Assembly: GCF_902167145.1 (NCBI RefSeq)
Contig: NC_050101.1
Coordinates: 179,548,428 to 179,612,427, forward strand
DNA: 64,000 bases
Source: Zea mays
Lineage: Eukaryota; Streptophyta; Magnoliopsida; Poales; Poaceae
Reading direction: 5' to 3'
Of the stretch, positions 1-64,000 are shown in pieces. Position numbers and translations under genes: made by a program. Within the stretch, counting starts at the first letter, position 1. Each line of letters begins with the position of its first letter. Under the pieces are notes generated by a model, which saw nothing but the letters and a program-made list of their open reading frames with translations, had not been told where the DNA came from and did no database searches.

Positions 1-699
1 TTCCAGCCTGCTGCCCATTTGCTTCGGTAGCTGATCACAGGAAACTTCGTAGTTTTCCGATAAGCAAAATTATAGCAACCAAAATTGTCATGTAATCCAT
101 CCTTTCTAGCCTTCGTCTGATAGTGCAGCTCGTGAACTCGGCAAAAGCTGTCCGCAAACGGCTCCACCGCTTGGCTTCGGAGTGCCCAGATATAAACACT
201 AAGCCTAACGATAGCGTTAGGGGTCAGCTGGTGAAAATAGATACCGAACCTCTTCAGTACCTCTGCAATAATCCCATGTAGGGGGAATCTTAATCCAGCC
301 TTTAGGAAGCTCTTGAAAATAACAATTTCATCCTTCTCCGGCTTTGGGGTAGTCTCTTCTCCCCCGAAGCGTAATAGCTTCTTCTGATTTTCAGTAAAAA
401 AAGCCTGACTTTACCATCTTGGACAGATCAGCCTTCGAAACAGTAGATTTCCCAAAGTCCAAGTGGCTGGGCTTGCTTGGCATGGCAATGCGATAATCAT
501 CTTCGGGATCAGTTTCCTCAATATCTTCTTCTTCTGCTTCAGCGATTGCTTGTTCTGCTTGTTCTGCATCATCACTAGGGATCTTTTCTGAAGTCACCAG
601 CCCGGATCGTTGCATGGCTTCGGAGATGGGAACAGTCTCCGAAGCTTCAGTTTCGCCCCCCTCACGCTCAACCCTGGCGGTAGAACGCACTCTGGCCAT
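1..699 (-). pseudogene. Antisense ORF (aORF) of element I, N-terminal part
   Basis: The minus-strand reading frame starts at the ATG at 699 with MARVRSTARVEREG and is nearly identical to the start of the aORF of element C (40966). It runs to a stop near 391, and homology continues in other frames to base 1, so this copy is frameshifted. The N-terminal 100 residues are acidic (runs of E and D) followed by the conserved FGKST motif also seen in elements C and E. The family resembles the 'putative gypsy-type transposon' proteins encoded antisense to pol in Tat elements such as Grande. No biochemical function is known to me. It lies between pol and the 3' LTR, as in C. Confidence 0.65.
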
Positions 700-880
700 T
701 TAATTATGAATGTGTGGAAATTTAATACTTTCTTCTTCCGAAGTTTTTTTTGACGAAGCAGGCTTCAAACTGGAGCTTCGTTTGATTCCGACAGACAAGC
801 TTCGGCGATGGTTAAAAATTTTGGCAGCAGAACAATGCAAATAGCAATAAATGCTGTGGTAACTTCACACCTACTCATCT

Positions 881-889
881 GTTTATATA
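881..889 (-). promoter_or_regulatory. TATA box of the aORF, element I
   Basis: On the minus strand the sequence reads TATATAAAC, about 185 bp upstream of the aORF ATG at 699. The same motif sits at the matching place in element C (41161-41169), although the LTRs of the two copies have diverged, which supports a real internal antisense promoter. Confidence 0.5.
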
Positions 890-1147
890 GTACTGCAGGA
901 AAGAAGGCGAAGCGCCAGGATTTTTACACCAGGCGGAAACCCGCTTGCACTCGCTGTGTGGTGGACCGCAGAGACCAAACAGTAACTCTGCAAGGTGGGA
1001 CCGATACACGCTGGGAAATTGAATCGTTTCTCGACAACGAGCTCAGGGAAGGTGTTTTTTGGACCTTCGGCTCCCCGAAGCCTAAGAGACTTTTTTCACG
1101 GATCAAGCTCGTTACGAAAAACGATCTAGCACCGCGAAAGGGGCTAC

Positions 1148-1732
1148 TGTTGGGCCTATGCTTCGTCGCCGAAGGTCTTACAGGAAGAAGCGGTCTTCGG
1201 CTGAAGCTGTTTGTATAAGATGGCCGAAGGTTCCTTTTCGTGAAGCTTCGGTATTACAAACCGACTTAAAGATAGAATGACCTTTTAGTCCATAAAGGTC
1301 TGAGTCAATGTTGTAAGCTTTTATAAGGGGCACACTTGTAATTTCTCACAGGCCGCGTCCTGTGCCTATAAATAGTGAACAGTATTCCTTTACTGTTCAC
1401 ACATTCTGGTAATTACCATCGCATCTTCTGGAATCCAACCTTTGCCAAGGCAGAGGTATTATTGTATTCAATGATTCAATATACTAAGTAAATATAATAT
1501 AATTCGTCTATGATTTATTTACCCCTTTTATACCTTTTATTTTATGTTGTCTCACAATATGTATTGAAATTTTATTACGAAGACTTAAGCTTCGTAATTT
1601 TACTCTCATCAACCTTCGTCCAAGGCCCATTATCCTCAAGGGAATAATGTTTCATGGACGAAGGACGTTAACATTTAACACTTTATGTTGCCTTGTTCTT
1701 AATTCATAGCACTTGAGAACAAGTCCCCAACA
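1148..1732 (+). repeat. 3' LTR of element I
   Basis: A 585-bp LTR starting TGTTGGGCC and ending AAGTCCCCAACA. It is preceded by the purine-rich GAAAGGGGCTAC tract and aligns along its length with the LTRs of element C at 32476 and 41428. It contains the TATAAATAG promoter box near 1368. The TSD partner is outside the window. Confidence 0.8.
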
Positions 1733-1940
1733 GACAGGTTATAAAGAAAAGATTTACCCCCTCAGATGTGCCTCTATGATAGTTTTATCCTACTGCTCCA
1801 TGGTCTTACCTTGCAATTTTCCGGATGTTATTTTATCTAACCCACCCAAACAGTTCCCATCCCATCAGACATGATGACATCCGAATTGAACAGCCAGGCT
1901 TGCAGTTTAGGACCTCTCTACGAAAGCAGGAGGGCCCGAC

Positions 1941-2240
1941 AGCCTGGGGGCCGGTTCTAAAGAATGGGAGCCCGTTCCATGGGGTGGTCCGGAGCCTGTG
2001 TAGCCGCTTAGCCTGGTCCCGTACCCAAAAGCCTGCACACTCCACCACTCCGTGACGGGTACCCTAGTATTTGGAGCTATAAGTCCTGTGGGTCCAGCAA
2101 CCTGGGGTCCGGAACTAGAGAATGGACACTTGTCTCCTGGGGTGGTCCGGAGCCGTGTAGCCGCTCAGCCTGGTCCCGTACCGTGGGCCTGCACGCTCCA
2201 CCACTCTGTGACGGGTATCCTAGTATCTAGAACCACCGTC
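1941..2240. repeat. Two imperfect ~158-bp tandem units
   Basis: The GGGGTGGTCCGGAGCC block at 1981 recurs at 2139. Both units continue with the same words (GTGTAGCCGCT, CCTGGTCCCGTACC, CTCCACCACTC, GTGACGGGTA), a spacing of 158 bp with several substitutions. Such duplications are common in Gypsy LTRs and internal leaders. Confidence 0.7.
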
Positions 2241-2690
2241 CAGGGGGTCCGGACGCACAACTTGGCTTCCCAGACTAGACCCTGCAGGTCCCGAGCATGT
2301 ATCAAAGGATGACTAGTGTCAGATGGCGGGTCCTGTGTGTGTACTACTAATGCTCCCTAGCCGAAGCTGTGTGCAAGCCCAGGTCCCAGCCAAGGCTACC
2401 TCCTAGGGGCCATTGCTAACTCTTTCTTAGGTATGCTGGTCTGCAGCCTCGACAAATCGAGCCTACATCACAAGGGGGCCAGGTACCAAGGAGGAATCGG
2501 TTACACCACACACAACAGGGACAAGTGGTACACAGATAAGTGCTAATACTGCTTGATAAATAGTACTCAAAAGTACCTTACAAAAAGCAAAAGTATTACA
2601 CCCGCCTTCAAGCAGAGTCCTAGCTCCATCTCTACTCTACAGGTATGAACTACCTCCACACCAGTAGGGTCATGTGGGTAGCTAGCTTCG

Positions 2691-2993
2691 ACGGCTCGCC
2701 AGCGGCGGCAACCACCTCTGCACCGACGGCTCGCCAACGGCGGCGGCCACCTCTGCTCCAAGCGGCTCGCCAGCAGCGGCGACCACCTCTGCACCGACGG
2801 CGGCCACCTCTGCTTCAAGCGGCTCGCCAGCAGCGGTGACCACCTCTACACCGACGGCTCGCCAGTGGTGGCGGCCACCTCTGCTCCAAGCGGCTCGCCA
2901 GCGGAGGCGACCACCTCTGCACCGACGGCTTGCCAGCGGCGGCAACCACCTCTGCGCCGGGCAGCCTCCCCAGCGGTGGCGACCACCTTAGCG
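2691..2993. repeat. GC-rich minisatellite, ~35/36-bp units in pairs
   Basis: About eight units begin CGGCTCGCCAGCGGCGGC and continue through CCACCTCTGC. Two variants alternate, one ending ACCGA (35 bp) and one ending TCCAAG (36 bp), giving a 71-bp higher-order period. One unit (near 2797) is truncated to 22 bp. The period is not a consistent multiple of three, so the long open frames here are probably accidental. Confidence 0.85.
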
Positions 2994-3714
2994 TGCGCGC
3001 CATGGCAAAGAGGCCCTCGTCCTCGCCCTCCTACGAGGTGAGGACAAGACCATCCAAGCCATGGAGTTGGGAGCACGGCGGCAGGCGGTGCTTGCGGTCT
3101 GGCCGGGACCGCGTACCCGAAGTTCGCCTCCTTCACAAGGCTGGTGATCATCCTTTTCCTCCGAATGCTGGAGGAAGAGGCGGGTCACCAACCCATGTGG
3201 GAGGCGGAGCCGCGGCTCAGCTCGCTCTCCACCACCGCGAGGCTGATGAACATTCCTGAAGCCAAGCACCGGTGGAAGAGTGTCGGTCCCACAAGGCCGC
3301 ACACCTACAGTAGAGGAAAGACAAGACCGGCAGCACCAACCCACTGGGGAGGACAAAAGGCACGAACTCTCCAGCGGCAAGTTCACCGGGGTGGATGGCG
3401 CCAGCGCAAATCCTTCCGCCGAATGCCGACGCATCCCATCCAAGCAGGCGGTATACCATGTCGAGCACTCACTCAGTCTGGGCACGCTCAGGATGAACTT
3501 ACAAGGCCATGGCAAACTACGGCAATGCAAAGCAGAGACCTTGAAGGCAAAGGGGCGCAGAGAGCTCGGAGGCGAGAGGACACCACGAGTGGGAGAGAAG
3601 CAAGGCATGGCTGCTACTCGAGGGATGAACCCCTCTTTAAAGGAAGACTCCCCCGCTCCCGCCTCGAAACGTCGTGAGAAGTCTCCCCCGATGCACACCG
3701 GGGTATCCATCCTA

Positions 3715-4085
3715 TGAAACGGGGCCCCGGTTCCACAAGTCATACAGCTGGTGCGCTGGTCTTCGAGTGCGAAGAAGGCGAACCGCCGCACAAGGAGCGT
3801 GCTACCGCCCCGCGGTAGTGCACCCCCTCGTCTTCGCCGCAACCAGCGGTCCAACCTCTGGCATGGGGGCCCAGGCCCACATGTCATGCACCTGGCGCGC
3901 CGATTTCTGTGTGCGGAGAAGGCAAACCGACGCGTGAAGAGTGCGCCACCGCCTGCGGTAGTGCGCCTCTTCGCCCCCGCCGAAACCGACAACCCAGTCT
4001 CTGGCACGGGGGCCTGGGCCCACGAGTCATCCTCATTGGGCGCCGGTTCCTACGTACAGAGAAGTCGAACCGCTGCTTGCACCAA
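3715..4085. repeat. Three ~125-bp tandem units
   Basis: The block GCGCGCCGATT/GGCGCTGG followed by GCGAAGAAGGCGAACCG, a CCGC-GGTAGTGC segment and CTGGCATGGGGGCCCAGGCCCA recurs three times at roughly 125-bp spacing with many substitutions (third copy CTGGCACGGGGGCCTGGGCC). It lies just upstream of the LTR at 4365. Confidence 0.6.
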
Positions 4086-4364
4086 TACCGCGCCTCCTCG
4101 GGGCTGCCGCAGAAGACAGAGAAGGTGAAATTTCAAAATCAATGCAGCGGTACCGAGGCACCCCGCGCGTGGCCCAGTAAAACCATCAAGTGCGGAGGTC
4201 ACGGGCCAGTTAGCCGTGGGAACAAGCGTGGCGGTTGACGTGACTGAAGGCGGACTGACAGTAATTATGTCAGCAAGCGCACGGAAACGGCGCGCCAATC
4301 GCCGATCAAGCTTTGGCCCCACCTGCAGGCTCGTACCCTCCCTTGAGGCGGGCCCGGGGGCCAC

Positions 4365-5543
4365 TGTTGGTACCCTGAATCAGGGGTACCCCTTACTACA
4401 GTATGAAGGCATGGTGCCCGTGCGACAATCTCTACTAGCCGCGCGGTGAACAACACCCGACCCCACCACGTAGACGGCTCCAGGGCCGCCGCATGGCCAG
4501 AAAATATGATATATCCCAGGATGCAATCAGCTGGACCGGACCTCCACGAGGAAGCACCAGACCCCTATACGCATAGCCCGGACCCCCGAATACGGTCCGG
4601 GACTCCCAAGTAAGCGTGCCAGGGTCCCTTGGATGGGGTCCAGATCCACCCGAGTAAGGTCCGGGCCACCCATAACGAGGTCCCGGGACAGGGGGTACCC
4701 TGGCCAAAGCAAGGGTCCGGTACTAACACGTGTCCAGGCTTTATCCTGTGCGCCTGCGCTCCCCGCTCAGGCGGAGACCCGATGCTGCCACGTGGCTTGT
4801 TGCCCGTGACGTAAGCCAGCGGGCGGAGCCTAACGTAAGGCCTTTGGGCCGCGCGGTCTCTGCATTTATCGCGGAGAGGACGCGCCGCCTGTCCACCCTG
4901 TTGACAGGCGATGTGTTGCCTCAACATTTATTGTGACCTGTCCACTCAGCTGGCAGGCGGCGTCCAGGCCATCCTGCAGGCGGCGTGTCTGTCCAGTCCA
5001 TTGCCAAACAGTACGCCCGTGCTGCAAGGTGCACTGTGTCCATCATCACTTATGCGTTGCCAGGGAAGCTTCTTCTACACGCCAATACCACGCAGATCGC
5101 GGATGTTAGGGTGCAAGAAGATTGCTCCAGCAACTCCAAGTATTACATCCATTATATTTCTAGGCCCACATATCGGGGCTCAGCACCCTTGTACTCGCCA
5201 CCCTTGAGTTATAAAAGGGAAGGCATGAAACGTTACAAAAGGGACATACCGAACTTAGACTTAGACTCTCAGCTCTCAAGCTTTCACAGCAATCCAACAC
5301 AAAGTGGAGTAGGGTATTACGCTCCGACGGCCCGAACCACTCTAAATCCTCGCGTGTTCCTGAGTTCATCGTTCATCTACCAACAGGCAAAACGCTTAAG
5401 CCCCCTCCTCATCTTAGGATTTAGGGCGGGTGCACTCCGCCACCCGACCGGAGAATTCCCTCTCCGACAACCATCATCTTTGGTAAGCCTTACACTTCAA
5501 GTGAGCTCCCATATTTGGCGAGTTCATGCACATTATTCCCCAC
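4365..5543 (+). repeat. Probable Gypsy LTR (Zeon/Cinful-like), 3' end uncertain
   Basis: It begins TGTTGGTACCCTGAATCAGG, directly after the G-rich tract GGGCCCGGGGGCCAC, which looks like a polypurine tract, so this is a 3' LTR in plus orientation. A TATAAAAGG box lies at about 5210-5218. The right end is a guess: TTCCCCACA at 5543 is the first plausible CA terminus before the sequence changes character. No second copy or TSD is present. Confidence 0.5.
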
Positions 5544-5850
5544 AACTTGTTGAGCGATGAACGTATGTGAGCTCACTCTTGCTGTCTCACACCCCCACAG
5601 GTCAAGAACAGGTACCGCAGGATGAGGCGCATGGAGGATGTTGTGATGTGCTCGTGAGAGATCTAGGCCGTCGTCTCCCAGTCAACTTTGGGTTGCTGGT
5701 TCGTTGTCTTCATATGATGTAATTATTTATCTATTTTGTACAGAACTCCTGTTATGTAGTAAATATGTGACATTCGATCATATGTGTGAGACTTGGTCCC
5801 AGCACACCTGGTGATTGCGATCGCGCCTGGGTCTTGGTGCCCCGAAACCC
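5544..5850. other. LTR-like remnant
   Basis: About 300 bp with features of the 3' half of a large Gypsy LTR: a long AT-rich stretch with ATGATGTAATTATTTATC, then a GTGTGACCGG word. No open frame, partner copy or TSD is visible. Family unassigned. Confidence 0.3.
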
Positions 5851-5854
5851 GGGT

Positions 5855-5930
5855 GTGACCGGATTTAAACCCGTGACCTCTCAAGCAAAGGACAGGAGTA
5901 GCTACCGCTACACCACATATATGTTTATGT
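5855..5930 (-). other. tRNA-like sequence (tRNA pseudogene or SINE head)
   Basis: On the minus strand there is an A-box-like GTGTAGCGGTAGC followed about 35 bp later by the B-box-like GGTTTAAATCC. The T-arm can pair (ACGGG with CCGGT, one mismatch). The acceptor stem and anticodon arm do not pair well, so a working tRNA is unlikely. It could be a Pol III-type SINE head or a chance match inside LTR sequence. Confidence 0.3.
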
Positions 5931-6249
5931 TTGCATCCATGACAGGAAACACATCTACTACATCTCTCATCAAGCCCACTTGCTACCCTTGCACAATGCG
6001 TAGTTGTAGATAAGTATCACTAAGATTCTTAAATTATATTTTTGGATGGAGGTAATATTATTTAAAGAAGAGCTTTGCATGCAATTTCCTTTGTTTGAAT
6101 AATGTTTTATACTTAAATTCCCTTTTTTGCATGCGTGACATTTATTCTTCGTAATATTTTTTCCATGGATCAGACTTGTGAGTCATTTTTTATAAACCAA
6201 CGCCAAGCATGAATCCATGTTTCTTACTTGAAATCCCAAACAAACACCA

Positions 6250-7035
6250 TTAGCAGGAGGCACTCGCGTTGGTGTCGCTCATCGATGACGAGAAGAAGCT
6301 TGGCGACTGCCAGTTCGACCTCTAGAAGCATTCCTACGTGGTCGCATGCAACGCTGTGTACGACAAGCTCCAGCGAAGCCGCCGCTTGGACACGATCCAG
6401 AGCAGCTGCACCGTTGTCCATCGTTAAACAGGGGGACCTCATGGTTGTCGCCAACGTCGACGACTCTTGGGTTGTTCTATACACCGCATCCGACGACGAC
6501 GCCATCACACCGTCCAGCTCATCGTCCACCTAAAGCCCAACTTACCACATAAGTCGCTACTGACTAGATATAAATTCTTGTGCGCTAGGACGATGACCGT
6601 TGCTGACGTTGTGTGAGTGCCCTCGAACATGATGTATGTAGTGGAGTAGCACATCCGGTGGTGCAACGGCCAGGGATACTACCTCGCTGATGAGCCCGGG
6701 GTGCACTTTGTTTGGCAACCCAACCAAGAGTCATCGGTACTCGTCATGTCACGCGCGTTCGACGACTACTATATCGAGGACTGTGGCGTCATATTGGCGC
6801 CGGAGGTGACGCGGAGGAGGATCGACAACAGTGACCAGTTCGTCATCCTCGCCACCGTCAGGGTAGCTTTTGTGCCGGTCTGCCTTTAATTCTCATCGCA
6901 AACACACACTTGTTTTTTTGTTTAAGCAAGAACGTATGATGTTGTGTGTCTGATGACTAACGATGTACGAGGAATTTCTTCCGGCATGTGTGGAACATGC
7001 TCTCCAATGATGAAACCATACAAATCGTGATATAT
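6250..7035 (+). pseudogene. Decayed protein phosphatase 2C pseudogene
   Basis: In shifting plus-strand frames one can read typical PP2C catalytic-core text: LIDDEKKLGDCQFDL, then VKQGDLMVVANVDDSWV (normal GDSRAV), DDDAITP, GVHFVWQPNQES, MSRAFDDYYIEDCGVI, and NSDQFVILAT followed after about 80 bp by NMLSNDET. There are an in-frame stop after CQFDL and several frameshifts. Key residues are changed: the GDSRA aspartate motif has become DDSWV, and FGD after SRA has become FDD. The sequence resembles the clade of PP2Cs with a [18 protein letters not shown] motif, different from the neighbouring intact PP2C, so it is not a tandem copy of that gene. A GTAGCT at the ATVRVAF break may be a retained intron, which would argue for a DNA-level duplication. 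Confidence 0.75.
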
Positions 7036-7476
7036 ATCGAAGTCTACATGATACTGATAGTTGCAATGTAGTGATGAAACAACTAGATTAAAATAACAAA
7101 ATTTATATATAAATAAGATCATAAATTGATTATAAAATTTTTTCTTATAACATTATAATATATATTTTGTATATAAGTTATCGTAGTATATTGATATTCT
7201 CGTTGCAACTTACGTGCACAGCCAGTGATAAGAAGAAGGGTGGGGAGTGCTGGGCGCTTCTGTCTCCTCTTCTTCCCCCGCCTCGGAGCGCCAGCGGCTT
7301 CATCCGATCTCCTTCTCACCTCCTCACCTCAGGCGCACACCGATCACTCTCTTCCCTCCTCCAGCAGTCCAGCTCACACCCACCGCCCCACCCCTTCCAC
7401 TCAAATCCAGGGACATCGCAGATCCACCGGCTCTCCGATCCGCTCGCCTCCGCACCCGCCCGATCGGATCCCGCAG
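7036..7476 (+). promoter_or_regulatory. Promoter and 5' leader of the PP2C gene
   Basis: An AT-rich stretch (7080-7200) is followed by a CT-rich, GC-rising leader (7250-7476) rich in TCCTC and CCGCC, typical of grass 5' untranslated regions. A plausible leader intron (7477-7559, GTGAGCC...GGTAG) separates it from the coding exon. No single TATA box stands out with confidence. Confidence 0.45.
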
Positions 7477-7582
7477 GTGAGCCCCCTCCCCCTCCATTGT
7501 CCCCGGCGCGCCGTGCTCCGCTCGCTCGCATCTGCTGCTGCTACTCATGCTGCTGGTAGGTTTTGTGCCCGCCACGAGTTAG

Positions 7583-10500
7583 ATGGTTTACGATGGCGCC
7601 GTGAAGGACCAGGACCAGGAGACCGTGGCGGCGAGCACTGCATCGGCGGCATCGGTGGTGGCGGTGTCGGAGGCGTCTCCCGCGCCGGTGGTGGTGGTGG
7701 TCAGTGCGAGGCCCTCGGCGAGGCCGCCGCACGACAAGCGCCTCGGCGTGCGCCACCCCTTGAAGCACCGCTGGTTTCGTGCTGGTGGGAAGATGATGAT
7801 GGAGCCCGGAGGGGTGCTGCCTGCTCACGCGCATGAGGAGGAGGAGGAGGGAGCCAGCGAGGTGGAAGAGGAGGAGTTAGTGGAGGCGGAGGCCTCGTCC
7901 GCGGAGACGGTGACGTGGGGCGCTGAAGTGGAGGTGTCGTCCGCGCCGGCGGCAGGGGTGCAGGAGATGAACGCGGAGGTGGAGGGTGGCGAAATGGAGG
8001 TGTCGCCTGAGCCTGCGGTCGCTGTGGGGGGCACCGAGTTGGAGCCCCAGCAGGACGACGAGGACGAGGTCTCGTCCGTCGTGTTGGCGCGAGGGGAGAG
8101 GAAGCAGGAGGCGGCTCCTGCTTCTGCGGTGCTAGCTGTGGAGGCGCCCATGGAAATGGGTCAGGATGAGGAGAGGGCGGAGAAGGAGAAGAGGGGCAAG
8201 GAGAGGGAAAGGCAGAAGGAGCGGGAGAGGGTGGATGAGGTCGGCTACATGAGCGGAGGATGGAAGAGGTAACGCTTGCTGCCCAATGCGCTTCTTTGCA
8301 GCTTATGTCTCAGAGGATTGTTTCTATTGGCGGTCTCTTTAGCTCATTTAATTTAGATCTGCCATGTAGCTCGCATACGAACAAGATCGAATAGCCTATA
8401 ATTGGAATTGAATTCCATTCTAATAATAATAATTTAGGCATATATCAATTAAGCTAATTCGATTTTATGCAAAATATATTTGTATACTATTATTAGCAAG
8501 ATGTCGGAGATATTTATGTGCTACATTTTTACTATAGAGGAGTAAGACGAAGAGTGTCATGTAAGTTACAGAGTAGAAACAAATTCTACCAATGAATAAA
8601 ATCATTTCCCATGCTCCACCCCATGAATTTGAGATAGGCTTATATCTGAACTTTGGAAAGTGGTGGAATGTCAAATTCCAAACTAAATAAGTTACTTTAT
8701 TAAGTGAATTCCAATTCCTATAAAATGAAAGGATCCAAACGCCCCGTAAATGAAATAGATGTTGCCGCTTTTAGCGTTTGGGATAGTAGTCGAATGCACA
8801 TTCTCCATGTAGCTTTTGAGGACCATCTTATCCAGAACTGTATTTAACATGGTAGATTGTGGTTATCCTTGTTGAATTTTAGTTTCTCTGAGAGATGCTA
8901 ATTCTAATGTGGCCCCATGCAAATAAGAAAATTGCTTTAACTGTAGTATGCACCACTCCTCAATTAGTAACCCATAGTTTCTTGTTTTAAATCCTTATCT
9001 GAAGGGCAGCAATCGTCACTACAAATGCACAATGTGGTTTGTGGGTCCTTGTAAGCATAAATAATCACATCAGTTTACTGTTGCACATACTTCCAGTAGA
9101 ACATGTCTCAAGCTTACAGAAGATTTTGAGAGCTCCCAATTTGTAATCTTGATTGCGTGGTACAGACACATGCCACTATTAGAAAGCAGCTCCCAAAAAA
9201 ATTGTCTTACACTTCTGTTGACTGCTACCGGGTTCATAGCACATTATGTCATCAGGAACAAAATTAAATGGGAAACTGCTCTATATCATATACTAAAATT
9301 ATGCTCGTTGCATACCACATTATGAATTTGATACACCACTTTTTTCTTCATAAGTCAAACCACATATTGATCTAAAATGCTAGATTGATCACTCTGAGTC
9401 TTTTCATTCATATAATATATGGAGGTAAAATAGACGTGGTACCAATATTGGATTTTGTTTATATTGTATCCTTGAGATGTTGGTACAGCATCCATGTGCT
9501 TGATTGACCTTATTTCTATGAGATTTTGGCATAGTACTTGCCATTTGTTATAATTACTGGCTAGTTTTTAAGCCATATATCAGAATCTATAAGCCATGAT
9601 AGATATGTGTGAATTTTTTGTCGGTAATATTTTGACAATTAGTCTTGTTTGTGTTTGACTGACTTGCAGTGTTGATGGAACACTGAATTGTGGATATTCA
9701 AGTTTTAGAGGAAGAAGGGCAAGCATGGAAGATTTCTATGATATAAAAGCATCTAAAATTGATGATAAACAAATAAATCTCTTCGGAATTTTTGATGGTT
9801 AGTGATTTCTTCTAGACATCCTGTTGTCTCTTAGTGCATCTATCTGAATCATTTATATTCTCGCAGGTCATGGTGGTTCACGTGCTGCTGAGTATTTGAA
9901 GGAGCACTTGTTTGAGAACCTCATGAAACATCCGGAGTTCATGACAAATACAAAATTAGCATTAAGTATGATATTGCACATGCCATTTCTAGTTACCATT
10001 GATCATTAAGTCTTCACCTGATTAACGACAACCTGCAGGTGAAACATATAGAAAGACCGATTCAGAGTTTTTGGATGCTGAAAGGAATACTCATAGAGAT
10101 GATGGGTCAACGGCATCGACAGCAGTGATGGTTGCTGATCATCTTTACGTGGCAAATGTTGGAGACTCGAGGGCTGTTATATCAAAGGCTGGCAAAGGTG
10201 CTTTTATTTAGAAATTATCTGCTACTTAGATGAAAATTATTTGGTTTATTGAGTATTTGTGATTGCCGTTGGTTTCCAGTTTGTCAGCATGTAGAGTCTT
10301 CTATATCAGAAATTTAAGAGATGATTCATTGCATATTTAGTACCATTAGTGACTACGGACTATGTTGATGCTGATCGATACTTCATTGTGAATTTGTGAT
10401 TTATAAATTTTTCTAAACTGGTAGTTGTGTAAAAAGTTGACAAATCTGTGAGATACATCATACGTGTTGCTCAGTACAACACCTTCAGTACAACATTACA

Positions 10501-13500
10501 AATGAAATTGTTTGCTTGAATTAGTTTGTGAGAATAATTTTTGTGAAGAATACTGTATTTATAATAAAATATTATTGCTCTGACCATCTTTCTTCCCTGG
10601 GAAAATTGTAAGTGTTTGGTTTCTAAGTGAATCACTTGTGGGGCATGTATGAAATTGTTTCACACAGCATAATATGGATAAACTCAAAATGGTGCGAGTA
10701 ATTCTTAATGTTATCATAGGCACTATTATTTCTCTTCCTGTATCATTAGGATATCTGTATTGCTGTGGCAGGTCTTGTCTGTAATCCAGATGTAGCTGTC
10801 TGTTGAACTGTTTGTAAAACATCATGTTGCCTCTATTTTGCAGCTATTGCGCTCTCTGAAGATCACAAGCCAAACAGAAGTGATGAGAGGAATCGAATTG
10901 AGAGTGCTGGTGGGATAGTTATGTGGGCAGGTAAGGTCTACATTAACCACACCAAGACACCAAGTACACTTGCTTGTTTTCATGATTCTTGTTGCTCATA
11001 GTGGCCAATTGACTTCTACAGGAACTTGGAGGGTAGGTGGTGTACTTGCGATGTCTCGGGCATTTGGCAACCGTCTCTTAAAACAATTTGTTATTGCAGA
11101 CCCTGAAATTCAGGTAAGTTGACCTGCACGTTATTGTAAATACTGATGTTTCACGGCTTTATATGTATTTTTTTGGCATTGTAGACCTAATCTGTTAACA
11201 TTTTTTTTTTTGGTCAGGAACAAGAAATAAATGAGGAGTTGGAGTTTCTAATTATAGCTAGTGATGGGCTGTGGGATGTGGTTTCGAATGAGGTTAGTTT
11301 GTGATATACATATCTGACCTATTTGGTGGTGCAGTCCTGCATATATCACGTCTTTTGCGCTTTCTTCATGAGCATTTTTGTAGTGGAGTAATTCTAGCTT
11401 TTGTTGGGCCTTCAGAGCTTAGATGGATCTATGGCCTGAAATGTAAAATTATAGATTATTATAATTATGTGTGATAAGCAAGGGTCTCATTGTACACTTA
11501 CATCCCCTCCTTTTTGTCCTCTCTTCCCCACTGCATTTTAAGCATTTACACAAACAATTTATATGTTCTACTACCCGTGTACCTCCATTTTGCATAATAT
11601 CTAGAGGCACAAAAGCTATGCAAATTCTTTCCGTTTAGAGTGATTCTATGTTGTATTTACTAGAATAGCTATTATTATTGTATAAAAGACACGGGAATGC
11701 ATTGTATTTTGTTAGACATCAGTACATCACTCAAATATTGTGCCGCGACAAATACAATGAAACAGAGAGAGTATGTGTGTGAATGGAATTTGCACCGTCC
11801 GCTCTTCATTATTTGTCCCTTGATTTTGCAAGTTTTGTAGCTGAAACAAATTTCTGTGTGAAATAGTATTGGCTAAACAGTAAGTTGCTATAATCGCAAT
11901 TGCTGCTGTATGTCACTGTATTTTTGGGAATGGCCAACCCTTACCTTTTTTGTCTTAGTGATGGACGAGGTCACAAAGGACATACAATGAGATATCCCTT
12001 GGTGTATGCTTTTTGCAGACTGTGTAGTGCTAGTTGATTAAAGTTGGACAAGACTAAATAGAAAAGTAGAGTTGTGGTGGGAGACTCAGTCTAAAGGTTT
12101 TAGACTCAGTAGAACTAAAACTGAATATATGAGATGTGACTTCGACACTACTATCATGCTTATCAAGGCCTCCTTGAAGCGTTGCCTTAGCGTCGCTTAG
12201 GCGCTAAGGCGTGCGTTGAAGGTGGGGTCTAACGCTGCGGCACAGGGCGTCGTTGGGGCGTCGTCGGGGCCATGCCTTGCGGCTGCAGCGGCCCTCCTTA
12301 TCGCCTTAATAACTACTACTACACATGAGGAAGATGTTAGTTTAGAAGATCAAGTAGTACCTTTAACCTTTTGGTATTTATGATCGATTCTATAGAGAGA
12401 CGTGGATATTGATGAAGATGTTAGCCATAAAATCAAACAAGGGTGGATCAAGTGGTGTCAAGCATCTGACATTCTATGTGACAAGAGGGGGTATCACATA
12501 AGCTATAAATGCAAATTTTATAGGAAAATGATTAGACTTGCTATGTTGCACAATGCACAATGTTGGTCTACAAAAAGATGACATGTTCAACTGATAATTG
12601 TTGTCGACATGCTTATGTTGCGTTGGTTTTGTGGCCATATAAGAAGGTATCGAGTACGGAACGATGATATATATGATAGGCTAGGGATAGCATCATTTGA
12701 AGAAAAGCTTGTCCAACACTAGTTGAGATGGTATGGACATGTACAATAGAGACCTTTAGAGGCACCGGTGTGTAGCGTAGTGGAATCCTAAGGCAGGATA
12801 ACAGTGGAAAGAGAGTCATGGCAAGACTGAAGTTGATATGAGAAGAGACACTAAAAGGAGACTTGAAAGGATAGAATATATCCAAATATTTAGCCTTGAA
12901 TAGTAGTGCATGGAAATCAGCTATCCATGTGTCTAAACTTTGACTTAAGCGACACCTAAGCGGTAAGGCGACCGGGAGCAAGCAAGGTGTCATGTTGCCT
13001 TGCCGCAAGACTAAGGCGTGGGGAAGAGGCGGCGTAGCGCGGGTCGCGGCGTCGGCGGCGCATGGCGGTTGTGGTGAGGAAGAAGCTGCGGGGAGGGAGA
13101 ATGCCATGAAGAGGCAGCTGTGTGTGGAAGGAGAAAGAGGCGGCTGCTGGGAGTCAGGCAGTCAGCTGAGTGGAACGTAAGTTAACCTAAAATTGTGGTG
13201 TTGGGCTGATCTGGGCTAATTGATAATGGTCTTCTTTCTTTCCCCTTTTTCTTTTTCCTGTTTTTCTTTTCTGCTAGGTTAGAATGGGCCTACTAAGAGG
13301 TTCTACAGTTGTGCTACTTGCTTATTAGCTTCTAGTTAGTGATATATAACTAATATTTGATCTAATTTATATATTTATCTATATAATTAAGGTGCCGCCT
13401 CGCCTTAAGCTTTACCGCTTAAAAAGTAAAAAGGGGTGGCTTGCCTTATGTCGCCTTACCGCTGTAATAACTATGGATTCTGTTGGGTTTCAACTCTGAC

Positions 13501-14401
13501 GTATCCCAAGTGGCATTAAAGGCTTTGTTGTTGTTGCTGCTGTTGTGGCCTTGAGAGATTTATTTCAACTGCTTGCGTTAATATATGATGTCCATTAGAT
13601 TGGGCGCTTCCATGTGCAGAGATATTTTTCTTACATTATTGACTTTAGTGGACCTCTTTGCATGTCAGACAGATGGCAAATGGTTTCATCTCCTTTACCT
13701 AAGATGTAGTTTCACCTATATTATATTTAGCTGTTGAATTTTCTGCTTGAGTTGCATATATTTGCTGTACCATTTAGACATTTTCTACAGGCTCTGTATC
13801 ACATTTAATTGATGAGCCCCCGTCTGTTTGAGTGGACTTATTTTTTGGCTGGGCTGTAACCGTTTGCACATTGCAGAAACAAAATTGTAGGTATCTTGGC
13901 GTGTTTTCAGAACAATGGGATTTGAGTTTATTTTCAACTGCTGGCATTGATATTCTAGTGTGTTGTATGTCGAGCTGGTTTAAGCATGTGGCCTTTTTGG
14001 TGGTTTGGCGGTGTTGCCTCACCTTGGTGGTCAGAGTTGTTGGTATTGCAGTGCGTCAGTATTGTTTGAATGTACTGCAGTGGCAATCCTTGCTGTAAAT
14101 GAAATTCAGGTTCCTCATTGTCGGGCACAAAATCTACAGAGCTTTCCTTAGGGGCGCTTCTTTCTTGCTAATGGTGCACTGAATCTTCCTATGATGCTCG
14201 ACTGACCGACTCATCTTGTTTTCACAGGACGCTGTTACACTTGTGAAAATGGAGGAGGAACCAGAGGCTGCAGCTCGGAAGCTGACAGAGACCGCGTTCT
14301 CTCGCGGGAGCGGCGATAACATCACGTGCATCGTGGTGAAGTTCCAGCATGACAAGCCGCGCAGTGGCGGTGGCGATTCCCCTTCCTCGCCTCGTCTCTA
14401 G
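7583..14401 (+). CDS. Protein phosphatase 2C (PPM family), eight coding exons
   Basis: This is a Mg/Mn-dependent Ser/Thr phosphatase. Proposed coding exons: 7583-8268, 9670-9797, 9867-9965, 10039-10197, 10844-10930, 11022-11113, 11218-11292, 14228-14401. All introns are GT-AG and the phase holds, giving 1500 bp (499 aa). The catalytic core starts in exon 2 and carries the PP2C motifs in order: [76 protein letters not shown] and [11 protein letters not shown], so the metal-binding aspartates are present. The core resembles the plant group containing Arabidopsis WIN2 (family-level assignment). Residues 1-228, all in exon 1, are an unusual low-complexity, Glu/Val/Ala-rich region with many acidic runs and no signal peptide. 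The last intron is 2.9 kb and holds a LINE remnant. The chosen ATG is the first in a frame joining exon 2; a later start is possible. Probably cytosolic or nuclear. Confidence 0.93.
8395..8745. mobile_element. MITE-like element in PP2C intron 1
   Basis: The left side reads TATAATTGGAATTGAATTCC and the right side reads GAATTCCAATTCCTATAAAA, an imperfect inverted repeat about 300 bp apart. The right end closes with GGATCCAAACGCCCCG, a terminus typical of grass MITEs. The body is AT-rich and has no gene. The exact left end and TSD are not clear. Confidence 0.5.
12152..12320. repeat. Short GCCTTA-rich inserted repeat, copy 1
   Basis: About 170 GC-rich bases with repeated GCCTTAGCG and GGCGCTAAGGCG words lie between two halves of LINE reverse-transcriptase text. 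The right end runs CGCCTTAATAACTACTACTA. The word ACTACTA occurs near both ends and may be the TSD. It appears to be a short DNA transposon related to copy 2. Confidence 0.4.
12940..13475. repeat. GCCTTA-rich inserted repeat, copy 2
   Basis: The left end reads GACTTAAGCGACACCTAAGC and the right end CGCCTTACCGCTGTAATAAC, with GCCTTA/TAAGGC words at both sides in opposite senses. It divides the LINE body from its 3' tail. It has no gene of its own: the ORF at 12992-13180 is short and low-complexity. Superfamily unassigned (a hAT- or Mutator-like non-autonomous element is possible). Confidence 0.4.
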
Positions 14402-14860
14402 GCGACAGGAGTTGATTCCATTTGTTTTTGGTTATACGTGTTGTCGGGGTCCTTTTTACCTTGAGCCGGATTTTGCTGGCCCCCGAGGCTGATACTTGAG
14501 AAAAGGAGTCGGTTCATGTTCATTGCCTGTCTTGTCTATATATGCCCCCCTCCCTAATTTTGCTTCTCCGGTGGCAGTGCTGCCCATTGGCATGCACATC
14601 GTCGGCATTGTCGTAGACTTGTAGTTTGCTGTTGTATCAGTGAGAGAGAGAGTTAATTCTGTGAGGTGTTCATTTTGAGATGTCACTGGACCGATCTTCA
14701 GTCCAGCTAGATCCGTAAGATGTGCAGTGCATAATCTCGTAGAGGTGATGATATTCGTCAGAAGAATCAGTGAGAGATTACCGTGTCACATTACTGTGTT
14801 TTTCTAATGTAATGGGTGTACTGTTTCTATATATGTGTGTATATAGTCTCTACCTTAATC
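14402..14860 (+). other. 3' untranslated region of the PP2C gene and convergent spacer
   Basis: After the stop codon the sequence is T-rich and mixed, without an open frame. AT-rich stretches with TATATATGTG at about 14828-14840 are a likely polyadenylation zone. The neighbouring PPR gene ends at 15011 on the opposite strand, so the two genes converge with only about 600 bp between stop codons. Confidence 0.45.
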
Positions 14861-15010
14861 AGGGTTAGGGTTTAGGGGCCGGCCGATGCCAGCTCACACA
14901 GACACAGGCCGACTGTAGAGGATCTGATTCCATCTTGCTACACTCCGTTCCGCTTAGACATAGAAACCCTCCCCTCCTATAGCAAGCAAGCAATAAAGAT
15001 GATCTGCCAT

Positions 15011-17758
15011 TTACCAGCGATCATTGCAAGAGCATTTCCCATCCGTAAAATGGTGAAACCGATCGGCGTCTCGAAGAATGATTTGGCGTCCGCATAGAGC
15101 AGATATGTGCTTGGCCACCTCATGGCAGTCACTGCACATCCTGGTGTTCTTGATCACCCTGATGGGCGTCCCGCTCGCATCTGAGTGGATCAGCCCATAA
15201 GTGATAGCTAGCTTCTCGGTGTGGCTGAGCAGCAGCTTCTCCTTGTCTTCTTCGGGGACGTTATACGCTATGCAGCTAGTGTCCGCCACATACCCTGCCT
15301 TCCTTATCTGAAGAACCAGACGAACCAGTTGTTGGTATATCTCCGCGGTGTCTGGGTGTGGTGGCTTCCCCTCGACTTGGAACACATGGATGCTTTGCTC
15401 GATCTGTATCCAGCTCCACCCAGGTCGAGTGTTCAGCGCTCTCGCTTTCATTGCATACTTGAGGCTCTCGGCTTCATCGAACATCTGTTCACGCTCGTAC
15501 AAGCTCACCATCTGCAGGTAGTTGGCTGAATTGTACGGCTCTAGCTTGAACAGTTTCCTTGCAGCTGCCTCGGCAAGAGCAAGGTTTCCATGTACCACGC
15601 AACCGGTTAGAAGGGCTCCCCATAGGCTCGCCGCTGACTTGAATGGTGACCTGTTGATGAAGTCCGTCGCTTCATCCAGGTACCCGCACCTTGCCAAAAG
15701 ATCAACCATGCACGCGTAGTTCTCAACGGTCGGTGTCACGCCGTATCTGCTCTCCATGGCATCGAAATAGTCCCACCCTTCAGTGATCAACTCCATTGAT
15801 CTGCAAGCAGTGAGCAGCGCTGTGAAGGTTATACTGTCTGGCTTCAATCCTGCTCCTGCTCCTGCACTAGCACTACACATGTCGTCGAACAGCGCTATTG
15901 CCTCACGGCCCTGCCCATGTGCTGCCAGCCCGGTGAGCATCGCATTCCAGGACACCAGATTCTTCTCCTCCTGAATCCTTTCGAATATCCGCGTCGCACT
16001 TGCCAGGTTTCCTGACTTGGAGTACATGTCGATTAGGGCTGTTGCAACAACCATGTCACGGTCATACGCTCTTCTTCGCAGTGCGAAGCAATGCAGCTCC
16101 TTCCCTTTCGCCAGCAAAGCCAGCCCTGCGCAAGCCCGCAGCAACACAGACATGGTAACCACGCTAGGCTGGACGTGGTCCTTCTGCATCTCATTGAAGA
16201 AGTAGAACGAATCTTCGTAGTCTCCATTATGGCAGCTTCCGGAGATCAGCGAGGTCCAAGAAACCACATTGGGTGTCAATCCAATCGCCTTCATCTGCCG
16301 GAGCAGCAGCACAGCCTGCGAGCTCCGACCGTTCATCGAATAGCCACTGATCAGCCCGTTCCAAGTGGTTATATCAGGGTCAAGCCTGTTCCTTTTCATC
16401 TCCTCCACAAGGTCCAGTGCATGGTCGAACTGACCCGCGTTCGAGTACCCAGCAACCAGCGAGTTCCATGTGGTGATATTCCTAAGCTCCAGCGTGTCGA
16501 ACACCTTCTGGGCGTATTCCAGGCGGCCACACTTGGCGTACATGTCAACGAACGCCGTCCCAGTGTACACGTCCGGCTCGAGCCGGTGCCTGAGGAAGAA
16601 GCAATGGGCTTCCATGCCATGCGCAAGCAGCCCCAAGCTGGCCACAGACTTGAGCAGGCTCGACATGGAGCTGGAGTCCGGTGGTATCCCTCGCTCCAGC
16701 ATGCTCCGAACCACGCCGAACGCCTCCCGGTCGCGCCCGTGCCGCGCGCAGCCCGACAGCACGGCGTTCCACGTCGCGAGGCTGGGGCTGGCCTCCACCG
16801 GCCCCGACCTCGCCATGCGCTCCGCGAGGTCCAGCGCGTCGTCAACGAGCCCGAGGCGCGCGCAGCAGGCAACGACGACGTTCCACGCGACGGGCGGCGC
16901 GTCCTCCGTCTCGAGCACCCGCCTGGCCGCGCCCACGTCCGCGCTCTCGGCGTACATGCCGGCAAGGAAGCCCGGCACGAGCGGGTGTGCGGCGACATGG
17001 CCCGCCTTGGCGGCGTGCGCGTGCACGGCCTGCCCCTCGCGGGGCGCCCCCGCGCGGCCGCACGCGTGGAGCGCCCGCGCGCACGCGTACCCGTCGGGAG
17101 CCACCCCGCGCGCCCGCATCTCCGCGAACGCGGCGATCGCGTCGCCCCACTCCTCCGCCTCAGCGAGCATGGCCACGCGCTTGTTCCACAGCATCGTATC
17201 CACTTCCTCGTCTCCCTCTTCCTTCCCCTCCTCCTCTGCTGCCGTCGCTTCCTGGAGCAAGCGCCGGGCCGAGGCCCAGCGGCCCAGGCGCGCGAGGAGG
17301 TCGGCGAGCGCGCACGCGACGCGCGGGTCCCGGGCGCGGCCCGCACGGACGGCCAGCGAGTGCAGCTGTGGAGCGAGGTGACGCGCCGCGGAGAGGCGCT
17401 CGGTGTCTTCGTCCCCGTGGGGGACATCTGCACACTGCCGCAGGAGGGAGACCAGGAGCCGCCCGTCGCGGAATGTCTCCACGCCTCGCAGCGCTTCCGG
17501 GAGCGAGCTGGCTTTGAGCAGGAGCCGAGGCGGGGGTGGAGGTTTGGCATGATGGTGGTGGTGGGTGGGCGGCGTCGGCAGCGAGAGGGAGATAGCTTGC
17601 GCGGTCATTGGAGGGGAAATGGAAAAAAAAGCAAGAGGATTTGATTTGCTGCGCAAGAAGTGAGGATAAGGGGATCTGAGAAAGCAAAGCTGCTGATTGA
17701 AAGTGGGCTTGGGCCGACACTTACGAGTCGGCGGCCTCAAATACTCTGTACGGAGCAC
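15011..17758 (-). CDS. PPR protein, PLS class with E and DYW domains (organelle RNA editing factor)
   Basis: This is an uninterrupted 915-codon frame typical of intronless plant PPR genes. After an N-terminal region (about 1-190) come PPR motifs with the usual signatures (WNVVVACCARLG, TWNSLVAGYSNAG, DITTWNGLISGYSMNGR, NVVSWTSLISG, VVATALIDMYSKSGN), then an E/E+ segment and a DYW domain ending in CSCNDRW. The deaminase motifs HTEK and CSDCH (zinc/catalytic residues) are intact. The C-terminal two thirds resemble Arabidopsis At4g01030 (PCMP-H65, annotated mitochondrial). Family role: site-specific C-to-U editing of organelle transcripts; the target site cannot be read. The first ATG (17758) gives an Arg-rich, amphipathic leader. 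A second ATG (17608, MTAQAISLSLPTPP) gives a Ser/Pro-rich leader. Either could be a targeting peptide. Confidence 0.92.
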   Translation of the reverse strand: MLRTEYLRPPTRKCRPKPTFNQQLCFLRSPYPHFLRSKSNPLAFFSISPPMTAQAISLSLPTPPTHHHHHAKPPPPPRLLLKASSLPEALRGVETFRDGRLLVSLLRQCADVPHGDEDTERLSAARHLAPQLHSLAVRAGRARDPRVACALADLLARLGRWASARRLLQEATAAEEEGKEEGDEEVDTMLWNKRVAMLAEAEEWGDAIAAFAEMRARGVAPDGYACARALHACGRAGAPREGQAVHAHAAKAGHVAAHPLVPGFLAGMYAESADVGAARRVLETEDAPPVAWNVVVACCARLGLVDDALDLAERMARSGPVEASPSLATWNAVLSGCARHGRDREAFGVVRSMLERGIPPDSSSMSSLLKSVASLGLLAHGMEAHCFFLRHRLEPDVYTGTAFVDMYAKCGRLEYAQKVFDTLELRNITTWNSLVAGYSNAGQFDHALDLVEEMKRNRLDPDITTWNGLISGYSMNGRSSQAVLLLRQMKAIGLTPNVVSWTSLISGSCHNGDYEDSFYFFNEMQKDHVQPSVVTMSVLLRACAGLALLAKGKELHCFALRRRAYDRDMVVATALIDMYSKSGNLASATRIFERIQEEKNLVSWNAMLTGLAAHGQGREAIALFDDMCSASAGAGAGLKPDSITFTALLTACRSMELITEGWDYFDAMESRYGVTPTVENYACMVDLLARCGYLDEATDFINRSPFKSAASLWGALLTGCVVHGNLALAEAAARKLFKLEPYNSANYLQMVSLYEREQMFDEAESLKYAMKARALNTRPGWSWIQIEQSIHVFQVEGKPPHPDTAEIYQQLVRLVLQIRKAGYVADTSCIAYNVPEEDKEKLLLSHTEKLAITYGLIHSDASGTPIRVIKNTRMCSDCHEVAKHISALCGRQIILRDADRFHHFTDGKCSCNDRW

Positions 17759-17942
17759 AAAAGATTACAATCGACGCCGGCGAGGTCATGCGCGTTGACG
17801 GCCGCGGCAGCCGCCCTACAACCACCCCCACCGACGCCGCTCCTCGCCCCGCCCTGGACCGACTCAATACGAAGTATACTGGGCTAGATGGAATAACTGA
17901 GCCAGAACAGAAAAAAACTAGAACAGGTATAAATAAAAAATC
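17759..17942. other. PPR gene upstream region, possibly with more plastid DNA
   Basis: This short spacer contains the promoter side of the minus-strand PPR gene. The part from about 17860 to 17942 is AT-rich and continuous with the psbC stop codon, so it may be the plastid spacer downstream of psbC carried in with the same insertion. That is an inference. Confidence 0.35.
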
Positions 17943-18393
<451 letters not shown>

Positions 18394-18560
18394 ATCTGGT
18401 ATCAGACGAGTTCGACCTTGGAGAATCTTCCTCCCATTCCTGGCCGTCGCCCACGCTCCACGACGTCAGCAGCGGGTGTTGGATCAGCTCGGCCAAATGG
18501 ACGGGCGGCTTAGCCAAATGGAGCAGCGTCTGACGGACGCGCTCATAGGACGCTGCGGCG

Positions 18561-18718
18561 AACTCGAGCAGCGTCTCGCCGATGCTGAGCAGAAGGCCGA
18601 GGCGCGATTCATCTCTCTCGAGACGGATCAGGCTCAGATTGAGGGTTGGCGTCCCGAGGTCGACAAACGCCTCGACAACATCGCGCTGGAGCTTAATCGC
18701 GCCAACAAGTTCATGGAG
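18561..18718 (+). repeat. 158-bp direct repeat in J gag, copy 1
   Basis: It starts AACTCGAGCAGCGTCTCGCC and ends AAGTTCATGGAG. It repeats at 19024-19181 with one visible difference (GGCCGAGG against GGCCAAGG). Confidence 0.85.
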
Positions 18719-18726
18719 CGCGAAAC

Positions 18727-18942
18727 TGTTAGGAGTGGCTGCCATGTGGGGCCATTGCCAGAGGACAAGTGGGTTTCTGCGGCTATAAAAGAACAGTTGT
18801 ATAGGCTAAGAGGATATCAATTACCAATTATCAGAAAACAAACACTATCCTCCCTTACCTCGTCTCTCCAGTTTACTACTAGCTTTCTCTCTACTCTCTC
18901 TCTACTTGCTATTTCTCTCTAAGAGCATCTGTGATGCTAACA
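18727..18942 (+). mobile_element. Solo LTR G (same family as elements A and B)
   Basis: A 216-bp sequence starting TGTTAGGAGTGGCTGCC and ending GATGCTAACA, flanked by perfect 5-bp TSDs GAAAC (18722-18726 and 18943-18947). It matches the reverse complement of the LTRs of elements A and B, so it inserted in plus orientation and lost its internal region by LTR-LTR recombination. Confidence 0.9.
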
Positions 18943-19023
18943 GAAACTCTGGCGGTTGACGGCGCCAAGCCGGGCCTCATCCCTCCATCTTCGTCGGCGT
19001 TTGGGCGGCGGCCTGCTAACAGA

Positions 19024-19181
19024 AACTCGAGCAGCGTCTCGCCGATGCTGAGCAGAAGGCCAAGGCGCGATTCATCTCTCTCGAGACGGATCAGGCTCAG
19101 ATTGAGGGTTGGCGTCCCGAGGTCGACAAACGCCTCGACAACATCGCGCTGGAGCTTAATCGCGCCAACAAGTTCATGGAG
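19024..19181 (+). repeat. 158-bp direct repeat in J gag, copy 2
   Basis: Second copy of the gag segment at 18561. The 216-bp solo LTR lies between the copies, beside copy 1. Near identity implies a recent duplication compared with the age of J. Confidence 0.85.
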
Positions 19182-19486
19182 AGAAACTCTGGCGGCCGCC
19201 TGCCAACCACACCTTCGCCGATGGGCCAATCGGCCACCGCCTCCCAGAATACCACTGGGAACGTGAGTTTGCGAGAATCCCTCTCCAAACCCACGGTACG
19301 TGTCCAGATCCATTCTCTCATAGCTATGCCAATTTTGGTGATACTGCACGGGATCTGGATGGGGTCGTCGCGAGGGAAGTCAAGGGGGTTGCGGAAAATT
19401 ACCACGTCTGAATTTTTCATCGTTCGACGGGGACAATCCGTAGTTGTGGAAGACGCTTTACGTGAATTATTTTGACATGTATGTTG

Positions 19487-19711
19487 TGTTAGCAACACAG
19501 AAGCTTCTAGAGAGATAACATGTAGAGAGAAAGTAGCAGTAACGTGGAAAGGGGGTAAGGGAAGGAGAAGACGAGAGGATATGTGATAATAGTGTTTGTA
19601 TTCTGATAATTGGTAATTGATAACCCTTTTAGCCTATACAACTGTCCTTTTATAGCTATAGAAACCCACTTGTCCCCTGGCAATGGCCCCACATAGCAGC
19701 TACTCCTAACA
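19487..19711 (-). repeat. 3' LTR of element A
   Basis: 225 bp, reading TGTTAGGAGTAGCTGC...GCTAACA on minus. It contains a TATAAAAGG box (minus strand, near 19655). Upstream on minus is the polypurine tract GCGGTGGGGAA. Confidence 0.92.
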
Positions 19712-19729
19712 TTCCCCACCGCTTGAAAT

Positions 19730-19749
19730 GCGGCTTGCCCTCAAGCCGC
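19730..19749. repeat. Perfect hairpin beside the polypurine tract, element A
   Basis: GCGGCTTG, a CCCT loop, then CAAGCCGC: an 8-bp perfect stem about 20 bp inside the LTR. The same hairpin is found in element B at 22893-22912. Confidence 0.7.
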
Positions 19750-19917
19750 AGATAGTGTAGCCAGCCTTGGTGTTGAACTGGTTGCGGGTAAATTGGTAGA
19801 TGACTGTTTGGTCGTAGGAGCAGTAGCTGGTGATGGCTTATCTGGCAAAGTGTTGCTCTGCTTCAGAACCTGGATGCAGCAAAGATGCTTGGCCTCGTAG
19901 CAGCTGCTCCTACAATA

Positions 19918-21888
19918 CTAGAATGGCTTGTCCCACTGGAGTTGCGATAGGGAAAGGAGAATCACCTGCCACCCTTTCTTCTTGACAAAAGACAGACTAG
20001 CATGTTGCATCTGTAAGTCTCCCAAACCATGAATAGACAGATGCAGTACGCAACACTGATCACCACCTAGATTATGCTTTCCATTGAACAGCTCCCATTT
20101 TGCTTCAATTGTATGAAGTTGAACGGGTTCTGCAAAGACCACAACCAATTGTGACAGAATAGACTGGCCTTTGGGCTCCAAAGTGGACATCCCGTGTTCC
20201 CCAGCAGATTCATATATCAGGTGGTCTGGAAGTAGTTGTAACTTGATCAAGGCCCCAGAAGGAAATGAAGACACCAAACCTTGCAAACAGACCGACGTTC
20301 CCTGATAGGAGATAATCATCCACTTGTTGTACCAGCCCACTTTCATCGTGCTATGCACTTGTAACCAGTTCCTACCCAGGTTGAGATCCACCAATGGCAA
20401 GGATAGAAATATCAGGTCGACGACGAACTGGTAACCAGACATGGGCCATCTAGTTTGTGGTAACTGATGAGAACAAGAGATGATCGGACTCTTGGCCACT
20501 TTTACATTCAGACAGCGCTCCAAGGGTTGAACACCAGTCAACAATGGAAAGTACTTATCATTGATGGAAGTATGTGAAGATCCTGAATTAATGAGCACCA
20601 AAATATCTTGATGCTGAATTTGACCTTGTAAACGCCATGTGGTAGCTGTCTCGGTACCAGACCATGCTGAAGATGACAACACCATCAGGAGCTGATCAGA
20701 GTTGATGAGGTTGAAGCGAGCAGGGTGGGATATAACCCTGATGCAGCCTTGGTAGAAAAGATTTCCTGGATCCCACGATTGCACTAATTTTCTGCAACAA
20801 AATTTCCAGCAAAATCCATGGAAGTTATGAATCCCACTCCACCAGACACGTACTGAAGACTGCAGCAAAGCATCGAAACCGTCGAGTACAAGTGAGATAA
20901 TACTAGCAGCCCCATGACCGTTTAGGCCTCCTTCAATAATCTCTAACTCATACTTCTTAAGTACTAGCGGGCCACATTTTTCACCACTCTTCTGCTGCGC
21001 CAAGGCTTCAATAAGTTCATATCCTAGCCATGTAAGTAACTCATGCAAAGTGACAGAAGCTCTGATGTATCGTTGAAGTAACCATGGTGGTTTCCAAACA
21101 AAAAGAGCATTCAAATTCATACAACAATTAATCATCGATGTGAAACTCGGCCATGGCATTGGACGTATCATACCACACACATGAAAAATCTCCAATGGAA
21201 TGAGGATAAAGTGAGCATGGTAGGATATGAATATACCCTTCCTATCCACCATGTTCCATCCCGGCGCAGCGGAATCCAGCAGCACGTCGACGAGGTGGTT
21301 GTCCAGCAGGTTGACCTCGTAGACGTACAATATGCCTCTGTTGGTCTTGGCGATTAGGCCGGACTTGAACGCATTGCCGCCCTCGGTGGCGGCCTTGAGG
21401 AACGCGGTTTTGCCGACCCTTGCCATGCCGTAGATGTCAACGGCGCCCACGTCATCGTCACAGACACAGGTGTGGAGCTCGTGGAGCAGCGCGTCCTTGC
21501 CGCGAACCGACGCGCTCGGCATCTCCTCGAAGCGGATCTGGACGAGCTCGACGGTGTCCTTGCGGAAGTCTGCCTGCTCGTTGAGGTGGTAGGTGGCCTT
21601 TGTAGCTGGACTGCTGGAGGCCGGGTCGGGCGAAAGCTGCAGGGGCGGCTGGTACTCGTCGACGATCCGCGCGGCGGCGTCCTCGAGCAGGATGCACCCG
21701 ATCTGACTGGTGGCCTCCACGTCTTGGCGCTCAACAGCGTCGACCATGAGCTTGCCATGGTGGAGGGAAACGACTCTCCCTCGAAGACAGGTTCCTCGTC
21801 GAAGATAGGACCCTCGTCGAAGACAGGTTCTTCTTGCTGCTAGAAGGTGTAGTAGCTCGCTGTGAAGTGGCTGTGGAGCTCGTCGCAC
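19918..21888 (-). pseudogene. Chimeric ORF of element A: NB-ARC-like + ChlI-like + retropepsin
   Basis: One open frame of 656 codons. Residues about 90-166 resemble the start of an NBS-LRR nucleotide-binding domain (QIRFEEMPS, GKDALLHELH, VGAVDIYGMARVGKTAFL with a P-loop). Residues about 167-231 (21196-21390) resemble the Mg-chelatase subunit ChlI: GGNAFKSGLIAKTNRGILYV, EVNLLDNHLVDVLLDSAA and ISYHAHFILI. The Walker-B-like YVDE of ChlI is YVYE here. Residues 231-400 are unrecognised, with a second short ISHPARFNLI word. Residues 425-500 are a Gypsy protease (VLINSGSSHTSI, normally DSGS), followed by the linker to a missing reverse transcriptase. ChlI normally inserts Mg into protoporphyrin in plastids; this piece lacks most of the AAA+ domain and should not be active. 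Identification of the ChlI piece is firm, the NB-ARC piece likely. Confidence 0.75.
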
Positions 21889-22072
21889 CGCGCGTCCACG
21901 CGGCGCTCGACGCCGTCACAGCGACCAACAATTTTCTCGGTAAGGCGGGCTTCCATCAGGCGCATTTCGTCGAGCACCTTACAAGCGATGGCATCGAACA
22001 AATCCATAGCAGTGGATCGCGGACGCCGATGCGCTGCTCCGAGCGGATCCAGGATGCTGCTCTGATACCAGA

Positions 22073-22297
22073 TGTTAGCAACACAGAAGCTTCTAGAGAG
22101 ATAACATGTAGAGAGAAAGTAGCAGTAACGTGGAAAGGGGGTAAGGGAAGGAGAAGACGAGAGGATATGTGATAATAGTGTTTGTATTCTGATAATTGGT
22201 AATTGATAACCCTCTTAGCCTATACAACTGTCCTTTTATAGCTATAGAAACCCACTTGTCCCCTGGCAATGGCCCCACATAGCAGCTACTCCTAACA
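22073..22297 (-). repeat. 5' LTR of element A
   Basis: 225 bp, essentially identical to 19487-19711. The initiator-Met-type primer-binding site directly follows it on minus (RC of 22058-22070). Confidence 0.92.
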
Positions 22298-22643
22298 TGT
22301 TGTTGATCTTCACATGTGGATTAGGGTGGCTTCAATGCATTTCACGGGACGCGCCAAAGGTTGGTTGCATCGCCGCGTACCATTCTGGTCGTGGTCTTGG
22401 TCTGAATTTTGTGCCCATGTTCACGATTGCTTTGCACGTGATCAACACGAGTCCTTGATTCGCCAGTTGTTCCACATACGGCACTTAGGATCGGTTGCAT
22501 ATTATGTTGATCGTTTTTCCATTTTAGTGGATCACCTCTCTGCTTATGAAGAACATGTCGATCCATTATATTATACTATGTGTTTCGTAGATGGTATGCA
22601 TGTCCGCTATTATGGTGCAACGTCCCTCTACATTGGATACTGC

Positions 22644-22874
22644 TGTTAGCGTTACGGATGCTTCTAGCGAGAAATAGCAGGTATAGAGAGAGAAAGCTAG
22701 CAGTAACATGGAGACATGTAAAGGAAGGAAGAAGACAGAGAATAGACGATGATAGTGTTTGTATTCTGATAATTGGTAATTGATATCCATCTTAGCCTAT
22801 ACAACTGTCCTTTTATAGCTGCAGAAACCCACTTGCCCCTTGGCAATGGCCCCACATGGCAGCCACTCCTAACA
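22644..22874 (-). repeat. 3' LTR of element B
   Basis: 231 bp, TGTTAGGAGTGGCTGCC on minus through to CGCTAACA. It is clearly homologous to the LTRs of A and G but with more differences, so it is an older insertion or another subfamily. Confidence 0.85.
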
Positions 22875-22892
22875 TTTCCCACCGCTTGAAAT

Positions 22893-22912
22893 GCGGCTTG
22901 CCCTCAAGCCGC
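22893..22912. repeat. Perfect hairpin beside the polypurine tract, element B
   Basis: Same GCGGCTTG-CCCT-CAAGCCGC hairpin as in element A at the same distance from the LTR. Confidence 0.7.
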
Positions 22913-23158
22913 TAACCATAATCGCCAAGTTGCCGGAGGCCATGCACAGTCCAGGCGCTCAAACTCCATAGGTGGAGGCCACAGTTGCTTGAATCCTACT
23001 ACACTGTGAGCAAGTCCTGCTAAGTCATGAATCAGGGGCTGCATCCAAGCTTGGTCACCTCCTTTCTGTTCATACATCACACAACCTTTATGCCAGGTTC
23101 CCAATAGAGGAGGAGCTACTTTAGGCAGTAACATGTAGTAGTTTGGATGATAATCGAG
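22913..23158 (-). other. Element B sequence between PPR fragment and polypurine tract
   Basis: About 245 bp with no open frame of note. It separates the end of the PPR piece (stop at 23159) from the hairpin and LTR. Origin unclear: degenerate retroelement or captured 3' sequence. Confidence 0.4.
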
Positions 23159-24370
23159 TCACTCCATTGGATAATTTGGGCACCCAGGAATACCGAGGTC
23201 CTGGAGCATGCCAAATGACCTGACCACATCGTCAGTGCGCCCCGCCTTGCCATAGCATCGGCTGAGTGAGGTCCAGACAAAGATATTTGGCTTTAATCCA
23301 GCCTCCACCATTTCATTCAGTATGACCTCTACACCTAGGACGTTGGCAGTTGATGAATACTGCATCACCATCGATGAGTACCTCCACTTATCAGGCTTGG
23401 AATGATCATCCATGGGCACGCTGAGGTCTCTGAAGATCTCCTCAGCCTTGTCCACATAGCCAATGTCGGCGTACATGGATAGAAGCATGTTGTAGAGCAT
23501 CACGCCCATTGCCTCATCCTTCATCAGCTGGTACACAGCCATGGCATCCTCGCCAGTGAGTGCCCTAGTGTATGCATGCAGGAGACAATAGTAAGCCGTC
23601 CTACTGGGCTGCACTTGCTTGTTAACCATCTCCCTGTGGATGGTCTTCACCACCCAAGGTTGCAACACATGGCCCATGACATCCAACATTGTGTTGCACA
23701 TGACCAGGTTTGGCTTCACACCAGTTGCCTTCATTTCCTCGAATACGTTGAGTGCACCGTTGAAGTTGCCACTGGTTGAGTGGACCTTGTTCACTGTACA
23801 ACAGAGCACAGGGTCCAGCTGCCATTTCTCCGCGCGAGCGCGACAGAGGGCTGCCTCGAAGTTCCCAGTGTGGATGTACGTGTCGATCACCGCAGAGTAT
23901 GTGAGCCAGTCCGGTGAGCACCCAAACTCCGGCATCTTGTCGAACCACTCGACAACCTTGCTCAGGAGGCCGTAGGCGCACACAACTGATGATGGTCGAG
24001 AAGATGGTGTTGCCGGGCTGCATGCCGTGCCGTAGCATCTTGGCCCATAGCGCCTCGGTCTCGCGCCAGTGTCGTTTCTTGCGCAGCAGCTTGAGCTTGA
24101 CTTTGTAGATGATGACCTTCTTCCAGACCTCAACGTTTCCTAGGAACCAGCGGAGAGCGAGCACAGCGATCTCTGGCCTGGTGGCGGTAGCCATGTTGAG
24201 CATGATGACGGTGTCCTGCTCGGAGGGAGGCTCAGGAAAGGCAGACTGAAGCCCGGCCTCTACGACGGCTTCGTCAGGATCGCATGCCTTGAGCACCGCC
24301 GCGGTGGAGGCGAGACGTGCGTGGCGGCCCAACCCAGCACGCATGGGTGTGTCAGCAACTCTCATCCCAT
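23159..24370 (-). pseudogene. Captured PPR gene fragment resembling ATP4 / SVR7 (PPR-SMR type)
   Basis: Two overlapping minus-strand frames joined by a frameshift near 23985. Frame one reads ACDPDEAVVEAGLQSAFPEP, PEIAVLALRWFLGNVEVWKK, WRETEALWAKMLRHGMQPG and STIISCVRL. Frame two continues with VVEWFDKMPEFGCSPDWLTY, SAVIDTYIHTGN, ALNVFEEMKATGVKPNLV, EEIFRDLSVPMDD and KAGRTDDVVRSFGMLQDLGI. These are consecutive PPR motifs in the order of the plastid PPR-SMR protein called ATP4 in maize and SVR7 in Arabidopsis, which acts on plastid ATP-synthase mRNAs. The C-terminal SMR domain is missing: the frame diverges after QDLGI and stops at PNYPME. A frameshift and loss of the N-terminus and SMR domain make this non-functional. 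It has no introns, so RNA-mediated capture is possible. Confidence 0.8.
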
Positions 24371-24589
24371 GAACCCTCAACGTCGTCGCGATGGACGTGC
24401 CAATCCGCTCATGCGCGTCGTCCAGGTTGTGGATGAAGGCCGGGTAGCAGGTGACCATCTGGAAGCACCAGAGCTCATGGGAAAAGTCTGGAAGACCGAT
24501 GGTGTGGTGCAGGGCACAGTTGGAGCCGTAGTCATCGGAGCTAGGCCCACCCACGATGTAGACCACGAGGAGGTTGGGTATGGAGTAGG
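24371..24589 (-). other. Unidentified coding-like segment of element B
   Basis: The minus-strand frame stays open upstream of the PPR piece (HTYSIPNLLVVYIVGG, GLPDFSHELWCFQMVT, FIHNLDDAHERIGTS). It does not look like PPR or gag. It continues across the Sirevirus insertion into 56292-56711. It may be another captured host gene; I do not recognise it. Confidence 0.4.
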
Positions 24590-26239
24590 TGTGAATCATC
24601 TAGGCCCCTTAGTGATGTTTTGGTAATTAATGATAACTATTTGTGGACTAATAGTTCTTAGAGAAATAAGAATGCAGGTTGGACCACAGAGAACAGAAAA
24701 TCTTGGAGACTTATAAGTATTGGTTGTGGATCAAGTGAAGACAAAGGTATAACATAGGTTTTTGTTTTTGCCGGTCTCTAGGAGTTTAGAGAAGACATTT
24801 GACCGGATTAGTAGGCTAGATGGCCGTACTATTAAGAGGGGTCAATGACTTTGGTCTGTGTAAAACTTAGTCTAACAACACTTCCGGTTTCGAGAGTTAA
24901 AAAATCTTTTCGAAAGCATGTTTGAAAAGTTGCTAAGTCATGGGGTTGGCGGACCGTCCGGGCCAAGTGGCCGGGCCGTCCGCGGTCTATCCAGAGGGGT
25001 CCGAAGTATGTTCACTTCGGACTGGTCCTGTATGTTTGTACTACGGACCGTCCGGGCCTTGGGGCCGGACCGTCCGTAGTCCTGACCAAAGAGGGTCGCC
25101 CTCTGCACAGTCCCTGTATAATTGTACGGACTGTCTGGCCGGGGTCGGCGGACCGTCCGCAGGTGCCAAATTTGTTTGGCAGGGACTGTGTGTTTTTGGG
25201 CACTTGTACTACGGACTGTCCGGGGTCTGAGCCCGGACAGTACTAACTCCCAGGTCGTGGACCGTCCAACCTTGTATGGCGGATAGTCCGCGTGTGTTAT
25301 CTCATCGTGGTCAGAGCTCTGGTGCTCCATGTTGCGAGGTTTCGAATGGTCCGACCAAGGTTGGCAGACTGTCCGAACTTCGCTTTTTCTGACAGCTCTG
25401 ACATATTTCAAACTGGAAATCTAGCTGTTACTTGTACGGCGGACCGTTCGGCCTAAGGGCGCGGACCGTCCGCGTGTGCGCAAAAGTTGTGCTAGTTGCA
25501 CATAACGGTTAGAAATGTGAAGTGGGCTATAAATAGAAGGGGAGCTCGTGTGTGAGGCTTCTCTTGGCCATTCCTTGCACACTTTGAGCTCATTTGTGAT
25601 CCTCCCACTCATTCTCTCACACTCCTTGCTTGAGATTGCATTCTAGTGAGAGATTGAGAGCTCCTAGTGCATTTGCATCCATTGGTGATTCTTGAGGCAC
25701 TAGGTGGTACACTGGGCAAGTGTCATCGGCTTGTTATTCTTGGAGGTTGCCGCCTTCTAGACGGCTCGGGTGTTGTCTCCGTCGAGCTCTCCAAGAAAAT
25801 TGTGGAGGAGCCGCGGTGTCGATTGTGAGGGGTTCGCGCCTACCTCGTCGGAGCGGCAAAGGCGACACTAGTGGAAACGAGGTATTGAGAGATTTCTTGT
25901 CCACTTGGCTCAAAGATCAAGCCACATCTTGATAAAGGAGCAAGTGAGAGCTTGAAGTCCACCTCAACGTGGATTAGGAGTGATCGGCAAATCACCGATA
26001 CCACGGGATAAAATCCGGTGTCTTTCTCTTCTCGCATTACTTATTACTGTGCAAGTAATTAGTATTTCGTGTATTGTCTCTCTTGTATACAATTACCATA
26101 GTTGTTTCTCATAGATTGCTTACTTGTTGTCACTAGAAAATTTATACCTCTTATCATATTGATTAAATTTCTCTAGTGTTTTTGATTTTAGTCAAAACTG
26201 TCTATTCACCCCCCTCTAGCCGGTGTCCTAGATCCTACA
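24590..26239 (+). repeat. 5' LTR of element D
   Basis: 1650 bp, starting TGTGAATCATCTAGGCCCC and ending GATCCTACA. It contains many copies of CGGACCGTCCG-like palindromes between 24945 and 25480, a TATAAATAG box near 25530 and the CACCCCCCTCTAG word close to its end. It lacks 38 bp that are present in the 3' LTR at about 54886. Confidence 0.92.
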
Positions 26240-26240
26240 A

Positions 26241-26256
26241 GTGGTATCAGAGCCAA
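26241..26256 (+). promoter_or_regulatory. Primer-binding site of element D
   Basis: GTGGTATCAGAGCCAAG directly follows the LTR; TGGTATCAGAGC is complementary to the 3' end of plant initiator tRNA-Met, the usual Copia primer. Confidence 0.85.
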
Positions 26257-26300
26257 GGACTCCATTGTTTGTGGATCTAATCATTCCGAAGTTGGACAAA

Positions 26301-29300
26301 ATGGCTAGTAACAACAATGTGCACATTGGGAAGCCACCACATTTTGATGGGAATAACTATGACTATTGGAAAATAAGAATGCCAATGCATCTTATAGCAA
26401 TGGGTGGAAAAATTTGGCAAGTTGTCAAGGATGGGTTGTTGTGTTGAAACAAGATGAACCATCGGCTAGTGACAATGAAAACATTCTTACAAATGATCAA
26501 GCCATGAATGTATTCTATGATGCTCTTGACATAAATGAGTTCAATCGTATCAAGAATCTCACAACTGCTCATGAGATTTGGACTAAGCTAATGGAAATTC
26601 ATGAAGGAACTACAATTGTGAAGAGTGCAAAGCTATATGTGTGCAAAGGAAAATTTGAGCAATTCATTATGAAAGAAGAAAGTGTATCCAATATGTTCAA
26701 CCGGTTAAATGAGATAGTGAATGAGCTCAAGGGACTTGGTTTTGATGTACCAGATGTGGATTTCACTCATAAGTTCCGTAGATCCCTTCCGGAGAAGTAT
26801 GAGACTATTGTGACCATGCTAGTAAGAAGCGATTTATCTACAACTTCTCCAACTGAAGTATTGGGAGAAATTCTTACTCAAGATATATTCAAGAAATCTC
26901 AAGCCAATGCTATAAGTTTGGCAAAGAAAGTGAAGAATGAATCAATCGCTCTCAAAGCTAAAGCTTCTAAGGCAATTGAAAAAGAAGATAGTGATGATGA
27001 AGAAAATGAAAGCGAAAGTGATGGAGATATGGCTCTATTTGTAAAGAAATTCAACAAATTCATGAAGAAGAAGAGGGGTCAACCTAGAAGAGACCAAACA
27101 TCAAGAAGAAATGCTTTCAATGATAGAAAGTGTTTTGAGTGTGGGGAACCCAATCACATCGCCATGAATTGCCCTAACAAGAAGAAGAAGGGCAAATATG
27201 GAGATGATAAGAAGAAGAAGAAATTCTACAACAAGAAGAAAGATGGCAAAGCCTACCTACTTTAATGGGATTCGGATGCTAGCTCGGATGATGATGATGA
27301 CACCTCATCCAAGCTTAATGCCGGAATTGTCATCAAGGAAGCCCCTTCACTTTTCTCATCCCCTCATTGTCTCATGGCAAAGGGAGATGCTAAGGTGAAC
27401 TACAAGGCGAGAGGGAATCATTGGGTGTTGGATAGTGGATGCACTCAACACATGACCGGAGATATGAAAATGTTCACCCAAATGAGTGTGGAAGATTGCT
27501 CAAGTTATGATAGTATCACATTTGGAGATAATCGCAAAGGAAAAGTTAAATGTTTGGGTAAAATTGCTATTTCAAATGATTATTCCATATCAAATGTGCT
27601 CTTGGTTGAGTCTTTGAATTTTAATTTACTATCCGTAGCTCAATTATGTGATTTAGGATTTAGTTGCAATTTTACCGTTGATGATGTTATTATCTCTAGT
27701 GTTGATGGTAGCAATCTTAAGTTTAAAGGCTTTAGATATGAAAAATCTTTATCTTGTTGATTTCTCATCCAATGAGGCAAAGCTCACAACTTGCTTATTC
27801 TCAAAGGCTTCACTAGGTTGGTTATGGCATAGAAGACTTGGTCATGTTGGAATGAAGCAACTCAATCGTTTAACCAAACATGACTTAGTCCATGGCTTGA
27901 AAGATGTGAAATTTGAGAAGAACAAATTGTGTAGCTCTTGTCAAGCCGGGAAGCAAGTGGAAAATACTCATCCAAATAAGAGTCAAATGTCTACTCATCG
28001 GCCTTTAGAATTACTTCACATGGATTTATTTGGACCAACATCTTTTGTGAGTATTGGCGGTAATTCCTATTGCCTTGTGATTGTGGATGATTATTCTAGA
28101 TTCACTTGGGTTTATTTTCTTCGAGATAAATCTAATGTGTTTGAAACATTCAAGTCATTTGCTATATTGGCTCAAAACCAATTTAATTTTGATATCAAGA
28201 AAGTTAGAAGTGATAATGGGTCGGAATTCAAAAATGCTAGAATTGATGAATTTTCTTCCAAATATACTTCGGAACAAAACGGTATTGTTAAAAGGAATAA
28301 TAGGACTCTCATTGATATGGCTAGGTCTATGCTAGCGGAATATAATGTGTCAGATTCTTATTGGGCCGAAGCCATAAACACCGCTTGTCACACATCAAAT
28401 AGGCTATACTGTCACAAGCTCTTGAAGAAAACTCCCTATGAAATTGCTCATTGGTAGAAAGCCAAATATCTCATATTTTAGAGTATTCGGTTGCAAATGC
28501 TATATTTTGAGAAAGGGAAGCCGACTCTCTAAATTTGAGAAGAAATGTGATGAGGGTTTTCTACTTGGATATTCATCAAATAGCAAGGCTTATAGAGTTT
28601 TCAACAAGACTCATGGTATTATTGAAGAAGCATATGATGTTGAATTTGATGAAACAAATGGGTCTCAAGATGAAAACGATAATCTTGATGATGTTGATGG
28701 AGCTCAATTGAGAAATGTTATGAAAACAATGGCTATTGTCGATATAAAGCCAAAAAAGATGATGTTGATAATAGTGTAGTTGTCATTCCATCCTCTTCAA
28801 CCCTAAATGAAGAAAATCACCAAAGCCAACAAAATGATGAAGTTGTGGATGCTCATGATCAAGATACTTCAAGTCATTCGGTCCCTCCTCATGCTTCAAC
28901 TAGTAATTCTCAAATGGTATCAAGAATCCATCATTCTATTGTGAAGGATCACCCAGTTGATCAAATTGTGGGCGACATTAGTAAGGGTGTTCAAACTCGC
29001 TCTCGTATAGCTTCATTTTGTGAACACTTCTCTTTTGTATCTTTTATGGAACCTAACCGTGTAGATGAAGCTCTACTTGATGTTGATTGGGTGAATGCAA
29101 TGCATGAGGAATTAAATAACTTCACCCGAAATGAAGTTTGGGAGCTTATTGAGAGACCAAAGAACCACAATGTTATTGGTACCAAATGGTTGTTTCGCAA
29201 CAAGCACAATGAAGATGGATTAGTAGTAAGAAACAAGGCAAGATTAGTGGCACAAGGGTATACTCAAATAGAGGGATTGGATTTCGGTGAGACATTTGCT

Positions 29301-30583
29301 CCCGTGGCAAGATTGGAAGCAATCTGGATCCTTCTTGCTTATGCTTGTGCTCATAATATCAAGATCTACCAAATGGATGTAAAGAGTGCCTTTCTAAACG
29401 GTAAGATTAGTGAACTAGTGTATGTTGAACAATCTCTCGGTTTTGAGGACCCCAAAAGACCTAACCATGTGTACAAGCTTTCTAAAGCTCTCTATGGGCT
29501 TAAGCAAGCCCCACGCGCTTGGTATGAAAGGCTTAGGGGTTTCTTGCTTTCCAAAGACTTTAAAATTGGGAAGGTTGACACTACTCTATTCACTAAAAGA
29601 GTTGGGAAAGATTTGTTTGTTTGTCAAATTTATGTTGATGATATTATTTTTGGATCCACTAATGAGTTGTTTTGTGAGGAGTTTGGAAAAATGATGTCAA
29701 TGGAATTTGAAATGTCTATGATAGGAGAATTGAGCTTCTTTCTCGGTCTTCAAATCAAACAATTGAAGGATGGAATCTTTGTAAGTCAATCAAAATATCT
29801 GAAGGATATGCTCAAGAAGTTTGACTTAGAAAATGCAAAGCCTATCAAGACTCCTATGGCAACAAATGGTCATCTAGACTTAGATGAGGGAGGTACAATG
29901 GTTGATCTAAAACTTTTTCGCTCAATAATTGGTAGCTTGCTTTACATTACCGCATCTAAGCCCGATGTTATGTTTAGTGTTTGCATGTGTGCTCGATTTC
30001 AAGCTTCACCTAGAGAGATTCACTTGAAAGCCGCAAAAAGAATTCTAAGATATTTGAAGTATACCCCCAATATTGGTCAATAGTATCCCAAAGGTGCTCA
30101 ATTTGAATTGATTGGATATTTGGATTCGGACTATGTGGGTTGCAAAGTTGATAGGAAGAGCACCTCCGGTTGTTGTCAATTTCTTGGGAGGTCTCTTGTT
30201 TCATGGTCTTCTAAGAAGCAAAATTTCGTTGCTCTCTCTACCGCCGAGGCAGAATATATATCGACCGATAATTGTTGTGCTCAAATATTATGGATGAAAC
30301 ATACTCTATTGGTTATGGGATCACTTTCAAGAATGTGCCTCTCATGTGTGATAATGAGAGTGCGGTAAAATTGGCTACAAATCCGGTCCAACACTCAAGA
30401 ACGAAGCATATTGATATACGTCATCACTTCTTGAGAGATCATGTTGGAAAGGGAGATATCTCTATATATTCGATTGGCATGGATGATCAATTGGCCGATA
30501 TATTTATAAAGCCATTAGATGAAACGAGGTTTTGCAAATTAAGAAGTGAAATGAATGTGATAGATCTCTCAAACATGGCTTGA
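26301..30583 (+). pseudogene. Copia gag-pol polyprotein of element D (Sirevirus)
   Basis: Domains in the Copia order. Gag: start MASNNNVHIGKPPHFDGNNY, zinc knuckle CFECGEPNHIAMNC near 27131. Protease: WVLDSGCTQHMTG near 27423. Integrase: GAG pre-integrase WLWHRRLGHVG, then HMDLFGP, DDYSRF and SDNGSEF. Reverse transcriptase: [17 protein letters not shown] and YVDDIIFGS near 29635. RNase H: GYLDSDYVGC, SSKKQNFVALSTAEAEYI, ADIFIKPLDE. At least six lesions are visible: stop after GLLC (26445), stop after AYLL (27264), a frameshift near 27760, a stop after IAHW (28457), a stop at 30083 (NIGQ) and a frameshift near 30300. The order protease-integrase-RT-RNase H identifies Copia. Confidence 0.9.
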
Positions 30584-31480
30584 GGTTGAATACACATGTG
30601 TAGTATTGCATTTAGATTCCAAATGTGCTCTCTAGGCTATTTATTGGATATTTTTGATGATTTTTTGATTCTTGTTTGATCTAAATAGTTTTATATGAAA
30701 ATTTGTGTTACTCAAGTACATAATGTGTATATGCATGCATACTAACCCTTGGATTGGTCAAAATGTCCATATTTGAGCGATAAACCAAATTTAAAATTCA
30801 AAATCAGAAAGTGGACAAAGTTTGGATATTTGAGTATCAGGTCACGGACTGTCCGGGTAATGACCGCGAACCGTCCGACGTATCAGGTTCTGGACAGTCC
30901 GAGTCAGCAGAGCAGATTGTCTGAATTGACAGGGCGCGGACCGTCTGTAGACCCCACGCGGACCGTCTGTGATAGGCAGATAAATCGGGCAGAGGCAGTC
31001 AGATTGTCACTTTCAACACTTGTCTCTTTCTCTCTCACACTCCACACGCCAAAGGTGATTCTTGTCGTTTGTGAGCGGACGGTGAACCAAAATTGCGCAC
31101 GGACTGTCCGGGAGATTGTTTGGAGTTCATCAACCATGTCTTCATCTCGGTATTTCAAAATCTCATGGAATTTGTCTGATTTATTCAAATTTGGGGTTTC
31201 ATAGGGTTTTCTCTCTGATCTAGAATTAGGCAGTGGAAATACAATTTTGATTGGTGGAATTGCTCGTGTTACTCATTGTGAATATGGTGCAAAAATTTGA
31301 ATGGATTTGGATGGTTATTTTCTGTCAAATCGATGATTAGATGGATGGGGCGACTAGGGTTCTAGAAATCGCCTCTGGACGGTCGCGGACCGTCCGCCAG
31401 GATGGCGTGGACAGTCCGGCCCCCTAGCGCAGACAGTCCGGTCGCTGACAGAAACTTACACTTTCTTTCTCTATGTTGTG
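30584..31480 (+). other. Element D spacer between pol and env-like ORF
   Basis: About 900 bp without a convincing gene. It contains further GGACNGTCC-type palindromes (30845-30970, 31080-31110, 31375-31445). It could hold the promoter or an intron of the env-like gene. Confidence 0.5.
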
Positions 31481-32475
31481 ACATCATCAACTATTAACCA
31501 GTGGATATTACTCATATATATTGCAGTGGTCTGGGTGATCTTAAGAAGAAGCTTGCAGGTCGTTTTCAGTCAAAGCGCCGTCGTGCAGATGATGCAGATT
31601 ATAATCCAGCTACAGACTCTGAGGCCCAATCATCAGCTGGGGGCAGCATTTCTATGGACATAGAGGATGCTCCACACGCTCATCCAGATTATCCAATTGA
31701 TGTCACAGGATGGACCTATCCCAAGAGAAGATTCTCTATGGCTAAGTACTGCTCCAGGAGGACAGTTAATCAGTATGATCTGCCCTCTGACACAAACATT
31801 CAGTTTTTCATACTCAGCTTCAGTTTGATGTCTTCTGGGGAACCCTAATGGACACAAACTTTCACAAGCATCAAGTTATTGATTGGAAATTTATGTTGGG
31901 CCAGTCAGTCATGGAGGGATTGATTCCAAAGTTCGAGGCATGTGGTCTCTATGACTTTATGGGCCAGAAGACAGACTTCAGTGAGATGGATGTGAAACAG
32001 TTCCGGGCAACTGCTGAGATTGACATTGATGAGCAATCAATCACTTGGATGACTGGCTTTAAGAGGTATTCTGCAACCTTTGCTAAGTTTGCTATTGCAA
32101 ACAGTTTGGACTATGATATAATCTCAGCTGGGATTGATTTGTATACTGAGGACAACTTTGAAGAATGTGAGCAGTTCTATGAGCCAGTGAGGCTGGGAAT
32201 TCCTAGGAGGTTTGGTGAGACTTCAGGACTGAGGCATCATCCTGTTGTCATTAACAAGATTGCCAGAGTAACTATTGTCCCAAAGAGTGGAGATAAGAGC
32301 AAGATCAGAGATAAGTTCTGGAACATCATCCACCATATCATGAATGGTGAGGTGATGAATGTGGTGCTATTTATGATGAGGCAATTGAATGACCTCAAGA
32401 TGGACAAGAACCAGAACTTGGCATATGCTCCATACATCATGGCTCTCATCAAGGCTAAGACCAAATTTGAGGGGT

Positions 32476-33071
32476 TGTTGGGACCATGCTTCATCGCCGA
32501 AGGTCCTGCAGAAAGAAATAGCCTCGGCTAAAGCTGCTCGTACGTGATGCCGAAGGTGCCATTTCGTGAAGCTTCAGAATTACAAACCGACTTAAAGATA
32601 GAATGACCTTTTAGTCCATAAGAGTCCGAGTCATTGTTGTAAACTTTTATGAGGGGTACGATTGTAATTCCTCACGGGCTGTGTCCTGTGCCTATAAATA
32701 GTGAACAGTATTCCTTTACTGTTCACGCATTCCAGAAATTGCAATTGCATCACTCGGAAATTATTCTTTGTCAAGGCAGAGGTAAAATGTGTCTAAATAT
32801 TATATTTGAACATCTTAAATTCATATATAATAAATAAATAATGTTATTTATTTCCAATTCACTTGTTTTTAGTGTTTGATGACTTACATTATTTCACATT
32901 ATCTTTGTGATTTCGACTATGAAGGTATAACCTTCGTAGTTCTGCCATTATAACCTTCGTCCGAAGCATATCCTTGGGGAAATAATGCTTCAGAGGACGA
33001 AGGGCATTGATATTTAACATTTTATGTTGTCTTGTTCTTAATTCATAGCATTTGAGAACAAGTCCCCAACA
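32476..33071 (+). repeat. 5' LTR of element C
   Basis: TGTTGGGACCATGCTTC...CAAGTCCCCAACA, 596 bp, with TATAAATAG near 32694. Confidence 0.92.
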
Positions 33072-33093
33072 TTGGCGCCCACCTCCGGTGAAC
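33072..33093 (+). promoter_or_regulatory. Primer-binding site of element C
   Basis: TTGGCGCCCACCTCCGGTGA follows the LTR immediately. The same site, with one or two changes, follows the LTRs of E (52630-52652) and L (58490-58511) on minus, so all three use the same tRNA primer. Confidence 0.75.
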
Positions 33094-33115
33094 TCACTTC
33101 CACTTTTTTGAGCTG

Positions 33116-36100
33116 ATGGCTTCGCTCAACGACCAAGCTGGAGCTGCTTCGGCTCCGAAGCTGGTACTCCCGATAACAGGCGGTTCATGCTCAGAGCCAG
33201 CCAACAAGAAGCAGAAAAAGGAAGCACAAAGAAGGGTACAGCATGTCGGAGTGCAAGGACCCTTCATCAAGTCAAGATGGTCACACATTCCAATTACCTT
33301 CTCCCAAGAGGATCTTCAACTCAAGGATTACCCACACAACAATGCTATGGTTATCTCTTGTGTGATCAAAGGATTTCTGGTCCATAATGTTTTGGTTGAT
33401 ACAGGCAGCGCAGCTGATATCATATTTGCTAAAGCCTTCAGACAGATGCAAGAGCCTGAAGATAAAAATTCATGATGCCACACATCCCCTCTACGGCTTC
33501 GGAGGAAGGCAGATTGTAGCACTCGGCAAAATCACAATGCCAGTGACCTTCGGGTTTATCAACAACACAAGGACTGAACAAGTTGTGTTTGATATTGTTG
33601 ACATGGAATACCCTTACAATGCAATCATTGGCCGTGGCACTCTCAATGCCTTCGAAGCAATTCTTCACCCAGCTTATCTTTGCATGAAGATACCTTCGGA
33701 CCAAGGGCCCATTGCTATTCATGGAAGTCAGGAAGCTGCCAGAAGGGCCGAAGGAAATTGGACAGACTCAAAAGCAATCCATAACATAGATGGAGCTGAA
33801 GCTTGTGAGCAATACAAGTTCAGAAGAGAAAAAGCTGCTTCGGCTGATCAGCCGAAGCCCATGCTCTTATGTGAGGACATAGCAGAGCAGAAGGTCCTAT
33901 TGGGATCTCAACTGTCCGAAGAGCAGGAGAAAACCTTGATAAGGTTTTTATTCAACAACAAAGATGTTTTTGCTTGGTCAGCTAATGATCTTTGCGGAGT
34001 AAACAGGGATGTTATTGAGCACTCGCTCAATGTTGATCCATCCTTCAGACCAAGAAAGCAAAGGCTTCGGAAGATGTCTGATGACAAAGCCGAAGGTGCT
34101 CGCAACGAAGTGAAAAGACTCCTCAATGCTGGAGTTATCAGAGAGGTAAAATATCCAGAATGGTTGGCTAACACTGTTATGGTAAAGAAGGCCAATGGTA
34201 AATGGAGAATGTGCATCGATTTTACTGATCTCAGTAAGGCCTGTCCGAAGGACAAGTTTCCATTGCCAAGGATAGATTCCTTAGTCGATGCAGCAGCTTC
34301 ATCAGAGCTTATGAGTCTGCTGGATTGCTATTCAGGTTATCACCAAATCTGGATGAGGAAGGAGGATGAACCGAAAACCAGCTTCATAACCCCCAGTGGA
34401 ACATATTGTTACCTTCGGATGCCTGAGGGGCTCAAGAATGCCGGAGGAAGTTTCAGCAGAATGACAGCAAAGGTCCTCCATTCTCAGATAGGCAGGAATG
34501 TGCTAACTTATGTTGATGATATCATTGTAAAAAGCACGAAGCAAGATAACCACATTGCTGATCTGCAGGAGACCTTCGCTAATTTTAGACAGGCTGGCTT
34601 AAAGCTGAATCTAGAAAAATGTGTCTTCGGAGTAAAGAAGGGGAAATTTCTTGGTTGTTTAGTTTCAACAAAAGGAATTGAGGCCAATCCAAGCAAAATC
34701 GAAGCTATACTTCGAATGGAACCACCAAGTACAAAGAAGGGGCTCAAAGATTGACAGGAAGGCTGGCATCTCTCAACAGATTCATATCTAGATCAGCAGA
34801 GAGAAATTTACCATTTTTCGAAGTATTGAAGTCAGCCGAAGTTTTTCAATGGGGACCAGTCCAGCAGAAAGCCTTCGAAGAACTGAAGCAATACTTGATA
34901 GATCTAACAACACTAACTCCACCAACGCCAGAGGCTCCTTTGTTATTATATGTGGCAGCTTCGCACTCAGCGGTAAGTGCAACACTTGTCCAGGAGAAGC
35001 TTGAAGGCCAAGCTAAGAAATAGACCCCAATATATTTTGTATCCGAAGTTCTTAGTTTATCAAATAAAAATTATACAGAATTGGAGAAAGTACTGTATGC
35101 TGTTTTGATGGCCTCCAGGAAGCTTCGGCATTATTTTCAAGCTTACAATATAATTGTTCCTTCTTCACAACCTTTGAAGGATATTATGAGAAACCGAGAA
35201 GCTACTGGAAGGATTGGAAAATGGGCCGCAGAGCTCAATGAATTTTGTATTGATTATGTTCACAGATCTTCAATTCAGTCTCAAGCGTTGGCAGACTTCA
35301 TTGCTGACTGGACGCCAGGGGCTCAGGAGGAGGAAATGAATAAAGATGCCGAGGCATGGACAGTGTTTTGCGATGGGTCTTGGGGAACCTTCGGAGCAGG
35401 AGCAGCTGCTGTGCTGGTTTCACCTTCCAAAGTTAAAACTTGTTATGCGGCGAGACTTGATTTCAGTTGTACAAACAATATTGCTGAATACGAAGCTCTG
35501 CTTTTGGGTCTTCGGAAGTTAAAAACAATGGGGATCAGAAGGGCCATTCTTAAAACTGATTCCCAAGTTATTTCTGGTCATATTGACAAGAGCTATAAAG
35601 CAAGAGACCCGAAGCTTGAAAAGTATTTAGATACAGTCCGAAGGATTGAGGCTTCCTTCGAAGGATTCTCTGTCAAAAATATTCCTCGTGGAGAAAATGA
35701 ATACACTGATCTAATGGCTAAGTCAGCAGCACAGGGGCTGCCTTTACCTTCAGAAGTATTTTTCGAAACAATAAAAGCACCTTCGGTCGAGCTTCTTGAA
35801 AGAGCGGTCCTTAACATATCCCATGTCTATAGTGAAGATTGGAGAACTGAAATCATTTCTTTCCTTCAGGGTAATTTTCTTTCAGATGATGAAGCTTATA
35901 ACAGGAGAATAGAAGCAAGAGCTCGACCATATGTCATAATAGAAGGGGAGCTATACAAGCGAGGGGTCTGTTCCCCGTTGCTCAAGTGTTTATCCAGATC
36001 CGAAGGCATAGAATTGATGAAGGAAATACACGCAGGCCTGTGTGGATCTCACATTGGATCTAGGCCTTTGCTTGGGAAAGTTTTTCGTCAAGGATTTTAT

Positions 36101-37069
36101 TGGCCAAAGGCAGCTTCGGATGCAGCGGATTTAGTCCAAAGGTGCGAAGGTTGTCAGAAATGTGCAAGAGATAAAAAACAACCTTCATCTTTAACTCAAT
36201 TAATACAACCCACTTGGCCGTTGCAAAGGTGGGGCCTTGATTTGCTAGGCCCATTATCACCAGCACAGGGGAACTTAAGATATGTGGTAGTGGCAGTGGA
36301 ATATTTTTCCAAGTGGATTGAGGCAAAGCCCTTAGCCACAATAACTTCATTTACTATTCAAAAGTTTTTCTGGCAAAACATTGTTTGTCGCTTCGGAGTG
36401 CCGAAGGCCATTACTGTGGACAATGGGACACAGTTTGATTCTGAAGCCTTCAGAGAATTTTGTGATCAAATTGGCACGAAAATCCATTTTGCATCAGTCC
36501 GACATCCAGAGTCAAATGGACTTGTCGAAAGAGCTAATGGGATCATAATGACAGGAATAATGAAGTCAATCTTCAATCAGCCCAGGGGAAAGTGGCCAAA
36601 CGAGTTAATCAAAGTGGTATGGAGCCATAACACAACCATGTCAAGATCAACAGGTTTTACGCCCTTCAAACTATTGTTTGGTGACAAAGCAATAACCCCA
36701 GAGGAGGCCAAAGCAGGATCAATAAGAACAGTAGCTTCGGCAGAAGGCGAGGACGAAGCTGATTGCTCTGTAGAAAAAGATGCTATAGAAGGGTTCAGAC
36801 TTCAAGCTGTGGAAAACATCAATAAATATCAAGCTGAAACAATAAAATGGCGTGACAGAAAGGTCAAGCTGAAAAACATTGAACCAGGACATTTGGTACT
36901 TCGAAGAGTAGCCAACCCTGAAACAGTAGGCAAATTACAGCTGAAGTGGGAAGACCCCTTTTTGGTAGTATCTTCGTCAAGACCCGGTTCCTACAGATTG
37001 AAGGATATGGATGGCAACGACATCCCTAGATCATGGAATGCGGATGAGCTTCGACGATATTATGTTTAG
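33116..37069 (+). pseudogene. Gypsy pol of element C: protease, RT, RNase H, second RNase H, integrase
   Basis: It starts MASLNDQAGAASAPKLVLP. Protease: VLVDTGSAADIIFAKAF near 33390. Reverse transcriptase: WLANTVMVKKANGKWRMCID, YSGYHQI and TYVDDIIVKST near 34510. RNase H tether: TLTPPTPEAPLLLYVAASHS. Second (archaeal-type) RNase H: VFCDGSWGTFGAGAAAVL and TNNIAEYEALLLGLR. Integrase: zinc finger HIGSRP...CEGCQKC, then WGLDLLGPL, DNGTQFDS and HPESNGLVERANG. The end is RSWNADELRRYYV, stop at 37069. The second RNase H marks the Tat lineage. Breaks: frameshift at about 33470, frameshift at 34752, stop at 35023. The last 662 codons, with both RNase H and integrase, are open. Confidence 0.9.
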
Positions 37070-37970
37070 CTTGATGTAATTTTTTCTATTTTTTTTGTGG
37101 CACCCTTTTCCTTTCCAAAGGGGGAGAAAGGTTTTTAATGGGGCCACAACATGTAATTTTCCTTATTTCAATTCTATAAGAGTGATATCCCCCAAAAATG
37201 TAAATGTAAATGCAAAGGAAAAAAGAAAAATGAAACAGGGAGAAGCTCAAAAGTCGTTCCTAACGGAATGCAGAGCTTATAGCGAAAAATAAACGCTGAT
37301 TCCGCCGAAAGTAAAAGGCGAAGAAGCTCCTAAGGGAGGCTTACAGCGAAAAATAAACGCTGATTCCGCCGAAAGTAAAAGGCGAAGAAGCTCCTAAGGG
37401 AGGCTTACAACGAAAAGTCAATGCTGATACACCGAAAAATGAACGGTGAAGCCGAAAAGTAAACGACAAAAAAATTTGAATCATTCCTAAGGGGATGAAG
37501 GGCTGTGATTATGGTTTTTAAACATGTGTCCCAATATTCATTTGCACAAAACATTTCATCATGTCATTTGCATTCATAAACATTCATTTAGACATATGTA
37601 GAATCATCATCATACCACACAAACAAGACAGGTGCTTCAGCAATGAGGAAAAACTTCGAAGGAAAAATTTTTATGCTTCGTTGTGAACGAAAAGAAGGGA
37701 AGGTGTTTTTCGCCTTCGGCTCAAAAGAGAAGTTTCGTCCACAGCAAAGCAGATTGTACACAGATAGCAGAAACAAAATATATTACAAGGTATGTACAAA
37801 TTTACATGAGTTGTTTCATAACTATATTACAAAAGTTTCTCTAGAATTTTTGCAGGAAAATATATTGTAAGCAACTATCAAACTTCAGGCTAGGCTTCGT
37901 CAAACTTTAGCTTCGTCATTCTTCAGCTTCGTCATCCTGCGTACATCAAACAGCAGAATAAGGTGCAAAT
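37070..37970 (+). other. Spacer between convergent pol and aORF of element C
   Basis: Non-coding. It includes the pol 3' region, the tandem array at 37281-37460, and about 500 bp of AT-rich sequence up to the end of the antisense gene at about 37971. Confidence 0.6.
37281..37460. repeat. 64-bp tandem repeats, element C
   Basis: Units start at 37281, 37345 and 37409 (exactly 64 bp apart): AGCGAAAAATAAACGCTGAT, then TCCGCCGAAAGTAAAAGGCG, AAGAAGCTCCTAAGGGAGGC, TTAC. The first two are nearly identical; the third has diverged. The reverse complement of the same array lies at 50640-50840 in element E. Confidence 0.9.
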
Positions 37971-40966
37971 TCAAGGAGAAAGTAAAAATAACAAATATAA
38001 GTTTCTTACCGGCTTAAGATGACTTCGAGCTTCGTCACCTGCCATTTTTCGCCCGCCACTTACCCAGATCTGGGTCATGAATCTATTTCCAATGCTTCGG
38101 GCCAGGCTTTGGATATCTATCAGATCTGATGCTGATAAGCTGAAGTTTGGTCTATTCACAATATTTCCATGCGTACAGCCAGCCTTCAGAAAAGCGGTAG
38201 CTGTGCCCCGAGAAGCTACCAGGGCGCAGAAGTCGGCATGCCCACCAATAACTTCGTCAAGGGCATCAACCTCGCCTTCAATATATTCTAATGTGCTGGG
38301 CAGATTTTCAGCTGAAGGTGTAAATTTTGCAGAGCTGGCTCCGACAGAATGAAACACATCCTTCAGCCGCTGCACGCATCGGCTGCCGAAGCTTAGGCAT
38401 TTCCCTTGAAGTTCCTTCAAGGATTTTTGCAAATTTGAATTTTTGTCCATTTCAGTTTTAAGGCTTGCTTCAAGGTGTTTCTTTTCTTGCTCAAATTTTT
38501 CTGATTGTTTCAGCAATTCAGTCGTTAAGCTGTCGTTCTCTGCTTGTACTCCAGCCAAGGAACCTTCTATAGACTGGATAACAAAGTCTTTCTTTTCTAA
38601 TGCACCTTCGTGCTCTTTAACCATGATTTCAAGGTCTTGGATGGTGAAGTCCTTCTTTTTCAGATCAGCTTCGTAATTTTCAACTTTTTCAGCCAAACCT
38701 TGGATGATGGCTTTGTTCTTCTCGTCTTCGAGATCTTGTTGCATTTTTAGAACCTTACTTAACAATATGCTCTGTCAAAACAATCTTCGTTAAAAAACGA
38801 CCTAAATAATAATAATAATAATAATAAAATAGCAATAATATTTGTTACCTTAAAATTAGCATAAAGTAAGCTTCTGGCGATATGGTGTCGTTGGTAGCGG
38901 CAGAGGTCTGCTTCTAGCTTCGGCAGGCCAATGTTTTTGGAGAGGGTTCTAACAATTTTAGCTTCGCTGCGGTTTCGAAGACATCTCAGCTTTCCTTCGT
39001 TAACCCCACCAAACAGTGTAGCCCCTGGCTTATATCCACAGGATATGGTATATTTTTTAAGCTCTTCTTTTTCAGCATCTGTCAATTCTTGCCCAAGTAA
39101 ATCTTGAAAGTTAAAATCTTTCTCTTCCAAAATCTCTTCAACTTGTTTTTTCCCCTTTTCAATAACTGTGCTCGTTGTAGCCACAGTAGCTTCTTCCTCA
39201 GCCATTTTCAGGAGTATATTATCAATAACTTCAAGTGTGTCTTCCAGGTTCAGATCTTCTGTGGCCCCGGTTTCGGCCCCGGTAGCTTTGGCTGCGCCGG
39301 TTTCAGTTTCAGGGGTTTCCACTCTGGTGGCTTCGGCTGCGGCGTCTTTTGCTTCGGCGGTCTCGACAAAAGCAACTTTTGACACTGTCGCCGGTGACGG
39401 CGTCTGATGAATCACATCTGCTATCTGAATAATTCTTCGTTTTTTCCGTAGTGCAGGGCCTTCTTCTGTCGAAGCTGCTTTGTCCTTCTGAAAAAACTTC
39501 GTCAGTTCCGGCGCCAGCGGACTTAGCTTGACAGGCAAGGGTTCAGTCATTACCTTCATAATCTCTTCTACATCGGCAGAAGAAGGCGTTGTATGAGTAT
39601 CTTCTTCTCGAACCAACGTTTTTGGTTCTGGAGATGCAGTTTTTCTCTTTCTTGCAGCAGCCACCTTCGGCTCAGGGCTCAGCTTTTCAGGACTCAGTTT
39701 TTCAGAAATCTCATTTTTCTTTTTGGACACTTTGGTGCTCTCTTTGACAACAGCACTGGCAATTCTTTTTCTCTTCGGGCCGCCAGCATCTCCGCCCAAT
39801 CGCCCATAGTCAGGATATTCGAAGCCTATAGCATCAAGTACTCTGTTTAGCCTTCGTTTCGGCCGGGTGCCGAAGGCTGCTGTCATCAATTGGTCCTCCT
39901 TTTTAGAGTAATTTCCAAGAATTTCAGTACTCATTATTTCGATTGTATCGAGCCATTCTTGGCAAGGAGCCTTAAAATATTTCTTGAACTTATAATGGTA
40001 GGGTAGCCGGACAAGCTCCCCTTCTTTTTTCTCCCCTGTAAGCTTCGGCATAGTCCACTCCTTCATAGTTGGAAATACTCTGAAGGCAAGAAATTCCTGC
40101 ACTAAATCCCTAGTGCCAATGTGCTCTGCAATAATTCTGAATTCAGCCAACGCTTTTTGGGTTGGACCTTCTGGTGTCATATTGCATTGAGGTCGGGTTT
40201 CTCCGAAGATTAGTTCAAGCGGACTCTGCACAAGCTTCTCCTTGTCGTCATCAACCTTGACGTAGAACCATTCCGATTTCCAGCCTGCCGGCCACTTGCT
40301 TCAATAGCTGATGACATGAAATTTCGTGGTTTTTCGATATGCAAAGTTGTAACAACCAAAATTTTCATGTAGCCCATCCTTTCTGGCCTTTGTTTGGTAG
40401 TGTAGCTCGTGTACTCGGCAGAAACCTTCGGCAAATGGCTCCATTGATTGGCTTCGGAGAGCCCAAATATAAACACTAAGCCTAACAATGGCGTTAGGAG
40501 TCAGTTGGTGGAAATAAATCCCAAACTTTTGAAGCACATCAGAAATCATCCTATTCAAAGGAAATCTCAAGCCAGCTTTAAGAAAACTCTTGAAAATCAC
40601 TATTGCATCCTTCTCTGGCTTCGAGGTAGTTTCCTCTCAACCGAAGCGAATCAGTTTTTTCTCATCTTCGCTGAAGTAGCCCGATTTCACCATCTTGGGA
40701 AGATCAGCCTTGGAGATAGTTGACTTCCCAAATTCCAGATGGCTAGGCTTGCTCGGTACTGAGATATTGTAATCATCGTCAGAGTCAGCCTCCTCAATAT
40801 CTCCTTGTTCTGCTTCGGCAGCGGCTTGTTCTGCTTCGGCAGCGGGAACTTCTTCTGATGTCACCAATCCAGATCGTTGCATTGCTTCCGAGATAGGAAC
40901 AATCTCTGCACCTTCGGCTTCCTCTCCCTCACGCTCAACTCTAGCAGTAGAGCGCACTCTGGCCAT
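37971..40966 (-). pseudogene. Antisense gene (aORF) of element C
   Basis: It starts at 40966 (MARVRSTARVEREGEEAEGA). Residues with FGKSTISKADLPKM follow, then a conserved core (KAGLRFPLNRMISDVLQKFG, RLSVYIWALRSQ, MEPFAEGFCRVHELHYQTK), a middle Lys/Glu/Thr-rich nuclear-signal-like region (GPKRKR, SKKKNEISEKLSPEKLSP), and a C-terminal coiled coil (38765-37971, KKKDFTIQDLEIMVKEHEGA). Lesions: a stop at about 40634, a frameshift near 40300 and a frameshift near 40220. A likely intron lies between 38847 and about 38780 (GTAACAAA...TTAAG). The protein belongs to the group annotated as putative gypsy-type transposon proteins, found antisense in Tat elements. Function unknown; it is not gag. Confidence 0.75.
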
Positions 40967-41160
40967 TTAATTTTGAATTTCTTGAAAAATTTCTTGGAAA
41001 ATAATAGTCTTCTCTTCCGAAGCTATTCTTCTGACGAAGCAAATTCTAAATTGAAGCTTCGTTTGAATGCGAAAGTTAAGCTTCGGCTATGGTCAAAAAT
41101 TTTGGCAGCAAAACAGTACAATAGCAATGAATGCTGTGGTAACTTCACACCTACCCGTAT

Positions 41161-41169
41161 GTTTATATA
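41161..41169 (-). promoter_or_regulatory. TATA box of the aORF, element C
   Basis: TATATAAAC on minus, about 195 bp upstream of the ATG at 40966; same motif and spacing as in element I. Confidence 0.55.
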
Positions 41170-41427
41170 GTGTTACAGGTAAGAAGGTGAATCGTCAGGA
41201 TTTTTACACCAGGCAAACAGTTGCTCGCACCCGCTGAACGGTGGGCCGCAAGAACCAGAACAGTAAATCTGCATGGTGGGACCGCTGCACGCTTGAAAGC
41301 TGTATCGTTTCTCGACAACGAGCTCAGGGAAGGTGTTTTTCGGACCTTCGGCTTCCTGAAGCCTAAGAGACTTTTTTCACGGATCAAGCTCGTTACGAAA
41401 AACGATCTAGCACCACGAAGGGGCTAC

Positions 41428-42023
41428 TGTTGGGACCATGCTTCGTCGCCGAAGGTCCTGCAGAAAGAAACAGCCTCGGCTGAAGCTGCTCGTACGTGAT
41501 GCCAAAGGTGCCATTTCGTGAAGCTTCGGAATTACAAACCGACTTAAAGATAGAATGACCTTTTAGTCCATAAGAGTCCGAGTCATTGTTGTAAACTTTT
41601 ATGCGGGGTACGATTGTAATTCCTCACGGGCTGTGTCCTGTGCCTATAAATAGTGAACAATATTCCTTTACTGTTCACACATTCCGGAAATTGCAATTGC
41701 ATCACTCGGAAATTATTCTTTGTCAAGGCAGAGGTAAAATGTGTCTAAATATTATATTTGAACATCTTAAATTCATATATAATAAATAAATAATGTTATT
41801 TATTTCCAATTCACTTGTTTTTAGTGTTTGATGACTTACATTATTTCACATTATCTTTGTGATTTCGACTATGAAGGTATAACCTTCGTAGTTCTGCCAT
41901 TATAACCTTCGTCCGAAGCATATCCTTGGGGAAATAATGCTTCAGAGGACGAAGGGCATTGATATTTAACATTTTATGTTGTCTTGTTCTTAATTCATAG
42001 CAATTGAGAACAAGTCCCCAACA
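41428..42023 (+). repeat. 3' LTR of element C
   Basis: 596 bp, preceded by the polypurine tract ACGAAGGGGCTAC. About ten substitutions against 32476-33071, mostly transitions, which dates the insertion to the recent past. Confidence 0.92.
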
Positions 42024-42618
42024 GGGGCGCTGTGAGATAGCTCACACTCTATTTAGGTCTTTCAAGAATGAGATTGGATTCCTCACCAGGCCTCTTGCTC
42101 CTTTCCCAGTTGATGAGGAAGAAGTTGGAGATGATGAAGTTGCTCCTGAGGCTGATGCAGCTGAGTAGATGCCTCCTCCACAGTCTGATCAGTTCTGGCA
42201 GCCTGGTCCAGGCTATTTTGATCCTTACTTCCAGCACATGCAGCAAGGGCTCCAGACACATATGGATGGCCGATTTTAGGGTATGTTGACCCATATGGAC
42301 CAGCGCATGGATGCCATGCAGACTCACTTTGATGATAACTTTGATGGGCTGCACTCTGAGCTTACTGAGCTTCGCACTCACATCCAAGACACTGTTCATG
42401 ATCCAATTATGACTAGAATGAACAACATGCAACAGAGCTTTCAGGATAATATGGGGGCCTTGTCTAGTCAGTTTGACAACCCATCCACAAATGAAAGCAT
42501 CTAGGATATACGTCAGAGGCAACAACAACTCCATCATGACTTCGGGCAGTTCTCCTCTGTCTTCGACACTTTCAGCACCCATTACTACAGCATGTACCCT
42601 CCATCTAGTGATCAGTGA

Positions 42619-43211
42619 GACCCCTCCTTTGTGGCAATTGATGCCAAAGGGGGAGTGAATAAGCTGAAGTTGGGGATGTCATAATCAGGGGGAGCTCATG
42701 TGGACATTGAGACTTTGCATATGCATGTTTACTATTTGAACTTTTTGTTTTATGCATTTGTTGAACTATGTCTTGTGTTTGTGGACAAATGTGTGGTGAT
42801 ATTTTGTGGATTGAACTATGTCTGTTAAATCTTATGTTTCTATTAGTTCGAATTATCCTGTGAATGGTTGATCGAGGAGTGATTAAATTTGCTGCGCTTA
42901 TTTCACATTATACTTCTTGTATGCCTCGATAACCATGATTGTAGGAAGATCTCCATCAAAACTCTGATCGATTATGTGTGTCATATCTTCAACTAGAAAT
43001 ATCATGCACACATATAGGGGGAGCTATTCCTACACTCTGAGTTTTGTTGAGACTTATCTATCTCTCGGATGGAACTTCAAATCAAGATAAGTCTTTTGAA
43101 ACTCATCTTTAAAATCCTTCTTATACCTAGGGTATGAGGAAGATTTGAAAATCAAAACCTCTCTTGGATAAAATGTGTAGTGTTGTCATCAATTACCAAA
43201 AAGATTGAGAT
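42619..43211 (+). other. Element D 3' non-coding region with repeated polypurine tracts
   Basis: The purine runs CAAAGGGGGAGTG (about 42646), TCAGGGGGAGC (about 42686) and ATAGGGGGAGC (about 43014) recur upstream of the 3' LTR, a recognised Sirevirus trait. Otherwise there is no gene. Confidence 0.6.
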
Positions 43212-43259
43212 TGTGAATCATCTAGGCCCCTTAGTGATGTTTTGGTAATTAATGACAAC

Positions 43260-46200
43260 TGTTGGGGACTTGTTCTTAAATGCTATGAGTTAAGAGCAAG
43301 GCAACACAAAGAATGTTAAACATAAAAGTCCTTCGTCCTTCGAAGCATTATTTCCCTTGAGAGATAATGATTTTCGGACGAAGGTCACGAAGTACGTACC
43401 TTCGTGAATACAACATATAAATAATGAAGAAGGAAACATATAAAATATAAAAGGTAACACCCAACAGTTATGTATTGTTATTAACTCAATTCTATTTTAT
43501 TATTATGGAAAAATAGAAATGAGTACAAATTACAAATGTACCTTCGGCTTGAAGGAAGGTAAAAGTACAAGCGTGACGCAAAAGCGAATGCCAAGTCAGC
43601 GTGAACAGTATAGGAGCACTGTTCATCTATTTATAGGCACGAGTTACAGCCCATGTAAAATTACATTCAGGCCCTTTGCATTTGCTAATAATTCTATAGC
43701 AATTCATCGAGGTCTAGATAGCCTTTTCCCTTTTAAGTCAGTTTCCTTTTGAAGCGTCCCGATCCTTTGGGACTCAAATGTGATACAATTACTAATCCCA
43801 GGAGGCTAGTAAACACATTCCTTACTTCAAATAGTACAGAGTTTAGATAAAGGTTATTACAATACCAGGGTACAAGCTCAAGAGAGAGCCAAAATAAGAA
43901 GCGCAGTAGGAAAATATACTAGCCCAAGCCACAGGCAGAACTGGGTGCAGACACAGCCCTCTCAATCAAGCATAGCAGAAAAGAAGTCATCGGCTGCTGA
44001 AAAACATAAATAAATCTGGGTGAATACACTAGGTATTCCGCAAGCCCACCCCGCTCCCGTAGAGAGAAAGAGACCTATAATATACATGCTTTATTTGGTG
44101 GAGTTGAAGTCACTCTTCATTTTCTTTAGAGAAAGACAGTTGCTATAGGTTTTTCCCAAAGACTATAAAGTAACCAAAAACTCAACCACCACTGAGCTTC
44201 CCGCTCCCGTGGCCTTATTCTCAACACCCACCTACCCACACATTTCCCTGTTCATGGAACTCATAGAAAAATCTCTAATTGTCATACCATACCAGACTCG
44301 TCCATACCAGTGGACACGGACTATTCGAATAGGTTTCAACTCTGCGCAGAGGGGTACACTTTACCCACTAGCCCGGTTTCTGCGATCTCACCGTCGCGAG
44401 ACCCGAATGCCGGATCTCTTTCCTTCCTCGTATGTCCTAACCTTAACGGTTATACCGGAAGGAGTCAGGCCACCACCATGTCCAAACCGGACAAAACTTT
44501 CCCCCTCCTTATCCTCCCGGTGCTCCCTAGCCTTCATAACCCTGGGGTTGGACCACACGAGTTCGGATTGAGTGACTGCCCACACAGTCTCGAGTGGTTG
44601 TACTGATAAGGAGTACAGGTAGTGAAAATGACAAGTCGGTCCTTATATGAGGGGACAATCCTTCTGCTCACGCCTAAACCAGCTGAGCCAACACCTTAGG
44701 CCCTCCCCTAAACCAGGGAGTCCCTGATCATCCCACTCCCAAGGTGATGAGGGTGAGTACCCTTCATCGCATAACTTTTGAAAAGAGGCTTTATTTGAAG
44801 AAACACATTGCCCTTTTTCCAAATCCACATTTCGTATCCAGAATATATATATATCAATGCGGGCCATCTCTCACTCACAATGCAATTTTCCCACCCCGAA
44901 TTCCCGGCCTAGGCAGTGGTAGAGAGAATAGGAAATTTATGCATCAAGGGAAAGGATGGACTTGCCTTCGTCGAAGCTTTCCTGGCATAAAAGATCTACT
45001 TCCGGGAGATCGGGCTCCGACCCTTCTTCCGGGGCTACGGGTTCTAGATCCGCCGGTCCCCGCCTCTTCTATTAAAACAGTCAATAAACAATACATCAAC
45101 AGTAGTCTACTAATTGTAGTGTGTCATTTACCAACATTATTATTACTTAGGACTTTAGAAATTATTTGGATAATTTTTGGTGCATAAAATATTGAAGAAA
45201 ACTAATTAAATGAGAAAAAGGTGAAGAAAAGAAAAAGAAAAGGGATTTCTTCTCTGATGGGCCAGGGGGGGTTCGGCCCAGCCAGGCGCGGAGCAGGCGC
45301 GCGCGAGGGCGCCGGCCCAACAGCGGCCCACGGGCGAGGGAGACGGCGCGTGCACGCGGGAGCGACGGCGTCACAGCGGGCCCACTTGCCAGCAAGAGCG
45401 GAGGGGGTGGGGTAACGGCGCTACGGTCTAACGGCGCGGGCAAACCGGCCGAGCGGGGGAGAAAAGCCGGCCGCCGGTGGGCTCGATGGCGAATTGCCGC
45501 CAGTGGCCCGGTTCTTGGTCCACGGGGAGGTGGATTAGCACGGGCAGGGACTGGCGATCCAAGGGGTAGGCTTAATTTGGCTAGAGGGGGCCGAGAGGGG
45601 GCTGTCCGCGGGGATCGCCGCCGGTGGTCTTTGGGTGAGGGACGGGGGCGGGGAAGTGGTGCTTTGCGTTCGCGACAAGGTGGGGAAGCTGCTTGGTTAA
45701 CTTAATTGCTTGCTAGACCAACAAAGAGGGAGAGAGAAGAGGGAAAAGAACTCACCGGAGAGGGGGAAGACGGTGGCGCTTCGCGAATTGCGCTCGGGCG
45801 AGGGGAGGAGGGGAGTGGCCGAGGCCGGTGTGGGGAAGGAGGTGCCCGGGGCGACCTTTTTATAGGCACCCGAGGGGAGGGGAGCGGCGGAGCTCGGCGG
45901 GCGTCGGTGAGGTGCACAACGCCGACATTAATGCCGCACAGCGGCGCCGATGAGACTCCACGGCGGGGCGGTACTGGGCAAGGACGTTGGTCAAGCGGTG
46001 AGGACGGGGCGGTGCCGAACTCTTCCTGTGCAGCGAGGGGATGGGCGAGGGGACGGTGATGGAGGGGACGACAGTGCGTCGTACGCGAGGAAGACGACGC
46101 GGCTAACCGGTGGGGCCGGTCTGCCAGTGAGAGGGAGCGCACGAGCGAGAGGGGCTGGCGGGTGGGGCTGGCTTGTCAGCGAGAGCGGGTGAGGGGAGCG

Positions 46201-46758
46201 CGCGGGCGGCTTCGCGCGTGAGTGGGCCGGCTAATGGGCCGAGGGGGGGATGCGCGGGCGCGGGGAGGGGGAAGGCGGCCGCGACATGGGCCAGAATTGG
46301 CCCAGCAGGGGGGAGAGCTTTTGCTTTTTTTTAATTTTTAACAACTCATTTCCATTTTTGTTTCTTTTCTTTTTGGACAAATCATTTAGTGGATAATCTA
46401 GGTGTTGGAAAATAAAATCAAAGTGAGGTGCTTGTGATCAAACAAAGTGTATGCATATGATGGGAAAATCTAAGGGAGTTTTGGAATAGAAGATAAAAAG
46501 AGGGGAGGGGTAGATTAGGGTTTCAAACCTGGGTTAGAATTTTGGGATGTTACACCTTTTCCCTATCGTCATGTCGAAGCTCCCTTGCGCACAGCTTCGA
46601 CTCTGTTCCATCCTTCGTTTCCCTTGTGCTTCTTCATACTATGATTTTGACTCAAGTCCGAAGGGTCCAAGTCCGAAGGTACCTGCTCATGTCTTATACT
46701 CCAAAAACATTGTTAAATCACGTTTTTGAGGACCTTCGGAAGCCGAAGGCCCCCAACA
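43260..46758 (-). repeat. 3' LTR of element E, containing solo LTR H
   Basis: TGTTGGGGACTTGTTC at 43260, CCCCCAACA at 46758; H occupies 43750-46554. The piece after H (46555-46758) matches 54442-54645. Confidence 0.88.
43750..46554 (-). mobile_element. Solo LTR H, 2.8 kb (Tekay/Prem1-like Gypsy)
   Basis: Begins TGAAGCGTCCCGATCC and ends GGGATGTTACA, flanked by perfect TSD CCTTT (43745-43749 and 46555-46559). No gag or pol inside, so it is one LTR left by recombination. On minus it would start TGTAACATCCC, like Del/Tekay-lineage LTRs, and a TATAAAAAGG box lies at about 45857-45867 on minus, supporting that orientation. The GC-rich part (45260-46320) gives spurious open frames. Confidence 0.85.
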
Positions 46759-46772
46759 GTAGCCCCTCGCAA
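46759..46772 (-). promoter_or_regulatory. Polypurine tract of element E
   Basis: GCGAGGGGCTAC on minus next to the LTR, like GAAGGGGCTAC in element C and GAAAGGGGCTAC in element I. Confidence 0.65.
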
Positions 46773-46913
46773 TATTAATTTGTTAGAATGATAAATTCAG
46801 ATTGCGATATGGACGAAGGCCTTAAGCCGAAGGTCCGAAAAAACACCTTCCCTTTGCTAGAATAGCAATAGTCAATGACAAGCGGGGCCCTGCCACTTGC
46901 AACGTATTGGACG

Positions 46914-46921
46914 TATAAATA
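46914..46921 (+). promoter_or_regulatory. TATA box of the aORF, element E
   Basis: TATAAATA, about 155 bp upstream of the first aORF ATG (47069). The sequence around it differs from that of C and I, but the position is equivalent. Confidence 0.55.
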
Positions 46922-47068
46922 AGAGCGCACCGCGAGCACATTTAGCACGCTTTCTTGCCGTCTGCTCTTGCCTTCCCAATTTTTAGTTCTTTGCACACCA
47001 ACGCTTGCCTGGCTTTTTAGATTTTCTTTAGCTTCGGCTTTAAGAGCACGTTTTCAACATTTCCAAAG

Positions 47069-50000
47069 ATGTCTCAAGACAAAAAGCTATTGCTGAAACG
47101 AAGTTGAGCCTTTCTGAGGAGAAGAATCTTGGCTTTATTGAATCGATAGCAAAGACGAATACGGAGAAGATTACTAGGGAGATTTGAGAAGGTTTATCTG
47201 AAGACACTGGTGATAGTGACAGTTATGATGTGGAAAGTGGCGGAGAAGACTCCGAAGATCGACCCTGGCGACCAAGTCATGCAGTTTTTGGAAAATCAAC
47301 TATTAAACAGAGTCATCTCGATAATATGAGGGGAAGATATTTTCGGGACATGTCTACTGTAAGGGCTGATGACGGAGAGAGGACTGCGCCTACTCCCGAA
47401 GAGAATGAAGTTGTGATCTTCCGAAGCTTTTTTAAAGCTGGGCTTCGGTTTCCATTAAGCAAATTTGTGGTTGAGGTTTTAAAGATCTATCAAGTCTACC
47501 TTCATCAAATTACACCCGAAGCAATCATAAGAATGGGAATCTTCGTCTGGGCTGTGAGGAGCCAGGGCTTGGAGCCAAATGCAAAAAGCTTTTGCAATAT
47601 GCATGAATTGTTATATGAGACGAAACCCTGGGGCAAAGAGCAATATCATAACAATTTTGGCTGTTATAGTTTCGTCGCTCGCTCTGGCTCGAGCTGTCCC
47701 GTGCCAACCTTCCGGAAAAGATGGCCTGGGGACTGGATGAAGGAATGGTTTTACATGAAAAATGATTTAAAGGCACGAGAAGACATCAAAGATATTATCA
47801 TGCGTCCTATCTGGCAGCGCTTCGGCCTTAGGAAGCCGAAGGTGGAAATTGATGATGCAGCCGAAGAATGCCAAAAGGCCTTCGGCATAGTCTGCTCTTT
47901 CATCGGAACAAGGGATTTCGTCTAGGAGCACATAGCCTTCAGAGTGTGGCCTCTTGTAGAGCAATGGGAAATGCCAAAGGAAACCATCAGCAAGCCTGAC
48001 GAAGGTGGACTGGTTAGGTTAAAATACACCTTCAGATATGAGGGTAAGTTTATTGAGCCAGATGATGATTGGCTGAAATGCATCGAAGCTACAAGCGACG
48101 AACTGCTTGGACCATATTCAAAGACAGAAGATAACGCTCTATCTGCGACCTTCGGAGGGCGGAAAAAGAAGAGGTTGAATAGAGTTTTCGATGCTATTGG
48201 GTTTATGTACCCTGATTACCGCTACTCGCTGAAAGGGCAAAAGAGAAAAAACACAACTTCTGGAAAAGGTGATACTTCGGTTGCTCTAAGTGAGGCTGCG
48301 CCAAAGAGGAAAAGAGTGAAGGTCCTTACTCACCGACCACGCTTCATCGAACCGGCCTCGGTGCCCGAATTTGGTGGTGAGACCTCTACTGCTACTGAAG
48401 CCAAAGAGCCTACACCTTCGCAGAAAATTGACGAGCTGACTGCAACGCCGAAGGCTGAAAAAATTGAAGAGTCGAGAGTTGAGAGGACAAGAACATCAGA
48501 ACTTTTAAGTCCTTCGGCGGAAATTGAAGTACCAAAAACCCAAAAAGGTCCAGCAATGACCCCCAAAAGAAAAAGGATGGTTAAAGTACTGGATGTATTG
48601 GAGACAATAAAGTCTTCAAGCACTACTCCGAAGAAAATTGCCGAAACTCCCGAAGTGCAAATTGAAGCCTTTGATGCCGAAACTACAAAGCACCAATCTG
48701 AGACTGAAGCTGGGCCTTCAGAGCCCGCCAAGGTGAAATCCTTGGAAACCAAAGAAACAGAAGCAGCAGAACAAATTTTGGCTGAAGAAACTGGCACTGC
48801 CGCCCCCGAAGCATTTTCCGAAGCCTTCAATTATATTTTACGACATGCTTCGGGGAAAAAGTTGACTGAAAAAGAAAAGCAAGAGGCTCAGTTCTATGCC
48901 AAAAATTGAAATATCCAAAGGGGGCGTTGATTTTCAACGGCAGCGGAGAAGAAGACTTCTTGTATTGTCTCCCAGACAGCAAGGAGATCTCTGTCTACCG
49001 GGAGATGGCAAGAAGCTTCGGATTCCCGACGCTAGAAGACGAGCTCTCAGTGTTATCAAAAGATGAATTAGCCGACAGCTTAGCGTACAACAGCTTAAAG
49101 GTGAGAAAATAAGATTTTTGTACAACAACTTTAATTCGTTTGTTTATTCCTAAGACCACATTCCTTTTGCAGGGCCTTATTCTTAGCAATGCCCTCAGGG
49201 CTCAAAAAAGCGCTGAAGACGAGGGATGTACCATGGCCTTGAATAACCTTCGTTCCGAAGTAATTGAGCTAAGGAACGAAGGACTTGAGAAAGATAAAAT
49301 ATTAAACTCATTACTTAATAAAATAAAAGAAGACAAAGCTGCTTCCAAAGCCCAAGCTGAGATCCAGAAACACGAAATTGAAGATCTTCGAAAACAGCTG
49401 GCAGGAGAAAAATTAAAATGTGCGGTTGCCAAAGCTGACCGAGACGCCAGTGAATACTGGAAAAATCACTGGGAGAAAATAGTTGTGGAGCTTTGTTCTT
49501 CAAAAGAGAGATGCTATGAAAAATCTATGGCATGTGTAGAAAAGATAAAAACCAGCTTCGCCAATATTGGCGCATACTCAAATGAGGAAAACTTCGTAGT
49601 AGGCGATCCCGAAGGTCCAATCGAATGGATCAAGGGCGAAGCCGAAGCCTTTGAGGAAGTTCTGAGTGGCCGTGGAGATGTCTGCGCCTTCTCAGGTGCC
49701 AGAGGAATTGCGGCTATCTTAGAGAAGGCGGGATGCGAGCATGTGAAGATTCTGGCCCAAACCGAAGCTGCATTTTCTATTGAAGATACAAGAGACCCTT
49801 CGGCTGAGGCAAGCCTGATTGGCGAAAAGTTTTTTTACTGATATTTGGGAAAATGGTGGCCGAGAGATGGCCCACGAAATTATAAAGAAGAGTGAAAAAG
49901 ATACCCATGATGCTAGAGAAGCAACAAAGGCAGTTGAAAAAACTGCAGAACTTGAAGGGCAGATAGGTATTGTCTAATTGCTTTTGACTTTATGCTTTAT

Positions 50001-50193
50001 TCTTGTGACTTCGAACTTATTCATATTTTATATTGCAGTCGAATTATCTCCTCCTCCGGAGCCTTTCGAGCCACAAACGAGCCCCAAAGCAAAAAGCGAA
50101 GATGAAATTATTAAGATGGCTGAAGATATTATGGACAAAGTTGTTTTTCAACTACTAAACGAAGCTACAGAAGTAGTTTTAAGAGAAGAATAG
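47069..50193 (+). pseudogene. Antisense gene (aORF) of element E, with visible introns
   Basis: Plus strand, so antisense to the element. The ATG at 47069 (MSQDKKLLLK) is soon frameshifted. The main frames are 47230-47925, 47944-48909, 48906-49112, 49140-49841 and the last exon to 50193. Conserved core: FGKSTIKQSHLDNM, KAGLRFPLSKFVVEVLKIYQ, RMGIFVWAVRSQGLEP, NNFGCYSFVARSG. Middle: Lys/Ser/Thr-rich tail with basic runs (PKRKRVKV). C-terminal: coiled coil (QKHEIEDLRKQLAGEKLKC). Two GT-AG introns are apparent: about 49102-49172 (AAG-GTGAGAAAA...TTTTGCAG) and about 49967-50038 (AG-GTATTGTC...TATTGCAG). Stops near 47190 and 47923 and a frameshift near 48905 disable it. It is diverged from the C copy but clearly the same family. 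Confidence 0.75.
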
Positions 50194-50991
50194 CTATTGT
50201 TGTAAAAACATTTGGAATATTGATGTAATATTTGCTGTACACAGTGTATAATATTCTATAGTTTTGAAAGTAATATATAAGCTGTGTGTAATTCGGTTCT
50301 TTACGATGCATGAAACTTTACATACATACCGCTTTTGAGCCTTTGGCGAAAAAACACCTTCCCTTCTTTTCATGCTTCGTGAAGAATATCCATGTTCGTG
50401 AAAATATCATGCTTCTTAAGCAATAGATTTCCCGACATCTTATTTTGTGCCTTGGCACAATTTCTTCGAAACAATTTCCGAAGATTGATCATTGTATTCC
50501 CTTTTTGTGCCTTTGATGCGATATGATGTATGATGTCATGTTATGCGAATGATGTGATGATGCTATGGTATGCAAAATGATACTTGTACCGAAGATACAC
50601 ACATATTCCCACAGTAGAACACATTCTCTTTGCCGTTTATTTTTCGGCTTCACCGCTTATTTTTCGGTGTATCAGCGTTGACTTTTCGCTGTAAGCCTCC
50701 CTTAGGAGCGTCTTCACCTTTTATTTCGGCGGTATCAGCGTTTATTTTTCGCTGCAAGCCTCCCTTAGGAGCTTCTTCGCCTTTTATTTCGGCGGTATCA
50801 GTGTTTATTTTTCGCTGTAAGCTCTGCATTCCCTTTGGAACGACTTTTGAGGAGAAAACTTACGCTTCGTTCTTTTAAGAACGACTTTTGTTGCTTCGTC
50901 AAAACTTTTAGAACTTCGTCGATTTTTGAGGAAGGTATATTACATTATGATAATGACGAAGCTTTTCAAGAAATTGAAAACAACAAAAGAA
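50194..50991. other. Spacer between aORF and gag of element E
   Basis: Non-coding AT-rich sequence followed by the 64-bp repeats. Both genes point into this spacer. Confidence 0.6.
50640..50840. repeat. 64-bp tandem repeats, element E
   Basis: Three units with GCGTTTATTTTTCGCTG, AAGCCTCCCTTAGGAGC and CCTTTTATTTCGGCGGTATC, the reverse complement of the array at 37281-37460 in element C. Same relative place: between the sense coding region and the antisense gene. Confidence 0.85.
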
Positions 50992-52606
50992 CTAAGTTTT
51001 CAATGATTGCTCTTTATTGAAAAAGGTAAATGATAACAAATGTAGAAACTGCTTCAGAGGTAGGATATATCTTAGTAGATGTGCTTCGATTCTGGCACAG
51101 TACTGTTGACTGTGCGAGCTTCGGATTGCTCCGTGAAGTCTCTCTACTGGTGCGTGTGCTGGCTCCCTTCTGGCTGCTGGCCTTGGGGATAAGCGGGTTG
51201 TATTGGTGGCAGAGGTGGAGGTTGTTGCCAAGATGCCTGAGGTTGGCTTGCCGAAGCAACAGAAACTGCAGGATGGTTGCCCACATACTCTAGAATGTAC
51301 GGTGAGTGGTACGAAGCAGTATGCATAACCTGCTTCGACTGGCTCTGTTGGGCTGCAGCTTCTGCTATCTCTTTCTGTTTCTGGATGGTGACATGGCACA
51401 TCCTGGTAGTATGGCCCTTGTCCTCACCACATAATAGGCAATAAATTTTTCTGGGCTGATCCCCAAACCTTCCTCCGAAGCCCCTGGTGCCTCTGCCCCT
51501 TGGAGCTGGGGGCCAAGGATAGCTCTGTTGCTGCCCCGAAGCCTGGGAGGAATACTGCGGCCTCTGCTGCTGACTTCCCCTGTCGTCATTCTGAGTAGAG
51601 TGGATTGATCTGATGTGCCTAGGGTGGACTCTCCCTCTGAAGCCCCTGGTCATTTCGGAGAACCTGTAAGCTTCCTCCCTTCTTTGTCGAAAGTCATTAT
51701 CTGTGCGGATATATTCATCCATCTTTTGAAGCAGTTTCTCCAGGGTCCGAGGGGGTTTCCTGGCGAAGTATTGGGCCGCAGGTCCTGGCCGAAGTCCCTT
51801 GATCATGGCCTCAATGACAATTTCATTGGGCACCGTTGGCGCTTGTGCCCTTAAACGCAAGAACCTTCGTACATACGCCTGAAGGTATTCTTCGTGATCT
51901 TGTGTGCACTGGAACAAAGCTTGAGCAGTAACCGGCTTTGTCTGAAACCCTTGGAAACTGGTAATCAGCATATCCTTCAGCTTCTGCCATGATGTGATCG
52001 TTCCTGGTCGAAGAGAGGAGTACCAGGTTTGTGCAACATTCTTGACTGCCATGACAAAATATTTCGCCATGACTGCAGTATTCCTCTATATGAAGATATG
52101 GTGGCTTCGTAGCTCATCAGAAACTGCTTCAGATCTAAGTGTCCGTCATACATGGGGAGCTGGGGTGGCTTGTATGACGGGGGCCAAGGTGTAGCCTGTA
52201 GTTCTGCTGACAGAGGAGAAGCATCATCAAAAGCAAAATTTCCTTGATGAAAATCTTCATACCATTCATCCTCGTTGTAGAAGCCTTCCCGATGAAGCTC
52301 CCTATGTTGGGGCCTTCGGTCTTGCTCATCCTGAGCAAGATGGCGTACTTCTTCTGTAGGTTCGTCGATCTGCCTCTGAAGGTCGGCCAGTCGAGCCATC
52401 TTCTCCTTCTTCTTTTGTACTTGATGAAGCATCTCCATGTTCCTGATTTCTTGGTCCAACTTGTCCTCCTGGGGCGTTGGACTAGTGGCCTTTCTCTTCT
52501 GGCTTCGGGCCTCTCGAAGAGAAAGGGTCTTCTGGTTTGGATCCAGTGGCTGCAGAGCGGCAGCCCCTGTCGCTGAAGCTTTCTTTGGTGGCATGACGAA
52601 GGTCAA
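50992..52606 (-). pseudogene. Gag of element E (Tat type)
   Basis: It starts at 52606 (or MPP at 52597) with MPPKKASATGAAALQPLDPN. A basic and coiled-coil N-terminus follows (MLHQVQKKKEKMARLADLQR), then the retrotransposon-gag core (PPQLPMYDGHLDLKQFLMSY, MAVKNVAQTWYSSLRPGTIT, LEKLLQKMDEYIRTDNDFR), a Gln/Pro-rich tail and one CCHC zinc knuckle (CLLCGEDKGHTTRMCH, about 51418). One frameshift near 52080 separates the two frames. The C-terminus is Gln/Pro-rich and stops near 51144; no protease follows. Gag normally forms the virus-like particle that packages element RNA. Confidence 0.82.
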
Positions 52607-52652
52607 TGCCTTCCAAAGGTGGTCGAGAAGAGTTCACCGGAGGTGGCGCCAA

Positions 52653-54645
52653 TGTTGGGGACTTGTTCTTAAATGCTATGTGATAGTCGCCTAGAGGGGG
52701 GTGAATAGGGCGAAACTGAAATTTACAAATATAAACACAACTACAAGCCGGGTTAGCGTTAGAAATAATAACGAGTCCGCGAGAGAGGGTGCAAAACAAA
52801 TCTCAAGCAAATAAGGGGTGTGACACAAGGATTTGTTTTACCGAGGTTCGGTTCTTGCAAACCTACTCCCCGTTGAGGTGGTCACAAAGACCGGGTCTCT
52901 TTCAACCCTTTCCCTCTCTCAAACGGTCCTTCCGACCGAGTGAGCTTCTCTTCTCAAATCAAAGCCGGGAACAAAACTTCCCCACAAGGGCCACCACACA
53001 ATTGGTGCCTCTTGCCTTGATTACAATGGAGTTTTGATCACAAGAACAAGTGAGAAAGAAAAGAAGCAATCCAAGCGCAAGAGCTCAAAAGAACACGACA
53101 AATCTCTCTCGCTAATCACTAAAGCCTTGTGTGGAATTGGAGAGGATTTGATCTCTTTGGTGTGTCTAGAATTGAATGCCTAGCTCTTGTAAGTGGTTGG
53201 GAAGTGGAAAACTTGGATGGCATGAATGGTGGGTGGTTGGGGTATTTATAGCCCCAACCACCAAACTAGCCGTTTGGTGGGGCTGACTGTCGTATGGTGC
53301 ACCGGACAGTCCGGTGTACACCGGACATGTCCGGTGCGCCAGCCACGTCACCAAAGCCGTTGGGTTCCGACCGTTGGAGCTCTGTCTTCTAGGCCCGCCT
53401 GGATGTCCGGTGGCGCACCGGACATGTACTGTAGAGTGTCCGGTGCGCCACTACGCGCGTGCCTGACTTCTGCGCGCTCTGGCGCGCATTAATTGCTGTT
53501 GCAGGTGACCGTTGGCGCGAAGTAGTCGTTGCCCCGCAGTTACACCGGACAGTCCGGTGTACACCGGACATGTCCGGTGAATTATAGCGGAGCAGCTGTT
53601 GCAGTTTCCCGAAGCTGGCGAGTTCCTGAGGCCGCTCCCCCTTGGAGCACCGGACACTGTCCGGTGTACACCGAACAGTCCGGTAAATTATAGTGGAGCT
53701 GCCTCTGGATTTTCCCAAAGGCGACGAGATTGCGCTGGAGTCCTCTGGTGCACCAGACATGTCCGGTGGGACAGTCCGGTGCGCCAGACCAGAGGTGCCT
53801 TCGGTTGTCCCTTTGCTCTTTTGTTGAACCCAATACTCGGTCTTTTTATTGGCTAAGTGTGAACCTTTGGCACCTGTATAACTTATACACTAGAGCAAAC
53901 TAGTTAGTCCAATTATTTGTGTTGGGCAATTCAACCACCAAAATTAATTAGGGACTAGGTGTAAGCCTAATTCCCTTTCACTATGAGTTAACAGCAAGGC
54001 AACACAGAGAATGTTAAACATAAAAGTCCTTTGTCCTTCGAAGCATTATTTCCCTTGAGAGATAATGATTTTCGGACGAAGGTCACGAAGTACGTACCTT
54101 CGTGAATACAACATATAAATAATGAAGAAGGAAACATATAAAATATAAAAGGTAACACCAACAGTTATGTATTGTTATTAACTCATTTCTGTTTTATTAT
54201 TATGGAAAAATAGAAATGAGTACAAATTACAAATGTACCTTCGACTTGAAGGAAGGTAAAAGTACAAGCGTGACGCAAAAGCGAATGCCAAGTCAGCGTG
54301 AACAGTACAGGAGCACTGTTCATCTATTTATAGGTACGGGTTACAGCCCATGTAAAATTACATTCAGGCCCTTTGCATTTGCTAATAATTCTATAGCAAT
54401 TCATCGAGGTCTAGATAGCCTTTTCCCTTTTAAGTCGGTTTCCTTTTCCCTATCATCATGCCGAAGCTCCCTTGCGCACAGTTTCGGCTCTGTTCCATCC
54501 TTCGTTTCCCTTGTGCTTCTTCATACTGTGATTTTGACTCAAGTCCGAACGGTCCAAGTCCGAAGGTACCTGCTCATGTCTTATACTCCAAAAACATTGT
54601 TAAATCACGTTTTTGAGGACCTTCGGAAGCCGAAGGCCCCCAACA
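52653..54645 (-). repeat. 5' LTR of element E, containing solo LTR F
   Basis: TGTTGGGGACTTGTTC at 52653, CCCCCAACA at 54645; F occupies 52681-53980. The primer-binding site TTGGCGCCACCTCCGGTGAA on minus adjoins it (52633-52652). Confidence 0.88.
52681..53980 (-). mobile_element. Solo LTR F, 1.3 kb (Sirevirus, Opie/Ji-like)
   Basis: Begins TGATAGTCGCCTAGAGG and ends ATTCCCTTTCA, flanked by perfect TSD CTATG (52676-52680 and 53981-53985). The CCTAGAGGGGGGTGAATAGG word marks the inner end of Sirevirus LTRs, so on minus it reads start TGAAAGGGAATTAGG to end GCGACTATCA. It contains many ACCGGACAGTCCGGTG palindromes (53300-53770). No internal region remains. Confidence 0.9.
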
Positions 54646-56291
54646 ACAACTATTTGTGGACTAACAGTTCTTAGAGAAATAAGAATGCAGGTTGGACCAC
54701 AGAGAACAGAAAATCTTGGATACTTATAAGCATTGGTTGTGGATCAAGTGAAGGCAAAGGTATAACATAGGTTTTTGTTTTTGCCGGTCTCCAGGAGTTT
54801 AGAGAAGACATTTGACCAGATTAGTAGGCTAGATGGCCGTACTATTAAGAGGGGTCAATGACTTTGGTTTGTGTAAAACTTAGTGCCTCATAGAGCATCA
54901 AGTGGTTGCATTTGCATGAGGTCTAACAACGCTTCTGGTTTCGAGAGTTAAAAAAATCTTTTCGAAAGCGTGTTTGAAAAGTTGCTAAGTCATGGGGTTA
55001 GTGGACCATCCGGGCCAAGTGGCCGGATCGTCCGCGATCTATCCAGAGGGGTCCGAAGTTTGTTCACTTCGGACTGGTCCTGTATGTTTGTACTGCGGAC
55101 CGACCGGGCCTTGGGGCCGGACCGTCCGCAGTCCTGACCAGAGATGGTCACCCTCTGCACAGTCCCTGTATAATTGTGCGGACTGTCCGGCCGGGGTCGG
55201 CGGAACGTCCGCAGGTGCCAAATTAGTTTGGGCAGAGACTGTGTATTTTTGGGCACTTGTACTATGGACTGTCCAAGGCCTAAGCCCGGACAGTACTAAC
55301 TCCCAGGTCGCAGACCGTCCGGCCTTGTATGGCAGACAGTCTGCGAGTGTTAGCTCATCGTGGTCAGAGCTCTGGTGCTCCATGTTGCCAGGTTTTGAAC
55401 GGTCCGACCAAGGTTGGCGGACTGTCCGGACTTCACTTTTTCTGACAGATCTGACATATTTCAAACGGGAAATCTAGCCGTTACTTGTACGGTGGACCAT
55501 CCGGCCTAAGGGCGCGAACCGTCCGCGTGTGCGTAGAAGTTGTGCTAGTTGCACATAACGGTTAGAAATGTGAAGTGGGCTATAAATAGAACGGGAGCTC
55601 GTGTGTGAGGCTTCCCTTGGCCATTCCTTGCACACTTTGAGCTCATATGTGATCCTCCCACTCATTCTCTCACACTCCTTGCTTGAGATTGCATTCTAGT
55701 GAGAGATTGAGAGCTCCTAGTGCATTTGCATCCATTGGTGATTCTTGAGGCACTAGGTGGTACACCGGGTAAGCGTCATCGGCTTGTTACTCTTGGAGGT
55801 TGCCACCACCTAGACGGCTCGGGTGTTGTCTCCGTCGAGCTCTCCAAGAAGATTGTGGAGGAGCCACGGTGTCGATTGTGAGGGGTTCACGCCTACCTCG
55901 CCGGAGCGGCAAAGGCGACGCTAGTGGAAATGAGGTATTGAGAGATTTCTTGTCCACTTGGCTCAAAGATCAAGCCGCGTCTTGATAGAGGAGCAAGTGA
56001 GAGCTTGAAGTCCACCTCAACGTGGATTAGGGGTGATCGGCAAATCCCCGATACCATGGTATAAAATCTGGTGTCTTTCTCTTCTCGCATTACTTATTAC
56101 CGCGCAAGTAATTAGTATTTTGTGTATTGTCTCTCTTGTATACAATTACCATAGTTGTTTCTCATAGATTGCTTACTTGTTGTCTCTAGAGAATTTATAC
56201 CTCTTTCCATATTGATTAAATTTCTCTAGTGTTATTTATTTTAGTCAAAACCGTCTATTCACCCCCTCTAGCCGGTGTCCTAGATCCTACA

Positions 56292-57072
56292 GTAGATGCC
56301 ACGGTTGAGGCCCATTCTCGAACAATTGGTGGGTGTGATGGTGACAACCTCCTCCTCCTCTGCGTCGGTGTTGGGGACGAGCGCGGGATTCATCGCCTGG
56401 TCTGGTGACGGCAAGGAGAAACGGAGGCGGCGGACTTCGTCGGACAACTCCATCCCGCCGATGAGGACCTTCTCGTCCGGGTCCCGATGGAACAACATCG
56501 TGCCCTTGGGGAGGCATGGGTAGCGCGGTGATCCGCTGCTGTCGACGTTCGAGTCGAGCGTCACGTCGAGGTCGAGCGGCGCATAGACGAGGACACCGCC
56601 TGAATCGTTGTCAGCCGCGTTGGCGCTCGTGGCATCCTCGTCCAACACGTTGAGCTCCTGGAGGAGGTTGTCGTCGAGGTTGACGGGAGTATCGACAAAC
56701 GGTTGTGGCATGGTGTAGCAGTCGTCGTCGTAGAGCGGTGGGATACCGAGCCGGCGAGGAGCGTGGACGCCACCTTCGCCGCGTCATCGTGGACAAGAGG
56801 CGAAAGACTTGCCTCGTCATGGTACTGTGTGTTGACAACAAAAGAAGGAGGTGCGGATCCGTCGAAGGAGGAAGTGCGCTCGCGTGCGGACTGCTCGTCG
56901 CAGCGACCAGCCAGCGCATCGGTCATGCATGCCTCCGTTCGCGCCAGCGTGTCTGAGAATACCCTGCATCGCTGCCTCCATGGAGTCCATCACGGATGAT
57001 CGGGGTCACCACGACACAGCAGCGAACGGATCCAGAATACCCTGCATCGCCGCCTCCATGAACGCCTCCATG
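56292..57072 (-). pseudogene. Element B, 5' part: gag-like or captured sequence
   Basis: Continuation of element B beyond Sirevirus D. A minus-strand open frame (56711-56292) reads acidic text (QPFVDTPVNLDDNLLQELN, DEKVLIGGMELSDEVRRLRF) and continues in frame-like fashion across the D insertion to 24589. Upstream, MTDALAGRCDEQ recalls the LTDALIGRCGE of J gag. A 24-bp word (GAATACCCTGCATCGC...GCCTCCATG) occurs twice (56955, 57033). The 5' LTR is missing: at 57073 the sequence switches to element L. Confidence 0.45.
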
Positions 57073-58469
57073 GCAAATGTTTCTTGCAAGTCAACAATGT
57101 GATTCTCTTGCTTCGTGCTCTTTACTATGATATCATCAACATAAGTCAGCATTTTTGAGCCCCTCAAGCATCCAAAGGTAGCAATAGGTACCACTAGGAG
57201 TTATGAAGCTGGTCTTTGGCTCATCTTCCTTCTTCCAAATTTGATGATAGCCTGAATAGCAGTCCGGTAGACTCATGAGCTCCGAAGAAGCTGCTGCATC
57301 TACAAGGGAGTCTATTCTTGGCAATGGGAACTCGTCCTTTGGGCATGCCTTGTTGAGATCTATGAAATCAATACACATTCTCCATTTACCATTAGCCTTC
57401 TTCACCATAATAGTGTTGGCTAACCATTCTGGATATGTTACTTCTCTGATAACACCGGCACTGAGGAGTCTCTTAACTTCGTTCCGAGCACCTTCAGCTT
57501 TATCATCAGACATCTTCCGAAGTCTTTGCTTCCTTGGCTTGAAAGATGGATCCACATTAAGTGAATGCTTGATGACATCTCTGTTGACACCACAAAGATC
57601 ATTGGCTGACCAAGCAAAGACATCTTTGTTGTTGAACAAAAATCTTATCAAAGTTTTTTCCTGCTCATCAGATAGCTGAGATCCCAACAGTACCCTTTGA
57701 TCTGCTGTGTCTTCACATAAAAGCATAGGCTTCGGTTGGTCTGCCGAAGCAGCCTTCTCTCTTTTGTGCTTATATTATTGACAAACTTTGGCTCCATCTA
57801 TATTATGTATTTCCTTTGAATCTATCCAACTCCCTTCAGCCCTTCTAGCAACTTCTTGACTTCCGTGGACATCAATGAGCCCTTGTTCCGAAGGTATCTT
57901 CATGCATAAGTATGCTGGATGAAGTATTGCTTCGAAGGCATTAAGTGTCCCTCGACCAATGATTGCATTATATAGGTATTCCATGTCAACAATGTCAAAA
58001 ACAACTTGCTCAGTTCTTGTGTTGTGGACATAGTCGAAGGTAACTGGCATTGTGATTTTTCCAAGTGCCACAATCTGTCGTTCTCCGAAGCCACAAAGAG
58101 GGTGTGTAGAATCATGAATCTTGTCCTCTGGTTCTTGCATCTGCTTGAAGGCCTTTGCAAATATAATGTCCACTGACTGCCTGTGTCAACCAGAACATTG
58201 TGGACCAGAAAACCCTTGATGATACAAGATATGACCATAGCATCATTGTGAGGATAATCTTTTAGCTGAAGATCCTCCTGGAAGAAGGTGATTGGGATGT
58301 GGGACCATTTGGACCTGACGAAGGGTCCTTGCACCCCAACATGCTGCACTCTTCTTTGCGCTTCCTTCTTTTGCTTCTTGTTGGTTGGCTCTGAACCTGA
58401 ACCACTCGTTATTGGGAGCACCAGCTTCATAGTCGAAGGTGCTGCAACTTGGTTGCTGAACGAAGCCAT
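57073..58469 (-). pseudogene. Partial Gypsy pol of element L (protease and part of RT)
   Basis: Starts MASFSNQVAAPSTMKLVLP, homologous to the start of C pol. Protease site VLVDTGSQ is followed by a frameshift. RT text: EWLANTIMVKKANGKWRMCI, YSGYHQIW, then a deletion of about 70 bp between GLKNA and LTYVDDIIVKST compared with C. Ends at DLQETFA. Confidence 0.85.
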
Positions 58470-58511
58470 CAACTCAATTGTGGAAGTGAGTTCACAGGAG
58501 GTGGGCACCAA

Positions 58512-59137
58512 TGTTGGGGACTTGTTCTCAAATGCTATGAGTCAAGAACAAGGCAACACAAGACATTAATGGTTAAAGTCTTCGTCCTTCGAAGCATTAT
58601 CTCTCTTAGGATATAATGATCTTCAGACGAAGGTTATGAAGGTCGTACCTTCATCATCACAGTGCATAATAATGGAAGTAGAAGCATATGAAACATGAAA
58701 AGTATCATGAATAATCATATGATATCATTTATATATCTTTATTATAGTATTATCAATGAATATAAACAATGTTGAATTACATTTATACCTTCGGCTTGAC
58801 AGAAGGCGGAAATCCAAGTATGACGTGCGAGTGAATACAAGTCAGCGTGAACAGTACATGGTTACTGTTCACCTATTTATAGGCACGGGACGCAGCCCGG
58901 TCGAAATTACATTTGTGTCCTTGATGACAAATTACAAATGCGACACAAACTATTAGGGACTTAACAATATTTTCCTCTTTAAGTCGGTGCCGCCCTTCGT
59001 CTCAAAGCATGTCACTATGTCGAAGCTCCCTGGATCGTAGCTTCGGCCTGTACCTTCGTGCTGTGTCTGCTTATGTGCCAACTTGCCGAAAGTGTTTTTG
59101 CTTAGAGGACCTTCGGCGACGAAGCAGGCCCCCAACA
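58512..59137 (-). repeat. 5' LTR of element L
   Basis: 626 bp, TGTTGGGGACTTGTTCTC to GCAGGCCCCCAACA. Contains TATAAATAG on minus (near 58877). Primer-binding site TTGGTGCCCACCTCC adjoins. Confidence 0.88.
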
Positions 59138-60745
59138 GTGGTAGTTCTCATTCCTTCTTACATGAGAAATTTTAGTCCTTATTGCCCAATATTCAGTTGG
59201 TTTCTACATCCATGCAAGTGCGAGTGGCTAGTGGAGCTGTATTGAGGTGCCAGCACAAATTTTAACAGTTGCAGTGGCATTTGCAAGGGTGTGCTTTCCA
59301 TACAGATGTCACTTTGCAGCCTCTACTATGTTATGACATGATTCTGGGAATGGATTAGCTTCAGTCATTTAGTCCCATGAGGGTACATTGGGCACATAAA
59401 TGGTTATCTATTCCCTATCAAGGAAGAACTATCACATTACATGGACAATCAGCTGTTATACCCGAATGTACCATTGTTGAACTCCTGCTAGTCTCTTCTT
59501 CAAGTACAGCACAACCAGAATTGCATCCTCAAATTCAGTTGTTGTTACAACAGTATGTTTCAGTTTTTGTAGATCCAGTGGGCCTTCCACCTTCATGGGA
59601 CTATGAACATGTTATTCCATTGATTCAAGGGGCTCAACCAATGTCTGTCAAAGCATATAGATACCCGCCGCAATTGAAATACGAGATTGAATGACAAATC
59701 ACTACCATGCTTTAGCAGGGTGTCATCTAGAAGAGTAATAGTTTCTTTGCTTCACCAGTTTTATTGGTTAAGAAAAAAGATGACACCTGGCGTTTTTGTG
59801 TTGATTATCGTTACTTAAATGCTCTCACTATCAAGAGTAAATACCCAGTGCCTGTATTTGACCAACTCATTGATGAGCTTGCACAATCTTGTTGGTTCAG
59901 TAAATTGGACCTTAAAGTTGGTTACCATCAAATTCTGTTGCGAGTCGGGGAAGAGTATAAAACGACATTCCAAACTCATGTCGGTCACTATGAGTTTCAG
60001 GTGATGACCTTTGGACTCACTGGGGCACCGAATACATTTCTTGAGGCTATGAACTCTACACTTAAATCAGTGTTATGAAGATGTGAATTAGTGTTCTTTG
60101 ATGATATTTTAATTTACAGCTCTACATTTGAGAACCATATTTCCCATTTATCTGAAGTCTTGAGTCCGTTATCCTGTGACCAGTGGAAAGTGAAGATATT
60201 CAAGTGTGAATTCGCGCAACAGCAGATTATTTATCTGGGACATGTCATCAGTGCTCAGGGCGTATCAACTGATCCTAACAAAATCTAGGTTATTGAACAG
60301 TGGCCAATACCGGTTAATGCTAAGGACCTACGAAGTTTTTTGGGACTTGCGGGGTTCTATCTCAAGTTTGTTTGCAACTTTGGCATTATCAGTCGTCCTC
60401 TATTCAATTTGCTTAAGAAAAATGCAGTCTTTGTTTGGACCATCGATCATCAGCAGGCTTTTCAGTTGCTTAAAAATGCCCTAGTGACTACACATGTATT
60501 GGCATTACCAGATTTTTCCAAACCATTCACAATTCATACTGATGCGAGTCAATTTGGTGTGGGTGCTATACTGATGCAGCAGGACCATCCTCTGGCGTTT
60601 CTCAGCCATGCTTTGGGGCCTAAGAACCATGGGCTGTCAACCTACGAGAAAGAGTATATGGCCATACTTCTAGCAGATAATCAGTGGTGTTCTTACCTGT
60701 AATTGGCGGAGTTTATTATTTACACCGACCACATCAGTCTTACAA
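59138..60745 (+). pseudogene. Gypsy pol of element J: end of protease, RT and RNase H
   Basis: It begins in the protease-RT linker (MRVHWAHKWLSIPYQGRTIT). RT: VLLVKKKDDTWRFCVDYRYL, SKLDLKVGYHQI, VFFDDILIYSST (the catalytic YXDD is FFDD here, DD intact), EFAQQQIIYLGHVIS. RNase H: FTIHTDASQFGVGAILMQQD, LSTYEKEYMAILLA. Stops after KYEIE (59692), KSVL (60076), DPNKI (60286) and CSYL (60700), so it is well decayed. Homology ends near IYTDHISLTK at about 60745; integrase is absent. Confidence 0.88.
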
Positions 60746-61430
60746 AGAAACCAAGGTCGCTCTTAACCGTGAGCACTGCTGATATACCAGTTTCTAACAC
60801 TCTGCAGAGGTTGCACACTTTACCCACAAGTCGTGATTCCCATTCTGCCCGAAGATCATGACTCTCCATTGATCACTACCAAGATGACCTAGCAAGGTCT
60901 CACTATGTAGCCTTTACAAAGATTCCCCAGAGGTCATAGTCGCCCGTTAGGTTTCTCCAGTTTGATAAACACGATACTTCTCCCAACAGGAAGGGTGACT
61001 AACAAAACCAAATCAAAGAACCTCTGCAACTAGCCTCGACAGAGCAAGTATTGTGCCCGGACCCCATTGATGGCCCTACGGCGAAGCCAACTACGCCTCA
61101 AGTTTCTCTAATTAATCAGCTAAGGGCGTCCTATTCCAATTTCCACCCTCATGGTTGTACTGTTATCCTGGGTGGTCACTCAACGAACAGGTCCTTACGG
61201 AGAGGTACTTAGGAAACAGCCTGAGTCCCCTAGAGTATCACAAGATCATCATCGAGATAATAACATCGTATCATAAATATTCACATCATGTTCGTTGATT
61301 AAGTTAAAGCAATAGCATAAAGCTAACCATGATAACCCAAAAGGTAAACAAGGATAAGGTAAATACAGACTAGTCAATCCTTAGGTTTCAATAAAGTAAT
61401 GTGTTTATTGTGGGACGGTGAATTATAAAG
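60746..61430. other. Gypsy LTR-like remnant
   Basis: No open frame. The ACTCTGCAGAGGTTGCACACTT word recalls ACTCTGCGCAGAGGGGTACA in solo LTR H (44340), so this is probably part of a related LTR. Boundaries: J pol on the left, Sirevirus M on the right. Confidence 0.4.
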
Positions 61431-62614
61431 TGAGAGCACCTAGAGGGGGGGGTGAATAGGTGATCCTGTAAAAACTTAAAACTTAAAGCCACAAAACTTG
61501 ATTAAGAGTTAGCACAATGAATTCAAGTGGCTAAAGGAGAGCTCTTGTGAAATAAAATAAACACAGTGAGAACAAGCACAAGAGATACGAGGATTTATCC
61601 CGTGGTTTGGCCAAGTATAACACTTACCTATTCCACGTTGTGGCGTCCCAATGGACGAGAGTTGCACTCAACTCCTCTCAAGTGATCCAATGATCAACTT
61701 GAATACCACGGTGTTCTTCTTTCTTTACTCTTTCCCGTTTGCGAGGAATCTCCACAACTTGGAGTCTCTCACCCTTACAATAAGGATCAAAGTGAAAGCA
61801 CTAGAGTAAGGGAGGGAAGCAACACACATAAATCCACAGCAATACGCACACACATAGCTAAGACTTGAGCTCAAATGAATAACACAAGGTTCACCACTAG
61901 AACGAAGCTCAAATCACTAAGAATGCCAATCGAGTGCGCAAAGACGGAGTGTGAATGATCAAGAATGCTTAGAGTTTGCTTGGTGTGCTCCTCCATGCCC
62001 CTAGGGGTCCCTTTTATAGCCCCAAGGCAGCTAGGAGCCGTTGAGAGCAATCCAGGAAGGCTATCCTTGCCTTCTATCGGGTGGTGCATCGGACTGTCCG
62101 GTGCTGATTGCTTTCCTATTCTGGCGCGGCCGACCGTTGAAGATTTGGAGTCGTTGGCGCACCGGACAGTCAGGTGCCCCTATCAGACTGTTGGCTCGGC
62201 CACGCGTCACGCGCGGAATGTGCGGCCGACCGTTGGCTCACCGGACAGTCCGGTGCACCACCGGACAGTCTGGTGATTTTTAGCCGTATGCCGCCGACGA
62301 AATCTCGAGAGCGGCCAGTTTGACCAAAGCCAGCCTGACGCATCGGACACTGTCCGGTGCACCACCGAACAGTCCGGTGCACCCAGACTGAACAACAGTT
62401 AGCCAACTCTTTTTTTCTTTTGTCTTTTCTCTGATTCTAGCACTTAGACAAATATGTTAGTACACAAAATCCAATGTACTAAGTCTAGAATCATACCTTT
62501 GTGTTGATTTGCACTTCTTCCACCATTTGGCATAGTTTCACACTTAAACCATTTGTGTTGGCACTTGATCACCAAAATACTTAGAAATGGCCCAAGGGCA
62601 CATTTCCCTTTCAA
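61431..62614 (-). repeat. 3' LTR of element M
   Basis: 1184 bp, TGAAAGGGAAATGTGCCC on minus to GGTGCTCTCA. Contains CACCGGACAGTCCGGTG-type palindromes (62085-62385) and the CCTAGAGGGGGGGGTGAATA word. The AAAAAGGGGGAGAT polypurine tract adjoins at 62615-62628. Confidence 0.9.
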
Positions 62615-63410
62615 TCTCCCCCTTTTTGGTGATTTATGCCAACACAACACAAAGCAACTAAAAGAAGTGCAACATCAATGCGAATGAGTACACAAATTTG
62701 TTTTGATTCAAATTTGGCATATTTGGATCATTCTTTGCCACCACTTGGTTTGTTTTTGCAAATCAAACTCAATTTCCTATCTCTAAGTCAAATTCACTTG
62801 TTGAGGCATAGAGAGAGGTATTCCAAGAGAAATTGATCAAAGATTCAAAAACTCCCCTCTTTTTCCATAATCAAACATTCTCCCCACAAGAGACCAATTT
62901 TTGACAATAAGAGACCATAAGAGTATTTTGACAAAACAAAAGCTCTAACTCTACTATTTTTCAAAATTCTCAAGTGGTAGCTGATCCATTTCTTGCTTTG
63001 GCCTTAGTTTCTCCCCCTTTGGCATCAAACACCAAAACGGGATCATTTTTGGCCCTTAAACCCCATTGCCTCACCAAAATCTTCAAATAAGAATAAAAGA
63101 CAATAAGAGTATGGAGATGAACTTGGAGTGAGTTACCCTCTCATCGGAGTGTAGTGGAAGTCTTTCATGGTCCAAGTCCACCTTTCCCTTTCAATCCACT
63201 TTTGAGACTAAAGCATGTAAACTCACCCACAAGGTTAGTCTCAAAGTGTCAAGTTGGAGCATGTCTCCCCCGCAATAAGCGCATCACTTGCACATGGACT
63301 TGTGAGGTCCGGGGATCATGTGTACAACTTGAGCACCATACATAAACAACAAATCTCATAAATGCATAAAGTAACTTGATCAAATGCATAAAACACATGT
63401 ATGCTATAAA
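62615..63410 (-). other. Element M 3' non-coding region with repeated polypurine tracts
   Basis: On minus, purine runs AAAAAGGGGGAGAT (62615), CCAAAGGGGGAGAA (about 63008) and GCGGGGGAGAC (about 63262) recur, as expected for Sireviruses. No gene seen. Confidence 0.6.
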
Positions 63411-64000
63411 TCAATCCAAGTTACGCGAATCTAAGACATTTAGCTCACTACACAGCCTGCAAAAGGTTGACTCATCTAGAGGCTTGGTAAGGATATCGGC
63501 TAGCTGGTTTTCGGTGCTAACATAGAACACTTCGATATCTCCCTTTTGCTGGTGGTCTCTCAAAAAGTGATGCCAGATGTCTATATGCTTTGTGCGGCTG
63601 TGTTCAACAGGATTATCCGCCATGCGGATTGCACTCTCATTGTCACATAGGAGTGGGACTTTGCTCAGATTGTAGCCGAAGTCCCTGAGGGTTTGCCTCA
63701 TCCAAAGTAGTTGCGCGCAACACTGTCCTGCGGCAACATACTTGGCCTCAGCGGTGGATAGGGCAACGGAAGTTTGTTTCTTAGAACTTCAAGACCCCAG
63801 GGACCTTCCTAAGAATTGGCACGTCCCTGATGTACTCTTCCTATCAACCTTGCATCCAGCATAATCGGAGTCTGAGTATCCAATCAAGTCAAAGGTTGAC
63901 CCCTTTGGATACCAGATCCCGAAGCAAGGCGTAGCAACTAAATATCTAAGAATTCGCTTAACGGCCACAAGGTGACACTCCCTTGGATCAGATTGAAATC
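63411..64000 (-). pseudogene. Copia RNase H, C-terminal part, element M
   Basis: The frame reads LIGYSDSDYAG-like text near 63870, TCQFLGRSL, a stop where Trp is expected (near 63787), SSKKQTSVALS, then MRQTLRDFGYNLSKVPLLCD, NESAIRMADNPVEHSRTKH and DQLADILTKPLDE-like ENQLADILTKPLDES, ending at SRNLD. This is the standard end of a Copia polyprotein. One stop is visible; the rest lies outside the window. Confidence 0.88.

Follow-up and report, generated by a model that had tools for sequence, protein, structure and literature searches.

Can a small LTR retrotransposon assemble coding sequence from several host genes, and at what stage are such pieces joined? This question is raised by element A, a non-autonomous LTR retrotransposon at positions 19487-22297 (sense on the minus strand) of a 64,000-nucleotide stretch of maize DNA, hereafter the window. 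An earlier note on this DNA had described a very young gypsy element in which resistance gene-like (NBS) and Mg-chelatase ChlI-like sequences were joined in one frame, and had proposed that two host transcripts were copied in by template switching. Here, we describe the structure of the element, the history of its NBS-ChlI joint, and the family to which it belongs.

Structure, Age, and Surroundings of Element A

As shown in Table 1, element A has paired LTRs with TG...CA ends, a 5 bp target site duplication (TSD), a primer binding site (PBS), and a polypurine tract (PPT), the features that mark a non-autonomous Ty3/gypsy element. The PBS is presumably of the tRNA-iMet type. The two LTRs differed at one site across 225 bp, and TGTTG was present on both sides, confirming that the element is real and young. 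With the rate applied in PMC5664825 (1.3e-8 substitutions per site per year), this difference corresponds to an age of approximately 0.17 million years, with a very wide error.

Table 1. Features of element A and of its surroundings in the window.
Feature	Positions	Strand	Remarks
Target site duplication TGTTG	22298-22302		Other copy at 19482-19486
5' LTR of element A, 225 bp	22073-22297	minus
PBS TGGTATCAGAGC	22059-22070	minus	Adjoins the LTR at 22073
Gag-like N-terminal stretch	21759-22007	minus	Starts at ATG 22007; 83% to P0001 residues 1-83
Captured NLR piece	21395-21761 (sense 537-903)	minus	Starts inside the CC region, ends just past the P-loop
Captured ChlI piece 1	21200-21396	minus	ChlI residues about 198-263
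Filler, 466 bp	20734-21199	minus	171 bp at 87% to chromosome 4 element L009; no Pfam match
ChlI piece 2, 37 bp scrap	20697-20733	minus	Overlaps/repeats the end of ChlI piece 1
Ty3-type aspartic protease RVP_2	20347-20601	minus	E 4.8e-5, 23.6 bits (cut-off 20.3)
656-codon open frame	19918-21888	minus	Covers NBS, ChlI, and protease
PPT, purine-rich	19712-19725	minus	Adjoins the LTR ending at 19711
3' LTR of element A, 225 bp	19487-19711	minus
Gag gene of element C, right part	22303-22643	plus	Split by element A
Solo LTR, family of element A	18727-18942	plus	TSD GAAAC
Element B, relative of element A	22644-24603	minus	LTR 22644-22875; PPR gene piece 23162-24139
Further family fragment	56292-56956	minus	Approximately 84-87% to the 5' parts of E48 and E52

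Element A interrupts the Gag gene of element C, a further Ty3 element that lies on the plus strand (Gag match, E 7.1e-10). The LTR at 18727-18942 was considered as an LTR of element C and rejected, since the PBS of C lies at 18397 and the LTR has a TSD of its own, indicating that it is a solo LTR. A 158 bp block occurs twice in the Gag start of C (18561-18718 and 19024-19181, 99.4% alike), and the solo LTR stands after the first copy. Element B was 90.6% identical over 1290 columns to E48, one of the relatives described below, and carries the PPR piece of E48. No second LTR of B was found in the window, where B stops at the sequence of another LTR element. The family fragment at 56292-56956 adjoins a stretch matching the LTR-like repeat at 24635-26239, and a 915-codon frame resembling a PPR gene by eye lies beside the nested elements (15011-17758).

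Gene Pieces in Element A

In sense order, element A consists of an LTR, the PBS, a Gag-like start, an NLR piece, a ChlI piece, filler, a ChlI scrap, the protease, a stretch without a Pfam match, the PPT, and an LTR. The long frame reaches 665 codons from stop to stop, compared with a maximum of 264 when the interior was simulated 300 times with a first-order Markov model. It joins NBS, ChlI, and protease sequence, and no Pfam match to reverse transcriptase or integrase was found in it, all as previously noted. The Gag-like start lies in another frame and has one stop inside, so element A as it stands encodes no full Gag-led chimera. A weak resemblance to the frame starts of element A and several relatives, over 15-58 residues, was seen in the Gag start of C, with E52 the best.

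The NBS segment, first reported as P-loop-like, proved real and larger than noted. It was 75% identical to an intact NB-ARC/LRR gene of 907 codons on chromosome 3 over 415 columns with 48 gaps, and 55-56% identical to an RPS2-like protein. No Pfam NB-ARC match was obtained in the piece, which ends just past the P-loop. The 72-residue ChlI piece matched ChlI chains in the PDB (E 6.5e-22) and NCBIfam model TIGR02030 (E 1.7e-24; 86.7 bits, the whole-protein cut-off of 466.95 being far above), and was 87% identical in DNA to an intact chromosome 10 ChlI gene over 197 bp. The Pfam Mg_chelatase match remained below the cut-off (14.1 against 20.3 bits), and Pfam by itself would miss both the NLR and the ChlI pieces. 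In protein searches with the segment, the best matches after the retroelement chimeras P0001 and P0002 were genuine NLR and ChlI proteins. With intact relatives of both in the same genome, the claim that two host gene families are represented was upheld; between its PBS and PPT, element A carries sequence from more than one host gene, as expected of a gene-transducing, Bs1-like element.

History of the NBS-ChlI Joint

When the genome was searched with 801 bp spanning the NBS-ChlI joint, eight places were returned, element A included. The junction, which the earlier note had proposed to seek elsewhere, was found in element L009 on chromosome 4. The same NBS-ChlI-filler order was present there, with 86% identity over 734 columns; the LTRs of L009 (approximately 345 bp) are unlike those of element A, and the LTR end and leader were 63% identical, so that the modules are more alike than the LTRs. 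NLR deletions relative to the chromosome 3 gene were common to both elements, and the left end of L009 holds more of the NLR. By eye, the protease of L009 seems to begin twice, in the version of element A and then in its own. P0001, a protein from a 2455 bp record, reads the order of element A in one frame (77% to A). The occurrence of the joint in P0001 and under other LTRs in L009 indicates that it is older than the insertion of element A.

ChlI sequence also occurred under a third LTR type, in L010, L011, and L012, and no LTR pair was seen for L011. A proline at one ChlI site was present in all six element copies reaching it (A, L009, L010, L011, L012, and P0001) and in none of the 116 ChlI-motif proteins among the matches listed. 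In addition, a two-residue insertion and the EMFSQ joint that follows it were common to P0001, L009, and L010-L012; element A is without that stretch. Derived changes shared by three LTR types suggest that ChlI was probably captured once and later transferred between LTR families.

These shared joints contradict the reading of the earlier note, in which each element captured its own pieces and A gained NBS and ChlI recently. The single difference between the LTRs of A would agree with a recent event; the derived ChlI change in six of six copies, the NLR deletions in both A and L009, and the same order in P0001 make such independent capture very improbable. Template switching stood as the likely route, but the captures were not made on the way to the present insertion.

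L013, an apparent chimera with two ChlI pieces, has a different part of ChlI and may represent a separate capture event. A further ChlI-region match lies at C10:88984284, and the number of ChlI-bearing elements is a lower bound. Two other pieces of L013 are, by eye, presumably a glycosyltransferase and a CYP707A-like P450; the Pfam p450 match was below the cut-off (15.0 against 22.8). A CYP707A fossil at the NBS-ChlI joint of element A was weighed from a 12 bp match with L013 found by eye, and was set aside as a lead only.

A Family with Diverse Host Gene Cargo

The LTR of element A with the adjoining 289 bp gave at least 45 matches in the genome, which sets a lower bound on family size. Twenty regions were fetched among these matches, and 11 had paired LTRs around an interior (E45-E55). 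Because E52-E55 were 99.8% alike, element A and its 11 relatives (12 elements) represent nine distinct ones. Host gene sequence was present in eight of the nine, judged by Pfam matches above the cut-off or, for A, by the ChlI and NLR evidence. The cargo comprised PCMT in E45, a kinase in E46, PPR sequence in E47 and E48, a peroxidase in E49, a P450 in E51, and Methyltransf_29 with PCMT in E52, by which the E52 group was represented in the Pfam scan. E50 had no host gene domain above the Pfam cut-off. Ankyrin in E45, a zinc ribbon in E52, and a peroxidase stretch in E47 fell below it. Besides ChlI, L010 and L012 contained EF-hand (by Pfam) and PPR sequence, and pieces of more than one nuclear gene were held by A, L009, E52, L010, and L012. 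With host gene pieces in eight of nine distinct elements, the word rare in the earlier note does not fit this family.

Two LTRs of the family lie 9 bp apart with no interior at L056:792-1252, and similar close pairs were seen on contigs C442 and C506. By eye, a PWPPP or PWPSF coding motif recurs between modules in element A, several of E45-E52, L010, and L013; it might be sequence of the elements' own or a hot spot for joints.

Probable RNA Origin and Orientation of the Captured Pieces

The EF-hand piece of L010 spans stretches of four exons of the chromosome 7 gene L065 (1287-1350, 1451-1661, 1765-1831, and 1930-2006), and the three introns between them, approximately 100 bp each, were absent. 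We take this gene, named by eye, to be CCaMK or CCaMK-like. For the methyltransferase of E52, matches on chromosomes 10 and 9 were split near residue 390 and the element was contiguous, which suggests a spliced source here too; a 45% match at C1:108824464 was unsplit. In element A, the ChlI piece falls within one continuous open stretch of the chromosome 10 gene and the NLR parent is a single frame, so the intron comparison is uninformative on A itself.

Non-retroelement domains above the Pfam cut-off were detected in 10 of 21 sense frames and in none of 20 among the longer antisense frames. In E47, one antisense match of trehalose-phosphate synthase type (L047:1880-2578, minus) scored 19.9 bits, below the cut-off of 32.5, and possibly marks a genuine antisense piece. 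The usual sense orientation of transduced genes has been reported before, in the portion of PMC7264820 available to us.

DNA-based capture by a Pack-MULE or Helitron, followed by insertion of LTR elements, would be a familiar route in maize, where such capture is described as common in the consulted part of PMC2774510. It appears extremely improbable here, because the pieces are enclosed by PBS and PPT in elements that have paired LTRs and TSDs, and one of them is without introns.

Mosaic Interiors and Probable Template Switching

The interiors of the relatives share blocks pair by pair in inconsistent combinations, indicating that they are mosaics. Both ends of E47 matched E48, whereas its middle matched E49 (95.5% over 1535 columns). 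The switch points were marked by 8 bp overlaps, GGAGCTCG and CAACTTCA, both inside one 838-codon frame. When E48 and E49 were cut at random, an overlap of at least 8 bp arose in 0.03% of trials; microhomology was measured at these two breakpoints of E47. L009 carried two LTRs and a shortened third inside one TSD, AGCAC.

Such mosaics could also form among integrated DNA copies, through ectopic recombination or gene conversion; RNA would then account for the first captures alone. The copies are dispersed and partly alike, and nested arrangements occur, as this process would need. Nevertheless, we consider it unlikely: the two breakpoints of E47 overlap by just 8 bp, modules have moved between LTR types that align poorly, and paired LTRs with matching TSDs were kept in E47, E49, and E50 (E48 with one mismatch). 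Moreover, an extra LTR within one TSD is the pattern that PMC1950507, in the sections consulted, ascribes to template switching.

Taken together, the comparisons of sequence make it highly probable that element A belongs to a maize non-autonomous Ty3-type family that takes up host mRNA, trades pieces through template switching by reverse transcriptase, and is mobilised in trans. Element RNA with an LTR, PBS, Gag start, and PPT would be packaged in particles of autonomous relatives together with either another element RNA or an mRNA of the host. Reverse transcriptase would then jump between templates, sometimes where they share a short sequence, and the pieces would be joined in sense. The jumping is supported by its outcome, namely introns missing in a relative, sense orientation, microhomology, and modules common to different LTRs. 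The chimera would integrate with a 5 bp TSD and be passed on by its copies, as the four E52-type copies and the near-identical LTRs of element A illustrate; NBS and ChlI would have been joined in an ancestor of A before the present insertion. Our confidence is lowered by breakpoints coming from one mosaic only and by the unlike Gag start of the candidate partner described next.

Mobility and a Candidate Autonomous Partner

The TSDs of E52, E53, E54, and E55 (ATTTC, AGCTC, CCAGC, and CCCAG) were all perfect and all different, and their LTR pairs had 1, 2, 0, and 0 differences, respectively. Perfect TSDs were found in seven of nine relatives checked, E46 and E48 being off by one base; the check covered the paired-LTR relatives other than E45, whose 3' LTR aligned in part, and E51. 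Mobilisation in trans, as the earlier note had it, is supported by the lack of a reverse transcriptase or integrase in element A. A candidate autonomous relative, L066, has 299 bp LTRs at 99.3% identity and a 1705-codon frame matching Gag, protease, reverse transcriptase with RNase H, and integrase (four pieces). Its start was 62% identical to the frame start of L010 over 55 residues and 52% to that of L012. No match to the Gag start of L066 was found in A, E45-E55, or L009. An intact autonomous partner with the LTR type of A was not found, the LTRs of L066 being of another type.

Open Frames and Selection

The longest sense frame exceeded all 300 simulations in 15 of 15 elements, among them four near-identical copies, and barely so in E45 (363 against 356). 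The longest antisense frame did so in none of the 15. Between shared segments, dN/dS ranged from 0.35 to 2.1 on few changes, with no clear constraint, implying that the open frame is seemingly better preserved than the protein. Open-frame chimeras appear to be at an advantage; avoidance of nonsense-mediated decay and the need for a Gag start are candidate reasons. P0122, P0124, and P0125, frames of this family, stand in public records as uncharacterized proteins of Zea mays, and two of them carry the locus names LOC103643974 and LOC103632672, under neither of which a paper was found in the open-licence literature.

If the frames were functional chimeric genes under selection at the protein level, long sense frames in all 15 elements against none in antisense would be expected, and the public protein records would be in keeping. 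This is quite unlikely, since dN/dS was not clearly below 1, the frame of element A shifts and meets a stop close to its beginning, and E45, E46, E48, and L009 are broken into several frames. More tentatively, and perhaps rather less likely than not to hold in full, several maize LTR families may form a retroelement exon-shuffling system that shares a pool of host cassettes through template switching, in which Gag-led chimeras with long frames would persist best and some would be catalogued as proteins. If so, such a system would continually make open chimeric coding sequences. Some uncharacterized maize proteins should be regarded with caution, as they are retroelement chimeras.

Comparison with Known Systems

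Gene capture by LTR elements is already well known, for example from maize Bs1; what is new here is a multi-gene, cassette-swapping family. Bs1, like element A, is a maize LTR element carrying several host gene pieces, in its case from three genes according to the part of PMC13317346 consulted. Compared by description alone, Bs1 is one element, whereas the family of A consists of many elements with different cargo and shared pieces. Baucom et al. (2009, PMC2774510), in a survey of B73, likewise found host gene fragments within maize LTR elements that are intact, counting 425 such elements and at least 189 captures. Their screen with rice genes at E 1e-5, as far as the accessible text states, revealed no element combining fragments from two or more standard nuclear genes, as A, L009, E52, L010, and L012 do. 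In pepper and other plants, PMC5664825 reports, in the passages available, NLR sequence in non-autonomous LTR elements with trans-supplied functions and lost introns, and, in six plant genomes, single LTR elements enclosing two or three genes, which weighs against the novelty of the family of A. Those passages concern whole retrogenes or predicted genes, whereas the present family carries short unrelated scraps in one frame that are shared between LTR types. Template-switching complexes with an extra LTR within one TSD pair, as in L009, were described by Sabot and Schulman (2007), in the consulted part of PMC1950507; these join two elements, whereas the family of A also shuffles host mRNA pieces. 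In titles and abstract openings of the open-licence literature, no description of this family was found.

Because the mosaics have LTRs that can be dated, and parent genes that survive intact in the same genome, gene capture by template switching can be tested directly on them. TRIM and LARD elements have no coding capacity, unlike element A with its 656-codon frame and protease. Pack-MULEs have terminal inverted repeats and a 9 bp TSD, whereas element A has direct LTRs and a 5 bp TSD. Pack-MULEs and Helitrons carry several host gene pieces per element, acquired at the DNA level with introns kept and with other ends; the family of A resembles them in multi-gene cargo and differs in its LTR ends and in intron loss (L010). 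These results indicate that LTR elements, besides Pack-MULEs and Helitrons, can assemble sequence from several host genes and transfer it from one family to another.
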